Part shown: positions 1 through 64,000 of the stretch, piece by piece
How positions within the stretch are numbered: the stretch's first letter is position 1
Layout: each line of letters opens with the position of its first letter
From: Comamonadaceae bacterium
GTDB taxonomy: Bacteria; Pseudomonadota; Gammaproteobacteria; Burkholderiales; Burkholderiaceae_C
Length of the DNA: 64,000 bases
Assembly: GCA_947448735.1 (NCBI GenBank)
Contig: CANFOS010000002.1
Coordinates: 124,001-188,000, forward strand
Direction of reading: 5' to 3'
The notes under the pieces: model-generated
Told to the model about the DNA's origin: nothing
The model's input: the letters and a program-made list of their open reading frames with translations, nothing else
Database searches by the model: none
Program-made: the position numbers and the translations under genes

Positions 1-338
1 TGCGTAACATGATGAATTCGTTGCTGCAGCACGAAGCCATTAAAACGACTTTGCCCAAGGCGAAAGAGTTGCGCCGCGTGGTTGAACCCATGATCACGCT
101 GGCCAAAGAGCCAACGCTGGCGAACAAGCGCCTGGCCTTTGACCGTCTGCGCGACCGCGACATGGTGGTCAAGCTGTTTGCTGAACTTGGACCACGCTAC
201 AAAACCCGTCCCGGTGGTTATACACGTATCCTGAAAATGGGGTTCCGTGTGGGTGACAACGCACCGATGGCACTGGTTGAACTGGTGGACCGTCCTGATG
301 TGGATGCCACTACTGCTGAAGCGGTGAAAGCCGAATAA
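1..338 (+). CDS. rplQ: 50S ribosomal protein L17, 5' truncated by window edge
   Basis: Reading frame is open from the window start ([35 protein letters not shown]...); classic L17 motif. Confidence 0.95.
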
Positions 339-340
339 GC

Positions 341-346
341 TATAAT
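341..346 (+). promoter_or_regulatory. Putative -10 box (TATAAT) upstream of tRNA-fMet
   Basis: TATAAT 11 nt upstream of the tRNA 5' end. Confidence 0.4.
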
Positions 347-356
347 CTAAAGATAC

Positions 357-433
<77 letters not shown>

Positions 434-458
434 TTTTTCTGGTGAGTTTAACCAGACC

Positions 459-485
459 AAAACGCCTACATCACGTAGGCGTTTT
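459..485 (+). terminator. Rho-independent-like terminator after tRNA
   Basis: Perfect inverted repeat AAAACGCCTAC-atcac-GTAGGCGTTTT. Confidence 0.75.
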
Positions 486-518
486 GCGTTGGAGAACCTC
501 TTAAACAAACCGTTTTGC

Positions 519-1535
519 ATGGCAATATCGTTTCCTTTTTCTGCGATTGTGGGTCAAGACGAAATGAAGCTGGCGATTTTGATCGCTGCCGTTGATCCGG
601 CTATTGGGGGCATTTTGGTGTTTGGTGACCGTGGCACCGGTAAATCAACCGCTGTCAGGGCGCTGGCTGCGCTGCTGCCCAAGATGCGCGCCGTTGTCGG
701 TTGTCCCTATAACAGCGACCCGGCTCGGCCCTATATTGCAGAGGGAGCGGAGGCTCCGAAAGCACAAGTTAAGAGTCATTTGATCACCGTGCCTGTTGTC
801 GATTTGCCCTTGGGCGCAACCGAGGACCGCGTGGTCGGTGCGCTTGACCTGGAGCGCGCTTTGTCCCAAGGGGTCAAAGCCTTTGAGCCTGGCCTGTTGG
901 CGCGTGCCAATCGTGGATTTCTGTACATCGATGAAGTCAACTTGCTGGAAGACCATTTGGTGGACTTGCTGATTGACGTGGCTGCCTCGGGCGAGAACGT
1001 GGTCGAGCGCGAAGGCCTGAGTGTTCGTCATCCGGCCCGCTTTGTTCTGGTGGGAAGCGGCAACCCTGAAGAGGGCGAACTGCGTCCTCAGTTGCTCGAC
1101 CGTTTCGGTTTGTCGGTGGAAGTCAAAACGCCGACCGATTTGGCCGGACGGGTTGAAGTTGTCAAGCGCCGTGATGCGTTTGAACAGGACCCCGCAGCGT
1201 TTACCGAGCAGTGGAAGAAAGAAGACGAAAAAACGCGTAAACGTATCGTTGCTGGACGCAGCCGCTTGGATGCTGTACGAATCAGCGATGCGGCTCGAGA
1301 GCGCGCCGCGCAGCTGTGTATGGCCTTGGGCACTGACGGCTTGCGCGGGGACTTGACGCTGATTCGCGCTGCGCGCGCTTATGCCGCGCTAATAGGCGAC
1401 GCGGCCATCACAGACGTGCATTTCAGACGCATTGCCGCCCCTGCGCTGCGCCACCGCTTGCGCCGTAACCCCCTGGATGATTCTGGTTCTACCGTCCGTG
1501 TTGACCGGGCAGTGGCTGAGCTGATGGGCGACTGA
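519..1535 (+). CDS. bchI: Magnesium chelatase subunit BchI (ATPase)
   Basis: Walker A GDRGTGKSTAVRAL, FLYIDEVNLLEDHLVDLLID, VGSGNPEEGELRPQLLDRFGL; ATG chosen at 519 instead of the TTG at 489. Confidence 0.95.
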   Translation: MAISFPFSAIVGQDEMKLAILIAAVDPAIGGILVFGDRGTGKSTAVRALAALLPKMRAVVGCPYNSDPARPYIAEGAEAPKAQVKSHLITVPVVDLPLGATEDRVVGALDLERALSQGVKAFEPGLLARANRGFLYIDEVNLLEDHLVDLLIDVAASGENVVEREGLSVRHPARFVLVGSGNPEEGELRPQLLDRFGLSVEVKTPTDLAGRVEVVKRRDAFEQDPAAFTEQWKKEDEKTRKRIVAGRSRLDAVRISDAARERAAQLCMALGTDGLRGDLTLIRAARAYAALIGDAAITDVHFRRIAAPALRHRLRRNPLDDSGSTVRVDRAVAELMGD

Positions 1536-3373
1536 TGAGCGGATTGGTCGCAGCCTTGTTTGCTGTCGATCCCTGCGGTTTGGGTGGTGTCGCCTTGCGC
1601 TCATCGGCTTGTCAATCGCGCGACGATTGGCTGGCGCTGTTGAAAAAGCTGCTCCCGGCGGGCACACCCCAGCGCCGGATCCCGCTCAACATCAATGATG
1701 CTGCCTTGCTGGGCGGTCTGGACCTGGGCGCCACGCTGAGCGCAGGTCGTCCCATTGCGCAGCAGGGCGTACTGGCCCATGCCGATGGTGGTGTGGTGCT
1801 GCTGGCCATGGCAGAGCGTTTGCCAGTCGCGACCGCTGCACGGCTAGCAGCTGTGCTGGACACGCAGCAAGTCGCCATAGAGCGCGACGGCCTGGCGCTT
1901 CAATTGCCTGCACGCCTGGGGGTGGTCGCGCTGGACGAAGGGCTGGCCGACGACGAGCAAGTGCCCGCGGCGCTGCTGGACCGGCTGGCGTTCTTGGTCA
2001 GGCTCAAAGAGCGCGATCAAGACGATGAAGACAGCGACTGGCAGGCCAAAGACATTGCTTTCGCCAGAGAAATTTTGCCCCGCATCAGTGTGTCAGATGA
2101 CGTTGTACAAGCCTTGTGCGCCGCTGCTTTGGCGCTGGGTGTGTACTCACTGCGTGCGCCTATTTTTGCGATCAAGGTTGCCCGATGCGCGGCAGCGCTC
2201 GATGGCCTTCTGGAGGTCAACGAAGCCCATACTGCGCTGGCAGCCCGACTGGTGCTGGCGCCGCGTGCAACCCAATTGCCGTCCGCCCAAGCTGAACCCG
2301 AGCAACAGCCGCAGCCTGGCGAAGAGCCGGACGACACGCCAACCGATCAGCAAAATGCACAAAGCGAGCAAGCTGACGAGCCACAAGACAACCAGCAGGA
2401 CGAATCGACAGACCAGCCTGACACGCCGCCTGACTTGCCCGCTCCGCCTGACGAGCAAGAGATCAGTCACAGCGAAGCCCTCGCTGAAAGCGTGCTGGAT
2501 GCGGCCCAGTCTGCGATTCCGGACGGCCTGCTGGCTGCCCTGCAAGTGGGCCAGGCCGCCAAGGCGCGTGCCCAGGCTGCCGGCCGCTCGGGTGCGGTGC
2601 AAAAAAGCCAGACCCGTGGCCGACCGATGGGCGCCAGGCGAGGCGAGCCACGCGCAGGCGCGCGCCTGAACGTGATTGAAACACTGCGCGCCGCCGCGCC
2701 CTGGCAAAAGCTGCGTGAACGCCAAAACCCGACACCACCAGAGGCAACACGCAAACGCATCCACGTGCGGCGCGAAGACTTCCACGTCACCCGCTTCAAG
2801 CAGGTGGGGCAAACCACCACGCTGTTTGTGGTGGACGCATCGGGCTCCTCCGCATTGCATCGGCTGGCTGAAGCCAAAGGCGCAGTGGAACTGTTGTTGG
2901 CCGATTGTTACGTGCGTCGTGACCAGGTCGCGGTGTTGGCTTTTCGCGGTAAAACTGCCGAGCTGCTGCTGCCGCCGACCCGCTCGTTGGCGCGCGCCAA
3001 GCGCAGCCTGGGCGCTCTGCCCGGCGGCGGCGGCACACCGCTGGCCACAGCCATTGATGCCGCACGTGAGCTGGCGAACCAGATCAGCCGACGGGGCGAA
3101 ACCCCCATCATCGTGCTGCTGACCGACGGGCGCGGCAACATTGCGCGTGACGGCTCCCCAGGCCGCGCCAAAGCTGTTGAAGATGCCATCGCGGCTGCCC
3201 GGCAGATGCGGCTGGCAGGCATCACTGCCTTGTTGCTGGACACATCACCTCAGCCGCAGCCTGCGGCGCAAGCCCTTGCCACCGAGATGGGCGCAGCTTA
3301 TGTGCCGCTGCCCTATGCCGGTGCGCAGGCGGTGTCACGGGTGGTGCAGTTGGCCAGCGCATCGGCGAGATAG
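1535..3373 (+). CDS. bchD: Magnesium chelatase subunit BchD
   Basis: Degenerate AAA+ region, acidic/proline-rich linker, C-terminal VWA domain (VVDASGSSALHRLAEAKGAVELLL); start overlaps bchI stop (TGATG). Confidence 0.93.
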   Translation: MSGLVAALFAVDPCGLGGVALRSSACQSRDDWLALLKKLLPAGTPQRRIPLNINDAALLGGLDLGATLSAGRPIAQQGVLAHADGGVVLLAMAERLPVATAARLAAVLDTQQVAIERDGLALQLPARLGVVALDEGLADDEQVPAALLDRLAFLVRLKERDQDDEDSDWQAKDIAFAREILPRISVSDDVVQALCAAALALGVYSLRAPIFAIKVARCAAALDGLLEVNEAHTALAARLVLAPRATQLPSAQAEPEQQPQPGEEPDDTPTDQQNAQSEQADEPQDNQQDESTDQPDTPPDLPAPPDEQEISHSEALAESVLDAAQSAIPDGLLAALQVGQAAKARAQAAGRSGAVQKSQTRGRPMGARRGEPRAGARLNVIETLRAAAPWQKLRERQNPTPPEATRKRIHVRREDFHVTRFKQVGQTTTLFVVDASGSSALHRLAEAKGAVELLLADCYVRRDQVAVLAFRGKTAELLLPPTRSLARAKRSLGALPGGGGTPLATAIDAARELANQISRRGETPIIVLLTDGRGNIARDGSPGRAKAVEDAIAAARQMRLAGITALLLDTSPQPQPAAQALATEMGAAYVPLPYAGAQAVSRVVQLASASAR

Positions 3374-3397
3374 CGCCAAATACACCTCGACACTGCC

Positions 3398-4339
3398 ATG
3401 ACCCAACGACTGAACTGGGAGAGCGACGGTCTCAAATGGCCACACCGCCAGCACAGCCGGTTTGTGCAAGCTGCTGGGCTGCGCTGGCATATCCAGCAGT
3501 TCGATTCAGGGCTTCTTGCTGCGCCCACGGCACTTTTGATTCACGGCACAGGCGCATCCACCCATTCCTGGCGTGGCCTTGCGCCCTTGTTGACCCCGTA
3601 TTTCAAGGTGCTGTCGCTTGATTTACCCGGCCACGCCTTCACCGGCATGCCGTCAGGTGGTGCCAGCTCCTCGCAGCTGTCATTGCCTGGTATGGCCAAA
3701 GCGATCGGCGAGTTGCTGGTGTTGCTTGATGTCCGACCCGCATTGCTGATTGGCCATTCAGCCGGTGCTGCCCTGGCGGTGCGCATGGCGCTTGACGGCT
3801 TGGCCCGTCCAGACAACATCGTCAGCATCAATGGCGCTTTGCAGCCGCTGGGCGGGCTGGCGGGACAGGTGTTTTCGCCGGTAGCCAAGCTCATGTCGGC
3901 GCTGCCCTTTGTGCCCTCGCTGTTTGCCTGGCAAGCCACGCATCCCAGCGTGTTGCAAAAGCTGATCGACAGCACCGGCTCGCGGCTGGATGCTGAAGGC
4001 ATGGCGCTGTATGGCCAGCTGGTCAGCAACGCCGGCCACGCCGCAGGCGCGCTGGGCATGATGGCCAACTGGGACTTGCCGCAACTGGCGAGCGACCTGC
4101 CGCGCCTGACAGTGCCGCTCAGCCTTATTGTGGGTAGCCAGGACCACACGGTGCAGCCACGCCAGGCCGAGCAACTGGTGGCCTTGTGGCCCGCAAGTTC
4201 TGCTTGTGCGCGGCCGCAGCTGATCAAATTACCCGGTCTGGGCCATCTGGCCCATGAAGAGCGGCCAGACCTGGTCGCGGCGCACATCTTCCGGCAACTC
4301 GGCTTAGCATCAACCCGAGATGAAGACTGCTATCAATAA
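3398..4339 (+). CDS. bchO: BchO-like alpha/beta hydrolase
   Basis: alpha/beta hydrolase (LLIHGTGASTHSWRGLAPLL, GHSAGAALAVRMAL) directly after bchD. Confidence 0.88.
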   Translation: MTQRLNWESDGLKWPHRQHSRFVQAAGLRWHIQQFDSGLLAAPTALLIHGTGASTHSWRGLAPLLTPYFKVLSLDLPGHAFTGMPSGGASSSQLSLPGMAKAIGELLVLLDVRPALLIGHSAGAALAVRMALDGLARPDNIVSINGALQPLGGLAGQVFSPVAKLMSALPFVPSLFAWQATHPSVLQKLIDSTGSRLDAEGMALYGQLVSNAGHAAGALGMMANWDLPQLASDLPRLTVPLSLIVGSQDHTVQPRQAEQLVALWPASSACARPQLIKLPGLGHLAHEERPDLVAAHIFRQLGLASTRDEDCYQ

Positions 4340-4447
4340 AATAGCAGATTGCCAAGGTATTTCATGCCCTTCAGGCATATTTAAAGGTTAAAAAGCCGTT
4401 TTAAGGTTCGAAATTGGCTTGATGTGGTGGTATGCGCAAGCAGCGCC

Positions 4448-5698
4448 TCAGGGCTGAACGCCGTCAATCACAAGTGTCAATTTGCCGCTGCCTGCCTTGA
4501 CGGGTGCGCTTTGGCCGACCAGATCGCCGCTTTGGGGCAGGGCGTTGCCTGACTTGGACACCCGCGCACCGACGACGACCAGCTCGAACTTGGAGAGTTT
4601 GAGCTCGTCTGACATGGCGGTGCTGTCGTCCAGCGTGAAGGTGATCGGCAGCTCGCTGGCTTTGCGCTTCAAAATGGCCAGCGGCATGCGTGGCCCTTGC
4701 GAGGCCCGCGCGAAGATGAAAACGGTGTCGTCCGGGTTGACTTTGCTTTTCATGGCGGGCGACAAGCTGACAACGCCTTGAATGTTGGCGGCAACTAAAA
4801 CGGGTGTTGGCGCTGCCCTGGCGACTGCTGGCGAGATGCCTGCCTGACCCAAGGCGAGCCGCGCCTCCTCAACGCTGCTGGCCAGGCCTTTGGCAAATTC
4901 GCTGCCCGGTGGCGCCAGCCCTTGGGCCTTGGTCCAAAACTGAACCGCCTTGGCAAACTCTTTTTTCTCAAACGCGGCGCTGCCGGCCAGAGCCAGGGCT
5001 TTCAGGTTGTTCGGGTCCAGCACCAGCGCACGCTCAAACAATCTGGATGGCTCGCCCAGCATGCTCTGGCCTTGCAGCATGGCCACCACGTCGGCGTGAT
5101 CGGCCAGCATCTGGGCGTTGCCGGGGTTCAGCTCCACCGCGCGCTTGTAGGCTTTGTTGGCTTCTGGAAACTTTTGCATGGCAGCATAGGACCGGGCCAG
5201 CATTTCCCAGGCCTTGGGGTCGGGCGGCTGGTTGGCGGGCACCGCCTCTAGGCGGGCGGCAAATGCGCTGACCATCGCCTCAATTTGCTCGGGCGTGGGC
5301 TCGGTGTCGGCCGTGGCCTGCAAGTTAACGGGGTCCAGCGCCTGGATATTGCCCAAAAAGCCGTACATGCCGAGTGCCAGCAACGGGATGGTCAAGCCAA
5401 GCGCCCAGGCAGTACGGTTTGAACTGGCTGTGGCCACGGCAGTTTCAGGTGCGCTTTCTTCTTCAAGGGCGCGGCGTTCAATCTCACTTTTTGCAAGGGC
5501 CAATTGGTCGGCATTGATGCTGCCCGCTGCAAAGTCGGTATCAAGTTGCGTGAGCTGGCTGCGCAGAACGGACAGATTGGCCTGGGCTGCGGCGTCAGTC
5601 GGTTTTTCGTTGTTGATTTTTGACCTGAGCAAGGCAGGCAGAACCAGCACAAGGGCCAACACCAGCAGCAGGGCGGCAGATATCCAAAAAGCGATCAT
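4448..5698 (-). CDS. ccmI: c-type cytochrome biogenesis protein CcmI
   Basis: N-terminal TM region plus TPR (KAWEMLARSYAAMQKFPEANKAYKRAVELNPGN); last gene of ccm operon. Confidence 0.88.
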   Translation of the reverse strand: MIAFWISAALLLVLALVLVLPALLRSKINNEKPTDAAAQANLSVLRSQLTQLDTDFAAGSINADQLALAKSEIERRALEEESAPETAVATASSNRTAWALGLTIPLLALGMYGFLGNIQALDPVNLQATADTEPTPEQIEAMVSAFAARLEAVPANQPPDPKAWEMLARSYAAMQKFPEANKAYKRAVELNPGNAQMLADHADVVAMLQGQSMLGEPSRLFERALVLDPNNLKALALAGSAAFEKKEFAKAVQFWTKAQGLAPPGSEFAKGLASSVEEARLALGQAGISPAVARAAPTPVLVAANIQGVVSLSPAMKSKVNPDDTVFIFARASQGPRMPLAILKRKASELPITFTLDDSTAMSDELKLSKFELVVVGARVSKSGNALPQSGDLVGQSAPVKAGSGKLTLVIDGVQP

Positions 5699-5701
5699 GT
5701 T

Positions 5702-6166
5702 TTAGTTTTGAGGTGGGTTGGCCAGCAGTTCTCTGGCTTTGGCGATGTCGGCGTCGCTCAATGCCGCAGGCTGGGCGCTGCGCCTGCGCCGCCTGACGTT
5801 CAGCACCAGCATCAGCAGGGCAATTGCCAGCAAAGTAAACGGCCCCAGCCACAGCAGCACGGTGGTGGTTTTAAGCGGCGGGCGGTACAACACAAAGTCG
5901 CCGTAACGCTCGACCATGAACTCCAGAATCTGCTTTTGCGACTGGCCCTGCGTGAGCTTGATGCGGATCTGATTTTTCAGGTCAATCGCCAGGTCGGCAT
6001 GTGACGCGGCAATGGTTTCGTTCTGGCACACGAGACAACGCAGCTCTTCGGCAATCACCATCATGCGGGCTTCAAGGGCCGGGTCTGCCGATGTGTTGGC
6101 CGCCACTTTGGCTTGGGCATTCAAGCTTGAGCAGATCAACAGGGCGATGAAGAGATACCTGAGCAT
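5702..6166 (-). CDS. ccmH: Cytochrome c-type biogenesis protein CcmH
   Basis: EELRCLVCQNETIAASHADLAIDLKNQIR motif. Confidence 0.93.
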   Translation of the reverse strand: MLRYLFIALLICSSLNAQAKVAANTSADPALEARMMVIAEELRCLVCQNETIAASHADLAIDLKNQIRIKLTQGQSQKQILEFMVERYGDFVLYRPPLKTTTVLLWLGPFTLLAIALLMLVLNVRRRRRSAQPAALSDADIAKARELLANPPQN

Positions 6167-6706
6167 TTAACCGGCCGAGAGTTTTTTAACCAGCGGCAAA
6201 ATCGTGTCCCGCAGTGCCTCAGGCGTGACCGGGCCAATCTGCTTGTAGCGGATCACGCCCTGCTTGTCGACCACAAAGGTCTCGGGCACACCGTACACGC
6301 CCAGGTCAATACCTACCAGGCCATCAGCATCGACGAGTGACTGCACATAAGGGTTTCCAAAATTGGCCAGCCAGGCCATGGCCGCAGGCGACTTGTCTTT
6401 GTAGTTCAAGCCGTAGATGGGCACCTGCTTGGTTTTGGAAAGTTCGACCAGTACCGGGTGCTCAATGCGGCAGGCCACGCACCACGATGCCCAGACGTTG
6501 AGCAGCCAGACCTGGCCCAGCATGTCTTGCGCGGCGATGGTCTTGTCAGGTTGGCTCAATACCGCCAACTTGAATTGAGGCAGCGGTTTGTTGATCAGGG
6601 GCGAGGGTACTTCACGCGGGTTCAGCGTCAGGCCAATGGCCAAAAAGCCGACCAACACGATAAAAATCCCCAGCGGCAGGAATCGCTTGAAGGTGGTGCT
6701 GCTCAT
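6167..6706 (-). CDS. ccmG: Thiol:disulfide interchange protein CcmG/DsbE
   Basis: Thioredoxin fold, LLNVWASWCVACRIEHPVL, YGVPETFVVDKQGVIRYKQIG. Confidence 0.93.
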   Translation of the reverse strand: MSSTTFKRFLPLGIFIVLVGFLAIGLTLNPREVPSPLINKPLPQFKLAVLSQPDKTIAAQDMLGQVWLLNVWASWCVACRIEHPVLVELSKTKQVPIYGLNYKDKSPAAMAWLANFGNPYVQSLVDADGLVGIDLGVYGVPETFVVDKQGVIRYKQIGPVTPEALRDTILPLVKKLSAG

Positions 6707-8733
6707 CAGGCCTGAACCACGGTATTGTCTTTGGCTGCAACGGGCGAAGCGGCTACGTGCTTGGCGGATGCAACAGCGGGCGCTGTTTTTTTGGCCGCCA
6801 CCTTCACCGCACGGTAGCGCCGGTCCAGCACAGCCAGCAAGCCGCCGAGGGCCATCAGCACGCAGCCCAACCAGATCCAGTTGACAAACGGTTTGTGGTG
6901 CAGGCGCACGCTCCAGGCCGTGCTGCTGACGGGCTCGCCGAGCGCCACATACAAGTCGCGGGTGATGCCCCGGTCAATCGCCACTTCGGTCATTGGCATG
7001 CTGCGCACGGTGTAGATGCGGCGTTCGGGGCTGAGCGTGGCAATTGTCTTGTCGCCATCCGTCACGGTCAATGTCGCGCGTGCCGACGAGTAGTTCGGGC
7101 CCTTGGCCTGCACCACCTTGTCCAGCTTGAAGGTGTAGCCGCCGACGGTCGCTGTTTCACCGGGCTCCATGCGCACATCGTTTTCGCTCTGAAAACTGCT
7201 GACCACAGTCACACCAACAATGAACACCGCAATGCCAAAGTGCGCCAGCAGCATGCCGTAGTAGCTGCCCGGCTGCGCTGCAAAGCGGGCCAGCCAGCTG
7301 GGCGAGCGGTGCTCGCGCACTTTGGTGATCAGGTTCACAACAGCTGTGCTTGCCACCCACACCGCCAGCAGCAAGCCCAAGCCCGTCATGGGCGTCCAGC
7401 TGCCCAGCAGCATTGGCGCGATGATGGCACTTGCAACGCTGACGCCAATCGCCCAGCGCAGGCGCTTGGCCAGATCGATCACCTCAGCCTGGCGCCAGCG
7501 TGTCATGGGGCCAACACCCATCAAGAACAAAGCAGGAGCAATCAAAGGCACAAAAACAGCCACAAAATACGGTGGGCCGACTGACAGTTTTCCCATGCCG
7601 AGTGCGTCAATCACCAATGGGTAAATGGTGCCCAGCAGTACGGCCGCAGCGGCCACCACCAGCAACACATTGTTGGCCAGCAGCATGGATTCACGCGACA
7701 CCGGCTCAAAGCTGCCGCCCAAACCCACACGCGGCGCGCGCCAGGCAAACAGCGCCAGCGAACCACCAATCACGAAGGCCAGAAACCCCAGAATAAAAAT
7801 ACCGCGTGCGGGGTCTGTCGCAAAAGCATGAACAGAACTCAGCACGCCCGAACGAACAATAAAGGTACCCAATAGCGAGAGCGAAAACGTCATGATGGCC
7901 AGCAGGGCGGTCCACATTTTGAAGCCGCCGCGCTTTTCAGTCACGGCCAGTGAATGAATCAATGCGGTGCCGACCAGCCAGGGCATAAAGGATGCGTTTT
8001 CGACCGGGTCCCAAAACCACCAGCCGCCCCAGCCCAATTCGTAGTACGCCCAAAAACTGCCGAGCGCAATGCCCACCGTCAAAAAGCACCATGCCACCGT
8101 CGTCCACGGGCGTGACCAGCGCGCCCAGGCGGCGTCCAGTCGGCCCGACAACAGCGCCGCAATCGCAAATGCAAAAGCCACCACAAAACCCACATAACCC
8201 ATGTACAGCATCGGCGGGTGGATGACCATGCCGGGGTCTTGCAACAAAGGGTTCAGGTCTTGCCCATCGGGCGCGGCGGGAAGCAGGCGGATGAAGGGGT
8301 TGGACGTCAGCAGCGTGAACAAAATAAAACCACAGCTGATCAAACCCATCACGCCCAGTACACGCGCCACCATGCGGTCATCCAGCTGCTTTGAAAAAAT
8401 GGACACCGCCAATGTCCAGCCCGACAGAATCAGGGCCCACAGCAATATCGAGCCTTCGTGGTTGCCCCAGACAGCAGTGAATTTGTAAACCAAAGGCAGC
8501 ATGCTGTTGGAATGCTGCGCCGCCAGCTGAACCGAAAAGTCATTGGTGACAAACGCATAGGTCAGGCACCCGTAGGCTATCGCAACGAACACAAATTGCC
8601 CGCGTGCCGAAGGCCGCGCCAGCGCCATCCAAGCAGCGTTTCCCTTGTGGGCGCCAATCAATGGCAACATGCTTTGCGACAGCGCCATCATGAAGGCCAA
8701 AATAAGGGCAAAGTGGCCGAGTTCACTGATCAT
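6706..8733 (-). CDS. ccmF: Heme lyase CcmF/NrfE family
   Basis: WGGWWFWDPVENASFMPWLVGTALIHSLAV tryptophan-rich motif, multi-TM. Confidence 0.95.
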   Translation of the reverse strand: MISELGHFALILAFMMALSQSMLPLIGAHKGNAAWMALARPSARGQFVFVAIAYGCLTYAFVTNDFSVQLAAQHSNSMLPLVYKFTAVWGNHEGSILLWALILSGWTLAVSIFSKQLDDRMVARVLGVMGLISCGFILFTLLTSNPFIRLLPAAPDGQDLNPLLQDPGMVIHPPMLYMGYVGFVVAFAFAIAALLSGRLDAAWARWSRPWTTVAWCFLTVGIALGSFWAYYELGWGGWWFWDPVENASFMPWLVGTALIHSLAVTEKRGGFKMWTALLAIMTFSLSLLGTFIVRSGVLSSVHAFATDPARGIFILGFLAFVIGGSLALFAWRAPRVGLGGSFEPVSRESMLLANNVLLVVAAAAVLLGTIYPLVIDALGMGKLSVGPPYFVAVFVPLIAPALFLMGVGPMTRWRQAEVIDLAKRLRWAIGVSVASAIIAPMLLGSWTPMTGLGLLLAVWVASTAVVNLITKVREHRSPSWLARFAAQPGSYYGMLLAHFGIAVFIVGVTVVSSFQSENDVRMEPGETATVGGYTFKLDKVVQAKGPNYSSARATLTVTDGDKTIATLSPERRIYTVRSMPMTEVAIDRGITRDLYVALGEPVSSTAWSVRLHHKPFVNWIWLGCVLMALGGLLAVLDRRYRAVKVAAKKTAPAVASAKHVAASPVAAKDNTVVQA

Positions 8734-8779
8734 GGTGGCTTGAAGGTTGCTTCGGTTAAGGGGCTAAAGGCTAAGCGGA

Positions 8780-9247
8780 TTAGGGGGTTTGTTTGAGGGT
8801 GGCGCTGGTCTGTTGCGGCTTGCCCGCTGCAGCGTTTTTCAAGGCTGTCGCGGCTTCGGGCGGCATGTAGTTTTCATCATGCTTGGCCAGTACCTGGTCG
8901 GCCCTGAAGATGCCGTCGGCGCCCAGTTTGCCCTGCGCCACGACGCCTTTGCCTTCTTTAAACAGGTCAGGCAGCAGGCCGGTGTAGGTGACAGGAATCG
9001 TCTTGGCCAGATCGGTGACCACAAAACGGGTCGTCAGTCCCTGGGTTTCACGCTGGATACTGCCTTGCTCTACCAAGCCGCCAATGCGAAAACTTCGGCC
9101 CTGTGGCGCTTCGTTGGCCGCAACCTGCGTGGGGCTGAAGAAAAACACCAGATTGCTGTTAAAGGCGTTCAGCACCAACGCGGTAGCCACACCCAGGGCA
9201 GCAAGCCCGCAGGCAATCGCTATCAGTCGTTTGCTTCTTGGTTTCAT
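8780..9247 (-). CDS. ccmE: Heme chaperone CcmE
   Basis: Single TM plus [11 protein letters not shown]...[13 protein letters not shown]. Confidence 0.95.
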
Positions 9248-9429
9248 GACTCGAATTGTCCGGTATCTGGCGCGCCCTGCTCACGCGCCTCGGACAAAAG
9301 CGCACGGCGTTTGAGGTTAAGTGTGAGGGGCTCCATGATGCAAACCAGCAGGCAAGCACCCACAGACCCCCAAACATAAAGACCGTAGCCGCCCATCGCT
9401 AAAAAATCACTTAGGCTATTCCACATCAC
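9244..9429 (-). CDS. ccmD: Heme exporter protein CcmD
   Basis: Small protein ([28 protein letters not shown]) between ccmC and ccmE. Confidence 0.85.
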
Positions 9430-10169
9430 ATGGCCCCCATTTCGGCACGCGCCCAGGCGGTGTGGCGTTCACGTTCAAGAATAATGACCCGCACCCGCTT
9501 GAGCACCACCGCAATGCAGTAAGCCCAAAAAGCCAGTGCCATGACCAGCATGGCAATCAGCATGGGTGTGGCCATGCTCGTGCCTTTAAAGCTGACAGAT
9601 GCGCCCTGATGCAGGGTGTTCCACCATTTGACTGAAAAATAAATGATCGGCACGTTCACCACGCCAATCAATGCCAGTAGCCCCGCAGCGCGGTCGGCTC
9701 GGCGCACGTCATCAATCGATGCATGCAGGGACATGAAACCGATGTACAAAAAAAGCAGAACCAGTTCAGATGTCAGGCGCGCGTCCCACACCCACCACGC
9801 GCCCCAGGTGGGCTTACCCCACAGCGCACCGGTCCAGAGCGCCAATACCGTCATCAGCGCACCCGTTGGGGCCAGCGCGCAAGCCATCATGGACGACAGG
9901 CGTGAGTTGAACACCAGCCCGACGCCCGCCCAGCCGGCCATGGCAACGTAAATCACCATCGACATCCAGGCCGTTGGCACGTGGACAAAAATAATCCGGT
10001 AGGCTTGGCCTTGCGTGGCATCGGTCGGGGCCACCCACAGGCCCAGATAGAGGCCATAGGCGGCCAACAAAACCCCGGCCACCGTAAACCATGGCATCAG
10101 GCGCCCAGCCAGTGGGTAAAAGCGCTGCGGCGCGGCAAACTGAAACCAGTTCATCTTATGGTTGGGCAC
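9426..10169 (-). CDS. ccmC: Heme exporter/ABC subunit CcmC
   Basis: FVHVPTAWMSM, WGAWWVWDARLTSELVLLFLYIG. Confidence 0.95.
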   Translation of the reverse strand: MPNHKMNWFQFAAPQRFYPLAGRLMPWFTVAGVLLAAYGLYLGLWVAPTDATQGQAYRIIFVHVPTAWMSMVIYVAMAGWAGVGLVFNSRLSSMMACALAPTGALMTVLALWTGALWGKPTWGAWWVWDARLTSELVLLFLYIGFMSLHASIDDVRRADRAAGLLALIGVVNVPIIYFSVKWWNTLHQGASVSFKGTSMATPMLIAMLVMALAFWAYCIAVVLKRVRVIILERERHTAWARAEMGAM

Positions 10170-10230
10170 TTGTCGTGATTCCTAAATCTTCTGAGTCATT
10201 TTATTCAGCCGGCTAACGTGCACAGGCCGC

Positions 10231-10917
10231 TCATTCCATCGAAATCCGCAGTGCCGCAGCCGACACCCAGGGCGCTGCCAGCAGTCCGAGGATCAGCAGC
10301 GCCCCCAGCAACGAGAAATGTCCCGCCACACCCAGTCCGGCGTTGTGCGCCTCGACGGCACCTGCACCAAAAATCAGCACCGGAATGGTCAAAGGGAGCA
10401 CCAGCAAGGACAGCAAGACACTGGAGCCACGCAAACCGACCGTCAGAGCAGCGCCCATCGAACCTACCAGGCTCAAAATGGGCGTGCCCAGCAGCAGCGA
10501 CAGCACCAGCACACCGGTAGCCGACGCAGACAAATCAAACTGCAGTGCCAGCACTGGCGACAACAGCACCAGCGGCAGGCCGGAGCCGACCCAGTGCGCC
10601 ATCGTTTTGCCAAATACAAGCAGCGCCAGCGGGTAGGTTGACAGCAGCATCTGTTCTAAAGTTCCGTCGGCGTGGTCGTCGGCAAACAGACGCGGCAGCG
10701 ACAGCATGGATGCCAGCATCGCTGCCACCCACAAGACACCGGGTGCCATGGTGCGCAGCAATTGCGTTTCAGGCCCGACCCCCAGCGGGAACAGGCTGAC
10801 CACCATGACAAAGAAAATCAGCGTTGACAAGGTATCGCTGCGCCGCCGCAAGGCCACCCGCAGGTCGCGCCGCAGCACCACCATCAGGCCCGTCATCAGG
10901 CGAGGGGCTGCGCTCAT
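10231..10917 (-). CDS. ccmB: Heme exporter protein CcmB
   Basis: Multi-TM, LRRDLRVALRRRSDTLSTLIFFVMVVSLFPLGVGPE; start at internal Met overlapping ccmA stop. Confidence 0.92.
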   Translation of the reverse strand: MSAAPRLMTGLMVVLRRDLRVALRRRSDTLSTLIFFVMVVSLFPLGVGPETQLLRTMAPGVLWVAAMLASMLSLPRLFADDHADGTLEQMLLSTYPLALLVFGKTMAHWVGSGLPLVLLSPVLALQFDLSASATGVLVLSLLLGTPILSLVGSMGAALTVGLRGSSVLLSLLVLPLTIPVLIFGAGAVEAHNAGLGVAGHFSLLGALLILGLLAAPWVSAAALRISME

Positions 10918-11537
10918 AGCGTCAAGTCCACCTGGTTTGCTGCGGCAATCGGCATGTCCTGGTGACTGGTCAGCACCACGATGCCGGCGTTTTTCAGATG
11001 GCCTTCTATCAGGCCGGTCAGCCATGCGTTGGCGGCAATGTCCAGTGCATTAAAGGGTTCATCAAGAATCCACAAAGGGGCATGTTGGCTCAGGGCCAGG
11101 CGCGCCAAGGCGCTGCGCCTGCGCTGGCCTTGTGACAGGCGGCGTGCAGGGGTGCGCTCATGGCTGCGCAGGCCAGCACCCTGGAGTGCTGCCAGCGCTG
11201 CTGGCAGGGTGGGAATGTGTCCACCTAGGTTGCAGGCGTCGAACAAATTTTCAAGCGGCGACAGTTCATCTTTCAAGGCGGCCGCGTGACCCAGGTACAT
11301 CAGGTCCTGCCCCAGCCTGTCGCGCTGCGCGCTCAAGGGTTTTCCATGCCACAGCACCTGACCGTTGGTGGGCAGCAGCAAGCCGCACAGCATGCGCAGC
11401 AAACTGGTCTTGCCCGCGCCATTGGCACCGCGCACCCGTAGCAGGTCGCCTGGTTTGACTGTCAGCGACAGGCCGCCAAACAACTGGCGGCTGCCTCTGG
11501 TGCAGGCCAGGTTATCCAGTTCAAGACCGTGGCTCAT
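10914..11537 (-). CDS. ccmA: Heme ABC exporter ATP-binding protein CcmA
   Basis: Walker A RGANGAGKTSLLRMLCGLL, LSQGQRRRSALARLAL. Confidence 0.93.
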   Translation of the reverse strand: MSHGLELDNLACTRGSRQLFGGLSLTVKPGDLLRVRGANGAGKTSLLRMLCGLLLPTNGQVLWHGKPLSAQRDRLGQDLMYLGHAAALKDELSPLENLFDACNLGGHIPTLPAALAALQGAGLRSHERTPARRLSQGQRRRSALARLALSQHAPLWILDEPFNALDIAANAWLTGLIEGHLKNAGIVVLTSHQDMPIAAANQVDLTL

Positions 11538-11676
11538 GGCCTGGCCGGCAAAAACGGGACGCAATGAAAAAAGCCCAAAGCACAACTCCATAAAAAATCG
11601 ATTGTCGCGTGGATTGTCACGTGACCGACCAGTCGCCTGTCTGCGCGTTCAAGCGGGTTGACGGCTTCTTTAAATG

Positions 11677-11694
11677 TGTCTATATTAATTGACA
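11677..11694 (+). promoter_or_regulatory. Candidate PpsR/CrtJ operator TGT-N12-ACA
   Basis: TGTctatattaattgACA, perfect TGT-N12-ACA 43 nt upstream of crtE start, overlapping a TTGACA -35-like box. Confidence 0.6.
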
Positions 11695-11736
11695 GTTAAT
11701 GTTGACAATGAATATTTACACTCAACTGGAGCGTCT

Positions 11737-12657
11737 ATGAAAGCCATCACACACATCGAACAATCCCTGGCTGCAGCACTGGCTCTCGGTGAGGAACCGG
11801 GTTGCCCACCCAAGCTGGCCAACGCGGTACGACATGCTGTGTTTCCGGGTGGGGCGCGCATCCGGCCCCAGCTGTGCCTGGCGGTGGCGCATGCTTGTGG
11901 CAACGACGATCCCTTGCTGGCCGATGCCGCAGCCGTGGCCATTGAACTGCTGCATTGCGCCTCGCTGGTGCATGACGATCTGCCGTGTTTTGACGATGCC
12001 CCCACACGCCGTGGTCGGGCTTCGGTGCATTGGGCGTACGGCGAAAGTCTGGCGGTTCTGGCGGGTGACGCCCTGATCGTGCTGGCTTTCCAGACCCTTG
12101 GCCTGGCAGGTGGCCAGTCACCCCAACGCATGGCCGAAGTGCTTGGCGTGGTCGCCAAAGGCGTCGGCATGCCCTTTGGTATTGTGGCTGGGCAGGCCTG
12201 GGAAAGCGAGTCACGGGTGTCGCTCACGGCGTATCAGCGGGCCAAGACGGGAGCCCTCTTTGTAGCTGCAACGGCTGGCGGTGCTTTGGCCGCGGGCGCA
12301 GACCCCAAGCCCTGGGTGGCGCTGGGCGAGTGGCTCGGCGAGGCCTATCAGGTGGCCGATGATATTCGCGATGTGCTGGCAGACCCAAGCATGCTCGGCA
12401 AGCCGGTGGGGCAGGACCTTGCACTGGGCCGCCCCAGTTCGGCGATTGACCTCGGGTTGGGCGGCGCCATCGCCTACTTCGAAAAACTGGTTCAGTCGGC
12501 CATCGATTCGGTGCCTGAATGCGCCAGCCGCGAGGCGATGCGCCAGTTGGTGCGCCAGGAGTCAGAGCGCCTGGTGCCACGCGAGGCCTGCGACAAGTTC
12601 AGACATGTGCAGGCCGTCAATGGCGGTGTCTCAGCTGTCAAAGGCGTTGCCGCCTGA
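11737..12657 (+). CDS. crtE: Geranylgeranyl diphosphate synthase CrtE (polyprenyl synthetase family)
   Basis: LVHDDLPCFDDAPTRRGRASVH, DDIRDVLAD aspartate-rich motifs; position in photosynthesis cluster. Confidence 0.85.
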   Translation: MKAITHIEQSLAAALALGEEPGCPPKLANAVRHAVFPGGARIRPQLCLAVAHACGNDDPLLADAAAVAIELLHCASLVHDDLPCFDDAPTRRGRASVHWAYGESLAVLAGDALIVLAFQTLGLAGGQSPQRMAEVLGVVAKGVGMPFGIVAGQAWESESRVSLTAYQRAKTGALFVAATAGGALAAGADPKPWVALGEWLGEAYQVADDIRDVLADPSMLGKPVGQDLALGRPSSAIDLGLGGAIAYFEKLVQSAIDSVPECASREAMRQLVRQESERLVPREACDKFRHVQAVNGGVSAVKGVAA

Positions 12658-13853
12658 TGCGAACACTCGACTTGGCCAAGCCGCTGGACGGTGGGCATAG
12701 CAGGCCCGCCTGGCGTGATCGGCTGGATGCCTGGATGGACAGAAAGCTCACCGACCCCGGCTTTTCACGTTGGGCTGCCGCAAATGTGTTGACCCGCTGG
12801 ATCACACGCAGACGCGCGCAGCAGGTGTTCGATGTGATGGCTGGTTTTGTGTATTCGCAAGTGTTGTTAGCGTGTGTGCGGCTGCGCATTTTTGAACTGG
12901 TCAATGAGACCCCACGCACGCTGGACGAACTGGCGCAAATTTGCCACGTGCCCGCATCGGCTTTGCAGCGCTTGATCAATTCTGCTGTCGCCCTCAGGTT
13001 GCTGGCGCTGCGCGGGCAAGGCCGTTACGGCTTGGGAGCACTCGGTGCACCCGTTGCTGGTCATCCGGGCATACGCGCCATGATTGAGCACCATGCTGTG
13101 CTGTACCACGACATGCAAGACCCGGTGGCCCTGCTGCGTGACCAGGTCAGTGACGGACAAATGATGGCCTACTGGCCGTATGTTGAAACCCATATGCAAG
13201 ACCTTGGGGTCAGTGGGCAGCCGCAACAAGCCCCCAGAGCCTGGGAGCAGGAAAAAGTGTCGCGTTATTCGCAGCTCATGTCCGCCTCGCAGCCCTTCGT
13301 GGTGGACGAGGTGTTGGCGACCTACTCATTTGCCAGGCATCAATGCGTGCTGGATGTGGGTGGCGGGCAGGGCACGTTTGTCAGTCGTTTGGCGGGGCAC
13401 GCGCCGCACCTCAAGCTCAAGTTGTTTGACTTGCCCCAAGTCGCTGCGCTGGCGCAGGACAACTTCAGGCAGAAATCTCTTTCTGACCGGGCAGACGCTT
13501 TTGGTGGTGATTTTTTAAAGGATTCGCTGCCCGAAGGCGCGGACCTGGTCACGCTGATACGTGTTGCGCACGACCACCCTGACGCACATGTCAACATCAT
13601 CTTGCGCGCCATCTTCAGGGCCTTGCCTGCGGGCGGCACCTTGCTGCTGACCGAGCCAATGGCCCAGGCCAGCGACGAGGCGCCGCTTGGGGATGCTTAT
13701 TTCCATTTCTATCTTTTGGCGATGGGCTCGGGCCGTTTGCGCACCGTCAAAGAGTTGAGCGACATGATCATGAACGCGGGCTTTGACCGCGTTGACGTCA
13801 TGGCTAACGCCATGCCTTTGCAGACGCGAATTCTTGTGGCGCACAAAAAATAA
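12657..13853 (+). CDS. crtF: Hydroxyneurosporene O-methyltransferase CrtF
   Basis: SAM-dependent O-methyltransferase (VLDVGGGQGTFVSRLAG, GGTLLLTEPMA) next to crtE; ATG overlaps crtE stop. Confidence 0.9.
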   Translation: MRTLDLAKPLDGGHSRPAWRDRLDAWMDRKLTDPGFSRWAAANVLTRWITRRRAQQVFDVMAGFVYSQVLLACVRLRIFELVNETPRTLDELAQICHVPASALQRLINSAVALRLLALRGQGRYGLGALGAPVAGHPGIRAMIEHHAVLYHDMQDPVALLRDQVSDGQMMAYWPYVETHMQDLGVSGQPQQAPRAWEQEKVSRYSQLMSASQPFVVDEVLATYSFARHQCVLDVGGGQGTFVSRLAGHAPHLKLKLFDLPQVAALAQDNFRQKSLSDRADAFGGDFLKDSLPEGADLVTLIRVAHDHPDAHVNIILRAIFRALPAGGTLLLTEPMAQASDEAPLGDAYFHFYLLAMGSGRLRTVKELSDMIMNAGFDRVDVMANAMPLQTRILVAHKK

Positions 13854-13879
13854 GTGTTTACCCTAATTTCGACCAATAA

Positions 13880-13897
13880 CGTCAATAATAGTTGACA
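13880..13897 (+). promoter_or_regulatory. Near-consensus PpsR/CrtJ operator overlapping a TTGACA box
   Basis: cGTcaataatagttgACA (one mismatch to TGT-N12-ACA) in the crtF-bchX gap. Confidence 0.45.
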
Positions 13898-13925
13898 CTT
13901 TAAAACGTAAAAGTAAACTGACACA

Positions 13926-14105
13926 ATGCAAGCCGAAGCGATCGTCGTATTGACAAGCCCCAAAACCCTGGACATCCAGCGTCTGGATCGGGCTGGCTTT
14001 TGTAAGAAATCACTCAATTTTTCCTTTGCGCAGGCCTTCGTGGGCAATAAGCCCGCGAATGCAGCCTGTGCCTACGAATCGCTGTTGGCGATACAGCCTG
14101 CTTAA
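13926..14105 (+). pseudogene. Probable bchC remnant (59-aa ORF)
   Basis: MQAEAIVVLTSPKTLDIQRLDRAGF... resembles a BchC N-terminus at the canonical crtF-[bchC]-bchX position; the rest of the ~310-aa dehydrogenase is absent. Confidence 0.5.
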
Positions 14106-14133
14106 AAATGATTTTGGATTGGAAACACCGCAC

Positions 14134-15123
14134 ATGAACCCGACGACCATCATGATGAAAGATCTCCGCGCAGAGGCGGCTATTGAGCCAACGCCAATGA
14201 AAACGGGCGAGGCCAACAAGGAAACGCAAATCATCGCCATATATGGCAAAGGCGGTATTGGCAAAAGCTTTACGCTCGCCAACCTCAGCTACATGATGGC
14301 CCAGCAGGGCAAGAAAGTTTTGCTCATCGGTTGTGACCCGAAGAGTGACACGACCAGTCTGTTGTTTGGCGGTCGGGCTTGCCCCACCATCATTGAAACG
14401 TCGTCGAAGAAAAAACTGGCTGGCGAGGCTGTTTCGATCGGCGATGTGTGCTTCAAAAGGGACGGCGTTTATGCCATGGAGCTCGGCGGTCCTGAAGTCG
14501 GACGCGGTTGCGGAGGGCGCGGCATCATTCATGGCTTCGAGCTTCTCGAAAAGCTCGGTTTTCACGACTGGGGCTTTGACTACGTCCTGCTCGACTTTTT
14601 GGGCGATGTGGTGTGCGGCGGTTTTGGCCTCCCGATTGCTCGAGACATGTGCCAAAAAGTGATCGTGGTGGCCAGCAACGACCTGCAGTCGCTTTATGTG
14701 GCCAACAACGTTTGCTCGGCCGTTGAATATTTCCGCAAGCTGGGCGGTAATGTCGGCGTAGCAGGCATGGTGATCAACCGCGATGATGGCACTGGCGAAG
14801 CATCGGCTTTCGCTGAGAAAGTCGGCATTCCTGTGCTGTCAGTGATTCCCGCCAATGACGACATTCGCCGCAAAAGTGCCAGCTACGAAATCATTGGCCG
14901 GCCCGACTCGGTCTGGGGCCCGATGTTTGCTCAGCTCGCAGAAAACGTGGGCACTTCCGAGCCGATTCGGCCTAAACCGATGACGCAAGACCAGCTGCTG
15001 GGTTTGTTCTCGGCCGATGTCGTGGGCCGCAATGTGGTGCTGGAGCCAGCCACGCAGTTTGACATGTGCGGCAAAAAAGAAACTGTCAAAGAAACGCTTG
15101 AAGTCGTTTACGACGAAGTCTGA
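14134..15123 (+). CDS. bchX: Chlorophyllide reductase iron protein subunit X
   Basis: NifH-like IAIYGKGGIGKSFTLANLSYMMAQQGKKVLLIGCDPKSDTT; start at internal ATG. Confidence 0.96.
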   Translation: MNPTTIMMKDLRAEAAIEPTPMKTGEANKETQIIAIYGKGGIGKSFTLANLSYMMAQQGKKVLLIGCDPKSDTTSLLFGGRACPTIIETSSKKKLAGEAVSIGDVCFKRDGVYAMELGGPEVGRGCGGRGIIHGFELLEKLGFHDWGFDYVLLDFLGDVVCGGFGLPIARDMCQKVIVVASNDLQSLYVANNVCSAVEYFRKLGGNVGVAGMVINRDDGTGEASAFAEKVGIPVLSVIPANDDIRRKSASYEIIGRPDSVWGPMFAQLAENVGTSEPIRPKPMTQDQLLGLFSADVVGRNVVLEPATQFDMCGKKETVKETLEVVYDEV

Positions 15124-15138
15124 ACCGTAGAAAAAGTC

Positions 15139-16698
15139 ATGAGCACAGTCATCCCGATCATTCCGATGCCCACGGCGCCGATCAGCACGGCCCTTGAGGG
15201 CGACGGCATGGGCTGCCACAGCGGCGGTGAGGCCATGCTGGCAGCGGCCAAGTCGGCAGGCAAGTCTGAAATTCTCGAGCAATACGCCAAGGATTATCCG
15301 AAAAACCCCAAAGCGGGCCCGCATGACCAGCCCCAAAGCATGTGCCCTGCGTTTGGTTCTTTGCGCGTGGGTTTGCGCATGCGCCGTACCGCAACCATTT
15401 TGTCGGGCTCCGCCTGCTGCGTGTATGGACTGACCTTCACCTCTCATTTTTATGGTGCCAAGCGCAGCGTCGGCTATGTGCCGTTCAACTCCGAGTCGCT
15501 GGTGACAGGCAAGCTGTTTGAAGACATCCGCGAAGCGGTGTTTCAGCAGGCTGACCCCGCTTTGTACGACTCGATCGTGATCATCAATTTGTGCGTGCCT
15601 ACCGCCAGCGGTGTGCCTTTGCAAATATTGCCGAAAGAAATCAACGGCGTCCGCATCATTGGTATTGACGTCCCAGGATTTGGGGTGCCAACCCATGCTG
15701 AAGCCAAAGATGTGCTGGCTGGGGCGATGCTGAAATACGCGCGTACCGAGGCTTTGGCTGGACCAGTCCAAGCGCCGCGCAACGGCAAGTCTGACAAGCC
15801 GACCATCACGTTGCTGGGTGAAATGTTTCCTGCAGACCCGGTCATCATCGGCATGATGCTCGAACCCATGGGTTTGTCGGCAGGCCCCTCTGTACCAACG
15901 CGTGAATGGCGCGAGCTGTATGCCGCACTCGACTGCGCAGCGGTTGCCGCTATTCACCCTTTTTACACCGCCAGCGTTCGTGAGTTTGATGCGGCAGGTC
16001 GTGCCATTGTGGGCTCTGCACCGGTGGGTTATGAGGGTACGGAGGCTTGGCTGCAAGCGATTGGCCAAGCCGCCAATATTGCACAAAGCGACATTGACAT
16101 CGCCAAAAATAAATTCTTGCCTGCGATCAAAGGGGTGCTTTCGAAAACGCCCATCAAGGGCCGTATCACGCTGAGTGGCTACGAAGGCTCTGAGCTTTTG
16201 GTCGGTAGATTGCTGATCGAAAGCGGCGCTGACTTGCGCTATGTTGGCACGGCCTGCCCACGCACGGCATGGAACGAAGCCGATGTTCAGTGGTTGGAAA
16301 GCAAAGGCGTGATGGTGCAGTTCCGCGCATCGCTGGAGCAAGACTTGGCCGCAGTGCACGAATTCAAGCCTGACCTGGCCATTGGCACCACGCCTGTAGT
16401 TCAAGCAGCCAAGGAGTTAACAATTCCGTCGCTGTATTTCACCAATCTGATTTCTGCCCGTCCCTTGATGGGCCCGGCAGGCGCTGGTTCCTTGGCGACT
16501 GTGGTGAATTCGGCCATTGGCAACAAAGCACGCTTTGAGGAAATGAAAGATTTCTTCGGCTCAACGGGTACGGGGCATGCGACAGGGGTGTGGGAGGCCG
16601 CACAAGGGATTCCTCAAGACCGGCCAGAGTTCAAGGCTGAGCAACGCAGACTTGCCGTGAAGATGGCGAAAAAGCGCAAAGCAGAGGAAATGATCTGA
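15139..16698 (+). CDS. bchY: Chlorophyllide reductase subunit Y
   Basis: [48 protein letters not shown]. Confidence 0.96.
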
Positions 16699-18176
16699 TG
16701 TTGGTCCTAGATCACGATCGCGCTGGCGGCTATTGGGGCGCGGTGTATGTGTTTACCGCCATCAAAGGTTTGCAGGTGGTCATTGACGGGCCAGTGGGCT
16801 GCGAAAACCTGCCCGTCACATCGGTGCTGCATTACACCGATGCCTTGCCCCCGCATGAGTTGCCGATTGTGGTGACGGGTTTGGCTGAAGAGCAGTTGGG
16901 CCGTGAAGGCACCGAAGGCTCCATGAGGCGAGCTCATGCTGCGCTTGATCCCGACTTGCCTTCTGTTGTGGTGACAGGCTCGATCGCCGAAATGATCGGC
17001 GGTGGCGTGACTCCGGCAGGTACCAACATCCAGCGGTTCTTACCTCGAACAATCGATGAGGACCAGTGGCAGTGCGCCAACCGCGCGATGTTCTGGCTCT
17101 GGTCAGAATACGGCCTCAAGGAGGTGCCTGCGCGCAAGCCCGCCTCTGAGCGGGCCCCAGGTGAAAAGCCCCGAGTCAACATCATTGGTCCGAGCTACGG
17201 CACGTTCAACTGCCCCAGCGACTTGGCAGAAATCCGCCGCTTGGTCCAAGGCATTGGCGCTGAGATCAATATGGTGTTTCCACTGGGCAGTCACTTGGCC
17301 GACGTCTCGCGCCTGGTGGAGGCCAACGTGAACATCTGCATGTACCGCGAGTTTGGCCGCATGCTGTGCGAGGCGCTGGAGCGACCCTACCTGCAGGCGC
17401 CGATTGGTCTGCACAGCACGACCAAGTTCTTACGCAAGCTGGGCGAGCTGCTCGGACTGGATCCTGAGCCCTTCATCGAACGCGAAAAGCACACCACGAT
17501 CAAACCCATTTGGGACTTGTGGCGCTCTGTGACGCAAGATTTTTTTGGCACCGCCAGCTTTGCGGTCGTGGCCAATGAAACCTATACACGAGGTATTCGC
17601 CACTTTCTTGAAGAAGAGATGGGTTTGCCCTGCAGCTTTGCCGTCTCGCGCTGCCCTGGTGCAAAAACCGACAACGCCGAAGTGCGCCGGCTGACCACCA
17701 CAAAAACGCCTTTGGTGATGTATGGCAGCTACAACGAGCGCATGTACCTGGCCGAATGCGGTGGTGGCGGCATGATGAAAGCGACCTTCATCCCTGCCTC
17801 ATTTCCGCTGCCGATTATTCGCCGCCACACCGGCACGCCATTTATGGGCTATGCAGGCGCAACTTATGTGATTCAAGAGTTTTGCAATGCGCTGTTTGAT
17901 GCCTTGTTTCATATCTTGCCGCTGGGCACTGAGTTGGACAAGATTGACTCGACACCAAGCCGCGTCAACGCAGACAAGCCCATCAGCTGGAGCGCCGAGG
18001 CGCATGCGCTGCTTGAAGAATTGATTGAGGCCGAGCCGGTACTGGTTCGCATTTCAGCCGCCAAACAAATGCGTGATCGCGCTGAGCGCGATGCCCGCCA
18101 ATCCGGCAAATCAAGTGTGGAGCTTGACCGTCTTTCAGAATTGTTTGGGCATTTAAAAGCGGGGGCGGCTGCATGA
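16698..18176 (+). CDS. bchZ: Chlorophyllide reductase subunit Z
   Basis: [59 protein letters not shown]. Confidence 0.96.
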
Positions 18177-18209
18177 CCTGCAACAGCACCGCCTCGGGTT
18201 CCCCGACAA

Positions 18210-18285
18210 GCATTCAGGCTTGCCTGAATGCATGTTTGCCACAGCAACCCTGTTGTGGCAATTCGTTCCTTGCTTTCGGGCAAGG
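18210..18285 (+). promoter_or_regulatory. Tandem stem-loops in bchZ-pufB intercistronic region
   Basis: GCATTCAGGC-tt-GCCTGAATGC (18210-18231), TTGCCACA-N10-TGTGGCAA (18236-18261), CCTTGC-tttcgg-GCAAGG (18268-18285). Confidence 0.6.
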
Positions 18286-18321
18286 TCTTGGCCGAAAGGC
18301 TTTTTAAGTGAGGTATTGACG

Positions 18322-18465
18322 ATGAATCAAAGTACTAACCCGACAGGGTTGTCTGACTCAGAGTGCCAGGAATTTCACAGCTACTACATCCAAGGTTATG
18401 TGATGTGGGGTGTGGGCGCGATGATCGCCCACAGCTTGGTGTGGATCTGGCGTCCCTGGTTCTAA
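18322..18465 (+). CDS. pufB: Light-harvesting LH1 beta polypeptide
   Basis: MNQSTNPTGLSDSECQEFHSYYIQGYVMWGVGAMIAHSLVWIWRPWF; two conserved His and terminal RPW. Confidence 0.92.
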   Translation: MNQSTNPTGLSDSECQEFHSYYIQGYVMWGVGAMIAHSLVWIWRPWF

Positions 18466-18487
18466 GAACCAACTCACGGAGATAAAT

Positions 18488-18712
18488 ATGGCTTACCTAC
18501 ATGCTCAGCACGCTGACAGCGACGTTCAAGCTCCCCTCAAGGAGTTTCGCTACCTGTACGTGGTGCTTTTCTGCGTCTTTTTATTGCTTGCAATGATGGG
18601 CCAGATGTTGTTCATGGATTGGCGTAACTGGCTGCCAGGGGCAGAGGGAACCAGACCCATGTTGGGCAGCGTGAAGTCGGCTGTTTACACCGTGATTTCC
18701 CAACTCAGCTAA
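18488..18712 (+). CDS. 74-aa single-TM protein between pufB and pufA (PufQ-like or novel LH1/RC accessory)
   Basis: MAYLHAQHADSDVQAPLKEFRYLYVVLFCVFLLLAMMGQMLFMDWRNWLPGAEGTRPMLGSVKSAVYTVISQLS; GGAGATAAAT RBS just upstream; one TM. Confidence 0.75.
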   Translation: MAYLHAQHADSDVQAPLKEFRYLYVVLFCVFLLLAMMGQMLFMDWRNWLPGAEGTRPMLGSVKSAVYTVISQLS

Positions 18713-18728
18713 CACTAAAGGAAATATT

Positions 18729-18920
18729 ATGTGGCGTATGTGGCGTATGGTCGATCCCCGCAAGGCGATCATCCTGACAGGCTTAATGATAGCCTTCATT
18801 TCGACGAGCATTCATCTGATTCAAGTCAGTGGTGATCGTTACAACATCAACACGTGGCATCCTGACACCGTCAAGGCCGCGAAAGCCGCCAACAACGCGG
18901 CGATGCCTCCGTCGAAGTAA
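18729..18920 (+). CDS. pufA: Light-harvesting LH1 alpha polypeptide
   Basis: MWRMWRMVDPRKAIILTGLMIAFISTSIHLIQVSGDRYN; conserved W..WR..DP and His ligand. Confidence 0.9.
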   Translation: MWRMWRMVDPRKAIILTGLMIAFISTSIHLIQVSGDRYNINTWHPDTVKAAKAANNAAMPPSK

Positions 18921-18984
18921 CGGTAGCAAATTTTGTTACCGATGTGGTGAGCGAAGTCAGGCTCTCGTGGCCTGCTTCGCACAC
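18921..18984 (+). promoter_or_regulatory. pufA-pufL intercistronic hairpins (probable mRNA stabilizers)
   Basis: CGGTAGCAAA/TTTGTTACCG right after pufA stop, then GTGaGCGAAGtCAGG...CCTGCTTCGCaCAC. Confidence 0.6.
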
Positions 18985-19057
18985 CCTACCCAAGAATTAG
19001 TTTTAACAGTTTTTAATCCGAATCACGCACACTAGCGGATCGGGCAGAGGAGCCAAC

Positions 19058-19885
19058 ATGGCCATGTTGAGTTTTGAAAGAAAGTACCGCGTACGCGGCG
19101 GCACCCTGATTGGGGGTGACTTGTTCGACTTTTGGGTCGGCCCGTTTTACGTTGGCTTTTTCGGAATTACCACCGCCTTTTTTGCGGTCCTTGGCACAGC
19201 CATGATCATGTGGGGTGCCGCCATGGGCCCCACCTGGAATCCTTGGCAAATCAACATCGCGCCGCCAGACATTTCAAATGGACTGAAGATGGCTCCGATG
19301 ATGGCTGGAGGCCTTTGGCAAATCATCACCGTTTGCGCGCTGGGTGCCTTTGTCTCCTGGGCACTTCGCGAGGTCGAAATTTGTCGCAAACTTGGAATGG
19401 GCTTGCATGTCCCGATAGCATTCGGCTTTGCCATCTTTGCGTACTTCACCTTGCAGGTTATCCGACCGGTGCTGATGGGTTCCTGGGGTCATGCTTTTCC
19501 TTACGGCATTTACAGCCACCTGGACTGGGTCAGTAACACTGGCTACCAGTACCTGCACTTTCATTACAACCCGGCGCACATGATTGCGGCGACACTGTTT
19601 TTTGCGACCACCTTGTCATTGTCTTTGCATGGCGCGCTGGTCTTGTCGGCGACCAATCCGGGCCATGGGCAAGCTGTCAAAACGCCTGAGCATGAAGACA
19701 CTTTTTTTCGCGACGTGATCGGCTATTCGGTGGGCACGCTGGGTATTCACCGTCTGGGGTTGTTCCTGGCGCTGGCAGCAGTCTGGTTTTCTGCCCTTTG
19801 CATTGTCATCAGCGGGCCATTTTGGACGCGCGGCTGGCCCGAATGGTGGGGCTGGTGGCTGAACATGCCCATCTGGGGCCATTGA
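19058..19885 (+). CDS. pufL: Photosynthetic reaction center L subunit
   Basis: [36 protein letters not shown]..., [22 protein letters not shown]. Confidence 0.98.
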
Positions 19886-19918
19886 AGAGGCACAAGGAAA
19901 GAACAAGAGGTAATAAAC

Positions 19919-20893
19919 ATGGCTGAATATCAAAATCTTTTTACCACCGTGCAGCCCGTCGGGCCTGCATCCGCAGGGGTTCCGCTGCCGCCCGGGGACT
20001 CCGAGCGCATCGGCACACCATTTTTTCTGCACCTGGCTGGTCGTTTGGGAAACGCCCAAATTGGCCCCGTCTATCTAGGGTGGCTGGGCTTGGCGTCGCT
20101 GCTATTTGGCACGCTGGCCTTCAACATCATTGGCTTCAATATGTTGGCCCAGGTGGACTGGAATCCACTGCAAATGATTCGCCAGCTATTTTGGTTGGCG
20201 CTTGACCCGCCAGCGCCCAAATACGGTCTGAGTATTGCGCCACTCAATGACGGGGGTTGGTGGAATATTGCGGGCTTATTTCTGACGGTATCCCTGATTT
20301 TGTGGTGGGCACGCATGTACCGCCGCGCGCGTCAGCTCGGCTTGGGCACGCATGTGGCTTGGGCGTTTGCTGCTGCCATCTGGCTTTATTTGGTGGTTGG
20401 ATTTTTCCGCCCCGTGCTGATGGGCAGCTGGTCTGAATCCGTGCCCCTCGGTATCTTTCCGCACCTGGACTGGACCGCCGCCTTGTCCTTGCGTTATGGC
20501 AATCTTTTCTACAACCCTTTCCATGCGCTGTCGATTGTGTTTTTGTATGGCTCTGTGTTGCTGTTTGCCATGCACGGCGCCACCATTTTGGCAGTGGGCC
20601 GTTACGGTGGTGAGCGTGAGATTGAGCAGATCATTGACCGCGGTACCGCATCGGAGCGCGCCGGGCTGTTTTGGCGCTGGACCATGGGCTTCAACGCATC
20701 AATGGAGTCTATTCACCGCTGGGCCTGGTGGTTTGCAGTGCTTTGCCCGCTGGTCGGTGGTATTGGTATCTTGCTGACTGGCACCGTCGTGGACAACTGG
20801 TATCTGTGGTCTGTCAAGCACCATGTCGTACCCGGCTATCCGGCTGTGTATGTGCCCACCATTGACCCAGCTTTGCTTGGAGTAAAACCATGA
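19919..20893 (+). CDS. pufM: Photosynthetic reaction center M subunit
   Basis: [17 protein letters not shown]..., [31 protein letters not shown]. Confidence 0.98.
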
Positions 20894-22005
20894 TCATGCG
20901 TACTACCATCAAACTGCTTCTGGCAAGCACTGCAGCGTTGCTGCTGGCAGCTTGTGAAAAGCCGCCGATTGCGGTGTCTCAAACCGGTTTTCGGGGCACG
21001 GGCATGGAGCAGGTGTACAACCCGCGCATCTTGGCAACCCAGGCCTCACTCAACAAGGCGCCTGAGGTGTCGGCCGCCGTGGAAGATGTGCCTGGGGGTC
21101 CTAAAGCCGGGGCGATTTACCAAAACGTCAAGGTGCTGGGTGATCTGAGTGTGGGGGAGTTTGCCCGCACCATGAGTGCCATCACCGAATGGGTAGCGCC
21201 GCAGCAGGGTTGCAATTACTGCCACGTGGCCGGTAACTTTGCCGACGACAGTGTGTACACCAAAGTGGTGGCGCGCAAGATGTTGCAGATGACGCAAAAA
21301 GTGAACTCGGGATGGAAGCAGCACGTGGCCGAAACTGGCGTGACCTGCTACACCTGCCACCGGGGCAACAACATTCCCAAAGAAGTCTGGTTTGCACCTC
21401 AGCCTCAAAAATCTGCCGGTGGCAGCATGGGGAATGATTTCGGCCAAAACCGGGCTGCCAAATCGGTGGGCCTGTCGTCTTTGCCGTATGACCCTTTCAC
21501 GCCATACTTCCTGGACAGCAAGCCCATTCGCGTTAATGGCAAAGAGGCTTTGGCCATGACGGGAGCCGCTGCCAACCGCAGTTCCATCAAGCAGGCTGAA
21601 CACACGTATGGCACGATGATCCACTGGTCTGAGTCGCTGGGCGTGAATTGCACGTATTGCCACAACACGCAATCTTTTTCATCCTGGGGTGCCAACGCAA
21701 CACCGCAACGCGCGACTGCCTGGTACGGCATTCGGATGGCGCGTGAGTTGAACAACGAGTTCATGGTGCCGCTGACCAGCGTGTTCCCGGCCAATCGGCT
21801 CGGGCCAACAGGTGACGTTGCCAAAGCCAATTGCGCCACTTGCCACCAAGGCGCGTACAAGCCGCTCTACGGTGCGGCGATGGCCAAGCATTACCCAGGC
21901 ATGCAAGCGCCGGTCAAAGCACCTGATGCCGCTGCCGCAGCACCTGTTGCTGACGCTGGGCAAGCGGTGCCGGTTGCTGGTAAGGTTGAGGTTTCAGCCA
22001 AGTAA
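20890..22005 (+). CDS. pufC: Reaction center tetraheme cytochrome c subunit (lipoprotein)
   Basis: Lipobox LLLAAC; four CxxCH motifs (CNYCH, CYTCH, CTYCH, CATCH). Confidence 0.97.
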
Positions 22006-22027
22006 TTTGTTTTTGGCCCATGAGCCC

Positions 22028-22048
22028 CGCTGAGCTTCTGGCTCAGCG
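22028..22048 (+). terminator. Stem-loop after pufC
   Basis: CGCTGAGC-ttctg-GCTCAGCG, followed by T-rich sequence. Confidence 0.6.
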
Positions 22049-22066
22049 TGGGCGGTCACTTTTTGT

Positions 22067-22810
22067 ATGCCGCCCACAGTTGTATTGCAAGGATCAGCCA
22101 CCGAAAGCTCACAGGCCCAAGCTGTGGGCACGGTGGCTGTGTTTTTATTGGCAGACATTGCCCCTAGGCACCGTTTGTGGGGCTATGCACGTTTCGTGAT
22201 CGGGCGTTTTGCGATGCGCCATGTGCCGGGCCTGGTGATGTCCAAGGTCATGGGCAGTGGTGATGGCGGCGGTTTTGGCCTCAAACCCAGCAGGTCGCGC
22301 CAAGCGCTGTTTTGCCTGTTCACCGACGAGGACAGTGCCGACTTATTTTTAAAATCACCCATCGCCCAGGCCTATGCGCAACGCGCGCAGGAGTTTTGCA
22401 GTGCCAAGCTGCGGGCTTATTCATGCAGGGGCGCGTGGTCCGGTCAGTCGATTGCGGTGACGGCCAATCCACCCGACAGCGGTAGCGGGCCGATTGCCAC
22501 ACTGACCCGCGCCTCTATTCGCCCCATGAGCGCGCGCCGCTTTTGGCGCATGCAACCGGCCAGCGAGGTGTCGCTCAATGAGGCCAGTGGTTGCCTGCTG
22601 GCCACTGGTGTCGGTGAGGCACCATTTTTCAGGCAGGCGACCTTCAGTCTGTGGGCCAACACGGCCGCGATGGATGCTTACGCCCGCACAGGCGCGCACC
22701 TGGCCGCCATACGCGCGGCGCATGAAGGCGCGTTCTTTTCCGAATCCATGTTTGCCCGTTTTGTGCCCCTTGAGCTGGCCGGTCGCTGGCGTGGGCAGTC
22801 CTATGGCTGA
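22067..22810 (+). CDS. crtA: Spheroidene monooxygenase CrtA
   Basis: VGTVAVFLLADIAPRHRLWGYARFVIGR...FGLKPSRSRQALFCLF, MDAYARTGAH; exact start uncertain. Confidence 0.9.
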   Translation: MPPTVVLQGSATESSQAQAVGTVAVFLLADIAPRHRLWGYARFVIGRFAMRHVPGLVMSKVMGSGDGGGFGLKPSRSRQALFCLFTDEDSADLFLKSPIAQAYAQRAQEFCSAKLRAYSCRGAWSGQSIAVTANPPDSGSGPIATLTRASIRPMSARRFWRMQPASEVSLNEASGCLLATGVGEAPFFRQATFSLWANTAAMDAYARTGAHLAAIRAAHEGAFFSESMFARFVPLELAGRWRGQSYG

Positions 22811-24425
22811 GCCTGCGGTGCTGCAAAAAAAGCAGCTCACCCCGTTGCGTGACAAGCACGTCATCGTGGTGGGCGCTGGCGTGGGTGGCCTGGTCAGTGC
22901 GCTGCTGCTGGCACACAGCGGCGTGCGTGTGACGCTGGTCGATTCAGCGGCTGCGCCAGGCGGCAAGATGCGCCAGGTCAACGCGGGTGGCGCACTGATT
23001 GACTCAGGCCCCACCGTCTTCACCATGCGCTGGGTGTTTGAACAAATCTTTGCGCAAGTAGGCTGCAAGCTGACTGACCTGGTCAAGCTGGAGCCGCTGG
23101 ATGTTTTGTGTCGCCATGCCTGGGGTCACACCGATCAGCGTCTGGATTTATTCACCGACGTGGCCCGTTCTGCCGAGGCTATTGCGCAATTCAGCTCGCC
23201 TGAAGAAGCCCGGCGCTTTGTTGCTTTCTGCCAAAAAGCCAAAGACATCTACCGGCATCTTGAAGGGCCGTACATTCGCTCGTCGCGCCCCACCCTGATG
23301 GGCATGGGTGCAGACTTGGGCCCCAGCGGTCTTGCGGCGCTGGCCAGCCTGGGGCCGTTTGCCTCGTTGTGGCAGTCGCTTGGCCACTATTTTCATGACC
23401 CGCGTTTGCGCCAGTTGTTTGGCCGTTACGCCACCTACTGCGGCGCGTCGCCTTGGGCGGCACCGGCCACCTTGATGCTGGTAGCCCATGTTGAACTCGA
23501 CGGTGTCTGGTCAGTCGATGGCGGCATGCACGCGCTGGCCAAAGCGATCGCGGCGCAGGCACAGCGCCAAGGCGCAAGCCTGCGCTACAGCACAAGCTGC
23601 CAGCGCATTTTGGTGCGTGACGGCCGAGCCTGCGGCATTGAACTGGCCGGCGGTGAGCAACTGCAGGCCGACGCGGTGGTATTTAATGGCGATGCCAGTG
23701 CGCTGGCCCAAGGCCTGCTGGGCGAAAGTGTGCGTGCCGCTGCCAGCAACACGCCGCTTGACAAACGCTCCTTGTCAGCCGTCACCTGGTCTGTCAACGC
23801 GCCTACATCGGGCTTCCCGCTGGTCAGGCACAACGTGTTTTTCGACGACGACTACAAGTTGGAGTTTGACGACATCTTCAAGCGGCGCAAGCTGCCCAGC
23901 CGCGGCACGGTGTATGTGTGCGCCCAAGACCGCACTGACACAGCGCAAGCGGTCAGCGGCAGCGAACGCCTGCTGTGCCTTGTCAACGCACCTGCCACCG
24001 GCGACCAAAGCAGCGGCCATCAGTTAACCCCCTCGGAGATCCAATCATGCCAGGAGCAAAGCCTCAAACTGCTGGGCCAATGTGGCCTGGCGCTGGATTT
24101 GACAACCGCTACAGCCCATTCAGTCATCACCACCCCGCGGGACTTCAACCAATTGTTTCCGGGTACGGGCGGGGCACTGTACGGCCCGGCATCGCACGGC
24201 TGGATGACCCCCTTTCAAAGGCCGAGCTCAGCCAGCAAGCTGCCGGGCCTTTACCTGGCGGGGGGCAGCGTGCATCCGGGGCCGGGCGTGCCGATGGCGG
24301 CGCTGTCGGGTCAACTGGCGGCCGCCACAGTACTGGCGAGCCTCGCTTCGACCAGGCCGTTGGGCCGGGTGCGTATCTCTGGTGGTACGTCGATGCCATC
24401 AGCGACGACGGCCAGCACGCCCTGA
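22803..24425 (+). CDS. crtD: Carotenoid 3,4-desaturase CrtD (CrtI/CrtN family)
   Basis: HVIVVGAGVGGLVSALLLAHSGVRVTLVDSAAAPGGKMRQV, C-terminal PGLYLAGGSVHPGPGVPMAALSGQLAA; ATG overlaps crtA end. Confidence 0.9.
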   Translation: MAEPAVLQKKQLTPLRDKHVIVVGAGVGGLVSALLLAHSGVRVTLVDSAAAPGGKMRQVNAGGALIDSGPTVFTMRWVFEQIFAQVGCKLTDLVKLEPLDVLCRHAWGHTDQRLDLFTDVARSAEAIAQFSSPEEARRFVAFCQKAKDIYRHLEGPYIRSSRPTLMGMGADLGPSGLAALASLGPFASLWQSLGHYFHDPRLRQLFGRYATYCGASPWAAPATLMLVAHVELDGVWSVDGGMHALAKAIAAQAQRQGASLRYSTSCQRILVRDGRACGIELAGGEQLQADAVVFNGDASALAQGLLGESVRAAASNTPLDKRSLSAVTWSVNAPTSGFPLVRHNVFFDDDYKLEFDDIFKRRKLPSRGTVYVCAQDRTDTAQAVSGSERLLCLVNAPATGDQSSGHQLTPSEIQSCQEQSLKLLGQCGLALDLTTATAHSVITTPRDFNQLFPGTGGALYGPASHGWMTPFQRPSSASKLPGLYLAGGSVHPGPGVPMAALSGQLAAATVLASLASTRPLGRVRISGGTSMPSATTASTP

Positions 24426-25285
24426 GCATCATTGCCTTTGTGGGCAGCGTTTTTTCGCCCTACTACGCCAGCGCCTTCGAAAAGCAAGGCTCAGCCGTGC
24501 AGGCCGGCAACCACTGCGCCATCAACGTCGCGCTGTACAGCCCCGGCCAGCGCCGCTGGACCATGACCGAGCGTGGCTACCGCAGCGTCGAGCGCAGTGC
24601 CGAACACCTGCGCGTTGGTCCGAGCCAACTGGCGTGGCGCGGCGACCATCTGGACATCTCCCTTGACGAAATCAGCGTGCCGGTCCCGCAGCGGGTGCGC
24701 GGCACAGTGCGGGTTTATCCGCAGGCGCTGTGCCGTTACACCAACGCGCTGGACGATGCAGGCCGCCACCGTTGGGGGCCGATTGCACCCTGCGCCCGCA
24801 TCGAGGTTGACCTTGCCAAGCCTGGCCTGCGCTGGGAAGGCAACGCCTATCTGGACAGCAACGAGGGGGACGAGCCGGTGACCGTGCCGTTTAAAACCTG
24901 GGACTGGTCGCGCGCCCGCATGGCCGATGGCAGCACCGCCGTGATCTACGACGTGACGCAGCTCAGCGGCGCGCGCACCCTGTTAGCCGAGCGTTTCAAA
25001 CCCGATGGCAGCTGGGAATCGTTTGACGCGGCACCCAAGCGCGAAGCCATGCCCGCCACCCTGTGGCGTATTGACCGTGGCGTGCGGTCCGACCTGGGCA
25101 CCACCAGTCAGGTCATCGACACCCTGGAAGACACCCCGTTTTATGCGCGATCGCTGCTGCGAACCCACCTGCTTGGCGAGCAGGTCACGGCAGTCCACGA
25201 AACGCTGGAGCCGCAGCGCCTGAAAAGTCGCATTGTGCAAATGATGTTGCCGTTTCGCATGCCGCGACGGGCTGGGGGTGGGTGA
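24047..25285 (+). CDS. crtC: Carotenoid 1,2-hydratase CrtC
   Basis: GAYLWWYVDAISDDGQHALSIIAFVGSVFSPYYA, GNAYLDSNEGDEPV; start uncertain (in-frame ATGs 24047/24080), overlaps crtD. Confidence 0.88.
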   Translation: MPGAKPQTAGPMWPGAGFDNRYSPFSHHHPAGLQPIVSGYGRGTVRPGIARLDDPLSKAELSQQAAGPLPGGGQRASGAGRADGGAVGSTGGRHSTGEPRFDQAVGPGAYLWWYVDAISDDGQHALSIIAFVGSVFSPYYASAFEKQGSAVQAGNHCAINVALYSPGQRRWTMTERGYRSVERSAEHLRVGPSQLAWRGDHLDISLDEISVPVPQRVRGTVRVYPQALCRYTNALDDAGRHRWGPIAPCARIEVDLAKPGLRWEGNAYLDSNEGDEPVTVPFKTWDWSRARMADGSTAVIYDVTQLSGARTLLAERFKPDGSWESFDAAPKREAMPATLWRIDRGVRSDLGTTSQVIDTLEDTPFYARSLLRTHLLGEQVTAVHETLEPQRLKSRIVQMMLPFRMPRRAGGG

Positions 25286-25752
25286 TGGTCATTGCCAACG
25301 ACACCGTCAAGGTTTTGCATGTGCTGTCAGCTTGCCTGTTTTTGGGCAATGTGGTGGTCAGCGGCACCTGGGCCTTTCTGGCCGAGCGCACGCGCAATTT
25401 TGATGTTATTTCCTTCAGCAACCGGCTGGTGCTGATCACCGACTTGATGTTCACCCTGACAGGCGCGCTGCTGGTGGTTTACACCGGCTCACTCATGTCG
25501 CAACGTTACGCAGGCGCGCCGGCAGAGTCGCAGGCGTGGATCAGCTGGTCGTACATGCTGTTTGGCTTGTCGGGGGCGATCTGGGCGCTGGTCCTGGTGC
25601 CCATCCAGTTGCGCCAGCGCGTGCTGCTCAATCGGCATCTCACCATCACGCCCGAATACCTCAAGCTGTCGCGGATCTGGCAAATCAGCGGTGCTGTGGC
25701 CACCATCGTGCCACTGCCGATTGTGTATTTGATGATCGTCAAGGGGATCTGA
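25285..25752 (+). CDS. DUF2269-like integral membrane protein
   Basis: KVLHVLSACLFLGNVVVSGTWAFLAERTRN..., four predicted TMs; overlaps crtC stop. Confidence 0.7.
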   Translation: MVIANDTVKVLHVLSACLFLGNVVVSGTWAFLAERTRNFDVISFSNRLVLITDLMFTLTGALLVVYTGSLMSQRYAGAPAESQAWISWSYMLFGLSGAIWALVLVPIQLRQRVLLNRHLTITPEYLKLSRIWQISGAVATIVPLPIVYLMIVKGI

Positions 25753-26631
25753 TTGACCTCCGTTCGCGGCTTGGTCATCCTGATTACCGGCGGTGCGTCC
25801 GGCATCGGTGCGGCCACGGCCAGAGCGCTCCAGGCGCAAGGCGCGATACCGGTGCTGATCGACTGCGCCGAGCAGCAGCTCAAAGCCACCGCTGCAGAGT
25901 TAAACGCGACATCGTTTTGCCTCGACGTGACCGACCTGGCGGCCTGTGAGGCCGCCGTCGCGCAAACTCTGGCCACGCATGGCCGGATTGACGTGGTCTG
26001 GGCCAACGCGGGTATCGCCTCGTTCGGCCCGCTGTTGTTAACCGACATGGCGGGCTGGAAACGCTGCATAGAGGTCAACGTCTTCGGCACGCTCAACATG
26101 GTGCGCGCCGCGCTGCCAGCCGTCATTGCCCAGCGCGGCTACGTGCTGGCAACAGCCTCGGTCTCCAGTTTTGCCAACCCGCCCGCCGTTTCTAGTTACG
26201 CGGCGTCCAAAGCCGCTGTCGAGGCAATGTGCAACTGCTGGCGCATCGAGCTGGCCGCGCATGGCGTGGGCGTGGGCACCATCTACGCATCCTGGGTGCA
26301 AACGCCGATGGTCACCGAGAGCGACATGCTGCCCGCTTTTGTTCGCCTGAAAAGCACCATGCCAGCCCCTTTGCGCCGGGCCATGCCGGTGAGTCAGGCG
26401 GCAGACATGATCGTCCAGGGCATCCAGCGCCGCGCCAGACGCATTTGGATACCTGGCTGGCTGCGACTGCTGCATTGGCTGCGCGCCGCCCTGCACACCC
26501 CGCTGGCCGAACGCTCCTTGCTGCAAGCGGCCCCCGAGATGGAAAAGCTCTTCGAGCAAACCATCGCCACCAGCGGCGTGAAGGCCTCATCCGTCGCCCC
26601 GCGAGAGCTGGCGCGGGAGCAGGCGAGTTGA
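25753..26631 (+). CDS. SDR family oxidoreductase
   Basis: VILITGGASGIGAATARALQAQGA, NAGIASFGPL, SSYAASKAAVEAM; TTG start abuts previous stop. Confidence 0.88.
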   Translation: MTSVRGLVILITGGASGIGAATARALQAQGAIPVLIDCAEQQLKATAAELNATSFCLDVTDLAACEAAVAQTLATHGRIDVVWANAGIASFGPLLLTDMAGWKRCIEVNVFGTLNMVRAALPAVIAQRGYVLATASVSSFANPPAVSSYAASKAAVEAMCNCWRIELAAHGVGVGTIYASWVQTPMVTESDMLPAFVRLKSTMPAPLRRAMPVSQAADMIVQGIQRRARRIWIPGWLRLLHWLRAALHTPLAERSLLQAAPEMEKLFEQTIATSGVKASSVAPRELAREQAS

Positions 26632-26896
26632 ATGCAGTCAAGCTGGTGCTATTTATTCAATAGCTGAATGCCCCTAGATTCATTGGCCTGTAGGGCACAA
26701 CATATAACTAGGAACAGCTGGTAAAGCTGTTCCGACCTCATGTTGGTGCAAACAGGGCTGGTCTGAGCCATCAGAAGCCGAAAATCAACTTGATATATCG
26801 TTAAAGATATTAAGTACAAATTTAATATTCTTTTGAGATTTAAGTGATCGCTTGCAGAATCCAACGCTTCACCAGTTGTGTTCTCAAGGAGAAATC

Positions 26897-27910
26897 ATGA
26901 TTCAACGCCGCAGATGGATTGCAATGTCAGTCGCCACTGCTCTGACTGGCATCGCCTCGGCCAGCATCGCACAGCAGAGTGTCACGCTGCTCAATGTGTC
27001 TTATGACCCAACACGCGAACTGTACGTGGCCTACAACGCTGCTTTTGCCAAACACTGGAAAGCCAAAACCGGCCAGGACGTGACCATCAAGCAGTCGCAC
27101 GGCGGGTCAGGCAAACAGGCGAGGTCCATCATCGACGGGCTGGATGCCGATGTGGCCACGCTGGCGTTGGCGGGCGACACCGATGCGCTGGTCAAAAACG
27201 GCGCCTGGCTGAAGGCTGACTGGCAAAAAAAACTGCCCAACAACTCGTCACCCTACACCTCCACCATCGTGCTGGTGGTGCGCGAAGGCAATCCCAAAGG
27301 CATCAAGGACTGGGACGACCTGATCAAACCCGGCATCAAGGTCATCACGCCGAACCCCAAAACATCGGGCGGTGCCCGCTGGAACTACCTGGCCGCCTGG
27401 GAGTTTGCCAAACGCAAGTACGGCAGTGAGGCAAAAGCCAAAGAGTTTGTCGCCAAGCTGTACGGCAACGTGCCAGTGCTTGACACCGGCGCGCGCGGCT
27501 CGACCATCAGTTTTGCCCAGCGGGCGCAGGGCGACGTGCTGATTGCGTGGGAAAACGAGGCCTACCTGCTTGAAAAGGAATTCAATGCCAAATTCGACGT
27601 GATTGCGCCGTCGCTGAGCATTCTGGCTGAACCGGCAGTTGCCGTCGTCGATAAAAACGTCGACAAAAAAGGTACCCGTGCGGTGGCCGAGGAATACCTG
27701 AATTATTTGTACTCCGAAGAAGGCCAGGACATTGCCGGTAAAAACTTCTACCGTCCAGCGGTCAGTGAAAAAGCAAAAGCCAAATACGCCAAGCAATTTG
27801 CCAAGCTCAACCTGTTCAGCATTGACACGGCCTTTGGCGGCTGGGACAAAGCTGACAAAACGCACTTTGCTGATGGCGGCTCGTTTGACCAAATATACAC
27901 ACGCAAATAG
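26897..27910 (+). CDS. sbp: Sulfate ABC transporter substrate-binding protein
   Basis: [26 protein letters not shown]...[27 protein letters not shown]; signal peptide; AAGGAG RBS. Confidence 0.93.
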
Positions 27911-27919
27911 GCTGGTGGC

Positions 27920-28756
27920 GTGAGTAAACAATCAACGAGGCGCGTGCTGCCCGGCTTCAGGCTGACACTGGGTTACACGCTGTTTTACCTGAGCCTGGTG
28001 GTGCTGATACCGATGTCGGCGCTGTTTTTCAAAACCTTCAGCTTGAGCCTCGATCAGTTTTGGGCTGCTGTCACGTCTGAACGCGTCATGGCGTCGTACC
28101 GCCTGACGTTTGGCGCTTCACTGATTGCCGCGCTGGTCAATCTGGTGTTTGGCCTGCTGCTGGCCTGGGTGCTGGTGCGCTACAGCTTTCCGGGCAAAAA
28201 AATCATTGACGCGCTGGTTGACCTGCCGTTTGCGCTGCCCACTGCGGTGGCAGGTATTTCGTTGACGGCCTTGCTGGCGGGCAACGGCTGGCTGGGCCAG
28301 TACCTGGAGCCACTGGGTATCAAGCTGGCGTTTGTGCCTGCGGGCGTGGTGATTGCGCTGATTTTTATTGGCATTCCTTTCGTGGTGCGTACCGTGCAGC
28401 CAGTGCTGGAAGACTTTGAAAAAGAACTCGAAGAAGCCGCCACCTCACTCGGTGCCAGTCGTCTGCAGATTTTTACCAAAGTCATCCTGCCGCACATTGC
28501 ACCGGCCCTGCTGACGGGTTTTGCCATGGCCTTTGCGCGCGCGATTGGTGAATATGGCTCGGTGATTTTTATTGCGGGTAATGTGCCGCTGGTGTCTGAA
28601 ATCACGCCCCTCATCATCATTGGCAAGCTCGAGCAGTATGACTACGCAGGCGCGACAGCCGTCGCGGTGGTGATGCTGGTCATCTCTTTCGTGTTGCTGC
28701 TCGTCATCAACGCATTGCAAGCCTGGCAGCGGCGCAATACAGGGGCGTCTGCATGA
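27920..28756 (+). CDS. cysT: Sulfate ABC transporter permease CysT
   Basis: Binding-protein-dependent permease ([52 protein letters not shown]). Confidence 0.93.
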
Positions 28757-29637
28757 CCTCAACTGCCATCCGTTCAACCACAAGCAGCACGACCGAGTCT
28801 GCTTGGGTGCGCTCCAGCCTGCTGGCAGCTGCCCTGCTGTTTGTGGTGTTGTTTTTGATCCTGCCACTGGCCGCTGTGTTTACCGAGGCGCTGCGCAAAG
28901 GCTTTGGCGCCTATCTGGCAGCGCTGCAAGAACCCGACGCCTGGAGTGCCATCAAACTCACCCTGATCACCGCCGCCATCGCCGTGCCGTTGAACCTGGT
29001 GTTTGGCGTGGCGGCGGCATGGGCGATTGCCAAATACGAGTTTTGGGGCAAGTCGTTTTTAACCACGCTGATAGACCTGCCGTTTTCTGTTTCACCGGTT
29101 GTGGCGGGTCTGATTTATGTGCTGATCTTTGGCGCGCAGGGCTGGTTTGGGCCCTGGCTGATGGCGCATGACATCAAGATCATTTTTGCGGTGCCCGGCA
29201 TTGTGTTGGCGACTGTATTTGTGACCTTTCCCTTCATTGCGCGCGAGCTGATTCCGCTGATGCAGGCGCAGGGCAATGACGAGGAGCAGGCCGCCATCGT
29301 GCTGGGTGCCACCGGTTGGCAAACCTTCTGGTATGTGACGCTGCCCAACATCAAATGGGGGCTGATTTACGGCGTGATTTTGTGCAACGCACGCGCCATG
29401 GGCGAGTTTGGTGCGGTGTCTGTGGTGTCTGGTCACATTCGCGGGCAGACCAACACACTGCCCCTGCACGTCGAGATTTTGTACAACGAATACCAGTCGG
29501 TGGCCGCGTTTGCCGTGGCGTCGCTGCTGGCGATTCTGGCGCTGGTCACGCTGGTCATCAAGTCGGTGGCCGAGTGGCGGCATGAAGCGGACATGAAAGC
29601 TGCAGCAGCGCTGCCGCCTGAGCGCCCCACGGTTTGA
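28753..29637 (+). CDS. cysW: Sulfate ABC transporter permease CysW
   Basis: [57 protein letters not shown]. Confidence 0.93.
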
Positions 29638-29646
29638 AAGGAAAAA

Positions 29647-30768
29647 ATGAGCATTGAAATCCGCAACATCAGCAAAAATTTTGGCAACTTCAGTGCGCTG
29701 GGCGATGTCAGCCTGGACATCGAATCGGGCGAGCTGGTCGCGCTGCTCGGCCCGTCCGGCTGCGGCAAAACCACCTTGCTGCGCATCATTGCCGGGCTGG
29801 AGACACCAGACCACGGCAGCATTGCCTTCAGCGGCGAAGACACCACCGATGTGCATGTGCGCGAGCGGCAGGTGGGTTTTGTGTTTCAGCATTACGCGCT
29901 GTTTCGCCACATGACGGTGTTCGAAAACGTCGCCTTTGGCCTGCGCATGAAGCCGCGCAGTCTGCGGCCCAGCGAAGCACAGATCAAAGAGAAAGTGCAT
30001 TCGCTCTTGAGTCTCGTTCAGCTTGACTGGCTGGCTGACCGCTTTCCGTCGCAGCTCTCAGGGGGGCAGCGCCAGCGCATTGCCCTGGCGCGTGCCTTGG
30101 CCGTTGAGCCCAAGGTGCTGCTGCTCGACGAACCCTTTGGTGCGCTGGATGCCAAAGTGCGCAAAGAGTTGCGCCGCTGGCTGCGCCGCCTGCACGATGA
30201 CCTGAACGTGACCAGTATTTTTGTCACGCACGACCAGGAAGAAGCGCTGGAAGTGGCTGACCGCGTGGTGCTGATGAACAAGGGCAAAGTTGAGCAGATC
30301 GGCTCGCCCCAAGAGGTGTGGGACCACCCGGCCAGCCCATTTGTGTATGGCTTTTTGGGCGACGTGAACCTGTTTCACGGCCGCGCACATGAGGGAGAAG
30401 TCAATGTTGAAGGCATACGCATCGCCGCACCCGAGCACGACAGCGCGCAAAACGCGAAAGCTTTTGCCTATGTCAGGCCGCACGACATCGACGTACAGCC
30501 CTACACGACGCAAGCGGCTAGAGGCGAGGGCAAGAGCGAAGGAATCATTGCCAAGCTTGACCGCGCCATCGTCATTGGCCCCGTCGCCCGGCTGGAGCTG
30601 ATCCCGAAAGACGACAGCCGACCTTCAGGTGGCCCGCTGGTTGAAACATTGATCGAGGCCCAACTGCCCGCGCAGCAGTTCAGGGAGCTGGGCTTGAGAG
30701 AAGGCGATACCGTGGTGCTGACCCCGCGCAAGGCACGCGTGTTTGTGGATGCAGGGGAGGGGATTTGA
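29647..30768 (+). CDS. cysA: Sulfate ABC transporter ATP-binding protein CysA
   Basis: [64 protein letters not shown]. Confidence 0.95.
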
Positions 30769-30799
30769 GTGGGCTTAGCGGCTCAAAACCAGCACTTTT

Positions 30800-30861
30800 A
30801 TCATTAAAAATACCTAAGACCCAATAAATGCATGGGCTTGCAGCTCCTGAATAAATAGCGA
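30800..30861 (-). repeat. Dispersed repeat family A, intergenic
   Basis: Reverse complement: CGCTATttattcaggAGCTgcaaGCCCatgcatttattgggtcttaggtattttta. Confidence 0.65.
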
Positions 30862-30870
30862 CGACTCGCT

Positions 30871-31299
30871 TCAAATCACAGGCGCATTCATCACCTTGCC
30901 TGCGGCAATCAGGGCATCAATCTTCGCCATCACTTCTTCAGCTGTCGCGGTGTAGGGGTCAAAAGCGGTTTGTTGGGGGTGGGCAGCTTCTTCATCTGAC
31001 AGCTGGCCCATGTCCACATGCGCCATGGCCCATTTGCCGTAGCGGCGCCGGCTGATGCTTTCTTGCTGTTGAAGCACGACCTTGTGATGCCGTTTGTCAA
31101 GCGCGATGCGCGCGTACAGGGCGTCTACCTGGCTGCGCTCGCCTTCGAGCACCTGCAAATACAAGCCGCGTCCTTGGCACAGCACGCCGGTGATGCCGTT
31201 GGCCGGGTTGTGCGCCTGCGCGCTGCGCAGGATGGTTCCGGTGACGGCCGTGGTGACCGGGCCTACAGCGGTGCTCACATAAATGATGCGGCTTAGCAT
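30871..31299 (-). CDS. BLUF-domain (blue-light, FAD) protein
   Basis: LSRIIYVSTA...NPANGITGVLCQGRGLYLQVLEG...KWAM: conserved Tyr, Asn, Gln, Trp positions of BLUF. Confidence 0.82.
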   Translation of the reverse strand: MLSRIIYVSTAVGPVTTAVTGTILRSAQAHNPANGITGVLCQGRGLYLQVLEGERSQVDALYARIALDKRHHKVVLQQQESISRRRYGKWAMAHVDMGQLSDEEAAHPQQTAFDPYTATAEEVMAKIDALIAAGKVMNAPVI

Positions 31300-31339
31300 G
31301 GTGCGTTCATCGTGATTTTTCCTTTGCCAGAGCTTTGGC

Positions 31340-31792
31340 TCAGGCGTGATGGTGCCGCACCGGCGTGTCACCGCGGTTGGGGCATTTGTCTTTGGTGCAA
31401 TTGGCATAAATCGACAGCGAGTGGTCGGCGATGGCAAAGCCTTTGGCTTTGGCCACCGCGTGCTGGCGCTTTTCGATTTCTGCGTCGTAAAACTCTTCAA
31501 CCTTGCCGCAGTCCAGACACACCAGGTGGTCGTGGTGCTGGCCTTCGTTCAGCTCATACACGGCTTTGCCAGACTCAAAATTGCTGCGATTGAGCAAGCC
31601 TGCCTGTTCGAACTGCGTCAACACCCGGTAGACGGTGGCCAGGCCGACGTCAGAGCGTTCTTCCAGCAGTACCCGAAACACGTCTTCAGCGGTCATGTGG
31701 CGCTGCTTGCCCACCTGAAAGATTTCAAGAATCTTCAGTCGCGGCAAAGTGGCCTTCAGGCCCGTATTTTTCAGGTCTTTGATGTTGCTCAT
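31340..31792 (-). CDS. fur: Ferric uptake regulator Fur
   Basis: [19 protein letters not shown]...[21 protein letters not shown]...[16 protein letters not shown]. Confidence 0.95.
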
Positions 31793-31886
31793 GTGTTTTT
31801 CCTCGGCCAAAGTACGCGCCTGCCCGCCAAGCATTGCAAAATACCCAGCCGCTACAATGAATCATCATATCGCCACCGGCTCCCTC

Positions 31887-32495
31887 ATGACCGAAACACA
31901 CCGCTCTACCCAAGCCCCAGCGCGCCCGTTGTTTGGCCTTGCGGTGCTGTCCTGCCTGACGCTGGTCATTGGCTTGTCTGGTTGCAGCAGCATCGATACA
32001 AGCAGCCTGAGCACCAGCAAGATCAACCCTGTGAACTGGATCACGCCTTACCGCGTCGACATCATTCAGGGCAACTTCCTGTCCAAAGAACAGGTGGGCA
32101 TGCTCAAGACCGGCATGAGCCGCGCACAGGTCAAAGACACGCTCGGCACTCCCTTGGTGTCCAGCTTGTTTCACCAGGACCGCTGGGACTATGTTTTTAC
32201 CTTGAAGCGCCAAGGTGTTGAGCCCCAATCTTACAAATACACCGTGTATTTCAAAGGAGACGAGCTGGAGCGCTTTGAGGGCGACACCATGCCCACCGAA
32301 GCTGAGTTCATTGCCACCCTCGCGTCTGCGCGCAAGTTTGGCAAAGCGCTCCCACTTGAGGCGACAGAAGAGCAGCTCAAAGCGGCCGAAAAATCCACCC
32401 CATCGAACGCGGCAACCACTGATGCCGGCAACACCGGAGCCCAAGCGCCTGCACCGGCCACGGTGTACCCACCGCTAGAAGGTACCACCCGGTGA
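31887..32495 (+). CDS. bamE: Outer membrane assembly lipoprotein BamE (SmpA/OmlA)
   Basis: Lipobox [41 protein letters not shown]. Confidence 0.92.
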
Positions 32496-33316
32496 GCGCG
32501 GCTAAAGCGCACGCCATTGCCGTAGCCGGTGCCACTGGCCGCATGGGCCGCATGCTGATCGAAGCCATCACCCAAAGCAACGACTGTCAGCTCAGTGGCG
32601 CGCTGGACGTCGCGGGCGGCCCCGGCATTGGCAGCGATGCCGCGGCTTTTACAGGCCGGTCTGCCGGCGTGGCGATTGCCTCGGACATGCGCCAGGGCCT
32701 GCAACACGCCGGCGTTTTGATCGATTTCACCCGCCCCGAAGGCACCATGGCGCATCTGGCCGTCTGCCGCGAGCTGGGCGTGAACATGGTGATTGGCACG
32801 ACCGGCTTTAGCGACGCGCAAAAAGCTGAAATTCTTGATGCTGCCAAACACATCGCCATCGTCATGGCGCCGAACATGAGCGTGGGCGTGAACGTCACAC
32901 TCAAGCTGCTCGAAATGGCGGCCAAGGCGTTGAGCACGGGCTACGACATCGAGATTGTTGAAACGCACCACCGCCACAAGGTCGATGCCCCGTCGGGCAC
33001 CGCCCTGAAAATGGGTGAAGTCATTGCGGCCGCGCTGGGCCGTGACCTGAAAGAATGCGGCGTGTTGTCCCGTGAGGGTGTGACCGGCGAGCGCGACCCC
33101 TCAACCATCGGCTTTGCTGCCGTGCGCGGCGGCGACGTGGTGGGCGACCATAACGTGATGTTTTTGGGGGACGGCGAGCGCATTGAAATCACCCACAAAT
33201 CATCGAGCCGCACCACCTATGCCCAGGGCAGCTTGCGGGCGGCGCGCTTTTTGGCGGGCAAATCCTCGGGTTTGTTTGACATGTTTGATGTGCTTGATCT
33301 CAAGTCGATGGCCTGA
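32492..33316 (+). CDS. dapB: 4-hydroxy-tetrahydrodipicolinate reductase
   Basis: [50 protein letters not shown]. Confidence 0.95.
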
Positions 33317-33352
33317 GCAGCACACGCAAGCAGCACATAAAGCGAGCAACCG

Positions 33353-33997
33353 GTGAATTTCATGAGCTTGATGACCCAAGGCGGCGCCGTCAGCGTGATC
33401 GTGGCGGTAGTGCTGCTGCTGATGTCAATCGCCAGCTGGGTCGTGATTTTGTGGAAAGCCTGGCTGCTCAAACGCGCGGTGGGCGACGTGGCGCGCAGCG
33501 CGGCAGCATTCTGGCAGTCGGCCAGCGTTGCGGAAGGCGCTGAAAAAGTAGCCCTCTTTGACCGCGAGGCACTGCTCCTGCCTTTGATATCAGCCAGCAA
33601 CATGGCGGCGGGCAACACACTGGCCACGCGGGGTGACAAGTCCCAGCAGCTCACCCGCGTGCTGCGCGACGCGCTGCACAAAATTTTGCTCAAGCTGCAA
33701 TATGGGCAGGTGCTGCTGGCCACCGTTGGGTCTACCGCGCCTTTTGTGGGCTTGCTGGGCACCGTCTGGGGTATTTATCACGCGTTGATGGCGATTGCCT
33801 CAAGCGGGCAAATCACCATCGACAAGGTGTCTGGCCCGGTGGGTGAGGCGCTCATCATGACGGCAGCAGGCCTGGCCGTGGCGATTCCAGCCGTGCTGGC
33901 GTACAACATTTTTGGGCGTTATATCAATCGCATTGAGGCTGACTTGGAAGGGTTTGCGCGTGACCTGCGTGAGCTGTTGATTCAGGAAGTTAAATGA
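33353..33997 (+). CDS. exbB: MotA/TolQ/ExbB proton channel family protein
   Basis: VGSTAPFVGLLGTVWGIYHALMAI...GPVGEALIMTAAGLAVAIPAVLAYN. Confidence 0.88.
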   Translation: MNFMSLMTQGGAVSVIVAVVLLLMSIASWVVILWKAWLLKRAVGDVARSAAAFWQSASVAEGAEKVALFDREALLLPLISASNMAAGNTLATRGDKSQQLTRVLRDALHKILLKLQYGQVLLATVGSTAPFVGLLGTVWGIYHALMAIASSGQITIDKVSGPVGEALIMTAAGLAVAIPAVLAYNIFGRYINRIEADLEGFARDLRELLIQEVK

Positions 33998-34446
33998 GTT
34001 TCGGTCGTTTAGAGCGCACCAAAGGCTCTGAGCCGATGAGCGAGATCAACGTCACGCCGATGGTTGATGTGATGCTGGTGCTGCTGGTGATTTTCATGTT
34101 GACGGCGCCGCTGATGGCCAGCTCTATCAAGCTTGACCTGCCCAAGACTGACGCTGCCAAAGCGTCGGAAGCGCCAAAATTTGTGACGTTGGTGGTCGAC
34201 AAGACCGGCCAGACTTTCCTCAATGATCAGCCCATCGCGCTGGATGCCCTGAAAACCAGCCTGACCCAAACCGCCGTCAAAACGCCTGACACTGAAGTAC
34301 AACTGCGCGCCGACGAGGCCGTGCCCTACGGCAAGGTGGTGGAGGTGATGGGTGTCGCGCAAAAAGCCGGCTTGAACCGCATTGGTTTTGTGGCCGATCC
34401 ACCCGCCTCGACACCCCGCCCAGCGTCGTCCCCGACCACTCGTTGA
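33994..34446 (+). CDS. exbD: ExbD/TolR family biopolymer transport protein
   Basis: MSEINVTPMVDVMLVLLVIFMLTAPLM. Confidence 0.9.
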   Translation: MSFGRLERTKGSEPMSEINVTPMVDVMLVLLVIFMLTAPLMASSIKLDLPKTDAAKASEAPKFVTLVVDKTGQTFLNDQPIALDALKTSLTQTAVKTPDTEVQLRADEAVPYGKVVEVMGVAQKAGLNRIGFVADPPASTPRPASSPTTR

Positions 34447-34569
34447 TCCGCCTGGGTCCGCATCTAAAATCCGTGATTCGCAGCCATGTGCTGCTTGGCC
34501 TGCCTGACCCGCTGTAACAGGCCTTTTTCGCTAGTTGCCCGCTCTTTTCCCGCCCCAGAATGACTTTCC

Positions 34570-37329
34570 ATGCACGCCACAGAACAAACCAAGCCGTATA
34601 ACCACAAGCCTGTTGAAGCCGCCGCCCAAACCCACTGGACGGCTAACCATGCCTACCGTGTTGAAAACCACGACAGCGCCAGCAAACCGCTGGGCAAGTA
34701 CTACGCTTGCTCTATGCTGCCTTACCCCAGCGGCAAGCTGCACATGGGCCACGTGCGCAACTACACCATCAACGACATGCTGACCCGCTACTTGCGCATG
34801 AAGGGTTACAACGTGCTGATGCCGATGGGCTGGGACGCATTTGGCTTGCCAGCTGAAAACGCCGCCATGAAAAACGGCGTGCCGCCCGCCCAATGGACCT
34901 ACGACAACATCGCCTACATGAAGCAGCAGATGCAGGCACTGGGCCTGGCGATTGACTGGAGCCGCGAGGTCGCCACCTGCGATGCGAGTTATTACAAATG
35001 GAACCAGTGGCTGTTTTTGAAGATGCTGGAAAAAGGCATCGCCTACCGCAAGACGCAAGTCGTGAACTGGGACCCGATTGACCAGACGGTGCTGGCCAAT
35101 GAACAAGTGATTGACGGCAAGGGCTGGCGCACTGGTGCGGTGGTTGAAAAGCGCGAAATTCCGGGTTATTACCTGAAGATCACCGACTACGCCGAAGAGT
35201 TGCTGGGCCATGTCAAGGACGGCTTGCCGGGCTGGCCTGAGCGTGTCAAGCTGATGCAGGAAAACTGGATTGGCAAAAGCGAAGGTGTGCGCTTTGCATT
35301 TACCCATGACATCAAAAATGCAGCGGGGCACTTGATCGGCGACGGCAAGATGTACGTCTTCACCACCCGCGCCGACACCATCATGGGTGTCACGTTTTGC
35401 GCCGTGGCCCCTGAGCATCCGCTGGCGCTGCATGCGGCACTGAGCAACACCAGGCTTGCTGCGTTCATCGAAGACTGCAAGTCCGGCGGCACCACAGAAG
35501 CCGAGTTGGCCACGCAAGAAAAAAAAGGTGAGCGCACCGGTTTGTTGGTGACCCATCCTTTGAGCGGCGAGCAGGTTGAAGTGTGGGTGGGCAACTATGT
35601 GCTGATGAGCTACGGCGACGGTGCGGTGATGGGTGTGCCGGCGCATGACGAGCGGGACTTTGAGTTTGCAAACAAATACGGTTTGCCTATCAAGCAGGTC
35701 ACCGACTTCAAAGGCCAGGTCTTTAGCAGCACCGTGTGGGCCGACTGGTATGGCGACAAACAGCGGGGCGTGGCCGTCAACTCCGGCAAATACAACGGCC
35801 TGGCCTTCAAAGCCGCGGTTGATGCGGTCGCTGCCGACCTGATGGCCAAAAACCTGGGCGAGAAAAAAACCACCTGGCGCTTGCGCGACTGGGGTGTGAG
35901 CCGCCAGCGCTACTGGGGCACGCCGATTCCCATCATCCACTGTGCCGAACACGGCGCTGTGCCCGTGCCTGAAAAAGACCTGCCCGTCGTGCTGCCGCAA
36001 GACTGCGTGCCGGATGGCTCGGGTAACCCGCTGCTCAAGCACGAAGGTTTTCATGCCGGTGTGGTGTGCCCCGTGTGCGGCAAGCCCGGTCGGCGCGAGA
36101 CAGACACGATGGATACCTTTGTCGATTCGTCCTGGTATTACATGCGGTATTGTGATCCTGCAAATGCAGACAAGATGGTCGCAGAAGGCGCGAACTACTG
36201 GATGCCGATGGACCAGTACATCGGCGGCATTGAACATGCGATTTTGCATTTGCTCTACGCCCGCTTCTGGACCAAAGTCATGCGCGATATTGGCCTGGTC
36301 AAAGCCGACGAGCCGTTTACCAAGCTGCTGACGCAAGGCATGGTGCTCAACCATATTTATTCGCGCAAAACCGACAAGGGCGGCGTGGACTACTTCTGGC
36401 CGAAAGAGGTCGAAGACATTCATGATGCCGATGGCAAGGTGCGTACCGCCAAACGAAAAACCGACGGCCTGATCGTGAACTACGAAGGCGTCGGCACGAT
36501 GAGCAAAAGCAAAAATAACGGTGTTGACCCGCAGGACCTGATTGAAAAATACGGTGCGGACACGGCGCGGCTGTACACCATGTTCACCGCACCGCCCGAG
36601 GCCACGCTGGAGTGGAACGATGCGGGTGTTGAGGGGAGTTACCGCTTCTTGCGCCGCGTCTGGAATTTTGGTGCCAAGCTAAATGCTATGTATTCAGGAG
36701 CTGCTCGCCCAAGTATTGAATGGTCTACAGGCAGTTTTGGCAAGGAAATCAAGTCTTTGAGGCTGGAGATCCACACGGTGCTCAAGCAAATTGACTACGA
36801 CTACCAGCGTATGCAGTACAACACTGTCGTCTCGGGTTCGATGAAACTTCTGAACGCGCTTGAAGACAACCTTTCTACCCCCACGCCGGTCGCTTCGCCT
36901 ACCACGCTGCCCCCCGAGGGGGAGTCCCCACCTCAGGGCGGCCTGTCGGCGGGGCAACCTGATGCCACAGACGCATTCAACGCTGCCCTGCATGAAGGCT
37001 TCAACATCCTGCTGCGCTGCCTGTACCCGTGCGCGCCCCATCTGGCGCATGCACTGTGGGTAGATTTGGGCTATGCCAAAGACCACGGCGATCTGCTTGA
37101 CGCACCGTGGCCGCAGGTGGACGCCAGCGCCTTGACGCAGGACGAAATCGAGCTGATGCTGCAAATCAATGGCAAGCTGCGTGGCTCGGTCACGGTCAGC
37201 GCAACAGCAGACAAACAGGCGATCGAAGCCGCTGCGTTGGCCACAGACGCTTTCATCAAGCAGGCCGCAGGCGCTGCACCCAAAAAGGTGATTGTTGTGC
37301 CGGGCCGACTGATCAACATCGTGGTGTGA
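34570..37329 (+). CDS. leuS: Leucyl-tRNA synthetase
   Basis: [26 protein letters not shown] (HIGH), [14 protein letters not shown] (KMSKS). Confidence 0.97.
36684..36735 (+). repeat. Dispersed repeat family A inside leuS
   Basis: TGCTATgtattcaggAGCTgctcGCCCaagtattgaatggtctacagg; matches copies at 57666, 47029, 30800 (reverse), 62044. Confidence 0.7.
36876..36960 (+). repeat. Dispersed repeat family B inside leuS
   Basis: GGTCGCTTCGCCTACCACGCTGCCCCCCGAGGGGGAGTCCCCACCTCAGGGCGGCCTGTCGGCGGGG. Confidence 0.7.
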
Positions 37330-37351
37330 AACCCATAACCGAGGAACAAGC

Positions 37352-37864
37352 ATGCAACGCCGTTTTTGCCTGACCCTGCTGGCGCTCAGTCCTGCGCTTG
37401 GTGCCCCTGGCTGCGGCTTTGCGCTGCGCCAAGCACCCAACTTTGCGTTTAAAACGCTGTTCTCGCCCTTTTCTGAAGGCTCCAGTCTGGGCATTGAGCT
37501 CAAGCGATCGCTTGAATCCAATGGCAATGTGCAAGTCATCACCGACGTGCGGCAAATTGACAAGGCCGATGTGATTCTGGACGTGCTGGCCGACCGGCGT
37601 GAAAAAACCGTGGTCGGTGTGAACGCATCTGGTCAGGTGCGCGAGTTCCAGTTGCGCTTGCGCTTTACCTTCAGGTTGCGAAGTGCCAAAAACAGCGAGT
37701 TGATTCCGGCCACTGAAATTTTGCAGCAGCGTGATATCAGTTTCAATGAATCCGCCGTGCTGGCCAAGGAGACCGAAGAAGGCCTGCTGTACCGCGAGAT
37801 GCAAAGCGATGTCGTGCAGCAGATCATGCGCCGCCTGGCCACGGTGACTGCCAACAAAATATAA
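37352..37864 (+). CDS. lptE: LPS-assembly lipoprotein LptE
   Basis: CGFALRQAPNFAFKTLF; between leuS and holA as is typical. Confidence 0.88.
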   Translation: MQRRFCLTLLALSPALGAPGCGFALRQAPNFAFKTLFSPFSEGSSLGIELKRSLESNGNVQVITDVRQIDKADVILDVLADRREKTVVGVNASGQVREFQLRLRFTFRLRSAKNSELIPATEILQQRDISFNESAVLAKETEEGLLYREMQSDVVQQIMRRLATVTANKI

Positions 37865-37870
37865 AAAGCC

Positions 37871-38938
37871 ATGAACTTAGCGCCCGGTCAACTCCAAGAG
37901 CATCTGAAGCGCGGCATGAAAAGCCTGTACACCCTGCATGGTGACGAGCCGCTGCTGGTGCAGGAGTTTGCCGACAGCCTGCGTGCCCACGCCCGGGGGC
38001 TTGGTTACACCGAGCGCACGGTGCATACCGTGGCTGGCGCGCACTTTGACTGGAGCGAGGTGCTGGCCAGTGGCGGGTCCCTCAGTTTGTTTGCTGACAA
38101 GCAAATCGTTGAAATCCGTATCCCCAGTGGCAAGCCCGGCAAGGAAGGTTCTGCGGCCTTGCAGCAGATCGCCGAGCGGGCGCAGGGTGACGATTCAACC
38201 TTGAGCCTCATCATGCTGCCGCGGCTGGACAGCATGACCACCAAGGGCGCGTGGTTTGGCGCGCTCGAGAGTTACGGCGTGACCGTCAAGTTTGAGCCGA
38301 TTGCCAGAAACAATTTGCCGCAATGGATTTCCCAGCGTCTGCAAGCCCAGGGCCAGCGCGTCGCCGCAGGAGAAGAGGGCCAGCGCACACTGCAATTTTT
38401 CTCAGACCGGGTTGAGGGCAATCTGCTGGCTGCGCACCAGGAGATCCAAAAACTGGGCCTGCTTTACCCGCCGCCCGGTGGCAGCGTTTTAAGTTTTGAG
38501 CAGGTCGAAAACGCTGTGCTGAACGTGGCTCGCTATGACGTTTTCAAGCTGTCTGAAGCGGTGCTCGGTGGCCAGACGGTCCGTGTGGCGCGCATGCTCG
38601 ACGGCCTTCAGGCCGAGGGCGAATCAGAAGTGCTGGTGCACTGGGCCATCAGCGAAGACATTCGCAGCATGAAGCGCGTCAAAGACGCGATCAACGCGGG
38701 CCGGCCCATGCCGATGGCCCTGCGGGATAACCGGATCTGGGGCGTCAAGGAAAAGCTGTACGAGCGTGTGCTGCCAGGCATGACCGACACCAGCCTGGCC
38801 AACCTGCTGACCGCTGCGCACAAGGTGGACGGCATTTGCAAGGGCTTAAAGCAACCCGACTGGCCCGCCAGCGGATGGCAGGCCCTGCATCGTCTGGCCG
38901 GACTGGTGAGTGAGCAGTGCGCCTTGCGTGCAAAATAG
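37871..38938 (+). CDS. holA: DNA polymerase III subunit delta
   Basis: [20 protein letters not shown]..., position after lptE. Confidence 0.93.
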
Positions 38939-38942
38939 CGAC

Positions 38943-40232
38943 ATGACTGACCTGAACATCACCGACCTCATGCATGCTATGGGCGCCAGGGCAAAAGCCG
39001 CCTCGACCCAAGTAGCACGAGCGCAAGCAGCTACTAAAAACAGAGCGCTTGCAGGCCTGGCTGCGTTACTCCGTCAAAACACTGTGCAACTTGCCGCCGC
39101 CAACCAGCAAGACCTGGCCAGAGCCGCCACCGCAGGCCTGGAAGGCCCGATGCTGGACCGCCTGAAACTCAGCCCCAAAGACATTGAAACCGTGGCCACC
39201 GGCTGCGAGCAGCTCGCCGCCATGCCAGATGTGATTGGCGAAATCATAGGCATGAAGCAGCAGCCCAGCGGCATTCGGGTGGGGCAAATGCGGGTGCCGA
39301 TAGGCGTGTTCGGCATGATTTACGAAAGCCGCCCGAACGTCACGATTGAAGCGGCCAGTCTGGCCATCAAAAGCGGCAACGCCTGCATTTTGCGGGGCGG
39401 TTCAGAAGCGATTGAATCGAACAAAGCCTTGGCCGCGCTGGTGGCACAAGCCCTGACAAGCGCTGGCCTGCCTGCCGATGCGGTGCAACTGGTGCCCACC
39501 ACTGACCGTGAAGCCGTCGGCCATTTGATCAGCATGCCGCAATATGTCGACGTGATCATCCCGCGCGGCGGCAAGGGCTTGATTGAACGCATCAGCCGTG
39601 ATGCCAAGGTACCCGTCATCAAGCATCTGGACGGCAACTGCCATGTGTATGTTGACGACCCCTGCGACATCGCCATGGCCGTCAAAGTGGCCGACAACGC
39701 CAAAACCCAAAAGTACAGCCCCTGTAACGCCGCAGAAGGCTTGCTGGTGGCGCGCGGCGTGGCTGAGGCTTTTTTACCTCAAATCGCCGCCATTTATGCT
39801 GAAAAAGGTGTAGAAATACGAGCTGATGAAGCTGCGGCCCTCATTTTGCATGGGCAAGCAGCTACCAAACATATAGCGGTTAAGGGTGCGACTGAACAAG
39901 ACTGGTACGAAGAGTACCTGGCGCCCATCATCAGCATCAAGGTGGTTGAGAACGTTGACGAAGCGATTGCCCACATCAACCACTACAGCAGCCACCACAC
40001 CGACGCCATCATCACCAGCAACCACATGCACGCGCAAAAGTTTTTGCGGGAAGTTGACTCTGCCAGCGTGATGGTCAACGCCAGCACCCGCTTTGCCGAC
40101 GGTTTCGAGTTTGGTCTGGGCGCTGAAATCGGCATCAGCACGGACAAGTTTCACGCACGCGGCCCAGTGGGAATTGAGGGGCTGACCTCGTTGAAGTATG
40201 TGGTGTTGGGGGATGGGGAAGTTCGTAGCTAA
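38943..40232 (+). CDS. proA: Gamma-glutamyl phosphate reductase
   Basis: [56 protein letters not shown]. Confidence 0.96.
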
Positions 40233-40392
40233 CGCCGTGTATCGGCCGTTCTGGCCTGTCATCAGCACAGGGTAAGGTGTCAAGTCTTCAAGCAGACCTG
40301 CTTGCGGCCAAAACTCAATGACCCTTGCAACTTAATGGTTAGCCCTAATATCTAACCGAAACCTCAAACAACCAAAACAAGAAAGTGGCCGC

Positions 40393-41706
40393 ATGGTCCC
40401 GCACCTGATTACCGCCCTGACCGGCCCCATCAACGAGCTTGAGCAGCGCATTTTGGACTCCACCCCGGCCATTGAGCGCTGGTTTCGGCTCGAATGGATG
40501 GAGCATACGCCGCCCTTTTACTGCTCGGTGGATGTGCGCAATGCGGGTTTCAAGCTGGCCCCTGTTGACACCAACCTTTTTCCCGATGGCTGGAACAACC
40601 TCACGCCTGAAATGCTGCCGCTGGCGGTGCAGGCGGCCATGGCGGCGGTCGAGAAGATTTGCCCGGAGGCGCGCAACCTGCTGGTGGTGCCTGAAAACCA
40701 CACCCCCAATGACCCCAGGAGCAGCTTTTACCTCGCCAATATCCTCCAGCTCAAGCGCATCTTTCACCAGGCGGGGCTGAATGTGCGCTTTGGTTCGCTC
40801 GACGCAGCCATCAAAACGCCCGCCACTTTCAAGCTGCCAACGGGCGAGAACATCACGCTGGAGCCTTTGAACCGGACAGACCGCCGCTTGGGCCTGAAAG
40901 ACTTCGACCCCTGCACGATTTTGCTGAACAACGATTTGGCGGCCGGCATTCCCGGCATGCTGGAAGACGTGAATGAGCAGCACCTGCTGCCGCCGCTGCA
41001 CGCCAGCGGCTCGGTGCGCAGCAAAGCCACCCACTTCAAGATCTATGAAGAAGTTGCCAAACGCTTTGGCAAGTTGATCGGTGTGGATTCATGGCTCATC
41101 AACCCGATGTTCACGCATTGCGGCCCGGTCAATGTGGCAACCCGCGAGGGCTTTGACAGCTTGAGCACCCATGTCGATGCGCTGCTGACCAAAATCAAGC
41201 GCAAGTACAAGGAATACGGCATTCATGAAAAGCCGTTCGTGCTGGTCAAATCCAACAGCGGCAGTGGCGAGGGCACCGGCGGCATGGGCATCATGACGGT
41301 GCGCGATGTGAAAGACCTGGACGCCTGGGCCGCCAAAAACAAAAGCAGCAATACGCCACTTGCCAATGGGGTGATGGACATCATCATCCAGGAAGGCGTG
41401 CAAACCAACGAGCGCGTCAATGCGGCGGTTGCCGAACCGGTCGTCTACATGATGGACCGTTATGTGGTCGGCGGCTTCTACCGCATTCACGCTGACCGCG
41501 GCATTGACGAAAACTTGAATGCACCCGGCGCCAGCTACGTGCCGCTGGCTTTTGCTGATAGTGGGCGCTTACCTCAGCCAGGTGAAATACCTGGGGCCAG
41601 CAGCCCGAACCGGTTTTATATGTACGGCGTGATTGCCAGGTTGGCCATGCTGGCTGCCAGCTACGAGCTGGAAGCGACTGACCCGAACGCTGAGGTGTAT
41701 GACTGA
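40393..41706 (+). CDS. gshA: Glutamate-cysteine ligase (proteobacterial type)
   Basis: DLAAGIPGMLEDVNEQHLLPPLHASGSVRSKATHF, FVLVKSNSGSGEGTGGMGIMTV; pairs with gshB. Confidence 0.88.
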   Translation: MVPHLITALTGPINELEQRILDSTPAIERWFRLEWMEHTPPFYCSVDVRNAGFKLAPVDTNLFPDGWNNLTPEMLPLAVQAAMAAVEKICPEARNLLVVPENHTPNDPRSSFYLANILQLKRIFHQAGLNVRFGSLDAAIKTPATFKLPTGENITLEPLNRTDRRLGLKDFDPCTILLNNDLAAGIPGMLEDVNEQHLLPPLHASGSVRSKATHFKIYEEVAKRFGKLIGVDSWLINPMFTHCGPVNVATREGFDSLSTHVDALLTKIKRKYKEYGIHEKPFVLVKSNSGSGEGTGGMGIMTVRDVKDLDAWAAKNKSSNTPLANGVMDIIIQEGVQTNERVNAAVAEPVVYMMDRYVVGGFYRIHADRGIDENLNAPGASYVPLAFADSGRLPQPGEIPGASSPNRFYMYGVIARLAMLAASYELEATDPNAEVYD

Positions 41707-41927
41707 ACACCGTCTGAAATTCCTTCCTGAAGGTATTTTCAAGTCTTGTGTCGGCCTGCGAGCCAAAACAGGCTAGCCCCTTTAGCTCCCGAAAAAAGAG
41801 CATTTGGTATGACATGGATGCAGTTGCTGCGCCGCAACAAACGCCGAATTAGTTAACGGCGCGCCATTTTGAAGCACTGAATCGGCCCGGACCGGGTGCA
41901 AAATAGCGGTTCCTCAGCTATCCACCC

Positions 41928-41954
41928 CGTCCTGACCCAGGGCGGGACGTTTTT
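41928..41954 (+). terminator. Terminator-like hairpin plus T5 immediately upstream of kup start
   Basis: CGTCCTG...CGGGACG stem followed by TTTTT abutting GTG at 41955. Confidence 0.45.
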
Positions 41955-43823
41955 GTGTCCAGTCAAAAATCATCCCTAGCCGCGCTCACTCTGGGCGCCA
42001 TCGGCGTCGTTTACGGTGACATCGGTACCAGCGTTTTGTACGCTGTCAAAGAAGTTTTCAGCGGCGGTCACGTCCCGCTGACCCCCGACAACGTGTATGG
42101 CCTGATGTCGATTTTCTTTTGGACCATGACAGTGATCGTGTCCATCAAGTACGTGGCCCTGGTGCTGCGGGCAGACAACAACGGTGAGGGCGGGTTGATT
42201 GCCATGCTGGCGCTGGCGTCCAATGCGGTCAATGACAAACCCAAGCTCAAGCGTAATTTGCTGATCATTGGCGTCTTCGGTACGTCACTGTTTTATGGCG
42301 ATGGTGTGATCACGCCGGCGATTTCAGTGCTGTCAGCCGTTGAGGGGCTGGAGGTGGTATCGCCAGCGTTCACCCAAGGGGTCATACCCATCACGCTGGC
42401 GATTTTGTTTGCCCTGTTTGCGGTGCAGAAAAAAGGCACGGCCGGCATTGGTAAATTTTTTGGACCCATCACCCTGGTCTGGTTTTTGGCCATCGCTTTG
42501 CTCGGCATCTCGCAAATCATCACCCAGCCTCAGATCCTGAAAGCGCTCAGCCCACACTACGCCGTGGGCTTCATGTGGGCGAATCCAGGTATTACTTTTA
42601 TCATTTTGGGCGCTGTCGTGCTCTGCGTCACTGGCGGGGAAGCGCTGTACGCTGACCTGGGTCACTTCGGCAAAAAACCGATTCGCCTGGCCTGGTTCAG
42701 CATCGTCATGCCTTGCCTGGTGCTCAACTATTTTGGTCAGGGCGCACTGCTTTTAAACAATCCGCAAGCGGTTAAAAACCCGTTTTACCTGATGGCCCCT
42801 GACTGGGCATTGCTGCCGCTGGTTGCTTTGGCCACGCTCGCCACGGTGATTGCCTCGCAAGCACTGATCACCGGCGCCTTCAGCGTGACCAAGCAAGCGA
42901 TTCAAATGGGTTACTTGCCCCGCTTGCGTATTTTGCATACCAGCGTGCGCGACACCGGACAAATTTACATGCCCTTCATCAACTGGGGGCTGTTTGTTGT
43001 CATCGTGATGGCGGTGGTGATGTTCCGCTCGTCGAGTAACCTTGCGGCTGCCTACGGCATTGCCGTGTGTACCGACATGCTGATCACCACGATCTTGACG
43101 TTTTACGTGGTCCGCTACGGCTGGAAGTACCCGTTGTGGCTGTGCCTGGCTGCAACCAGCGTGTTTTTTGTGGTCGATTTTGCGTTTTTTGCATCCAACC
43201 TGATGAAGCTGTTTGCGGGCGGCTGGTTCCCGCTGGTGATTGGCGGCATTGTCTTCACACTGATGATGACCTGGAAAAAAGGCCGCTTCATCCTGAACGA
43301 AAAAATGCGTACCGATGCGATTGATTTACACAGCTTTTTAGATGCCGTGTTTGTCAGTCCACCCGCCCGGGTAGAAGGCTCTGCCGTGTTTTTAACCGCC
43401 GAGCCCGGTACCGTGCCCAATGCGCTGCTGCACAACCTCAAACACAACAAGGTGCTGCATCAAAACAATTTGTTTGTGACCGTGCGCAACCATGAAGTGC
43501 CCTGGATAGGCCTGAACAAGCGGCTGGAAATTGAACCGCTGGGCCACGACTGCTGGCAAGTGATTGTGAACTACGGCTTTAAAAACGACCCTGATTTGCC
43601 CAAGGCCTTGCAGGAGATCAAAGGTCACGGCTGCGAGCTGGAACCCATGACAAGCAGCTACTTTTTGTCGCGCGATGTGATTGTGCCGACGGTCGGTGGC
43701 GGCATGGCGGTGTGGCGTGAAAAGCTGTTTGCGCAAATGCACCTCAACGCAGGCTCTGCGGCAGACTTTTTGAAACTGCCGAACAACTCGGTCGTTGAGC
43801 TCGGCAGCAAGATCGAAATCTGA
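41955..43823 (+). CDS. kup: Potassium transporter Kup
   Basis: [54 protein letters not shown]. Confidence 0.96.
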
Positions 43824-43858
43824 TAGCCCGGCCGCTTTTGAGCTGCCAACATCGCGCC

Positions 43859-45052
43859 ATGCGATTTTTCAAAGACCTCACGCTCGGCGCCTTCACCGCC
43901 GGTTTTGTTGCGGTGCTGGTCGGCTTCACGTCATCGGTGGCCATCGTCTTTCAGGCGGCGCAGGCGTTTCATGCCACGCCTGCACAAATCGCCTCATGGA
44001 TGTGGGCCCTTGGCGTCGGCATGGGGTTGTGCACCATGCTGCCTTCTTTGTATTACAAAAAACCCATCATGGTGGCGTGGTCCACCCCCGGCGCAGCGGT
44101 GCTGGCCATAGCCGGTGTGGCGGGCGGCTTCAGTATGGGTGAGGCGGTGGGCGCATTTGTGGTCAGCGCGGCGCTGGTCACGCTGTTCGGCATCACTGGC
44201 TGGTTTGAAAAGCTGATGAACCGCATTCCGGTGGCGATGGCTTCTGCGCTGTTGGCAGGTGTGCTGGCGCGCTTTGGCCTGCAGGGCTTTACCGCCGCAC
44301 AAACGGCCTTGCCGCTGGTGCTATTGATGTTGACCATCTATCTGCTGGGCAGGCGCTGGCTGCCGCGCTATGCCGTGGTGCTGACGCTTGTGGGTGGTGT
44401 GGCTTATGCGGCAGTTGCCGGGCAGATGGCCTGGTCATCTGTCAGCTTGAGATTTGCCGTGCCCGTGTTTGTCATGCCGCAATTTTCGCTGGGTGCTGTC
44501 ATTAACCTGGCCATTCCGCTGTTTGTGGTGACCATGGCCTCGCAAAACCTGCCCGGTGTGGCGGCGATTCGCGCCACCGGTTATGAGGCCAGCATTCCGG
44601 TGTCCAAAGTCATCACCATCACGGGCGCGGCCACCTTGTTGCTGGCACCGTTTGGCGCATTCGCATTGAACCTCAGCGCCATCACCGCGGCCATCTGCAT
44701 GGGAAAAGAGGCCCACCCCGACCCTGACAAACGCTACACCGCCAGCGTCAGTTGTGGACTGCTGTATCTGGTGATCGGTGTTTTTGGCGCGGCTGTGACC
44801 AGTCTGCTGGCGGCCTTTCCCAAAGAGCTGGTCGCCGCCATTGCCACTTTGGCGCTGCTGGGCACGATAGGCGGCGGTCTGGCTGCAGCAGTGAAAGACG
44901 AATCTCACCGTGAAGCCGCATTGATCACATTTTTGGTCACCTTGTCTGGGGTGGTGATTGCTGGCATTGGTTCAGCCTTCTGGGGCTTGGTGGCCGGCGC
45001 TCTGGCGCTGTTTGTACAACAATACGGGCAAGCCAAAGCCGCCAACCCTTAA
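43859..45052 (+). CDS. Benzoate/H+ symporter BenE family transporter
   Basis: GFTSSVAIVFQAAQAFHATPAQIASWMWALGVGMG, VVTMASQNLPGVAAIRATGY. Confidence 0.85.
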   Translation: MRFFKDLTLGAFTAGFVAVLVGFTSSVAIVFQAAQAFHATPAQIASWMWALGVGMGLCTMLPSLYYKKPIMVAWSTPGAAVLAIAGVAGGFSMGEAVGAFVVSAALVTLFGITGWFEKLMNRIPVAMASALLAGVLARFGLQGFTAAQTALPLVLLMLTIYLLGRRWLPRYAVVLTLVGGVAYAAVAGQMAWSSVSLRFAVPVFVMPQFSLGAVINLAIPLFVVTMASQNLPGVAAIRATGYEASIPVSKVITITGAATLLLAPFGAFALNLSAITAAICMGKEAHPDPDKRYTASVSCGLLYLVIGVFGAAVTSLLAAFPKELVAAIATLALLGTIGGGLAAAVKDESHREAALITFLVTLSGVVIAGIGSAFWGLVAGALALFVQQYGQAKAANP

Positions 45053-45061
45053 AAGCTCATC

Positions 45062-46024
45062 ATGCAAATTCTTTTCGTCGCCGACCCGCTTGAGTCTTTC
45101 AAGATCTACAAAGACACCACCTTCGTCATGATGCGTGAGCTGCAAAAGCGCGGCCACACACTGGCCGCGTGCGAGACCAAAGACATCCGCTGGCAGCGCG
45201 GCGAATGCGTGACGGGTTTTGTCAGAGACATCACACTGACGGGCGCGCCTGATGCATGGTTCACGGCGAAGCAGTCACACCCCAACGAACGCCCGCAAGC
45301 CCTCAAAGACTTTGACGCAGTCGTCATGCGCAAAGACCCACCGTTTGACAGCGAGTTTTTCTACAGCACGCACCTGCTGGAGCAGGCTGAGCGCGAAGGT
45401 GCCAAAGTCTTCAACAAACCCCGTGCCCTGCGTGACCACCCTGAAAAGCTGGCCATCATGGAGTTTGCGCAGTTCATTGGCCCGACGCTGGTGACGCGAG
45501 ACAGCGCCGACATCAAACGCTTTCATGCCGAGCACCAAGACATCATTTTGAAGCCACTCGACGGCATGGGCGGCATGGGTATTTTCCGCGTCAAGGAGGA
45601 CGGCCTGAACCTGGGCAGCATGATCGAAACGCTGAACAAGGACGGTGCGCAAAGCGTGATGGTGCAAAAGTTTTTGCCCGAAATTGTGAAGGGCGACAAG
45701 CGCATTTTGGTGATTGACGGCAAGCCTGTGCCGTTCAGTCTGGCGCGTATCCCGCAGGGCACTGAAGTGCGCGGCAACCTGGCAGTGGGCGGCAAGGGTG
45801 TGGCCCAGCCGCTGTCAACGCGTGACCGGGAAATCGCCGAGGCCATTGGCCCGGTGCTGGCCGCACGCGGCTTGTTGCTGGCAGGCATTGACGTGATTGG
45901 CGACTGCGTGACCGAGATCAACGTGACCAGCCCGACCTGCTTTCAGGAAATCTTTGACCAGGCTGGCTTTGATGTGGCAGCCATGTTTGTGGATGCGCTG
46001 GAGGCTGCCCTAGCTGCCGCTTAA
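45062..46024 (+). CDS. gshB: Glutathione synthetase
   Basis: MQILFVADPLESFKIYKDTTFVMMRELQKRGH, KPLDGMGGMGIFRV, EINVTSPTCFQEI. Confidence 0.96.
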   Translation: MQILFVADPLESFKIYKDTTFVMMRELQKRGHTLAACETKDIRWQRGECVTGFVRDITLTGAPDAWFTAKQSHPNERPQALKDFDAVVMRKDPPFDSEFFYSTHLLEQAEREGAKVFNKPRALRDHPEKLAIMEFAQFIGPTLVTRDSADIKRFHAEHQDIILKPLDGMGGMGIFRVKEDGLNLGSMIETLNKDGAQSVMVQKFLPEIVKGDKRILVIDGKPVPFSLARIPQGTEVRGNLAVGGKGVAQPLSTRDREIAEAIGPVLAARGLLLAGIDVIGDCVTEINVTSPTCFQEIFDQAGFDVAAMFVDALEAALAAA

Positions 46025-46060
46025 GTCTCTTGGCTGTCATTGCTGGCTTGACCCGGAATC
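45974..46060 (+). repeat. gshB 3'-end duplication, copy 1 (native)
   Basis: GTGGCAGCCATGTTTGTGGATGCGCTGGAGGCTG...TAAGTC...CTGTCATT..GGCTTGACCCGGAATC. Confidence 0.85.
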
Positions 46061-46167
46061 TATCCCAGGCAATTTAACTTGCTACGCCATTGATAGCTGC
46101 TTGTGCTCGCTGCCCCAAGGCAGGGAGCTGATTAGATGAGTCATTTATTAAAAACCGTTCGGACTGT

Positions 46168-46587
46168 TCAGTTTTCAACAAACGGGTTCTGTACGCGCAC
46201 ACTGCTAATTACTTCACCTGAATTCATATCTTCGCTCAGGAGCACGCTGCAACCTGCCATCTCTGCACTGGCCATGATGAGCGCATCGTAAAACGACACA
46301 CTGCGGGTTTGATGCAAGTCCAGGCCAGCGCGAATGATGGCCGGAGTGACTTGAACGATTTCAAACTGCTCATACAGATCAAGCTGCGCGCGGATGTACC
46401 CAGCCGGAAGCTTTAATTTTTTAAGTGCAACATTGCAATATTCTTGCAAAACCTGAGTAGACAGCACGCCTGTGGCGGTTTCATAAAGCTGCTTGAGCAA
46501 GGCAAGTGCAATTTGCTGTTTTGCGGGTTCGTCGCTTGCCTCGGCGTAAACGAGGATGTTCGTGTCTATGAAGCTGCGGGTCGCCAT
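46168..46587 (-). CDS. PIN-domain toxin (VapC-like)
   Basis: RSFIDTNILVYAEASDE, SVSFYDALIMASAEMAGCSVLLSEDM. Confidence 0.88.
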   Translation of the reverse strand: MATRSFIDTNILVYAEASDEPAKQQIALALLKQLYETATGVLSTQVLQEYCNVALKKLKLPAGYIRAQLDLYEQFEIVQVTPAIIRAGLDLHQTRSVSFYDALIMASAEMAGCSVLLSEDMNSGEVISSVRVQNPFVEN

Positions 46588-46590
46588 AAA

Positions 46591-46812
46591 TCAGCGTTCG
46601 TTGGCTTCATCGCGGTTAAAACGCCAACCGCCCAGTTGGGCCGAAGACTGAAGGCAACGCGCCTCAAACTCAGCCCACTGCTGACCACGCCGCGTGCTGC
46701 CCGCCAATTGCTCCAAGTAGTCACGCACTACTTGGTTGAGGCTTTTACCCATTTTTTGCGCAGCCTCACGGGCACGCTGGGCTACTTGTTCATCGACTGA
46801 AAGGGTTATGTT
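46591..46812 (-). CDS. Ribbon-helix-helix-like antitoxin
   Basis: MNITLSVDEQVAQRAREAAQKMGKSLNQVVRDYLEQLAG directly upstream of PIN gene. Confidence 0.8.
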   Translation of the reverse strand, partial: NITLSVDEQVAQRAREAAQKMGKSLNQVVRDYLEQLAGSTRRGQQWAEFEARCLQSSAQLGGWRFNRDEANER

Positions 46813-46926
46813 CATGACATTGCTCCATTGAATGGTGTGCACATATTATGTGCGCACGATATATTTAGTCAAGAGCATCCCAATTTAACGATGGCTGGTA
46901 CAGCCGTGTTGTTGGCCGGTGTGGGT

Positions 46927-47013
46927 GTGGCGGCCATGTTTGTGGATGCGCTGGAAGCTGTTCTAGCCACCGCCTAAGTCCCAGGTCTGTCATTCCGGGC
47001 TTGCCCCGGAATC
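46927..47013 (+). repeat. gshB 3'-end duplication, copy 2 (vestigial)
   Basis: GTGGCGGCCATGTTTGTGGATGCGCTGGAAGCTG...TAAGTC...CTGTCATTCCGGGCTTGCCCCGGAATC; encodes VAAMFVDALEAVLATA*. Confidence 0.85.
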
Positions 47014-47051
47014 CATCAACTGCAACGTCCTATTTAATTAGGAGCTGTTCG

Positions 47052-47115
47052 CTCGCATTTTGATTGGGCTAGAGGCTTGTTTAATAGTCAGCTGATGTGT
47101 CTTTGCAAGACCTGA
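47052..47115 (+). repeat. 64-bp imperfect direct repeat, copy 1
   Basis: GCTCGCATTTTGATTGGGCTAGAGGCTTGTTTAATAGTCAGCTGATGTGTCTTTGCAAGACCTG. Confidence 0.85.
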
Positions 47116-47128
47116 CCCCGTTTTTCGG

Positions 47129-47192
47129 CTCATATTTTGATGGGGCTAGCGGCTTTTTTGATAGAAGTCTGATGTGTCTTTGCAAGACCTGT
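47129..47192 (+). repeat. 64-bp imperfect direct repeat, copy 2
   Basis: GCTCATATTTTGATGGGGCTAGCGGCTTTTTTGATAGAAGTCTGATGTGTCTTTGCAAGACCTG. Confidence 0.85.
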
Positions 47193-47241
47193 TTTTTACA
47201 TACGCAATGGTGCGGCACCTTATTACTAGTAATACTTCAAT

Positions 47242-47985
47242 CTAATTAATTTCGAAATCCTCTAGAGTGGACCAAATACCTGGAACCTCAATGTCAATAA
47301 ACTTGAACCCAAATGGCAATTGGCAAGCAGTTCCTGAAGAATTATCAAATGGAAGCCATATAAACCGATATTCAGATTCATGGCAATAGCTTGTAGGTTT
47401 TATGAAAGCATGACTAATATCGAAGGATGCATTTATTGACCGCAAAATGCTTCCGTTATCATCTATTTCTTCCTTCTTTTGGTATCTAACATAATCCATC
47501 GCACTGGAAACCGAATCAAAACTTCCCTTGAGTTTGATGGAATCGTCCCGAAAACAATCGAGCAACTTTAGAGCTATCAAATCTTTGAATTTCTGCGGAT
47601 CTGTAATTTTAATCAGGTGCTCGCCAAGGTGGGCTGAATCCTTGAGCGACTCTGAGCCGTTGCCATCAATAAATGTTGTACAAAACACTAGAAAATTAAT
47701 TTCTGATTCAAGGCGCATGACTCCAGAGCCCTTAAAGTTCAAATTTATTTTATCGTTATTAATTTTAAAGGGCAAACCTGCTACTTTGGCATAATGATTG
47801 AATTCAGCGGCTGATACTGTTCTACCCTCCGGCGGTGAACGCATCAAGATGGTGGGAAATCCTTCAGATTTATCCTGCCGATTTTGGTCTTCAATTTTCC
47901 GATAATAACTTAACGAACCAATTCTTAACTTATTAAGCTTAATTGCGGCGTATCCGTTTGGGCAAAGCCTTTTATATATTTTCAT
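47242..47985 (-). CDS. DUF2971-like protein
   Basis: MKIYKRLCPNGYAAIKLNKLRIGSLSYYRKIED...SYCHESEYRFIWLPF resembles DUF2971. Confidence 0.55.
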   Translation of the reverse strand: MKIYKRLCPNGYAAIKLNKLRIGSLSYYRKIEDQNRQDKSEGFPTILMRSPPEGRTVSAAEFNHYAKVAGLPFKINNDKINLNFKGSGVMRLESEINFLVFCTTFIDGNGSESLKDSAHLGEHLIKITDPQKFKDLIALKLLDCFRDDSIKLKGSFDSVSSAMDYVRYQKKEEIDDNGSILRSINASFDISHAFIKPTSYCHESEYRFIWLPFDNSSGTACQLPFGFKFIDIEVPGIWSTLEDFEIN

Positions 47986-48085
47986 TATTTATTGCCAAAC
48001 TTTTATTTATTCTGGAACAAGATGAGGTCTTTAGTCATAAGATCGCCGCGTCAAACCGACTTCACAAGTTGACAAAAACTTGTGC

Positions 48086-48145
48086 GAATCGTAGGGGGTG
48101 AGCCATGGAGATATCTTGACTAAATATGATAACGTAAGACCTCGC
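48086..48145 (+). repeat. Inverted repeat arm, left of HNH-like gene
   Basis: GAATCGTAGGGGGTGAGCCATGG + AGATATCTTGACTAAATATGATAACGTAAGACCTCGC; complementary to 48989-49048. Confidence 0.85.
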
Positions 48146-48182
48146 TTGACCCTTTGACCCCGTTTTTCACTGCCGATTGAAC

Positions 48183-48977
48183 TCATTCTGACGACTGATG
48201 CTTGGGTTCAAAGTGAAATTTTTCGTCATGTAAAGTAATGACGGCTGGTATTCCTGCATTGAGGAATTGCATTGCAGGATTTTCAGGTACTGTTTTACCT
48301 TCTGGTATGAATACCACATAAACGCTCAATCCACCGTAGAAACACAATTTTATTATGTAAAGGCCAAATTTATCTGTGTCGGAAACCATGTACTTAAATA
48401 CATCTGGGTTGCTTCCGATGTAAGACTTTCCTTTTAGATCTATTTCAGCTCGTTTGGTAATGAATTCATTCCAAGTTGCAGAATTTCCTTTTGAGTAGTG
48501 AAGGTATCCAAAGTGTGATTTTACTGTGCCTTTAAACTTTGATTTAAAATGATAAAAATGCAATGCATAGGCTATATTTTGAAGACAGTTGTGAAGACGT
48601 TTAATGTCCGGAGTTCCCCAGAGCACTTCGAGAAAACCATTGTTTGTTGGTATCCGATGGACAATTTGCTTGTTTAAAATTACCTTGTCCAGAAGCTTGT
48701 ACGATCGTCTGCGTAATGCGCGCTCTACTTTACCAAATTTATGCAAATACCCAATTGAGTTGTTTCCGATAATTCCTGCTAGGCTAACCATTAAGAATTC
48801 GTCATCCATTGATTTGGCTGTATTGTGCAAATCGCAGGAAGGTACAGTAATAAGATTGATGCGATAGTCTTTTTCAGGAATGTCGGCCCTTGTAGGGAAT
48901 AGACATTTAGGTGGGACATGCTCGGCTGAAGTCCCAGGTTCTTCGCATCTGTAACACTTATCCATATGAAAGCCCAA
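48183..48977 (-). CDS. HNH-like protein of unknown function
   Basis: CYRCEEPGTSAEHVPPKCLFP...ITVPSCDLHNTAKSMDDEFL resembles an HNH zinc/endonuclease fold. Confidence 0.6.
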   Translation of the reverse strand: MGFHMDKCYRCEEPGTSAEHVPPKCLFPTRADIPEKDYRINLITVPSCDLHNTAKSMDDEFLMVSLAGIIGNNSIGYLHKFGKVERALRRRSYKLLDKVILNKQIVHRIPTNNGFLEVLWGTPDIKRLHNCLQNIAYALHFYHFKSKFKGTVKSHFGYLHYSKGNSATWNEFITKRAEIDLKGKSYIGSNPDVFKYMVSDTDKFGLYIIKLCFYGGLSVYVVFIPEGKTVPENPAMQFLNAGIPAVITLHDEKFHFEPKHQSSE

Positions 48978-48988
48978 GAAAAAATGAG

Positions 48989-49048
48989 GCCAGGTCTTTA
49001 ATTATCAGATTTGGTTGAAATAACGCCATGGCTCGCCCCCTACGATTC
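48989..49048 (-). repeat. Inverted repeat arm, right of HNH-like gene
   Basis: Reverse complement begins GAATCGTAGGGGGCGAGCCATGG; 22/23 match to left arm core, weaker match over the full 60 nt. Confidence 0.85.
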
Positions 49049-49280
49049 AAATCTGCACACGCCCTGAACGAGCGACTAGGAAGTTCATCTTCATGTTACC
49101 AACTATTACAGAGTTTTGGGTCCTGAAACACGTTTCGACCTGAGCTGTGTTGAGGAAGCTTTGCAAAACCCAGTCAACCGCTGAGTTGCGCAAGATTTGG
49201 GGTCAGCTCTTCCATCAATGCATCCCGCTATTCTTTTAAACATTCAGAGCAACCTCAGTAGCAAATCAATACAGCACTAC

Positions 49281-50084
49281 CTAAGCGCTGCCTGATACCC
49301 CGCCCTCAAACACCTTGAGCTCGCCCGGTGCAAACGCCGTCCAGTGTTCATTGGTGGTCAGAGGTGCGCTGACCACCACGGCTACGCGGTCTGTCATGTT
49401 GGTGTGCTCGGCAAAGTCAACGCTCACGTCTTCGTCGCTGAGGGTGGCGTGCGCAAACGGGTGTTGGCGCTCGATGTAGTGCAGCCCCTGCGAGTCGGGT
49501 TTGGTTGATGCATGCGCCCACAGGGCCTGGCCGTTGCTCGGCAAAAAGTTGAAGGTGCCGTGCGGCGCGATGTTGGCCGCCAGCTCGCGCAGCGTGATGC
49601 TCAGCTCATGCACGCTGGGCACCCCGGCATGCGACTTGGCCAGCTCTTGCATGATCCAGCAAAAAGCGCGTTCGCTGTCGGTGCTGCCCACTGGCTTGAA
49701 GCTGCCGTGCAGGCGCGGTGCAAAGTCTTTCAAGTCGCCGTTGTGTGCAAACACCCAATACCTGCCCCACAACTCTCGCACAAAAGGGTGGCAATTTTCA
49801 AGCGCCACCCGGCCTTGCGTGGCCTTGCGGATGTGTGAAATGACATTTCGGCTTTTGATGGGGTAGCGGCTGATCAGCTCGGCCACCGGCGATGAGCAGG
49901 CGGGCTGGTGGTCTACAAAATGGCGCAGGCCTTTGTCGTCTGCACCTCCGGCATCGCCCTCAAAAAAGGCAATGCCCCAGCCATCGGCGTGGTGGTCGGT
50001 TTGCCCGCCGCGCTGGGCAAAGCCGCGAAAGCTGAAGGTCACATCGGTCGGGGCATTGCAGTTCATGCCCAGCAGTTGGCACAT
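49281..50084 (-). CDS. Class II glutamine amidotransferase (YafJ-like)
   Basis: MCQLLGMNCNAPTDVTFSF...HADGWGIAFFEG, HIRKATQGRVALENCHPF. Confidence 0.92.
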   Translation of the reverse strand: MCQLLGMNCNAPTDVTFSFRGFAQRGGQTDHHADGWGIAFFEGDAGGADDKGLRHFVDHQPACSSPVAELISRYPIKSRNVISHIRKATQGRVALENCHPFVRELWGRYWVFAHNGDLKDFAPRLHGSFKPVGSTDSERAFCWIMQELAKSHAGVPSVHELSITLRELAANIAPHGTFNFLPSNGQALWAHASTKPDSQGLHYIERQHPFAHATLSDEDVSVDFAEHTNMTDRVAVVVSAPLTTNEHWTAFAPGELKVFEGGVSGSA

Positions 50085-50087
50085 GGC

Positions 50088-50279
50088 TCAGTCGCGTGGC
50101 TCAGACCACAGCTTGCCACCCGTGGCCCAGTTCTCGCGCTTGATGTCGGTGATGACGATATCGACCGAGTCAGCCACGCCGCCCAAAACCTCAACGCTGA
50201 CGCGCGTGATCTCGGCGACCAGTTTCTTTTTTTGCTCAACCGTGCGGCCTTCCAGCATTTCGACGTGGTAGGTGGGCAT
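50088..50279 (-). CDS. 4-oxalocrotonate tautomerase family protein
   Basis: MPTYHVEMLEGRTVEQKKKLVAEITRVSVEVLG (Pro1 after Met). Confidence 0.88.
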   Translation of the reverse strand: MPTYHVEMLEGRTVEQKKKLVAEITRVSVEVLGGVADSVDIVITDIKRENWATGGKLWSEPRD

Positions 50280-50367
50280 GAGATCTCCTTCGGCGGTGAT
50301 GGCGGGTTTGTTGTGGAATTTGGATGACAAATTTAATCGTCTGGCGTGATGATAATCAAGCCTGACC

Positions 50368-51597
50368 ATGACGACTCACCTGCCCCTACTTGTTGGTCGT
50401 TCCTACCATTGCCAATGCGGCAGCCCGGTTTTTTTCAGAAACAGCGAATGCCTGACCTGCGGCACACCGCTCGGCTACGACAGCGCGCTGGCCACCTTGC
50501 TGCCCCTGATGCCGGGGCCGGGGGACAACACTTGGTTGCAGTGGCAGCCAGCGCCAAACCCGATGCAAGCACAGGTGGGGCAAACACAAACGGGGCAAAA
50601 GCAGCTCTACAGCCGCTGCGCCAACCTGACCACACCGGCGGCCTGCAACTGGCTGATACCTCAAACGCCTGATGCTGAACAAGCGCCCCAGCCGCTGTGC
50701 CAGGCCTGCCGCTTGAACCGCACCATTCCTGACCTGAACGATGCCGCCCACCCGGACAACGGGGTGCTGTGGGGCCGCATTGAGCTTGCAAAGCGGCGAC
50801 TTTTTTCAAGCCTGCTGGCCCTTGGGCTGCCCGCCGCGTCATTGACGCAAGACCCGGTGCGCGGCCTGGCGTTTGACCTGCTGCGCCCGCCAGGCGGTGG
50901 CCCGCCCGTGGTGACTGGGCACAAAGAAGGCCTCATCACCCTCAACCTGCTGGAGGCTGACGATGCTGTGCGCGAGGCCGTCAGACGCGACCTGCGCGAA
51001 CCCTACCGTACGCTGCTGGGTCACCTCCGCCATGAAATGGGCCACTACTACTGGGACCGGCTGGTGCGCGGTACGGCATGGATGGACGGCTTTCATGCGC
51101 TGTTTGGTGACGAGACACAAGACTATGCCGCCAGCCTTCAGCGCAACTACCAGCAGGGCCCGCCGACCAACTGGCAGCTTGACCATGTCAGCGCTTACGC
51201 CAGTAGTCACCCGTGGGAGGACTGGGCTGAATGCTGGGCACATTATTTGCACATGCGTGACACGATTGACACCGCCGTCAGCCTGGGCCTGGCGCATGAC
51301 AATCTGCACACGGCGCACCTGGAGTTCACGCCCTTCACGATGGATGCGCTCTACCAGCCCGCCCACCTTGAGGCGCAACAGTTTCTGGACTTTTTAAACG
51401 ACTGGACCCGCCTGACCACGCTGCTCAACGAAATGTCGCGCAGCATGGGGCAGCCTGACTTTTACCCGTTTGTGCTGCCACGACGGGTGGTGGCCAAACT
51501 GCATTTCATCCACCTGCTGGTCACATCGGGCGGCGGCCCACCGCCAGCGACCGCCGAGCTGGATGCGGTGCAAGGGCAGATGCGGAGTCAGTTTTAA
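50368..51597 (+). CDS. Putative zinc-binding metallopeptidase with N-terminal zinc ribbon
   Basis: YHCQCGSPVFFRNSECLTCGTPLGY; LGHLRHEMGHYYWDRLV; EDWAECWAHYLHMRDT. Confidence 0.85.
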   Translation: MTTHLPLLVGRSYHCQCGSPVFFRNSECLTCGTPLGYDSALATLLPLMPGPGDNTWLQWQPAPNPMQAQVGQTQTGQKQLYSRCANLTTPAACNWLIPQTPDAEQAPQPLCQACRLNRTIPDLNDAAHPDNGVLWGRIELAKRRLFSSLLALGLPAASLTQDPVRGLAFDLLRPPGGGPPVVTGHKEGLITLNLLEADDAVREAVRRDLREPYRTLLGHLRHEMGHYYWDRLVRGTAWMDGFHALFGDETQDYAASLQRNYQQGPPTNWQLDHVSAYASSHPWEDWAECWAHYLHMRDTIDTAVSLGLAHDNLHTAHLEFTPFTMDALYQPAHLEAQQFLDFLNDWTRLTTLLNEMSRSMGQPDFYPFVLPRRVVAKLHFIHLLVTSGGGPPPATAELDAVQGQMRSQF

Positions 51598-51710
51598 AGT
51601 GCTATATGATTTGTAGCTGATAGTGCATGTATTCATTGGCCTATAGCCCTAAATGAGCACCAAAGCAGCCTTGTTAACGCCAACTGACGGCCCAAGCCGT
51701 TTCATTTTTC

Positions 51711-53036
51711 ATGTCGCCACCTGCAGCCAGCCCGTTTGATGCCGCCAGACAGCATTTTGTAGAAGGCGTAGGCCACTACGAGGCGGGTCGCTACGCTCAG
51801 GCGCGGGTCAGTTTTGAAGCTTCCCTGGCGCTGTTGCCGGGCCGGGTGTCAACGCTGGGCAATCTGGGGGCGACGCTGGTCAAACTCGGGCAAGCGGAGG
51901 CGGCGCTGGTGCCGCTTGGCGAGGCGCTGGCCATCGATGCCCATGCGCTGGACGCGCTGTCGCACAAGGGGCTGGCGTTGGCCGAGCTGGGTCGCTACGC
52001 CGACGCGTTGGCTTGCCACGACGCCGTGCTGCGCCTGCAGGCAGACCACATTCCGGCCGCTTACCAGCGCAGCCTGATGCTCAAGCAGCTCGGGCGCTAC
52101 AAGGAAGCTGCGGACGCCACCAGCCGGGTCGTCGCGCTGGATGCAGACAATCTGCAGGCCTGGTGGCTGCGCGCCGAGCTGCTGCATCGGCTCGAGCAAC
52201 ACGACGCGGCGCTCGCGGCATTTGACCGATTGCTCGGCCTGGACCCCCTGCTGCACCGCGCCTGGAGCCAGAAGGCGGGCTTGCTCAACGACCTGGGCCG
52301 GCATGCCGAGGCACTGGCTGCATTTCAGCAAGCCCTGGCGCTTGGTGGAGACCCCGAACTGAACGGTTATTTCATCGCCTCACTGACCGGCCAGCAGGCG
52401 CCCAGCGCGCCGCCGCGCCAGTATGTGGCAGGCTTGTTTGACGACTATGCCGAAGACTTTGACAAGCATCTGGTCAACGTGCTGGGCTACCAGGCGCACC
52501 GGGTGCTGGTTGAAAATTTGCGGGGTGTTGGCAAAACCCATTACCGCTCTGCCCTGGACCTGGGTTGCGGCACCGGCCTGTGCGGGCCGCTGCTGCGCGG
52601 GCAGGTCAATCGGCTGGAGGGCGTGGACTTGTCTGGCCAGATGCTGGATAAGGCGCGTGCCCTTGGGGGGTATGACGCATTGGTTCAAGCCGACGTGGCC
52701 GAGCATTTACAAGCGACTGACCAGCGACACGACCTGCTGCTGTCTTGTGATGTGTTCATTTATGTGGGAGCGCTTGAGGCCGTGTTTGCAGGCGCAGCCC
52801 GCGTGCTGGAGCCGGGCGGCGTGTTCTGCTTTTCAGTCGAAAGCACAGACGATGCGCATGACTATCGCCTGATGCCCAGCCAGCGCTATGCGCATTCAGA
52901 GCGCTACCTGCGCAGCCTGGCTGCCAGTCAGGGTTTGACGGTGGTCAAAACGCTGGCGCAGCCCATCCGGCAAGACCAGCAGCAAAGCATTGACGGTTTG
53001 TATGTGTACCTTGTCAAGCCGGCGCCAGCGTCTTGA
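51711..53036 (+). CDS. TPR-repeat protein with C-terminal SAM methyltransferase domain
   Basis: Tandem TPRs, then ALDLGCGTGLCGPLLRGQVNRLEGVDLSGQML. Confidence 0.85.
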   Translation: MSPPAASPFDAARQHFVEGVGHYEAGRYAQARVSFEASLALLPGRVSTLGNLGATLVKLGQAEAALVPLGEALAIDAHALDALSHKGLALAELGRYADALACHDAVLRLQADHIPAAYQRSLMLKQLGRYKEAADATSRVVALDADNLQAWWLRAELLHRLEQHDAALAAFDRLLGLDPLLHRAWSQKAGLLNDLGRHAEALAAFQQALALGGDPELNGYFIASLTGQQAPSAPPRQYVAGLFDDYAEDFDKHLVNVLGYQAHRVLVENLRGVGKTHYRSALDLGCGTGLCGPLLRGQVNRLEGVDLSGQMLDKARALGGYDALVQADVAEHLQATDQRHDLLLSCDVFIYVGALEAVFAGAARVLEPGGVFCFSVESTDDAHDYRLMPSQRYAHSERYLRSLAASQGLTVVKTLAQPIRQDQQQSIDGLYVYLVKPAPAS

Positions 53037-53040
53037 GGGC

Positions 53041-53577
53041 CTACCGGCTCGCGCTTTGCAAAACCCAAGGCGTTGCCAGCACGGCCAGCAAACGAATCAG
53101 GGCCACATCGCGCGGCAGCCACTGCGCGCGGCCACCGAGGACATTGAAAGTGGCGGCGCAACGACCATCGACAAGCAGCGGCACATTGACCACGCCATGC
53201 AAACCCAGCGCTATGATGCGCGCGTGGTCGTCAAACACCGCGGTCAGCGCAGCATCACCTTCACCTATAAAAACCTCATGACGCAAGAGCAGTTGGCGTG
53301 ACCAGGGCGTCAGCGTTTTACGCTTCAGGCCCGCGACTGGGTAGGCCTGCAAGTTCGATGACCACAGGCGCTGCAGCTCAAACTCGCCCGCGCTGGCCGG
53401 CAGCGTGTCAACCTTGTTGACGGTTAACAGGCCATCGCCCAGCATGGCCTGACGCGCCCGCTCAATCACTGACAGGGCGGCATCAAAATGACTGGCCCGG
53501 GGCAGCGCCTCGCCCAGCAAGGCACATACCGCAGCCGGGAGTTGCAGGTCTTCTGATGCTGGATCTGCCGTCTTCAC
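53041..53577 (-). CDS. GAF-like domain protein
   Basis: IALGLHGVVNVPLLVDGRCAATFNVLGG, GAF-like pattern. Confidence 0.55.
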   Translation of the reverse strand: MKTADPASEDLQLPAAVCALLGEALPRASHFDAALSVIERARQAMLGDGLLTVNKVDTLPASAGEFELQRLWSSNLQAYPVAGLKRKTLTPWSRQLLLRHEVFIGEGDAALTAVFDDHARIIALGLHGVVNVPLLVDGRCAATFNVLGGRAQWLPRDVALIRLLAVLATPWVLQSASR

Positions 53578-53583
53578 CCGGTG

Positions 53584-54570
53584 TTACTCGTTTTTAATAC
53601 CCAGCTCACGGATGACTTTGCCGTAGCGGTCTGCGTCACGCTGCAACAGGCCTGCAAAGTCTTGCGGCGTGCTTCGCACCACCTCAACGCCAATCGCGTC
53701 CATGCGTGACTTGATGTCGGGTAAAGCCATGGCTTTGTTGATTTCAGCATTCAGCCTGCTGGCCATGTCTCTGGGCAAACCAACAGGCCCAAAAGCGCCG
53801 TACCAAACGCTCATCTCGTAGCCCGGCAAGGTCTCGCCTACCGTTGGTACATCAGGCAGCAGGGCCGACCGTTTGGCCTCTGTGACGGCCAGCAGGCGCA
53901 GCTTGCCTGACTTGACATGCGGCAGCGTTTGCGTGCCGGCAGAAAACAGCACCTGGGTTTGGTTGCCCACCGTGTCAAGCACGGCAGGTGCGCCTCCTTT
54001 GTACGGCACATGCAACATCTCAATACCGGCGGCTTTTTCAAACATCACCGCGGCAAGGTGGTTGGTGGAGCCAGGACCGGCTGTCGCGTAAGCCAGCTTG
54101 CCGGGGTTGGCTTTGGCGTAGGCAATGAATTCCTTGACGGTTTTAACCGGCACCGATGGGTTGACGACCAGGGTGTTGACCACGTTGGCAATTTGCGCAA
54201 TCGGGGTGAAGTCGTCAACCCCTTTAAAAGGCATGTTCGGCATCAGTCCCGGGTTCATGGCGTGCGTGCTCATGGAGCCGACCAGCAGGGTGTAACCGTC
54301 TGGTTTGGCTTTGGCCACCAGGTTCGAGCCAATATTGCCCGAAGCGCCCGCCTTGTTGTCAACAATGACGGTTTGGCCCATCGACTTGGTCAGTTGCTCA
54401 CTGAGCGTGCGGGCCAAAATGTCGGTTGAGCCGCCAGGCGCCCACGGCACGATGAGGGTGATCGTGCTTTCGGGCCAGGCGGCGCGCGCCCATGGCGAGA
54501 CGCCGCCCAACAAGGTGGCCGCAGAGGCCAGCACGGCATGGCGACGGGTGACTGAAAAAGAATGCGACAT
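53584..54570 (-). CDS. Bug/TctC family substrate-binding protein
   Basis: ITLIVPWAPGGSTDILARTLSEQLTKSMGQTVIVDNKAGASGNIGSNLVAKAKPDGYTLL. Confidence 0.93.
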   Translation of the reverse strand: MSHSFSVTRRHAVLASAATLLGGVSPWARAAWPESTITLIVPWAPGGSTDILARTLSEQLTKSMGQTVIVDNKAGASGNIGSNLVAKAKPDGYTLLVGSMSTHAMNPGLMPNMPFKGVDDFTPIAQIANVVNTLVVNPSVPVKTVKEFIAYAKANPGKLAYATAGPGSTNHLAAVMFEKAAGIEMLHVPYKGGAPAVLDTVGNQTQVLFSAGTQTLPHVKSGKLRLLAVTEAKRSALLPDVPTVGETLPGYEMSVWYGAFGPVGLPRDMASRLNAEINKAMALPDIKSRMDAIGVEVVRSTPQDFAGLLQRDADRYGKVIRELGIKNE

Positions 54571-54624
54571 GTTGAAGCTCCTTGACTTGAGAATAATGTG
54601 TTGGTTGATGGAGCACGACGAGAA

Positions 54625-56460
54625 CTAACGTCCCACCGCGTAGCCCTGCATGCCGCGCGGGTTGGCGGCTGCCCGCAGCACAAGCCGGCCCTGCGCATCA
54701 CGGCTGCGGCTGCAAGCCGACAGGCGGCTTTCAGACCAGGCTTCTCCGACTTTCACCTCATGCCCGGCAGCGCGCAGCTCGTCCAGCACCGCTGGTGAAA
54801 AACGCGACTCTATCGTCAACCGGTTCAGCACGGTCTGACGCGGCCAAAAAGACGACGGTCCGTGGTCTACATGCCAGGCGGGGGCGTCAATCGCCTCTTG
54901 CAGGTTCATGCCGTGCACTGCGTGACGCAGAAAAAATGCGGTCGACCACTGGTCTTGCTGGTCGCCACCCGGCGTGCCAAACACCATGTAGGGCTCACCA
55001 TCGCGCAGGGCCAGTGATGGCGACAGCGTGGTGCACGGCGCAACGCCAGGGGCCAGGCTGTTGGGCAAGCCGTCATCCAGCCAGGTCATTTGCAGGCGGG
55101 TGTTGATGGCAAAACCGAGTGCCGGCACCACCGGGCTGGACGACAACCAGCCGCCTGATGGGGTCACGGCCACCATGTTCCCGTGCTTGTCGATGACATC
55201 AATGTGGCAGGTATCGCCCACAAACACTTCGCGCTCGGCCCATTCAGACACGGGCGGCAGCGCTGCAAATGTCGGCTCACCGATGCCGAAGCGGGTGTCT
55301 GCCGTCAGCAGGGTGCGCAGGCTCACAGCAAGATCGGGTAGGCGCGCTGCGTTGGCGTTGGGCGCGCCCGCTTGCAGAACCTGCGAGGCCCTTTGGCCAA
55401 CACCTTGCCAGCGTTTGAGCAGATAGTCATTTGACAGCAATGCCGTCTGGTCTTGCGCCGACGCGCCCGGCGCAGTGCCGTACCAGGCCAGCCGGTCGGC
55501 CAGTGCCAGTTTGGCCGCTTCTGCAATGCGGTGTACAAATCCGGCGCTGTCAGGTGCGTGGTTTTCAAGCCCCGCATGTTTGAGCATGCCCAGTTGCTCT
55601 AGCAGGGTCGGCCCCTGGCTCCAGAAGCCGCACTTGGCCAGCGTGTAGCGACCAAAGTCAAGGCACAAGGGCGCTTCAATTTTGGTTTGCCAGCGCGCCA
55701 TGTCCTCATAGCGCAGCAGGCCGCTGTGCGCTTGCCCGGTACCGTCAACGACTTGTTCCGTGCGGTAAAAATGATCAATCTCTTTGGCCACAAAACCCTG
55801 GTACCAGGCTGTGCTGGCGGCATCAATCACCTCGCTGCGGGTGGCGCCTTGGCTTTGCGCGAGCCGGATTAATTTTTCGTAGGTAGCAGCCAGTGCAGGC
55901 TGTGTGAACAAGGCGCCAGGTGCGGGGACCTTGCCGTCGGGTAACCAAACGCGCGCTGACGAATGCCAGTGCTGCCTGAAGAGGTCTTGCACCGCCACAA
56001 TCGCCTGCACCGCCCGGCCAACCAAGGGGTAACCGTCGCGTGCATAGCCAATGGCAGGGGCCAACACATCGGCCAACGGCCATGTGCCGTGATCGCGCAG
56101 CAATGTCATCCACGCGCCAAAAGCACCTGGCACGGTGGCCGGCAACAGACCGATGCCGGGCACTTGCGCCAGGCCCATGGCGCGAAAAGCCGCGCTGCTC
56201 GCAGCCATGGGCGCAACACCTTGGCCGCACACTGACAGCATCCGTTTTTCGCGCTCGCTCCACAGCAACATGGGCGCTTCACCGCCTGGGCCATTGAGGT
56301 GCGGCTCCACCACCTGAAGCACAAAGCCGCCGGCCACCGCTGCGTCAAAGGCGTTGCCACCACGCTCAAGCACGCCCATGGCCGTTTGCGAGGCCAGCCA
56401 GTGCGTGGACGCGGCAACGCCATAGGTCCCAGTGATCTCGGGGCGGGTGGTGAAACTCAT
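54625..56460 (-). CDS. Gamma-glutamyltransferase family protein
   Basis: HWLASQTAMGVLERGGNAFDAAVAGGFVLQVVEPHLNGPGGEAPML, GDTCHIDVIDKHGNMVAVTPSGGW; start at ATG 56460. Confidence 0.9.
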   Translation of the reverse strand: MSFTTRPEITGTYGVAASTHWLASQTAMGVLERGGNAFDAAVAGGFVLQVVEPHLNGPGGEAPMLLWSEREKRMLSVCGQGVAPMAASSAAFRAMGLAQVPGIGLLPATVPGAFGAWMTLLRDHGTWPLADVLAPAIGYARDGYPLVGRAVQAIVAVQDLFRQHWHSSARVWLPDGKVPAPGALFTQPALAATYEKLIRLAQSQGATRSEVIDAASTAWYQGFVAKEIDHFYRTEQVVDGTGQAHSGLLRYEDMARWQTKIEAPLCLDFGRYTLAKCGFWSQGPTLLEQLGMLKHAGLENHAPDSAGFVHRIAEAAKLALADRLAWYGTAPGASAQDQTALLSNDYLLKRWQGVGQRASQVLQAGAPNANAARLPDLAVSLRTLLTADTRFGIGEPTFAALPPVSEWAEREVFVGDTCHIDVIDKHGNMVAVTPSGGWLSSSPVVPALGFAINTRLQMTWLDDGLPNSLAPGVAPCTTLSPSLALRDGEPYMVFGTPGGDQQDQWSTAFFLRHAVHGMNLQEAIDAPAWHVDHGPSSFWPRQTVLNRLTIESRFSPAVLDELRAAGHEVKVGEAWSESRLSACSRSRDAQGRLVLRAAANPRGMQGYAVGR

Positions 56461-56519
56461 AGGATGGGGCGGGCGGGAGAAGGTGATGCCAACAGGCACT
56501 CTAAGTGTACTTACGAAAT

Positions 56520-57941
56520 TCAGCGCATCGCATCTCTTATTCGCGCAAATACCTGCCAGAACGCAGCGTCTTGCGTGGTGGCAAAGTTGATCCGCATCAG
56601 GGTTGAGGGCTGCTGTGTTGCGTGAAACAGCGCACCGGGTGCCAGCAAATAGCCTTCGTCCAGCATGCGTTGGGCCAGCAATTCGGTATCGATCCCCGTG
56701 TCCACCCAGCCAAACAGGCCTGCGGGATCTGCGGCAAAGCTGCAACCGTGGGCCAGCGCCAGCCGGGCTGACCGGGCTCTGGCCAGGTCCAGACGGCTGC
56801 GGATCCGCTCGGCATGGCGGCGCAACTGGCCTTGGTCGATACACCAGGCCAGCGCTTTTTCAAGCAGGGCGGGCGTGGTCAGCGAGGCCAGCAGTTTGGT
56901 GTCCAGCAGGCGTTCAAACAGGCCAGTGGGCGCGGCGATGTAGCCCACCCGCCAGCCAGGCGCCAGTATTTTGGCGAAACCGCTCACGTAGATCGTGCGC
57001 TGCAAACCGTCCAGCGCGCACAGCCGGGTGGCGTGCTCGGCCGCCAGGTGGCTGTAGGTATCGTCTTCCAGAATATGAAAGTCATGCGTGTTGGCCAGTT
57101 GCAGCACACGGTGGGCGCTGCCGGGCGTGAGGCAATAGCCGGTGGGGTTGTGCAGCACGCTGACGCTGACAAACAGCTTGGGCGCATGCAGTTTGCAGTA
57201 GCTCGCCATCACGCCCAAGTCTGGCCCGGCAGCAGTGCGCGGCACCGGCAAAATGCGCATGCCCAGTGCATTGAGCCGCGCAAACTCAATCGCCCAGCCC
57301 GGCTCTTCCACCATCACGAAGTCGCCAGCGCGCAGCAGGGTGCGGCTGACAATGTCCAGCGCATGGGTGGCACCGACGGTGGTGATGATCTGCTCAGGCG
57401 CGGCATGAACGTTCAGGCCATCCAGCTTTTTTGACAACGCGCGGCGCAGGCCGCTGTCTCCGGCAGGCTCGCCATAGCGCAATGACAAGTCATGCAGTTC
57501 CTTGGCGCCGGTGTAACGCCGCACGGCAGAGGCTAAAAACGTGGTTTCCAGCCAATCGGACGGAAACACGCCCATGCCGGGCTGCGGCTTGCTGCTGACG
57601 CCATGAAACATCCCGCGAATGAGCGCTGTGGCGTTGACGGGATTGTGCTGCAGCGACAGGTTGTGTGCTATTGAATCAGGAGCTGCTCGCCCAACATTTT
57701 GTTGGTCTGACGCCATATTTCGGACATAAAAACCACGGTTTTTGCGAGCCTCGACCAGCCCTTGGGCCAGCAGCTGGTCATAAGCGGCCACCACGGTGGA
57801 GGCGCTGACGCCCTGTTGCTGGGCGCACTGGCGCACCGACGGCAGGCGTGCACCGCTGGCCAGCAGCCGGCTTTTGATGCGTTCGGCAAAGCGGTTGGCC
57901 AGTTGCTCGGTGAGCGACTGGGAGGCGGTTCTCATCAGCAT
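56520..57941 (-). CDS. MocR-type regulator (GntR wHTH plus aminotransferase domain)
   Basis: N-terminal GntR HTH (LPSVRQCAQQQGVSASTVVAAYDQLLAQGLVEARKNRGFYV), fold-type I PLP domain. Confidence 0.92.
   Translation of the reverse strand: MLMRTASQSLTEQLANRFAERIKSRLLASGARLPSVRQCAQQQGVSASTVVAAYDQLLAQGLVEARKNRGFYVRNMASDQQNVGRAAPDSIAHNLSLQHNPVNATALIRGMFHGVSSKPQPGMGVFPSDWLETTFLASAVRRYTGAKELHDLSLRYGEPAGDSGLRRALSKKLDGLNVHAAPEQIITTVGATHALDIVSRTLLRAGDFVMVEEPGWAIEFARLNALGMRILPVPRTAAGPDLGVMASYCKLHAPKLFVSVSVLHNPTGYCLTPGSAHRVLQLANTHDFHILEDDTYSHLAAEHATRLCALDGLQRTIYVSGFAKILAPGWRVGYIAAPTGLFERLLDTKLLASLTTPALLEKALAWCIDQGQLRRHAERIRSRLDLARARSARLALAHGCSFAADPAGLFGWVDTGIDTELLAQRMLDEGYLLAPGALFHATQQPSTLMRINFATTQDAAFWQVFARIRDAMR
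57666..57712 (+). repeat. Dispersed repeat family A inside MocR-type gene linker
   Basis: TGCTATtgaatcaggAGCTgctcGCCCaacattttgttggtctga. Confidence 0.7.
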
Positions 57942-57990
57942 GAGGCGGTCCTTTGAGGGGGTGTTCAGCCGTGTACCGGTATGTCAACCA

Positions 57991-58023
57991 GTACAGTTTT
58001 CATCAATGTATCTTGAACTGTAT
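57991..58023. promoter_or_regulatory. Candidate MocR operator in divergent promoter region
   Basis: GTACAGTT (57991-57998) and AACTGTAT (58016-58023), inverted 7/8 match. Confidence 0.4.
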
Positions 58024-58098
58024 GGGTAGTGTGTTGATAACAACTATAAAGTCAGACCCATGAATTGGCAATTTCCTGACCTGACGGGCGCTTGACGC

Positions 58099-59028
58099 AT
58101 GACGACCCGAGCAGTTGACACGGCAGTGGTGGCCAGAGGCCTGTGGCTGGGCCTTCTGGGCATTGTGATTTTTTCAGTCACCCTGCCCATGACGCGTCTG
58201 GCCGCGGGTACGCCGGAGGCGCCCCAAATGTCGGGCGTGTTTATCGCCATGGGGCGGGCCACGGTGGCGGCTGTGTTGTCTGCTGCCCTGTTGTTTTTCA
58301 CCCGCGCGCCCTGGCCTGCTCGAGCCGACTGGCTGCCACTGGCCATCACCGCCGGTGGCGTGGTGTTTGGTTTTCCGCTGCTGACCTCGGTTGCCATGCG
58401 TCATGTAGAAGCCATGCATGCCAGCGTGATTGTGGGCGTGTTGCCGCTGGCCACCGCTGCTGTGGGTGCCTTGCTGCATCGCCAGCGGCCATCGGTGGGC
58501 TTTTGGTTGTGCGCAGCTGCGGGCAGCGCGCTGGTGGTGGTGTTTGCGGTGCTGCGGTCGGGCCAGGCAATCGGCACGTTTGCCATCAGTTTTGCAGACT
58601 TGCTGCTGCTGGCCGCCATGCTGTTCGCGGCGGTGGGCTACTGCTACGGCGGCAGGCTGGCCGGCCATATGCGCGCTGACCATGTGATTTGCTGGGCGCT
58701 GCTGCTGTCATTGCCGCTGACCCTGCCGTTGGCTGTTTATTCATGGCCAGAGCATGGCGTCAAGCCAACGGCCTGGCTGGGCTTTGCTTACCTGGCGGTA
58801 TTTTCGATGTGGCTGGGCTTTTTTGCCTGGTACCGGGGGCTGGCCCTGGGTGGTGCGGTGCGGGTCAGTCAGGTACAACTGGTACAACCGTTTTTGTCGA
58901 TGCTGTTTGCCGTGCCCTTGCTTGGCGAGAGGCTGGATGCCGTCACGGTCGGTTTTGGCCTGGCGGTTGTTGCCACGGTTTTTTTGGGTAAAAAGATGCC
59001 GGTGGGCACCGCAAGTGGAAGGAACTAA
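58099..59028 (+). CDS. EamA/DMT superfamily transporter
   Basis: Ten-TM EamA pattern, VSQVQLVQPFLSMLFAVPLLGERL. Confidence 0.9.
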   Translation: MTTRAVDTAVVARGLWLGLLGIVIFSVTLPMTRLAAGTPEAPQMSGVFIAMGRATVAAVLSAALLFFTRAPWPARADWLPLAITAGGVVFGFPLLTSVAMRHVEAMHASVIVGVLPLATAAVGALLHRQRPSVGFWLCAAAGSALVVVFAVLRSGQAIGTFAISFADLLLLAAMLFAAVGYCYGGRLAGHMRADHVICWALLLSLPLTLPLAVYSWPEHGVKPTAWLGFAYLAVFSMWLGFFAWYRGLALGGAVRVSQVQLVQPFLSMLFAVPLLGERLDAVTVGFGLAVVATVFLGKKMPVGTASGRN

Positions 59029-59030
59029 AA

Positions 59031-60218
59031 ATGAAATGGACACAGGCGCAGCGCGCTGAAAAAATGAACCCCTCAGTGATCCGGGAGATCCTGAAGGTCA
59101 CTGAAAAGCCCGGCATCATCAGCTTTGCAGGTGGGCTGCCGTCGCCCAAAACATTTCCGATCGACGCGTTTGCAGCGGCCTGCGCCAAGGTCTTGTCAAC
59201 CGACGGCGAGGCGGCGTTGCAATACGCTGCCAGCGAAGGCTATGCGCCGCTGCGCGAATGGGTTGCCGCTTCTTTGCCGTGGGAGGTCGACCCGGCGCAG
59301 GTGCTGATCACCACAGGCAGCCAGCAGGCGCTGGACCTGATTGCCAAAATCCTGATCGACAAAGGCTCAAAAGTGCTGGTTGAAACACCGACGTACTTAG
59401 GCGCCTTGCAGGCCTTCACGCCGATGGAGCCCAACTACGTCAGCGTGGCCAGCGACGGGGAAGGCATTGACATCGGCGACTTGAAGGCCAAGGCCAAAGA
59501 CGCCCGTTTTTTATATGTGCTGCCAAACTTTCAGAACCCCACCGGCAACTCGATGAGCCAGGCGCGTCGCGCGTCGCTGAGCGCTGCCGCTGCGCAACTG
59601 GCCCTGCCGATTGTCGAAGACAACCCCTACGGTGATTTGTGGTTTGACACGCCCCCGCCTTTGCCGCTGACCGCCCGCAATCCGGATGGCTGCATCTACA
59701 TGGGCAGCTTTAGCAAAACACTGGCACCCGGTTTGCGCCTGGGTTTTCTGGTCGCGCCCAAAGCGTTGTACCCCAAGCTGCTGCAAGCCAAGCAGGCCGC
59801 CGATTTGCACACGCCCAGCTTTAACCAGCGCATGGTGGCCGAGGTACTGAAAGGCAATTTTCTGGATCGCCACGTGCCGACCATTCGCGCCCTGTACAAA
59901 TCTCAGCGCGACGCCATGCTGGCCGCCCTGAACAAGCACCTGGCGGGCAGTGGCGTGAGCTGGAACACGCCCGACGGCGGCATGTTTTTATGGCTCAAAC
60001 TGCCTGATGGCATGAACGCTGTCGATCTGCTGCCCCTAGCCGTTGAGCGCCATGTGGCCTATGTGCCGGGCGCGGCTTTTTATGCCGACACACCACAGCT
60101 GAGCACCCTCAGGCTGTCGTTTGTGACGGCGAGTGTGGATCAGATCAACACCGGCATTGCTGCATTGGCCGATGTTTTCAAAGCACACATGAAAGAACAG
60201 AAAGAACAAACAGCATGA
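59031..60218 (+). CDS. PLP-dependent aminotransferase (2-aminoadipate aminotransferase-like)
   Basis: IISFAGGLPSPKTFPIDAF, LPNFQNPTGNSMS, YMGSFSKTLAPGLRLGFLVAP. Confidence 0.92.
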   Translation: MKWTQAQRAEKMNPSVIREILKVTEKPGIISFAGGLPSPKTFPIDAFAAACAKVLSTDGEAALQYAASEGYAPLREWVAASLPWEVDPAQVLITTGSQQALDLIAKILIDKGSKVLVETPTYLGALQAFTPMEPNYVSVASDGEGIDIGDLKAKAKDARFLYVLPNFQNPTGNSMSQARRASLSAAAAQLALPIVEDNPYGDLWFDTPPPLPLTARNPDGCIYMGSFSKTLAPGLRLGFLVAPKALYPKLLQAKQAADLHTPSFNQRMVAEVLKGNFLDRHVPTIRALYKSQRDAMLAALNKHLAGSGVSWNTPDGGMFLWLKLPDGMNAVDLLPLAVERHVAYVPGAAFYADTPQLSTLRLSFVTASVDQINTGIAALADVFKAHMKEQKEQTA

Positions 60219-60928
60219 GTCAACCCAAAAAACTCAAAATCTGGGGCCGCATGAGCTCCATCAATGTCAAAAAAGCAGTCTGGGCAGCGCAAGAGCTGGG
60301 CCTGGACTTTGAACGCCATGAAGCCGGTGGTGTGCATGGCGTGGTGAAAACACCTGCGTATGTTGCGCTGAATCCGAATTCGCAAATACCTGTGTTGCAA
60401 GATGAGGACTATGTGCTGTGGGAATCGAATGTGATCACCCGCTACTTGTGCGCCACATACAGCGCCGCCACGCGTGTCGCTTCGCGTACTGCGCTGCCCC
60501 CCGAGGGGGCCGTGCCTGGCTTGGGGCGGCCCGGCGCGTCGGCGCACTCGCTGTACCCCAGCGACCTGCAAGAGCGCTTTGACGCCGAACGCTGGATGGA
60601 ATGGCAACAAACCATGGTCAACCCCGCCAGTCGTAACGGCTTTTGGCATTTGATCCGGCTGCCTGCCGAGCAGCGCGACATGGCTTTGGTCGTCCAGTCG
60701 AACGCCCTGGTCGAGCCCTTGATGGCGATCCTGGACGCGCATCTGGCCACCCGCAGCTTCATGGTGGGTGAGCGTTTCACCATGGCTGATATTCCACTGG
60801 GCTGCGAGGTGCAGCGCTGGTTTGGCCTGCCGCAAGCGCGTGAAAAGCGGCCGCATATTGAGCGCTGGTTTGCCTCGCTGTTAGCCCGGCCTGCGGCCAA
60901 GGGCGTGCTCGATTTGCCATTGGCTTGA
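60215..60928 (+). CDS. Glutathione S-transferase family protein
   Basis: SSINVKKAVWAAQELGLDFERHEAGG, NSQIPVLQDEDYVLWESNVITRYL; contains an in-frame repeat insert. Confidence 0.9.
   Translation: MSQPKKLKIWGRMSSINVKKAVWAAQELGLDFERHEAGGVHGVVKTPAYVALNPNSQIPVLQDEDYVLWESNVITRYLCATYSAATRVASRTALPPEGAVPGLGRPGASAHSLYPSDLQERFDAERWMEWQQTMVNPASRNGFWHLIRLPAEQRDMALVVQSNALVEPLMAILDAHLATRSFMVGERFTMADIPLGCEVQRWFGLPQAREKRPHIERWFASLLARPAAKGVLDLPLA
60469..60546 (+). repeat. Dispersed repeat family B (CCCCCCGAGGGGG core) inside GST gene
   Basis: GTCGCTTCGCGTACTGCGCTGCCCCCCGAGGGGGCCGTGCCTGGCTTGGGGCGGCCCGGCG; same core in leuS at 36876-36960. Confidence 0.7.
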
Positions 60929-60938
60929 AAGGCGCCTG

Positions 60939-61865
60939 ATGCAACCACGCCCTTTCAAACAAGTCGATGTTTTTACTTCAACGCCCTACCTGGGTAACCC
61001 GGTCGCTGTGGTTCTAGAGGGCGATGGCCTGAGCGATGCAGAGATGGCGAGTTTTGCCCGCTGGACCAATTTATCCGAAACCACCTTTGTGCTGCCTGCA
61101 CTTGACCCCTTGGCCGATTACCGCCTGCGCATCTTCACGCCGGGCATTGAATTGCCCTTTGCGGGCCATCCCACGCTGGGCAGTTGTCATGCCTGGCTGG
61201 AGGCCGGCGGGCAGCCTCAAAACAAAGATGTCATCGTGCAGGAGTGTGCGAAAGGCCTGGTCAAAATTCGCCGCGACGGGTCGGGCAAGCGCTTGGCTCA
61301 TCGACTCGCTTTTGCAGCCCCTGAATTGAGCCGCTCTGCCCCCAGCCCGGTGGTGCTGGCGCAGGTGGCGGCAGCCCTCGGCATCAAGCCCGCGCAGGTC
61401 ACCGCGGCGCAGCTGCTGGACAACGGCCCGGTATGGCTGGGCTTGCTGCTGGACCAACCCGAGACGGTTTTGCAGATCATGCCCAACCACCAAGCCTTGG
61501 CCAAACTGGGTGTCAAGGTCGGTGTGGCGGGCATCTACCCGGTGGGCGCAGCGACGCCGCTGATTGCCAGAGCCAATCGGGAGGCCAAAGCTTTCGCGCA
61601 CGACCAGCCGGACATCGCCCCCGATCTGGAGGTGCGGGCCTTTGCCGCCAGCATCGGCATCAACGAAGACCCGGTGACCGGCAGCCTGAACGCCAGCCTG
61701 GCGCAATGGCTGATGGCCGAGGGCATCATGCCAGCGCAGTACACCGCCGCACAGGGCGCATGCGTCAACCGCGCAGGACAAATTGACTTGCAGCGGGACG
61801 CGCAGGGGCAGCTATGGGTGGGCGGGCAGTCGGTCACGTGCATCAGCGGGACAGTCACGCTGTGA
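60939..61865 (+). CDS. PhzF family phenazine biosynthesis-like protein
   Basis: VDVFTSTPYLGNPVAVVLEGDGLSDAEMASFARWTNLSETTFVL, ELPFAGHPTLGS. Confidence 0.92.
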   Translation: MQPRPFKQVDVFTSTPYLGNPVAVVLEGDGLSDAEMASFARWTNLSETTFVLPALDPLADYRLRIFTPGIELPFAGHPTLGSCHAWLEAGGQPQNKDVIVQECAKGLVKIRRDGSGKRLAHRLAFAAPELSRSAPSPVVLAQVAAALGIKPAQVTAAQLLDNGPVWLGLLLDQPETVLQIMPNHQALAKLGVKVGVAGIYPVGAATPLIARANREAKAFAHDQPDIAPDLEVRAFAASIGINEDPVTGSLNASLAQWLMAEGIMPAQYTAAQGACVNRAGQIDLQRDAQGQLWVGGQSVTCISGTVTL

Positions 61866-62548
61866 CAGCGCACGTTGATCATCTGGTCGTCGCCGCCAGC
61901 ACGCTTGACGAAGGCGTGGCCTGGTGCGAACAGACATTCGGCAGCCTGCCTGGCCCCGGCGGTGAGCACCCGTTGATGGGCACGCACAACCGGCTGTTTT
62001 CGCTTGCCACAGCGACTTACCCAACCGCTTACCTCGAAATCATTGCTATCAATAAAGGAGCTGACTGCGCCCGAAAACAGGGCGAAAAACGCTGGTTTGA
62101 CCTGGACAATGAGGCGCTGCAACAGCAATTGAAGCAATCTGGCCCGCGGCTGGTTCATTTTGTTGCCAGCACGCCGCATGCTGCACCCGGCATGCAAGCG
62201 CTGGCTGCTCTTGGCATGGACCGTGGCGAGTTGCTACAGGCTTCGCGCATGACACCGCACGGCATGCTGACCTGGAAGATCACGGTTCGCCCAGATGGTC
62301 AGCGGCTGATGAACGGCACCCTGCCCACGCTGATCGAGTGGGGCGATGTTCACCCTGCAACCAGCATGGCGGCAAGTGGCATCACGCTTGAGTCGCTCAC
62401 CGCGTGCCAGCCAGACACCCAAGCCTTGCGTGCTGCTTATGCCGCCATAGGCTTGCAAGGCGTGGCGGTGAGCCAAGGGCTTCCCAATCTGATCGCCACC
62501 CTGCAAACGCCGCGCGGCCTGGTCACCCTGGAGTCCAAAGGCATTTAG
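61862..62548 (+). CDS. VOC/glyoxalase-like domain protein
   Basis: HVDHLVVAASTLDEGVAWCEQTFGSLPGPGGEHPLMGTHNRL; GTG start overlapping phzF stop. Confidence 0.82.
   Translation: MTAHVDHLVVAASTLDEGVAWCEQTFGSLPGPGGEHPLMGTHNRLFSLATATYPTAYLEIIAINKGADCARKQGEKRWFDLDNEALQQQLKQSGPRLVHFVASTPHAAPGMQALAALGMDRGELLQASRMTPHGMLTWKITVRPDGQRLMNGTLPTLIEWGDVHPATSMAASGITLESLTACQPDTQALRAAYAAIGLQGVAVSQGLPNLIATLQTPRGLVTLESKGI
62044..62085 (+). repeat. Dispersed repeat family A inside VOC-family gene
   Basis: TGCTATcaataaaggAGCTgactgcGCCCgaaaacaggGCG. Confidence 0.6.
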
Positions 62549-62601
62549 CAGCCGACACGCGGGTGACAGGGTTGACGCCAAAGCCGCCGCACAATGCGGG
62601 C

Positions 62602-63270
62602 ATGGGAACCCTCTATTTAGTGCGCCATGGCCAGGCCTCATTTGGCGCGGATGACTACGACGTGCTGAGCCCGCTGGGCCACCAGCAGGCCGTGCGTTTG
62701 GGCGAGTATTTTGCAGCCAAAGGCATGGTCTTTGATGCGGCACTGACAGGCACCTTGCAGCGGCAGATCAGCACCTATGAGGGGATTTGCAAAGGCATGA
62801 GGGCAACGCCACAGGCGCTGCAGTGGTCAGGCCTGAATGAATACGACAGCCACGCGGTGATTGCCACCGTGCATGCTGGAAAACTTGAAAAACCCAACTC
62901 GCCTGAGCAATACCGCCACCACTTTCGCCTGCTCAAAGACGGCCTGAAGCAATGGATGGACGGCGTGGTCAGCCCGCAAGGCATGCCCAGCTACAGTGAG
63001 TTTGTGGGCGGCGTGACGAGCGCCTTGGACCACGTGCGAAAAAACTGCGACGGCCATGTGTTGTTGGTCTCCAGTGGTGGGCCCATATCAACCGCTGTCG
63101 GCCATGTTTTGGGATGCAGCCCAGAGGCGACGATTGAGCTCAACCTGCGCATTCGCAATGCCTCGGTCACCGAGTTTGCCTTTACCCCCAAGCGCCACAT
63201 GCTGGTGACCTACAACACGCTACCGCATCTGGACGCGCCAGAGTATTCAGATTGGGTGACCTACGCTTAA
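62602..63270 (+). CDS. Histidine phosphatase family protein
   Basis: MGTLYLVRHGQASFGADDYDVLSPLGHQQAVRLGEYF. Confidence 0.92.
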   Translation: MGTLYLVRHGQASFGADDYDVLSPLGHQQAVRLGEYFAAKGMVFDAALTGTLQRQISTYEGICKGMRATPQALQWSGLNEYDSHAVIATVHAGKLEKPNSPEQYRHHFRLLKDGLKQWMDGVVSPQGMPSYSEFVGGVTSALDHVRKNCDGHVLLVSSGGPISTAVGHVLGCSPEATIELNLRIRNASVTEFAFTPKRHMLVTYNTLPHLDAPEYSDWVTYA

Positions 63271-64000
63271 AGTGCAGCGCGCAGCGTGTCTGAAGGCAAC
63301 TGGTCAATTTCACCGAGCAATGCCGCAAAGCTGCGGCCTGCCGCGTTCAAAATCTTGCGGCCTTTCTCGGCCGTTGCTGCCGCCGCATTGCCGGCTGCGC
63401 CGTGCTGGTTGTAGTCCTGCATTTGCCAGGCCAGTTTGGCGCTTTTGCCATCGCCAAGAATTTTGAATCTTTCAGCCCGGTCTTGTGCGGTCGAGCGAAA
63501 GTGTTGCGCCTGGGTCATGTCCACCAGCTCGGGTTTCAAGGCCAGCATCATGGAGGTTTCGATGTCGCCACCATGAACACCAAACCGGTGCTCCTCGGCA
63601 CTGAACAGGTCATGGACTGACTCGCCAAGTTCAGTGACCAATGGCAAATGAAACCAGCTCACGCTGTACACCAGCATGCCCAAGCGCGCCCGAAGGTCAC
63701 GCGCCACCACATCCAGCAAGCTGACCTGTCCGCCGTGTGCATTGAGCAGCACCAGTTTTTTGATCCCGGCCGCGTGAGCCGATTCGGCCAGCTCCGTCCA
63801 AAGCGCGATCACCGTCGCCGCTTTGAGCGTCAAGGTGCCATCAAACGCGGCATGTTCAGGGCTCAGGCCCACCGCTTGCGTCGGCAAAAACAGCACAGGT
63901 AAATCGGGCGGTATGCTCGCCAGGCTGGCGGCCACCACGCCGTCGACCAGCGCCGCGTCAACGCTCAGCGGCAGATGCGGGCCATGCTGCTCAATTGCGG
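63267..64000 (-). CDS. Creatininase family protein, 5' end beyond window
   Basis: Minus strand ...IEQHGPHLPLSVDAALVDGVVAASLASIPP...VLLNAHGGQVSLLDVVARDLRARL; frame open to window edge. Confidence 0.88.
   Translation of the reverse strand, partial: AIEQHGPHLPLSVDAALVDGVVAASLASIPPDLPVLFLPTQAVGLSPEHAAFDGTLTLKAATVIALWTELAESAHAAGIKKLVLLNAHGGQVSLLDVVARDLRARLGMLVYSVSWFHLPLVTELGESVHDLFSAEEHRFGVHGGDIETSMMLALKPELVDMTQAQHFRSTAQDRAERFKILGDGKSAKLAWQMQDYNQHGAAGNAAAATAEKGRKILNAAGRSFAALLGEIDQLPSDTLRAAL

Follow-up and report, generated by a model that had tools for sequence, protein, structure and literature searches.

The puf operon in the window, by which we mean the whole 64,000-nucleotide stretch of Comamonadaceae DNA analysed here, raises the question of what kind of protein is encoded by the 74-aa open reading frame that separates pufB from pufA, the genes for LH1 beta and LH1 alpha. 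We refer to this ORF and its product as X. The initial annotation had left two answers side by side: a PufQ-like protein out of its usual place, and an LH1/RC accessory polypeptide not yet described. Each is considered below against the distribution of X, its family relationships and the residues it has kept.

A conserved gene between pufB and pufA

The ORF, with its own ribosome-binding site, lies exactly where it had been placed by the initial annotation. Upstream of pufB are bchX, bchY and bchZ, and downstream of pufA are pufL, pufM, pufC and crtA. The features needed for the argument are the following:

16698..18176, + strand: bchZ, the upstream neighbour of pufB
18322..18465, + strand: pufB, LH1 beta, short form of 47 aa (NF040862, 66.7 bits against a cut-off of 61; 1.2e-18)
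18478..18482, + strand: Shine-Dalgarno GGAGA of X (from the sequence)
18488..18712, + strand: X, 74-aa single-TM protein, judged from its ORF sequence and profile comparison to be a diverged LH1-beta paralogue
18602..18604, + strand: codon of Gln39, at the position of the BChl-ligating His of LH1 beta (PDB profile alignment)
18620..18646, + strand: WRNWLPGAE motif, residues 45-53, holding Trp+6 and Trp+9 of beta and then the start of the long-beta extension (alignment of 126 X proteins)
18665..18703, + strand: predicted C-terminal helix, residues 60-72, motif GSVKSAVYTVIS (conservation; AlphaFold2, at low confidence)
18729..18920, + strand: pufA, LH1 alpha (gene order; PF00556 and NF040861 just under their cut-offs)
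18921..18986, + strand: two stem-loops between pufA and pufL (MFE z-score -4.5 against shuffles, for the stretch 18915-19060)
19058..22005, + strand: pufL, pufM and pufC (PF00124, PF00124 and PF02276)

Nearly all phototrophic relatives have an X orthologue at the corresponding place (bchXYZ-pufB-X-pufA-pufLMC). Within the genus of the window, 17 of 87 genomes carry X, and these are the same 17 that carry pufL. Our set of 126 X proteins includes Rubrivivax, Limnohabitans and Piscinibacter, and the order bchZ-pufB-X-pufA-pufL was found in every X locus inspected, as far as the contigs extend, among them Limnohabitans, Rhodoferax MAGs, Piscinibacter, Rubrivivax gelatinosus (L106) and R. benzoatilyticus (L114). 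Here the pufB stop is followed after 22 nt by the X start, and the X stop after 16 nt by the pufA ATG; across the X loci these gaps range over 17-60 nt and 10-21 nt, respectively, and GGAGA is matched at four or more of its five positions upstream of X in 108 of 124 loci. Pairwise dN/dS values of 0.09-0.19 indicate purifying selection. Given the coincidence with pufL in the same 17 of 87 genomes, the fixed gene order and the purifying selection, X is not a chance ORF but a real, conserved gene; a spurious ORF is ruled out by the shared X/pufL genomes, the invariant residues and the dN/dS values, and the survey of puf operons in Rhodoferax and Limnohabitans relatives that the initial annotation had proposed as a check leads to the same answer.

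Proteins in this position have been seen before. The part of a 2025 report that deals with the R. gelatinosus puf operon (PMC12817894, citing Nagashima 1994) describes two ORFs of unknown function, ORF1 and ORF2, with ORF2 upstream of pufA; an alignment of ORF2 with PufA2 led its authors to regard the two as unrelated (PMC12817894). In Roseateles depolymerans, ORF74 (RD2015_RS05155) lies between pufB (RS05150) and pufA (RS05160), is co-transcribed with both in a major 1-kb pufB-ORF74-pufA transcript, and is among the three most changed transcripts (PMC10037100). By position and length X corresponds to ORF2 and ORF74, and for ORF2 the Rubrivivax orthologues point to it as well. In the open-licence PMC literature we found no report naming the family of X, nor did we find there a statement of its distribution, its lost-ligand pattern or a link between beta and PufQ. 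Of the two earlier suggestions the accessory polypeptide is the better supported, though it is not wholly undescribed.

Relationship to LH1 beta

Taken alone, the X protein of the window has no Pfam or NCBIfam match and reaches the curated cut-off of neither PF00556 nor NF040862. Other members of the family do show weak LH1-beta matches, with 25 of 51 matching the NCBIfam LH1-beta model at E values up to 1 (best 1.8e-7). A search of the PDB with the X profile, up to E 10, returned beta chains of LH1 and LH2 only, the best being 8z81_B at 9e-12, and single members from Rubrivivax (1.9e-10) and Piscinibacter (9.9e-13) likewise matched beta chains. In profile-profile comparisons X scored 97 against the long PufB of certain Burkholderiaceae and 87 against gammaproteobacterial PufB (E values against these long beta profiles, 4.5e-20 to 5.6e-18), 64 against the gammaproteobacterial proteins encoded in the pufQ position, 22 against PufA and 21 against classical PufQ. 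Decoys for the comparison with gammaproteobacterial PufB, made by shuffling profile columns in blocks of 8 so that the hydropathy profile was roughly kept, reached a mean of 18 and a maximum of 35 (z 14.7). Kinship with LH1 alpha was rejected: the score against PufA is about as low as other pairs give once their profiles are shuffled, which agrees with the published comparison of ORF2 and PufA2. In an unrooted tree of 80 sequences and 74 columns, X, beta and PufQ form separate clades (ultrafast bootstrap 94, 98 and 100), and by both score and tree distance X is nearer to beta than to gammaproteobacterial PufQ. X is, on these profile relationships, a diverged LH1-beta paralogue, a kinship that the initial annotation had not proposed.

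The alignment to beta places Gln39 at the ligand position and confirms the earlier remark that the TM segment of X contains no His. In PufB this position reads AH in 125 of 125 sequences; in the 126 X proteins it is Q in 112, T in 5, L in 4, H in 3, E in 1 and A in 1. The three members with His (L103, L104 and L130), two of them from Curvibacter MAGs, are possibly reversions from Gln. Other residues of the BChl pocket are kept, Ala-4 (A35) in 125, Trp+6 (W45) in all 126 and Trp+9 (W48) in 123 of the 126 proteins. The strongest conservation is found in the C-terminal extension, in WxxWLPGAE and GVKxAVYTxxS; within the former, P50 and G51 are invariant and A52 and E53 are each present in 125 of 126. 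AlphaFold2 predicts a TM helix over residues 15-47 (block mean pLDDT of 91 and 87 for residues 21-40), and Foldseek with this model gave no matches, as expected of a single helix. The charge bias of X is too small for assignment of a topology.

PufB is short, 47-50 aa, in all X loci. Seven Burkholderiaceae genomes (L182-L188) have a puf operon that lacks X as well as an adjacent pufQ, and in these PufB is about 76 aa long, with an extension that resembles that of X. We infer a duplication of pufB followed by a division of labour, in which PufB would have kept the pigment and X the extension. Since the tree keeps three clades and could not be rooted, the derivation from beta rests on similarity together with gene position. 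The exchange of extension for X does not hold everywhere, as a short PufB without X is found in some gammaproteobacteria.

A proposed beta-like subunit of the RC-LH1 ring

The explanation we prefer, to which we give about an even chance, is that X belongs to RC-LH1 as a non-antenna, beta-like accessory or structural subunit and caps or interrupts the ring. A long pufB would have been duplicated, one copy becoming the short, BChl-binding PufB and the other X, which would have retained the beta-like membrane helix, the interfacial tryptophans and the C-terminal extension and lost the ligand His. X would share its mRNA segment with pufB and pufA, and most likely a single copy or a few would join RC-LH1, placed within the outer ring or against it, the C-terminal helix facing the periplasm. 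With its BChl site weak or absent, such a beta-like subunit would interrupt or cap the ring, and a ring so altered could set an opening for quinone exchange. The existence and conservation of X, its gene order, its homology to beta and the loss of the His are observed here, and transcription along with LH1 has been demonstrated in Roseateles; we infer the topology of X, its presence in the complex, its copy number and its role.

The two stem-loops after pufA are of the kind that terminates the abundant LH1 mRNA segment, and because they follow pufA, and because the abundant Roseateles transcript is pufB-ORF74-pufA, X is probably made together with LH1 and not as a rare regulator. It is this co-production, combined with the homology to beta and the lost ligand, that favours a beta-like structural subunit. 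The evolutionary distances of X also track those of PufA and PufB beyond what is accounted for by PufL (partial r 0.33 and 0.31, respectively; Mantel p 0.001); the effect is modest, and for PufA it may be left over from phylogeny. No PDB entry contains X, and none of the RC-LH1 structures there is close to this clade (Rubrivivax PufL has no close match in the PDB). Glutamine is able to ligate the Mg of chlorophyll, and X may therefore still bind pigment.

In the window PufA carries Ile, not Trp, at +11 from the ligand His, and Ser, not Ala, at -4; an alpha chain without Trp+11 would be expected to give a blue-shifted LH1. Over 122 loci the residue at +11 covaries with the subtype of X, being Ile or Leu with X of the '..YT-VI-S' type and Trp with X of the '..YT-FM/LM-S' type. 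The C-terminus of PufA, AAMP (18900-18917), fits the [A/S]-[P/A]-[L/M/I]-P type of motif, for which contact with the cytochrome subunit has been described in, among others, Rhodopila (PMC9640540).

The relationship to PufQ

Of the alternatives, the one that survives best, which we nonetheless consider unlikely, is that X is the betaproteobacterial counterpart of PufQ, relocated from upstream of pufB to the interval between pufB and pufA, where it would bind a pigment or precursor transiently, or ferrochelatase, and so steer tetrapyrrole flow and BChl delivery during LH1 assembly. In Rhodobacter sphaeroides, PufQ binds ferrochelatase and carotenoid and directs porphyrin to BChl, and a longer ferrochelatase N-terminus has been reported to accompany it (PMC5725709). 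Direct membership in the classical family was rejected: the X protein of the window has no match to Pfam PufQ (PF05398), none of 51 X members is matched by PufQ models, and against the profile of classical, alphaproteobacterial (Rhodobacter-type) PufQ the family scores no better than shuffled profiles (z 1.9) and lacks the ITPxIF motif. Nor does PF05398 find anything above its cut-off in the whole genome.

The case for a counterpart runs instead through gammaproteobacterial proteins encoded in the pufQ position, the gap between bchZ and pufB (L147, L149, L150, L172-L174 and L176-L181; three weak PufQ matches, L161-L163, were left out as they have no puf neighbours). These match X (E 1e-12, z 12.6; one member directly, by tblastn at 7e-13) and also classical PufQ (5.8e-7, z 5.0), and in comparison with gammaproteobacterial PufB they give z 7.7, so that their profile connects with classical PufQ as well as with LH1 beta. 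The three that were compared with Pfam PufQ (L147, L149 and L150) gave no match, and the one in L147 keeps AH at the ligand position of beta. The earlier idea of a displaced PufQ-like protein therefore fails for classical PufQ and finds some support in this gammaproteobacterial match. The best argument for the PufQ counterpart is mutual exclusivity: in the loci examined, genomes with a gene in the pufQ position have no X, and the two never occur together. The gap between bchZ and pufB is 145 bp in the window and 101-191 bp in 119 X loci, leaving no room for a pufQ upstream of pufB, and in none of the X loci does X take the pufQ position; it always follows pufB. The equal size and single-TM plan of the two proteins, and a weak Gln ligand that would suit a carrier, point the same way.

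Against the PufQ counterpart, apart from the failure to match the classical family, stands the closer proximity of X to beta than to gammaproteobacterial PufQ. Ferrochelatase shows no N-terminal extension, its open frames having the usual 368 codons with and without X, which is a weak check as only frame lengths were compared. Moreover, no replacement for PufQ is needed, given that Burkholderiaceae loci exist with neither X nor an adjacent pufQ and that pufQ is absent in other phototrophs (PMC12654162).

As the profile links run through X and the gammaproteobacterial proteins, beta, X and PufQ look like one superfamily, which they may form with X nearest to beta. On that basis we offer, as a tentative proposal that is somewhat more doubtful than not, that antenna beta genes repeatedly became non-antenna helpers, giving rise both to X, which would stay in the core complex as a ring-shaping RC-LH1 subunit of a new class and is present in nearly all the phototrophic Burkholderiales examined, and to the tetrapyrrole-flux regulator PufQ.

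Other roles for X

It is improbable that X is a pigment-binding minor beta, occupying several ring positions, ligating BChl via Gln39 or otherwise and tuning absorption. The conserved Ala-4, Trp+6 and Trp+9, the Gln (or, in three members, His) at the ligand site and the way in which the X subtype follows the PufA residue at +11 would all suit such a protein; however, 10 of the 126 members have Thr, Leu or Ala as the ligand-site residue while retaining the family motifs elsewhere, the N-terminal His of beta (EFH) is lost, and conservation peaks outside the pocket, in the C-terminal extension. Small hydrophobic proteins commonly act as assembly factors, and the intergenic distances on both sides of X are tight and near-constant, yet a role solely as an assembly helper, or as a setter of pufB and pufA output through translational spacing, absent from the finished complex, is the least probable, since purifying selection on the protein and its invariant residues exclude a pure RNA spacer and the change of the Roseateles transcript is nearer to that of pufB and pufA than to that of the bch genes (PMC10037100 Table 2).

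Implications and comparison with known systems

A beta-like accessory subunit gives a family and a testable role to a Rubrivivax puf ORF that was reported in 1994 and is still listed as unknown, and makes X worth looking for in every cryo-EM study of betaproteobacterial RC-LH1. If X opens or caps the ring, quinone exchange in betaproteobacteria would proceed via a beta without a pigment site, and not via PufX or protein-W. The chain of profile matches leading from beta by way of X and the gammaproteobacterial proteins to PufQ suggests, too, where PufQ came from: it would be an antenna-derived helix that acts on ferrochelatase.

ORF2 and ORF74 share the place of X between pufB and pufA and are listed merely as ORFs of unknown function, with no family given. 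PufQ (PF05398) resembles X in its length of about 74 aa, its single TM segment, its place in the puf operon and its mutually exclusive occurrence in the loci seen, and is linked to it via the gammaproteobacterial proteins; it differs in giving no direct profile match, in its C-terminal ITPxIF motif and in lying upstream, not downstream, of pufB. PufX, protein-W, protein-U and LH1 gamma are small non-antenna TM subunits that shape, open or tune the RC-LH1 ring. None of the four has a sequence match to X in the PDB chain search up to E 10, and identity with any of them was rejected, the PDB matches being beta chains only. X may work likewise all the same. The closest known relative is the long LH1 beta (PufB; 8z81_B, 9m8m_B and 7xxf_B of Rhodopila globiformis), homologous to X across the TM helix and the C-terminal extension, with which X shares Ala-4, Trp+6, Trp+9, the WRxW[LI]PGAEG motif and a puf-operon location adjoining pufB and pufA. 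Unlike the long beta, X has its ligand His replaced, mostly by Gln, has lost the N-terminal EFH His, strongly conserves the AVYT[VF][MI]S C-terminal helix, and coexists with a normal PufB.
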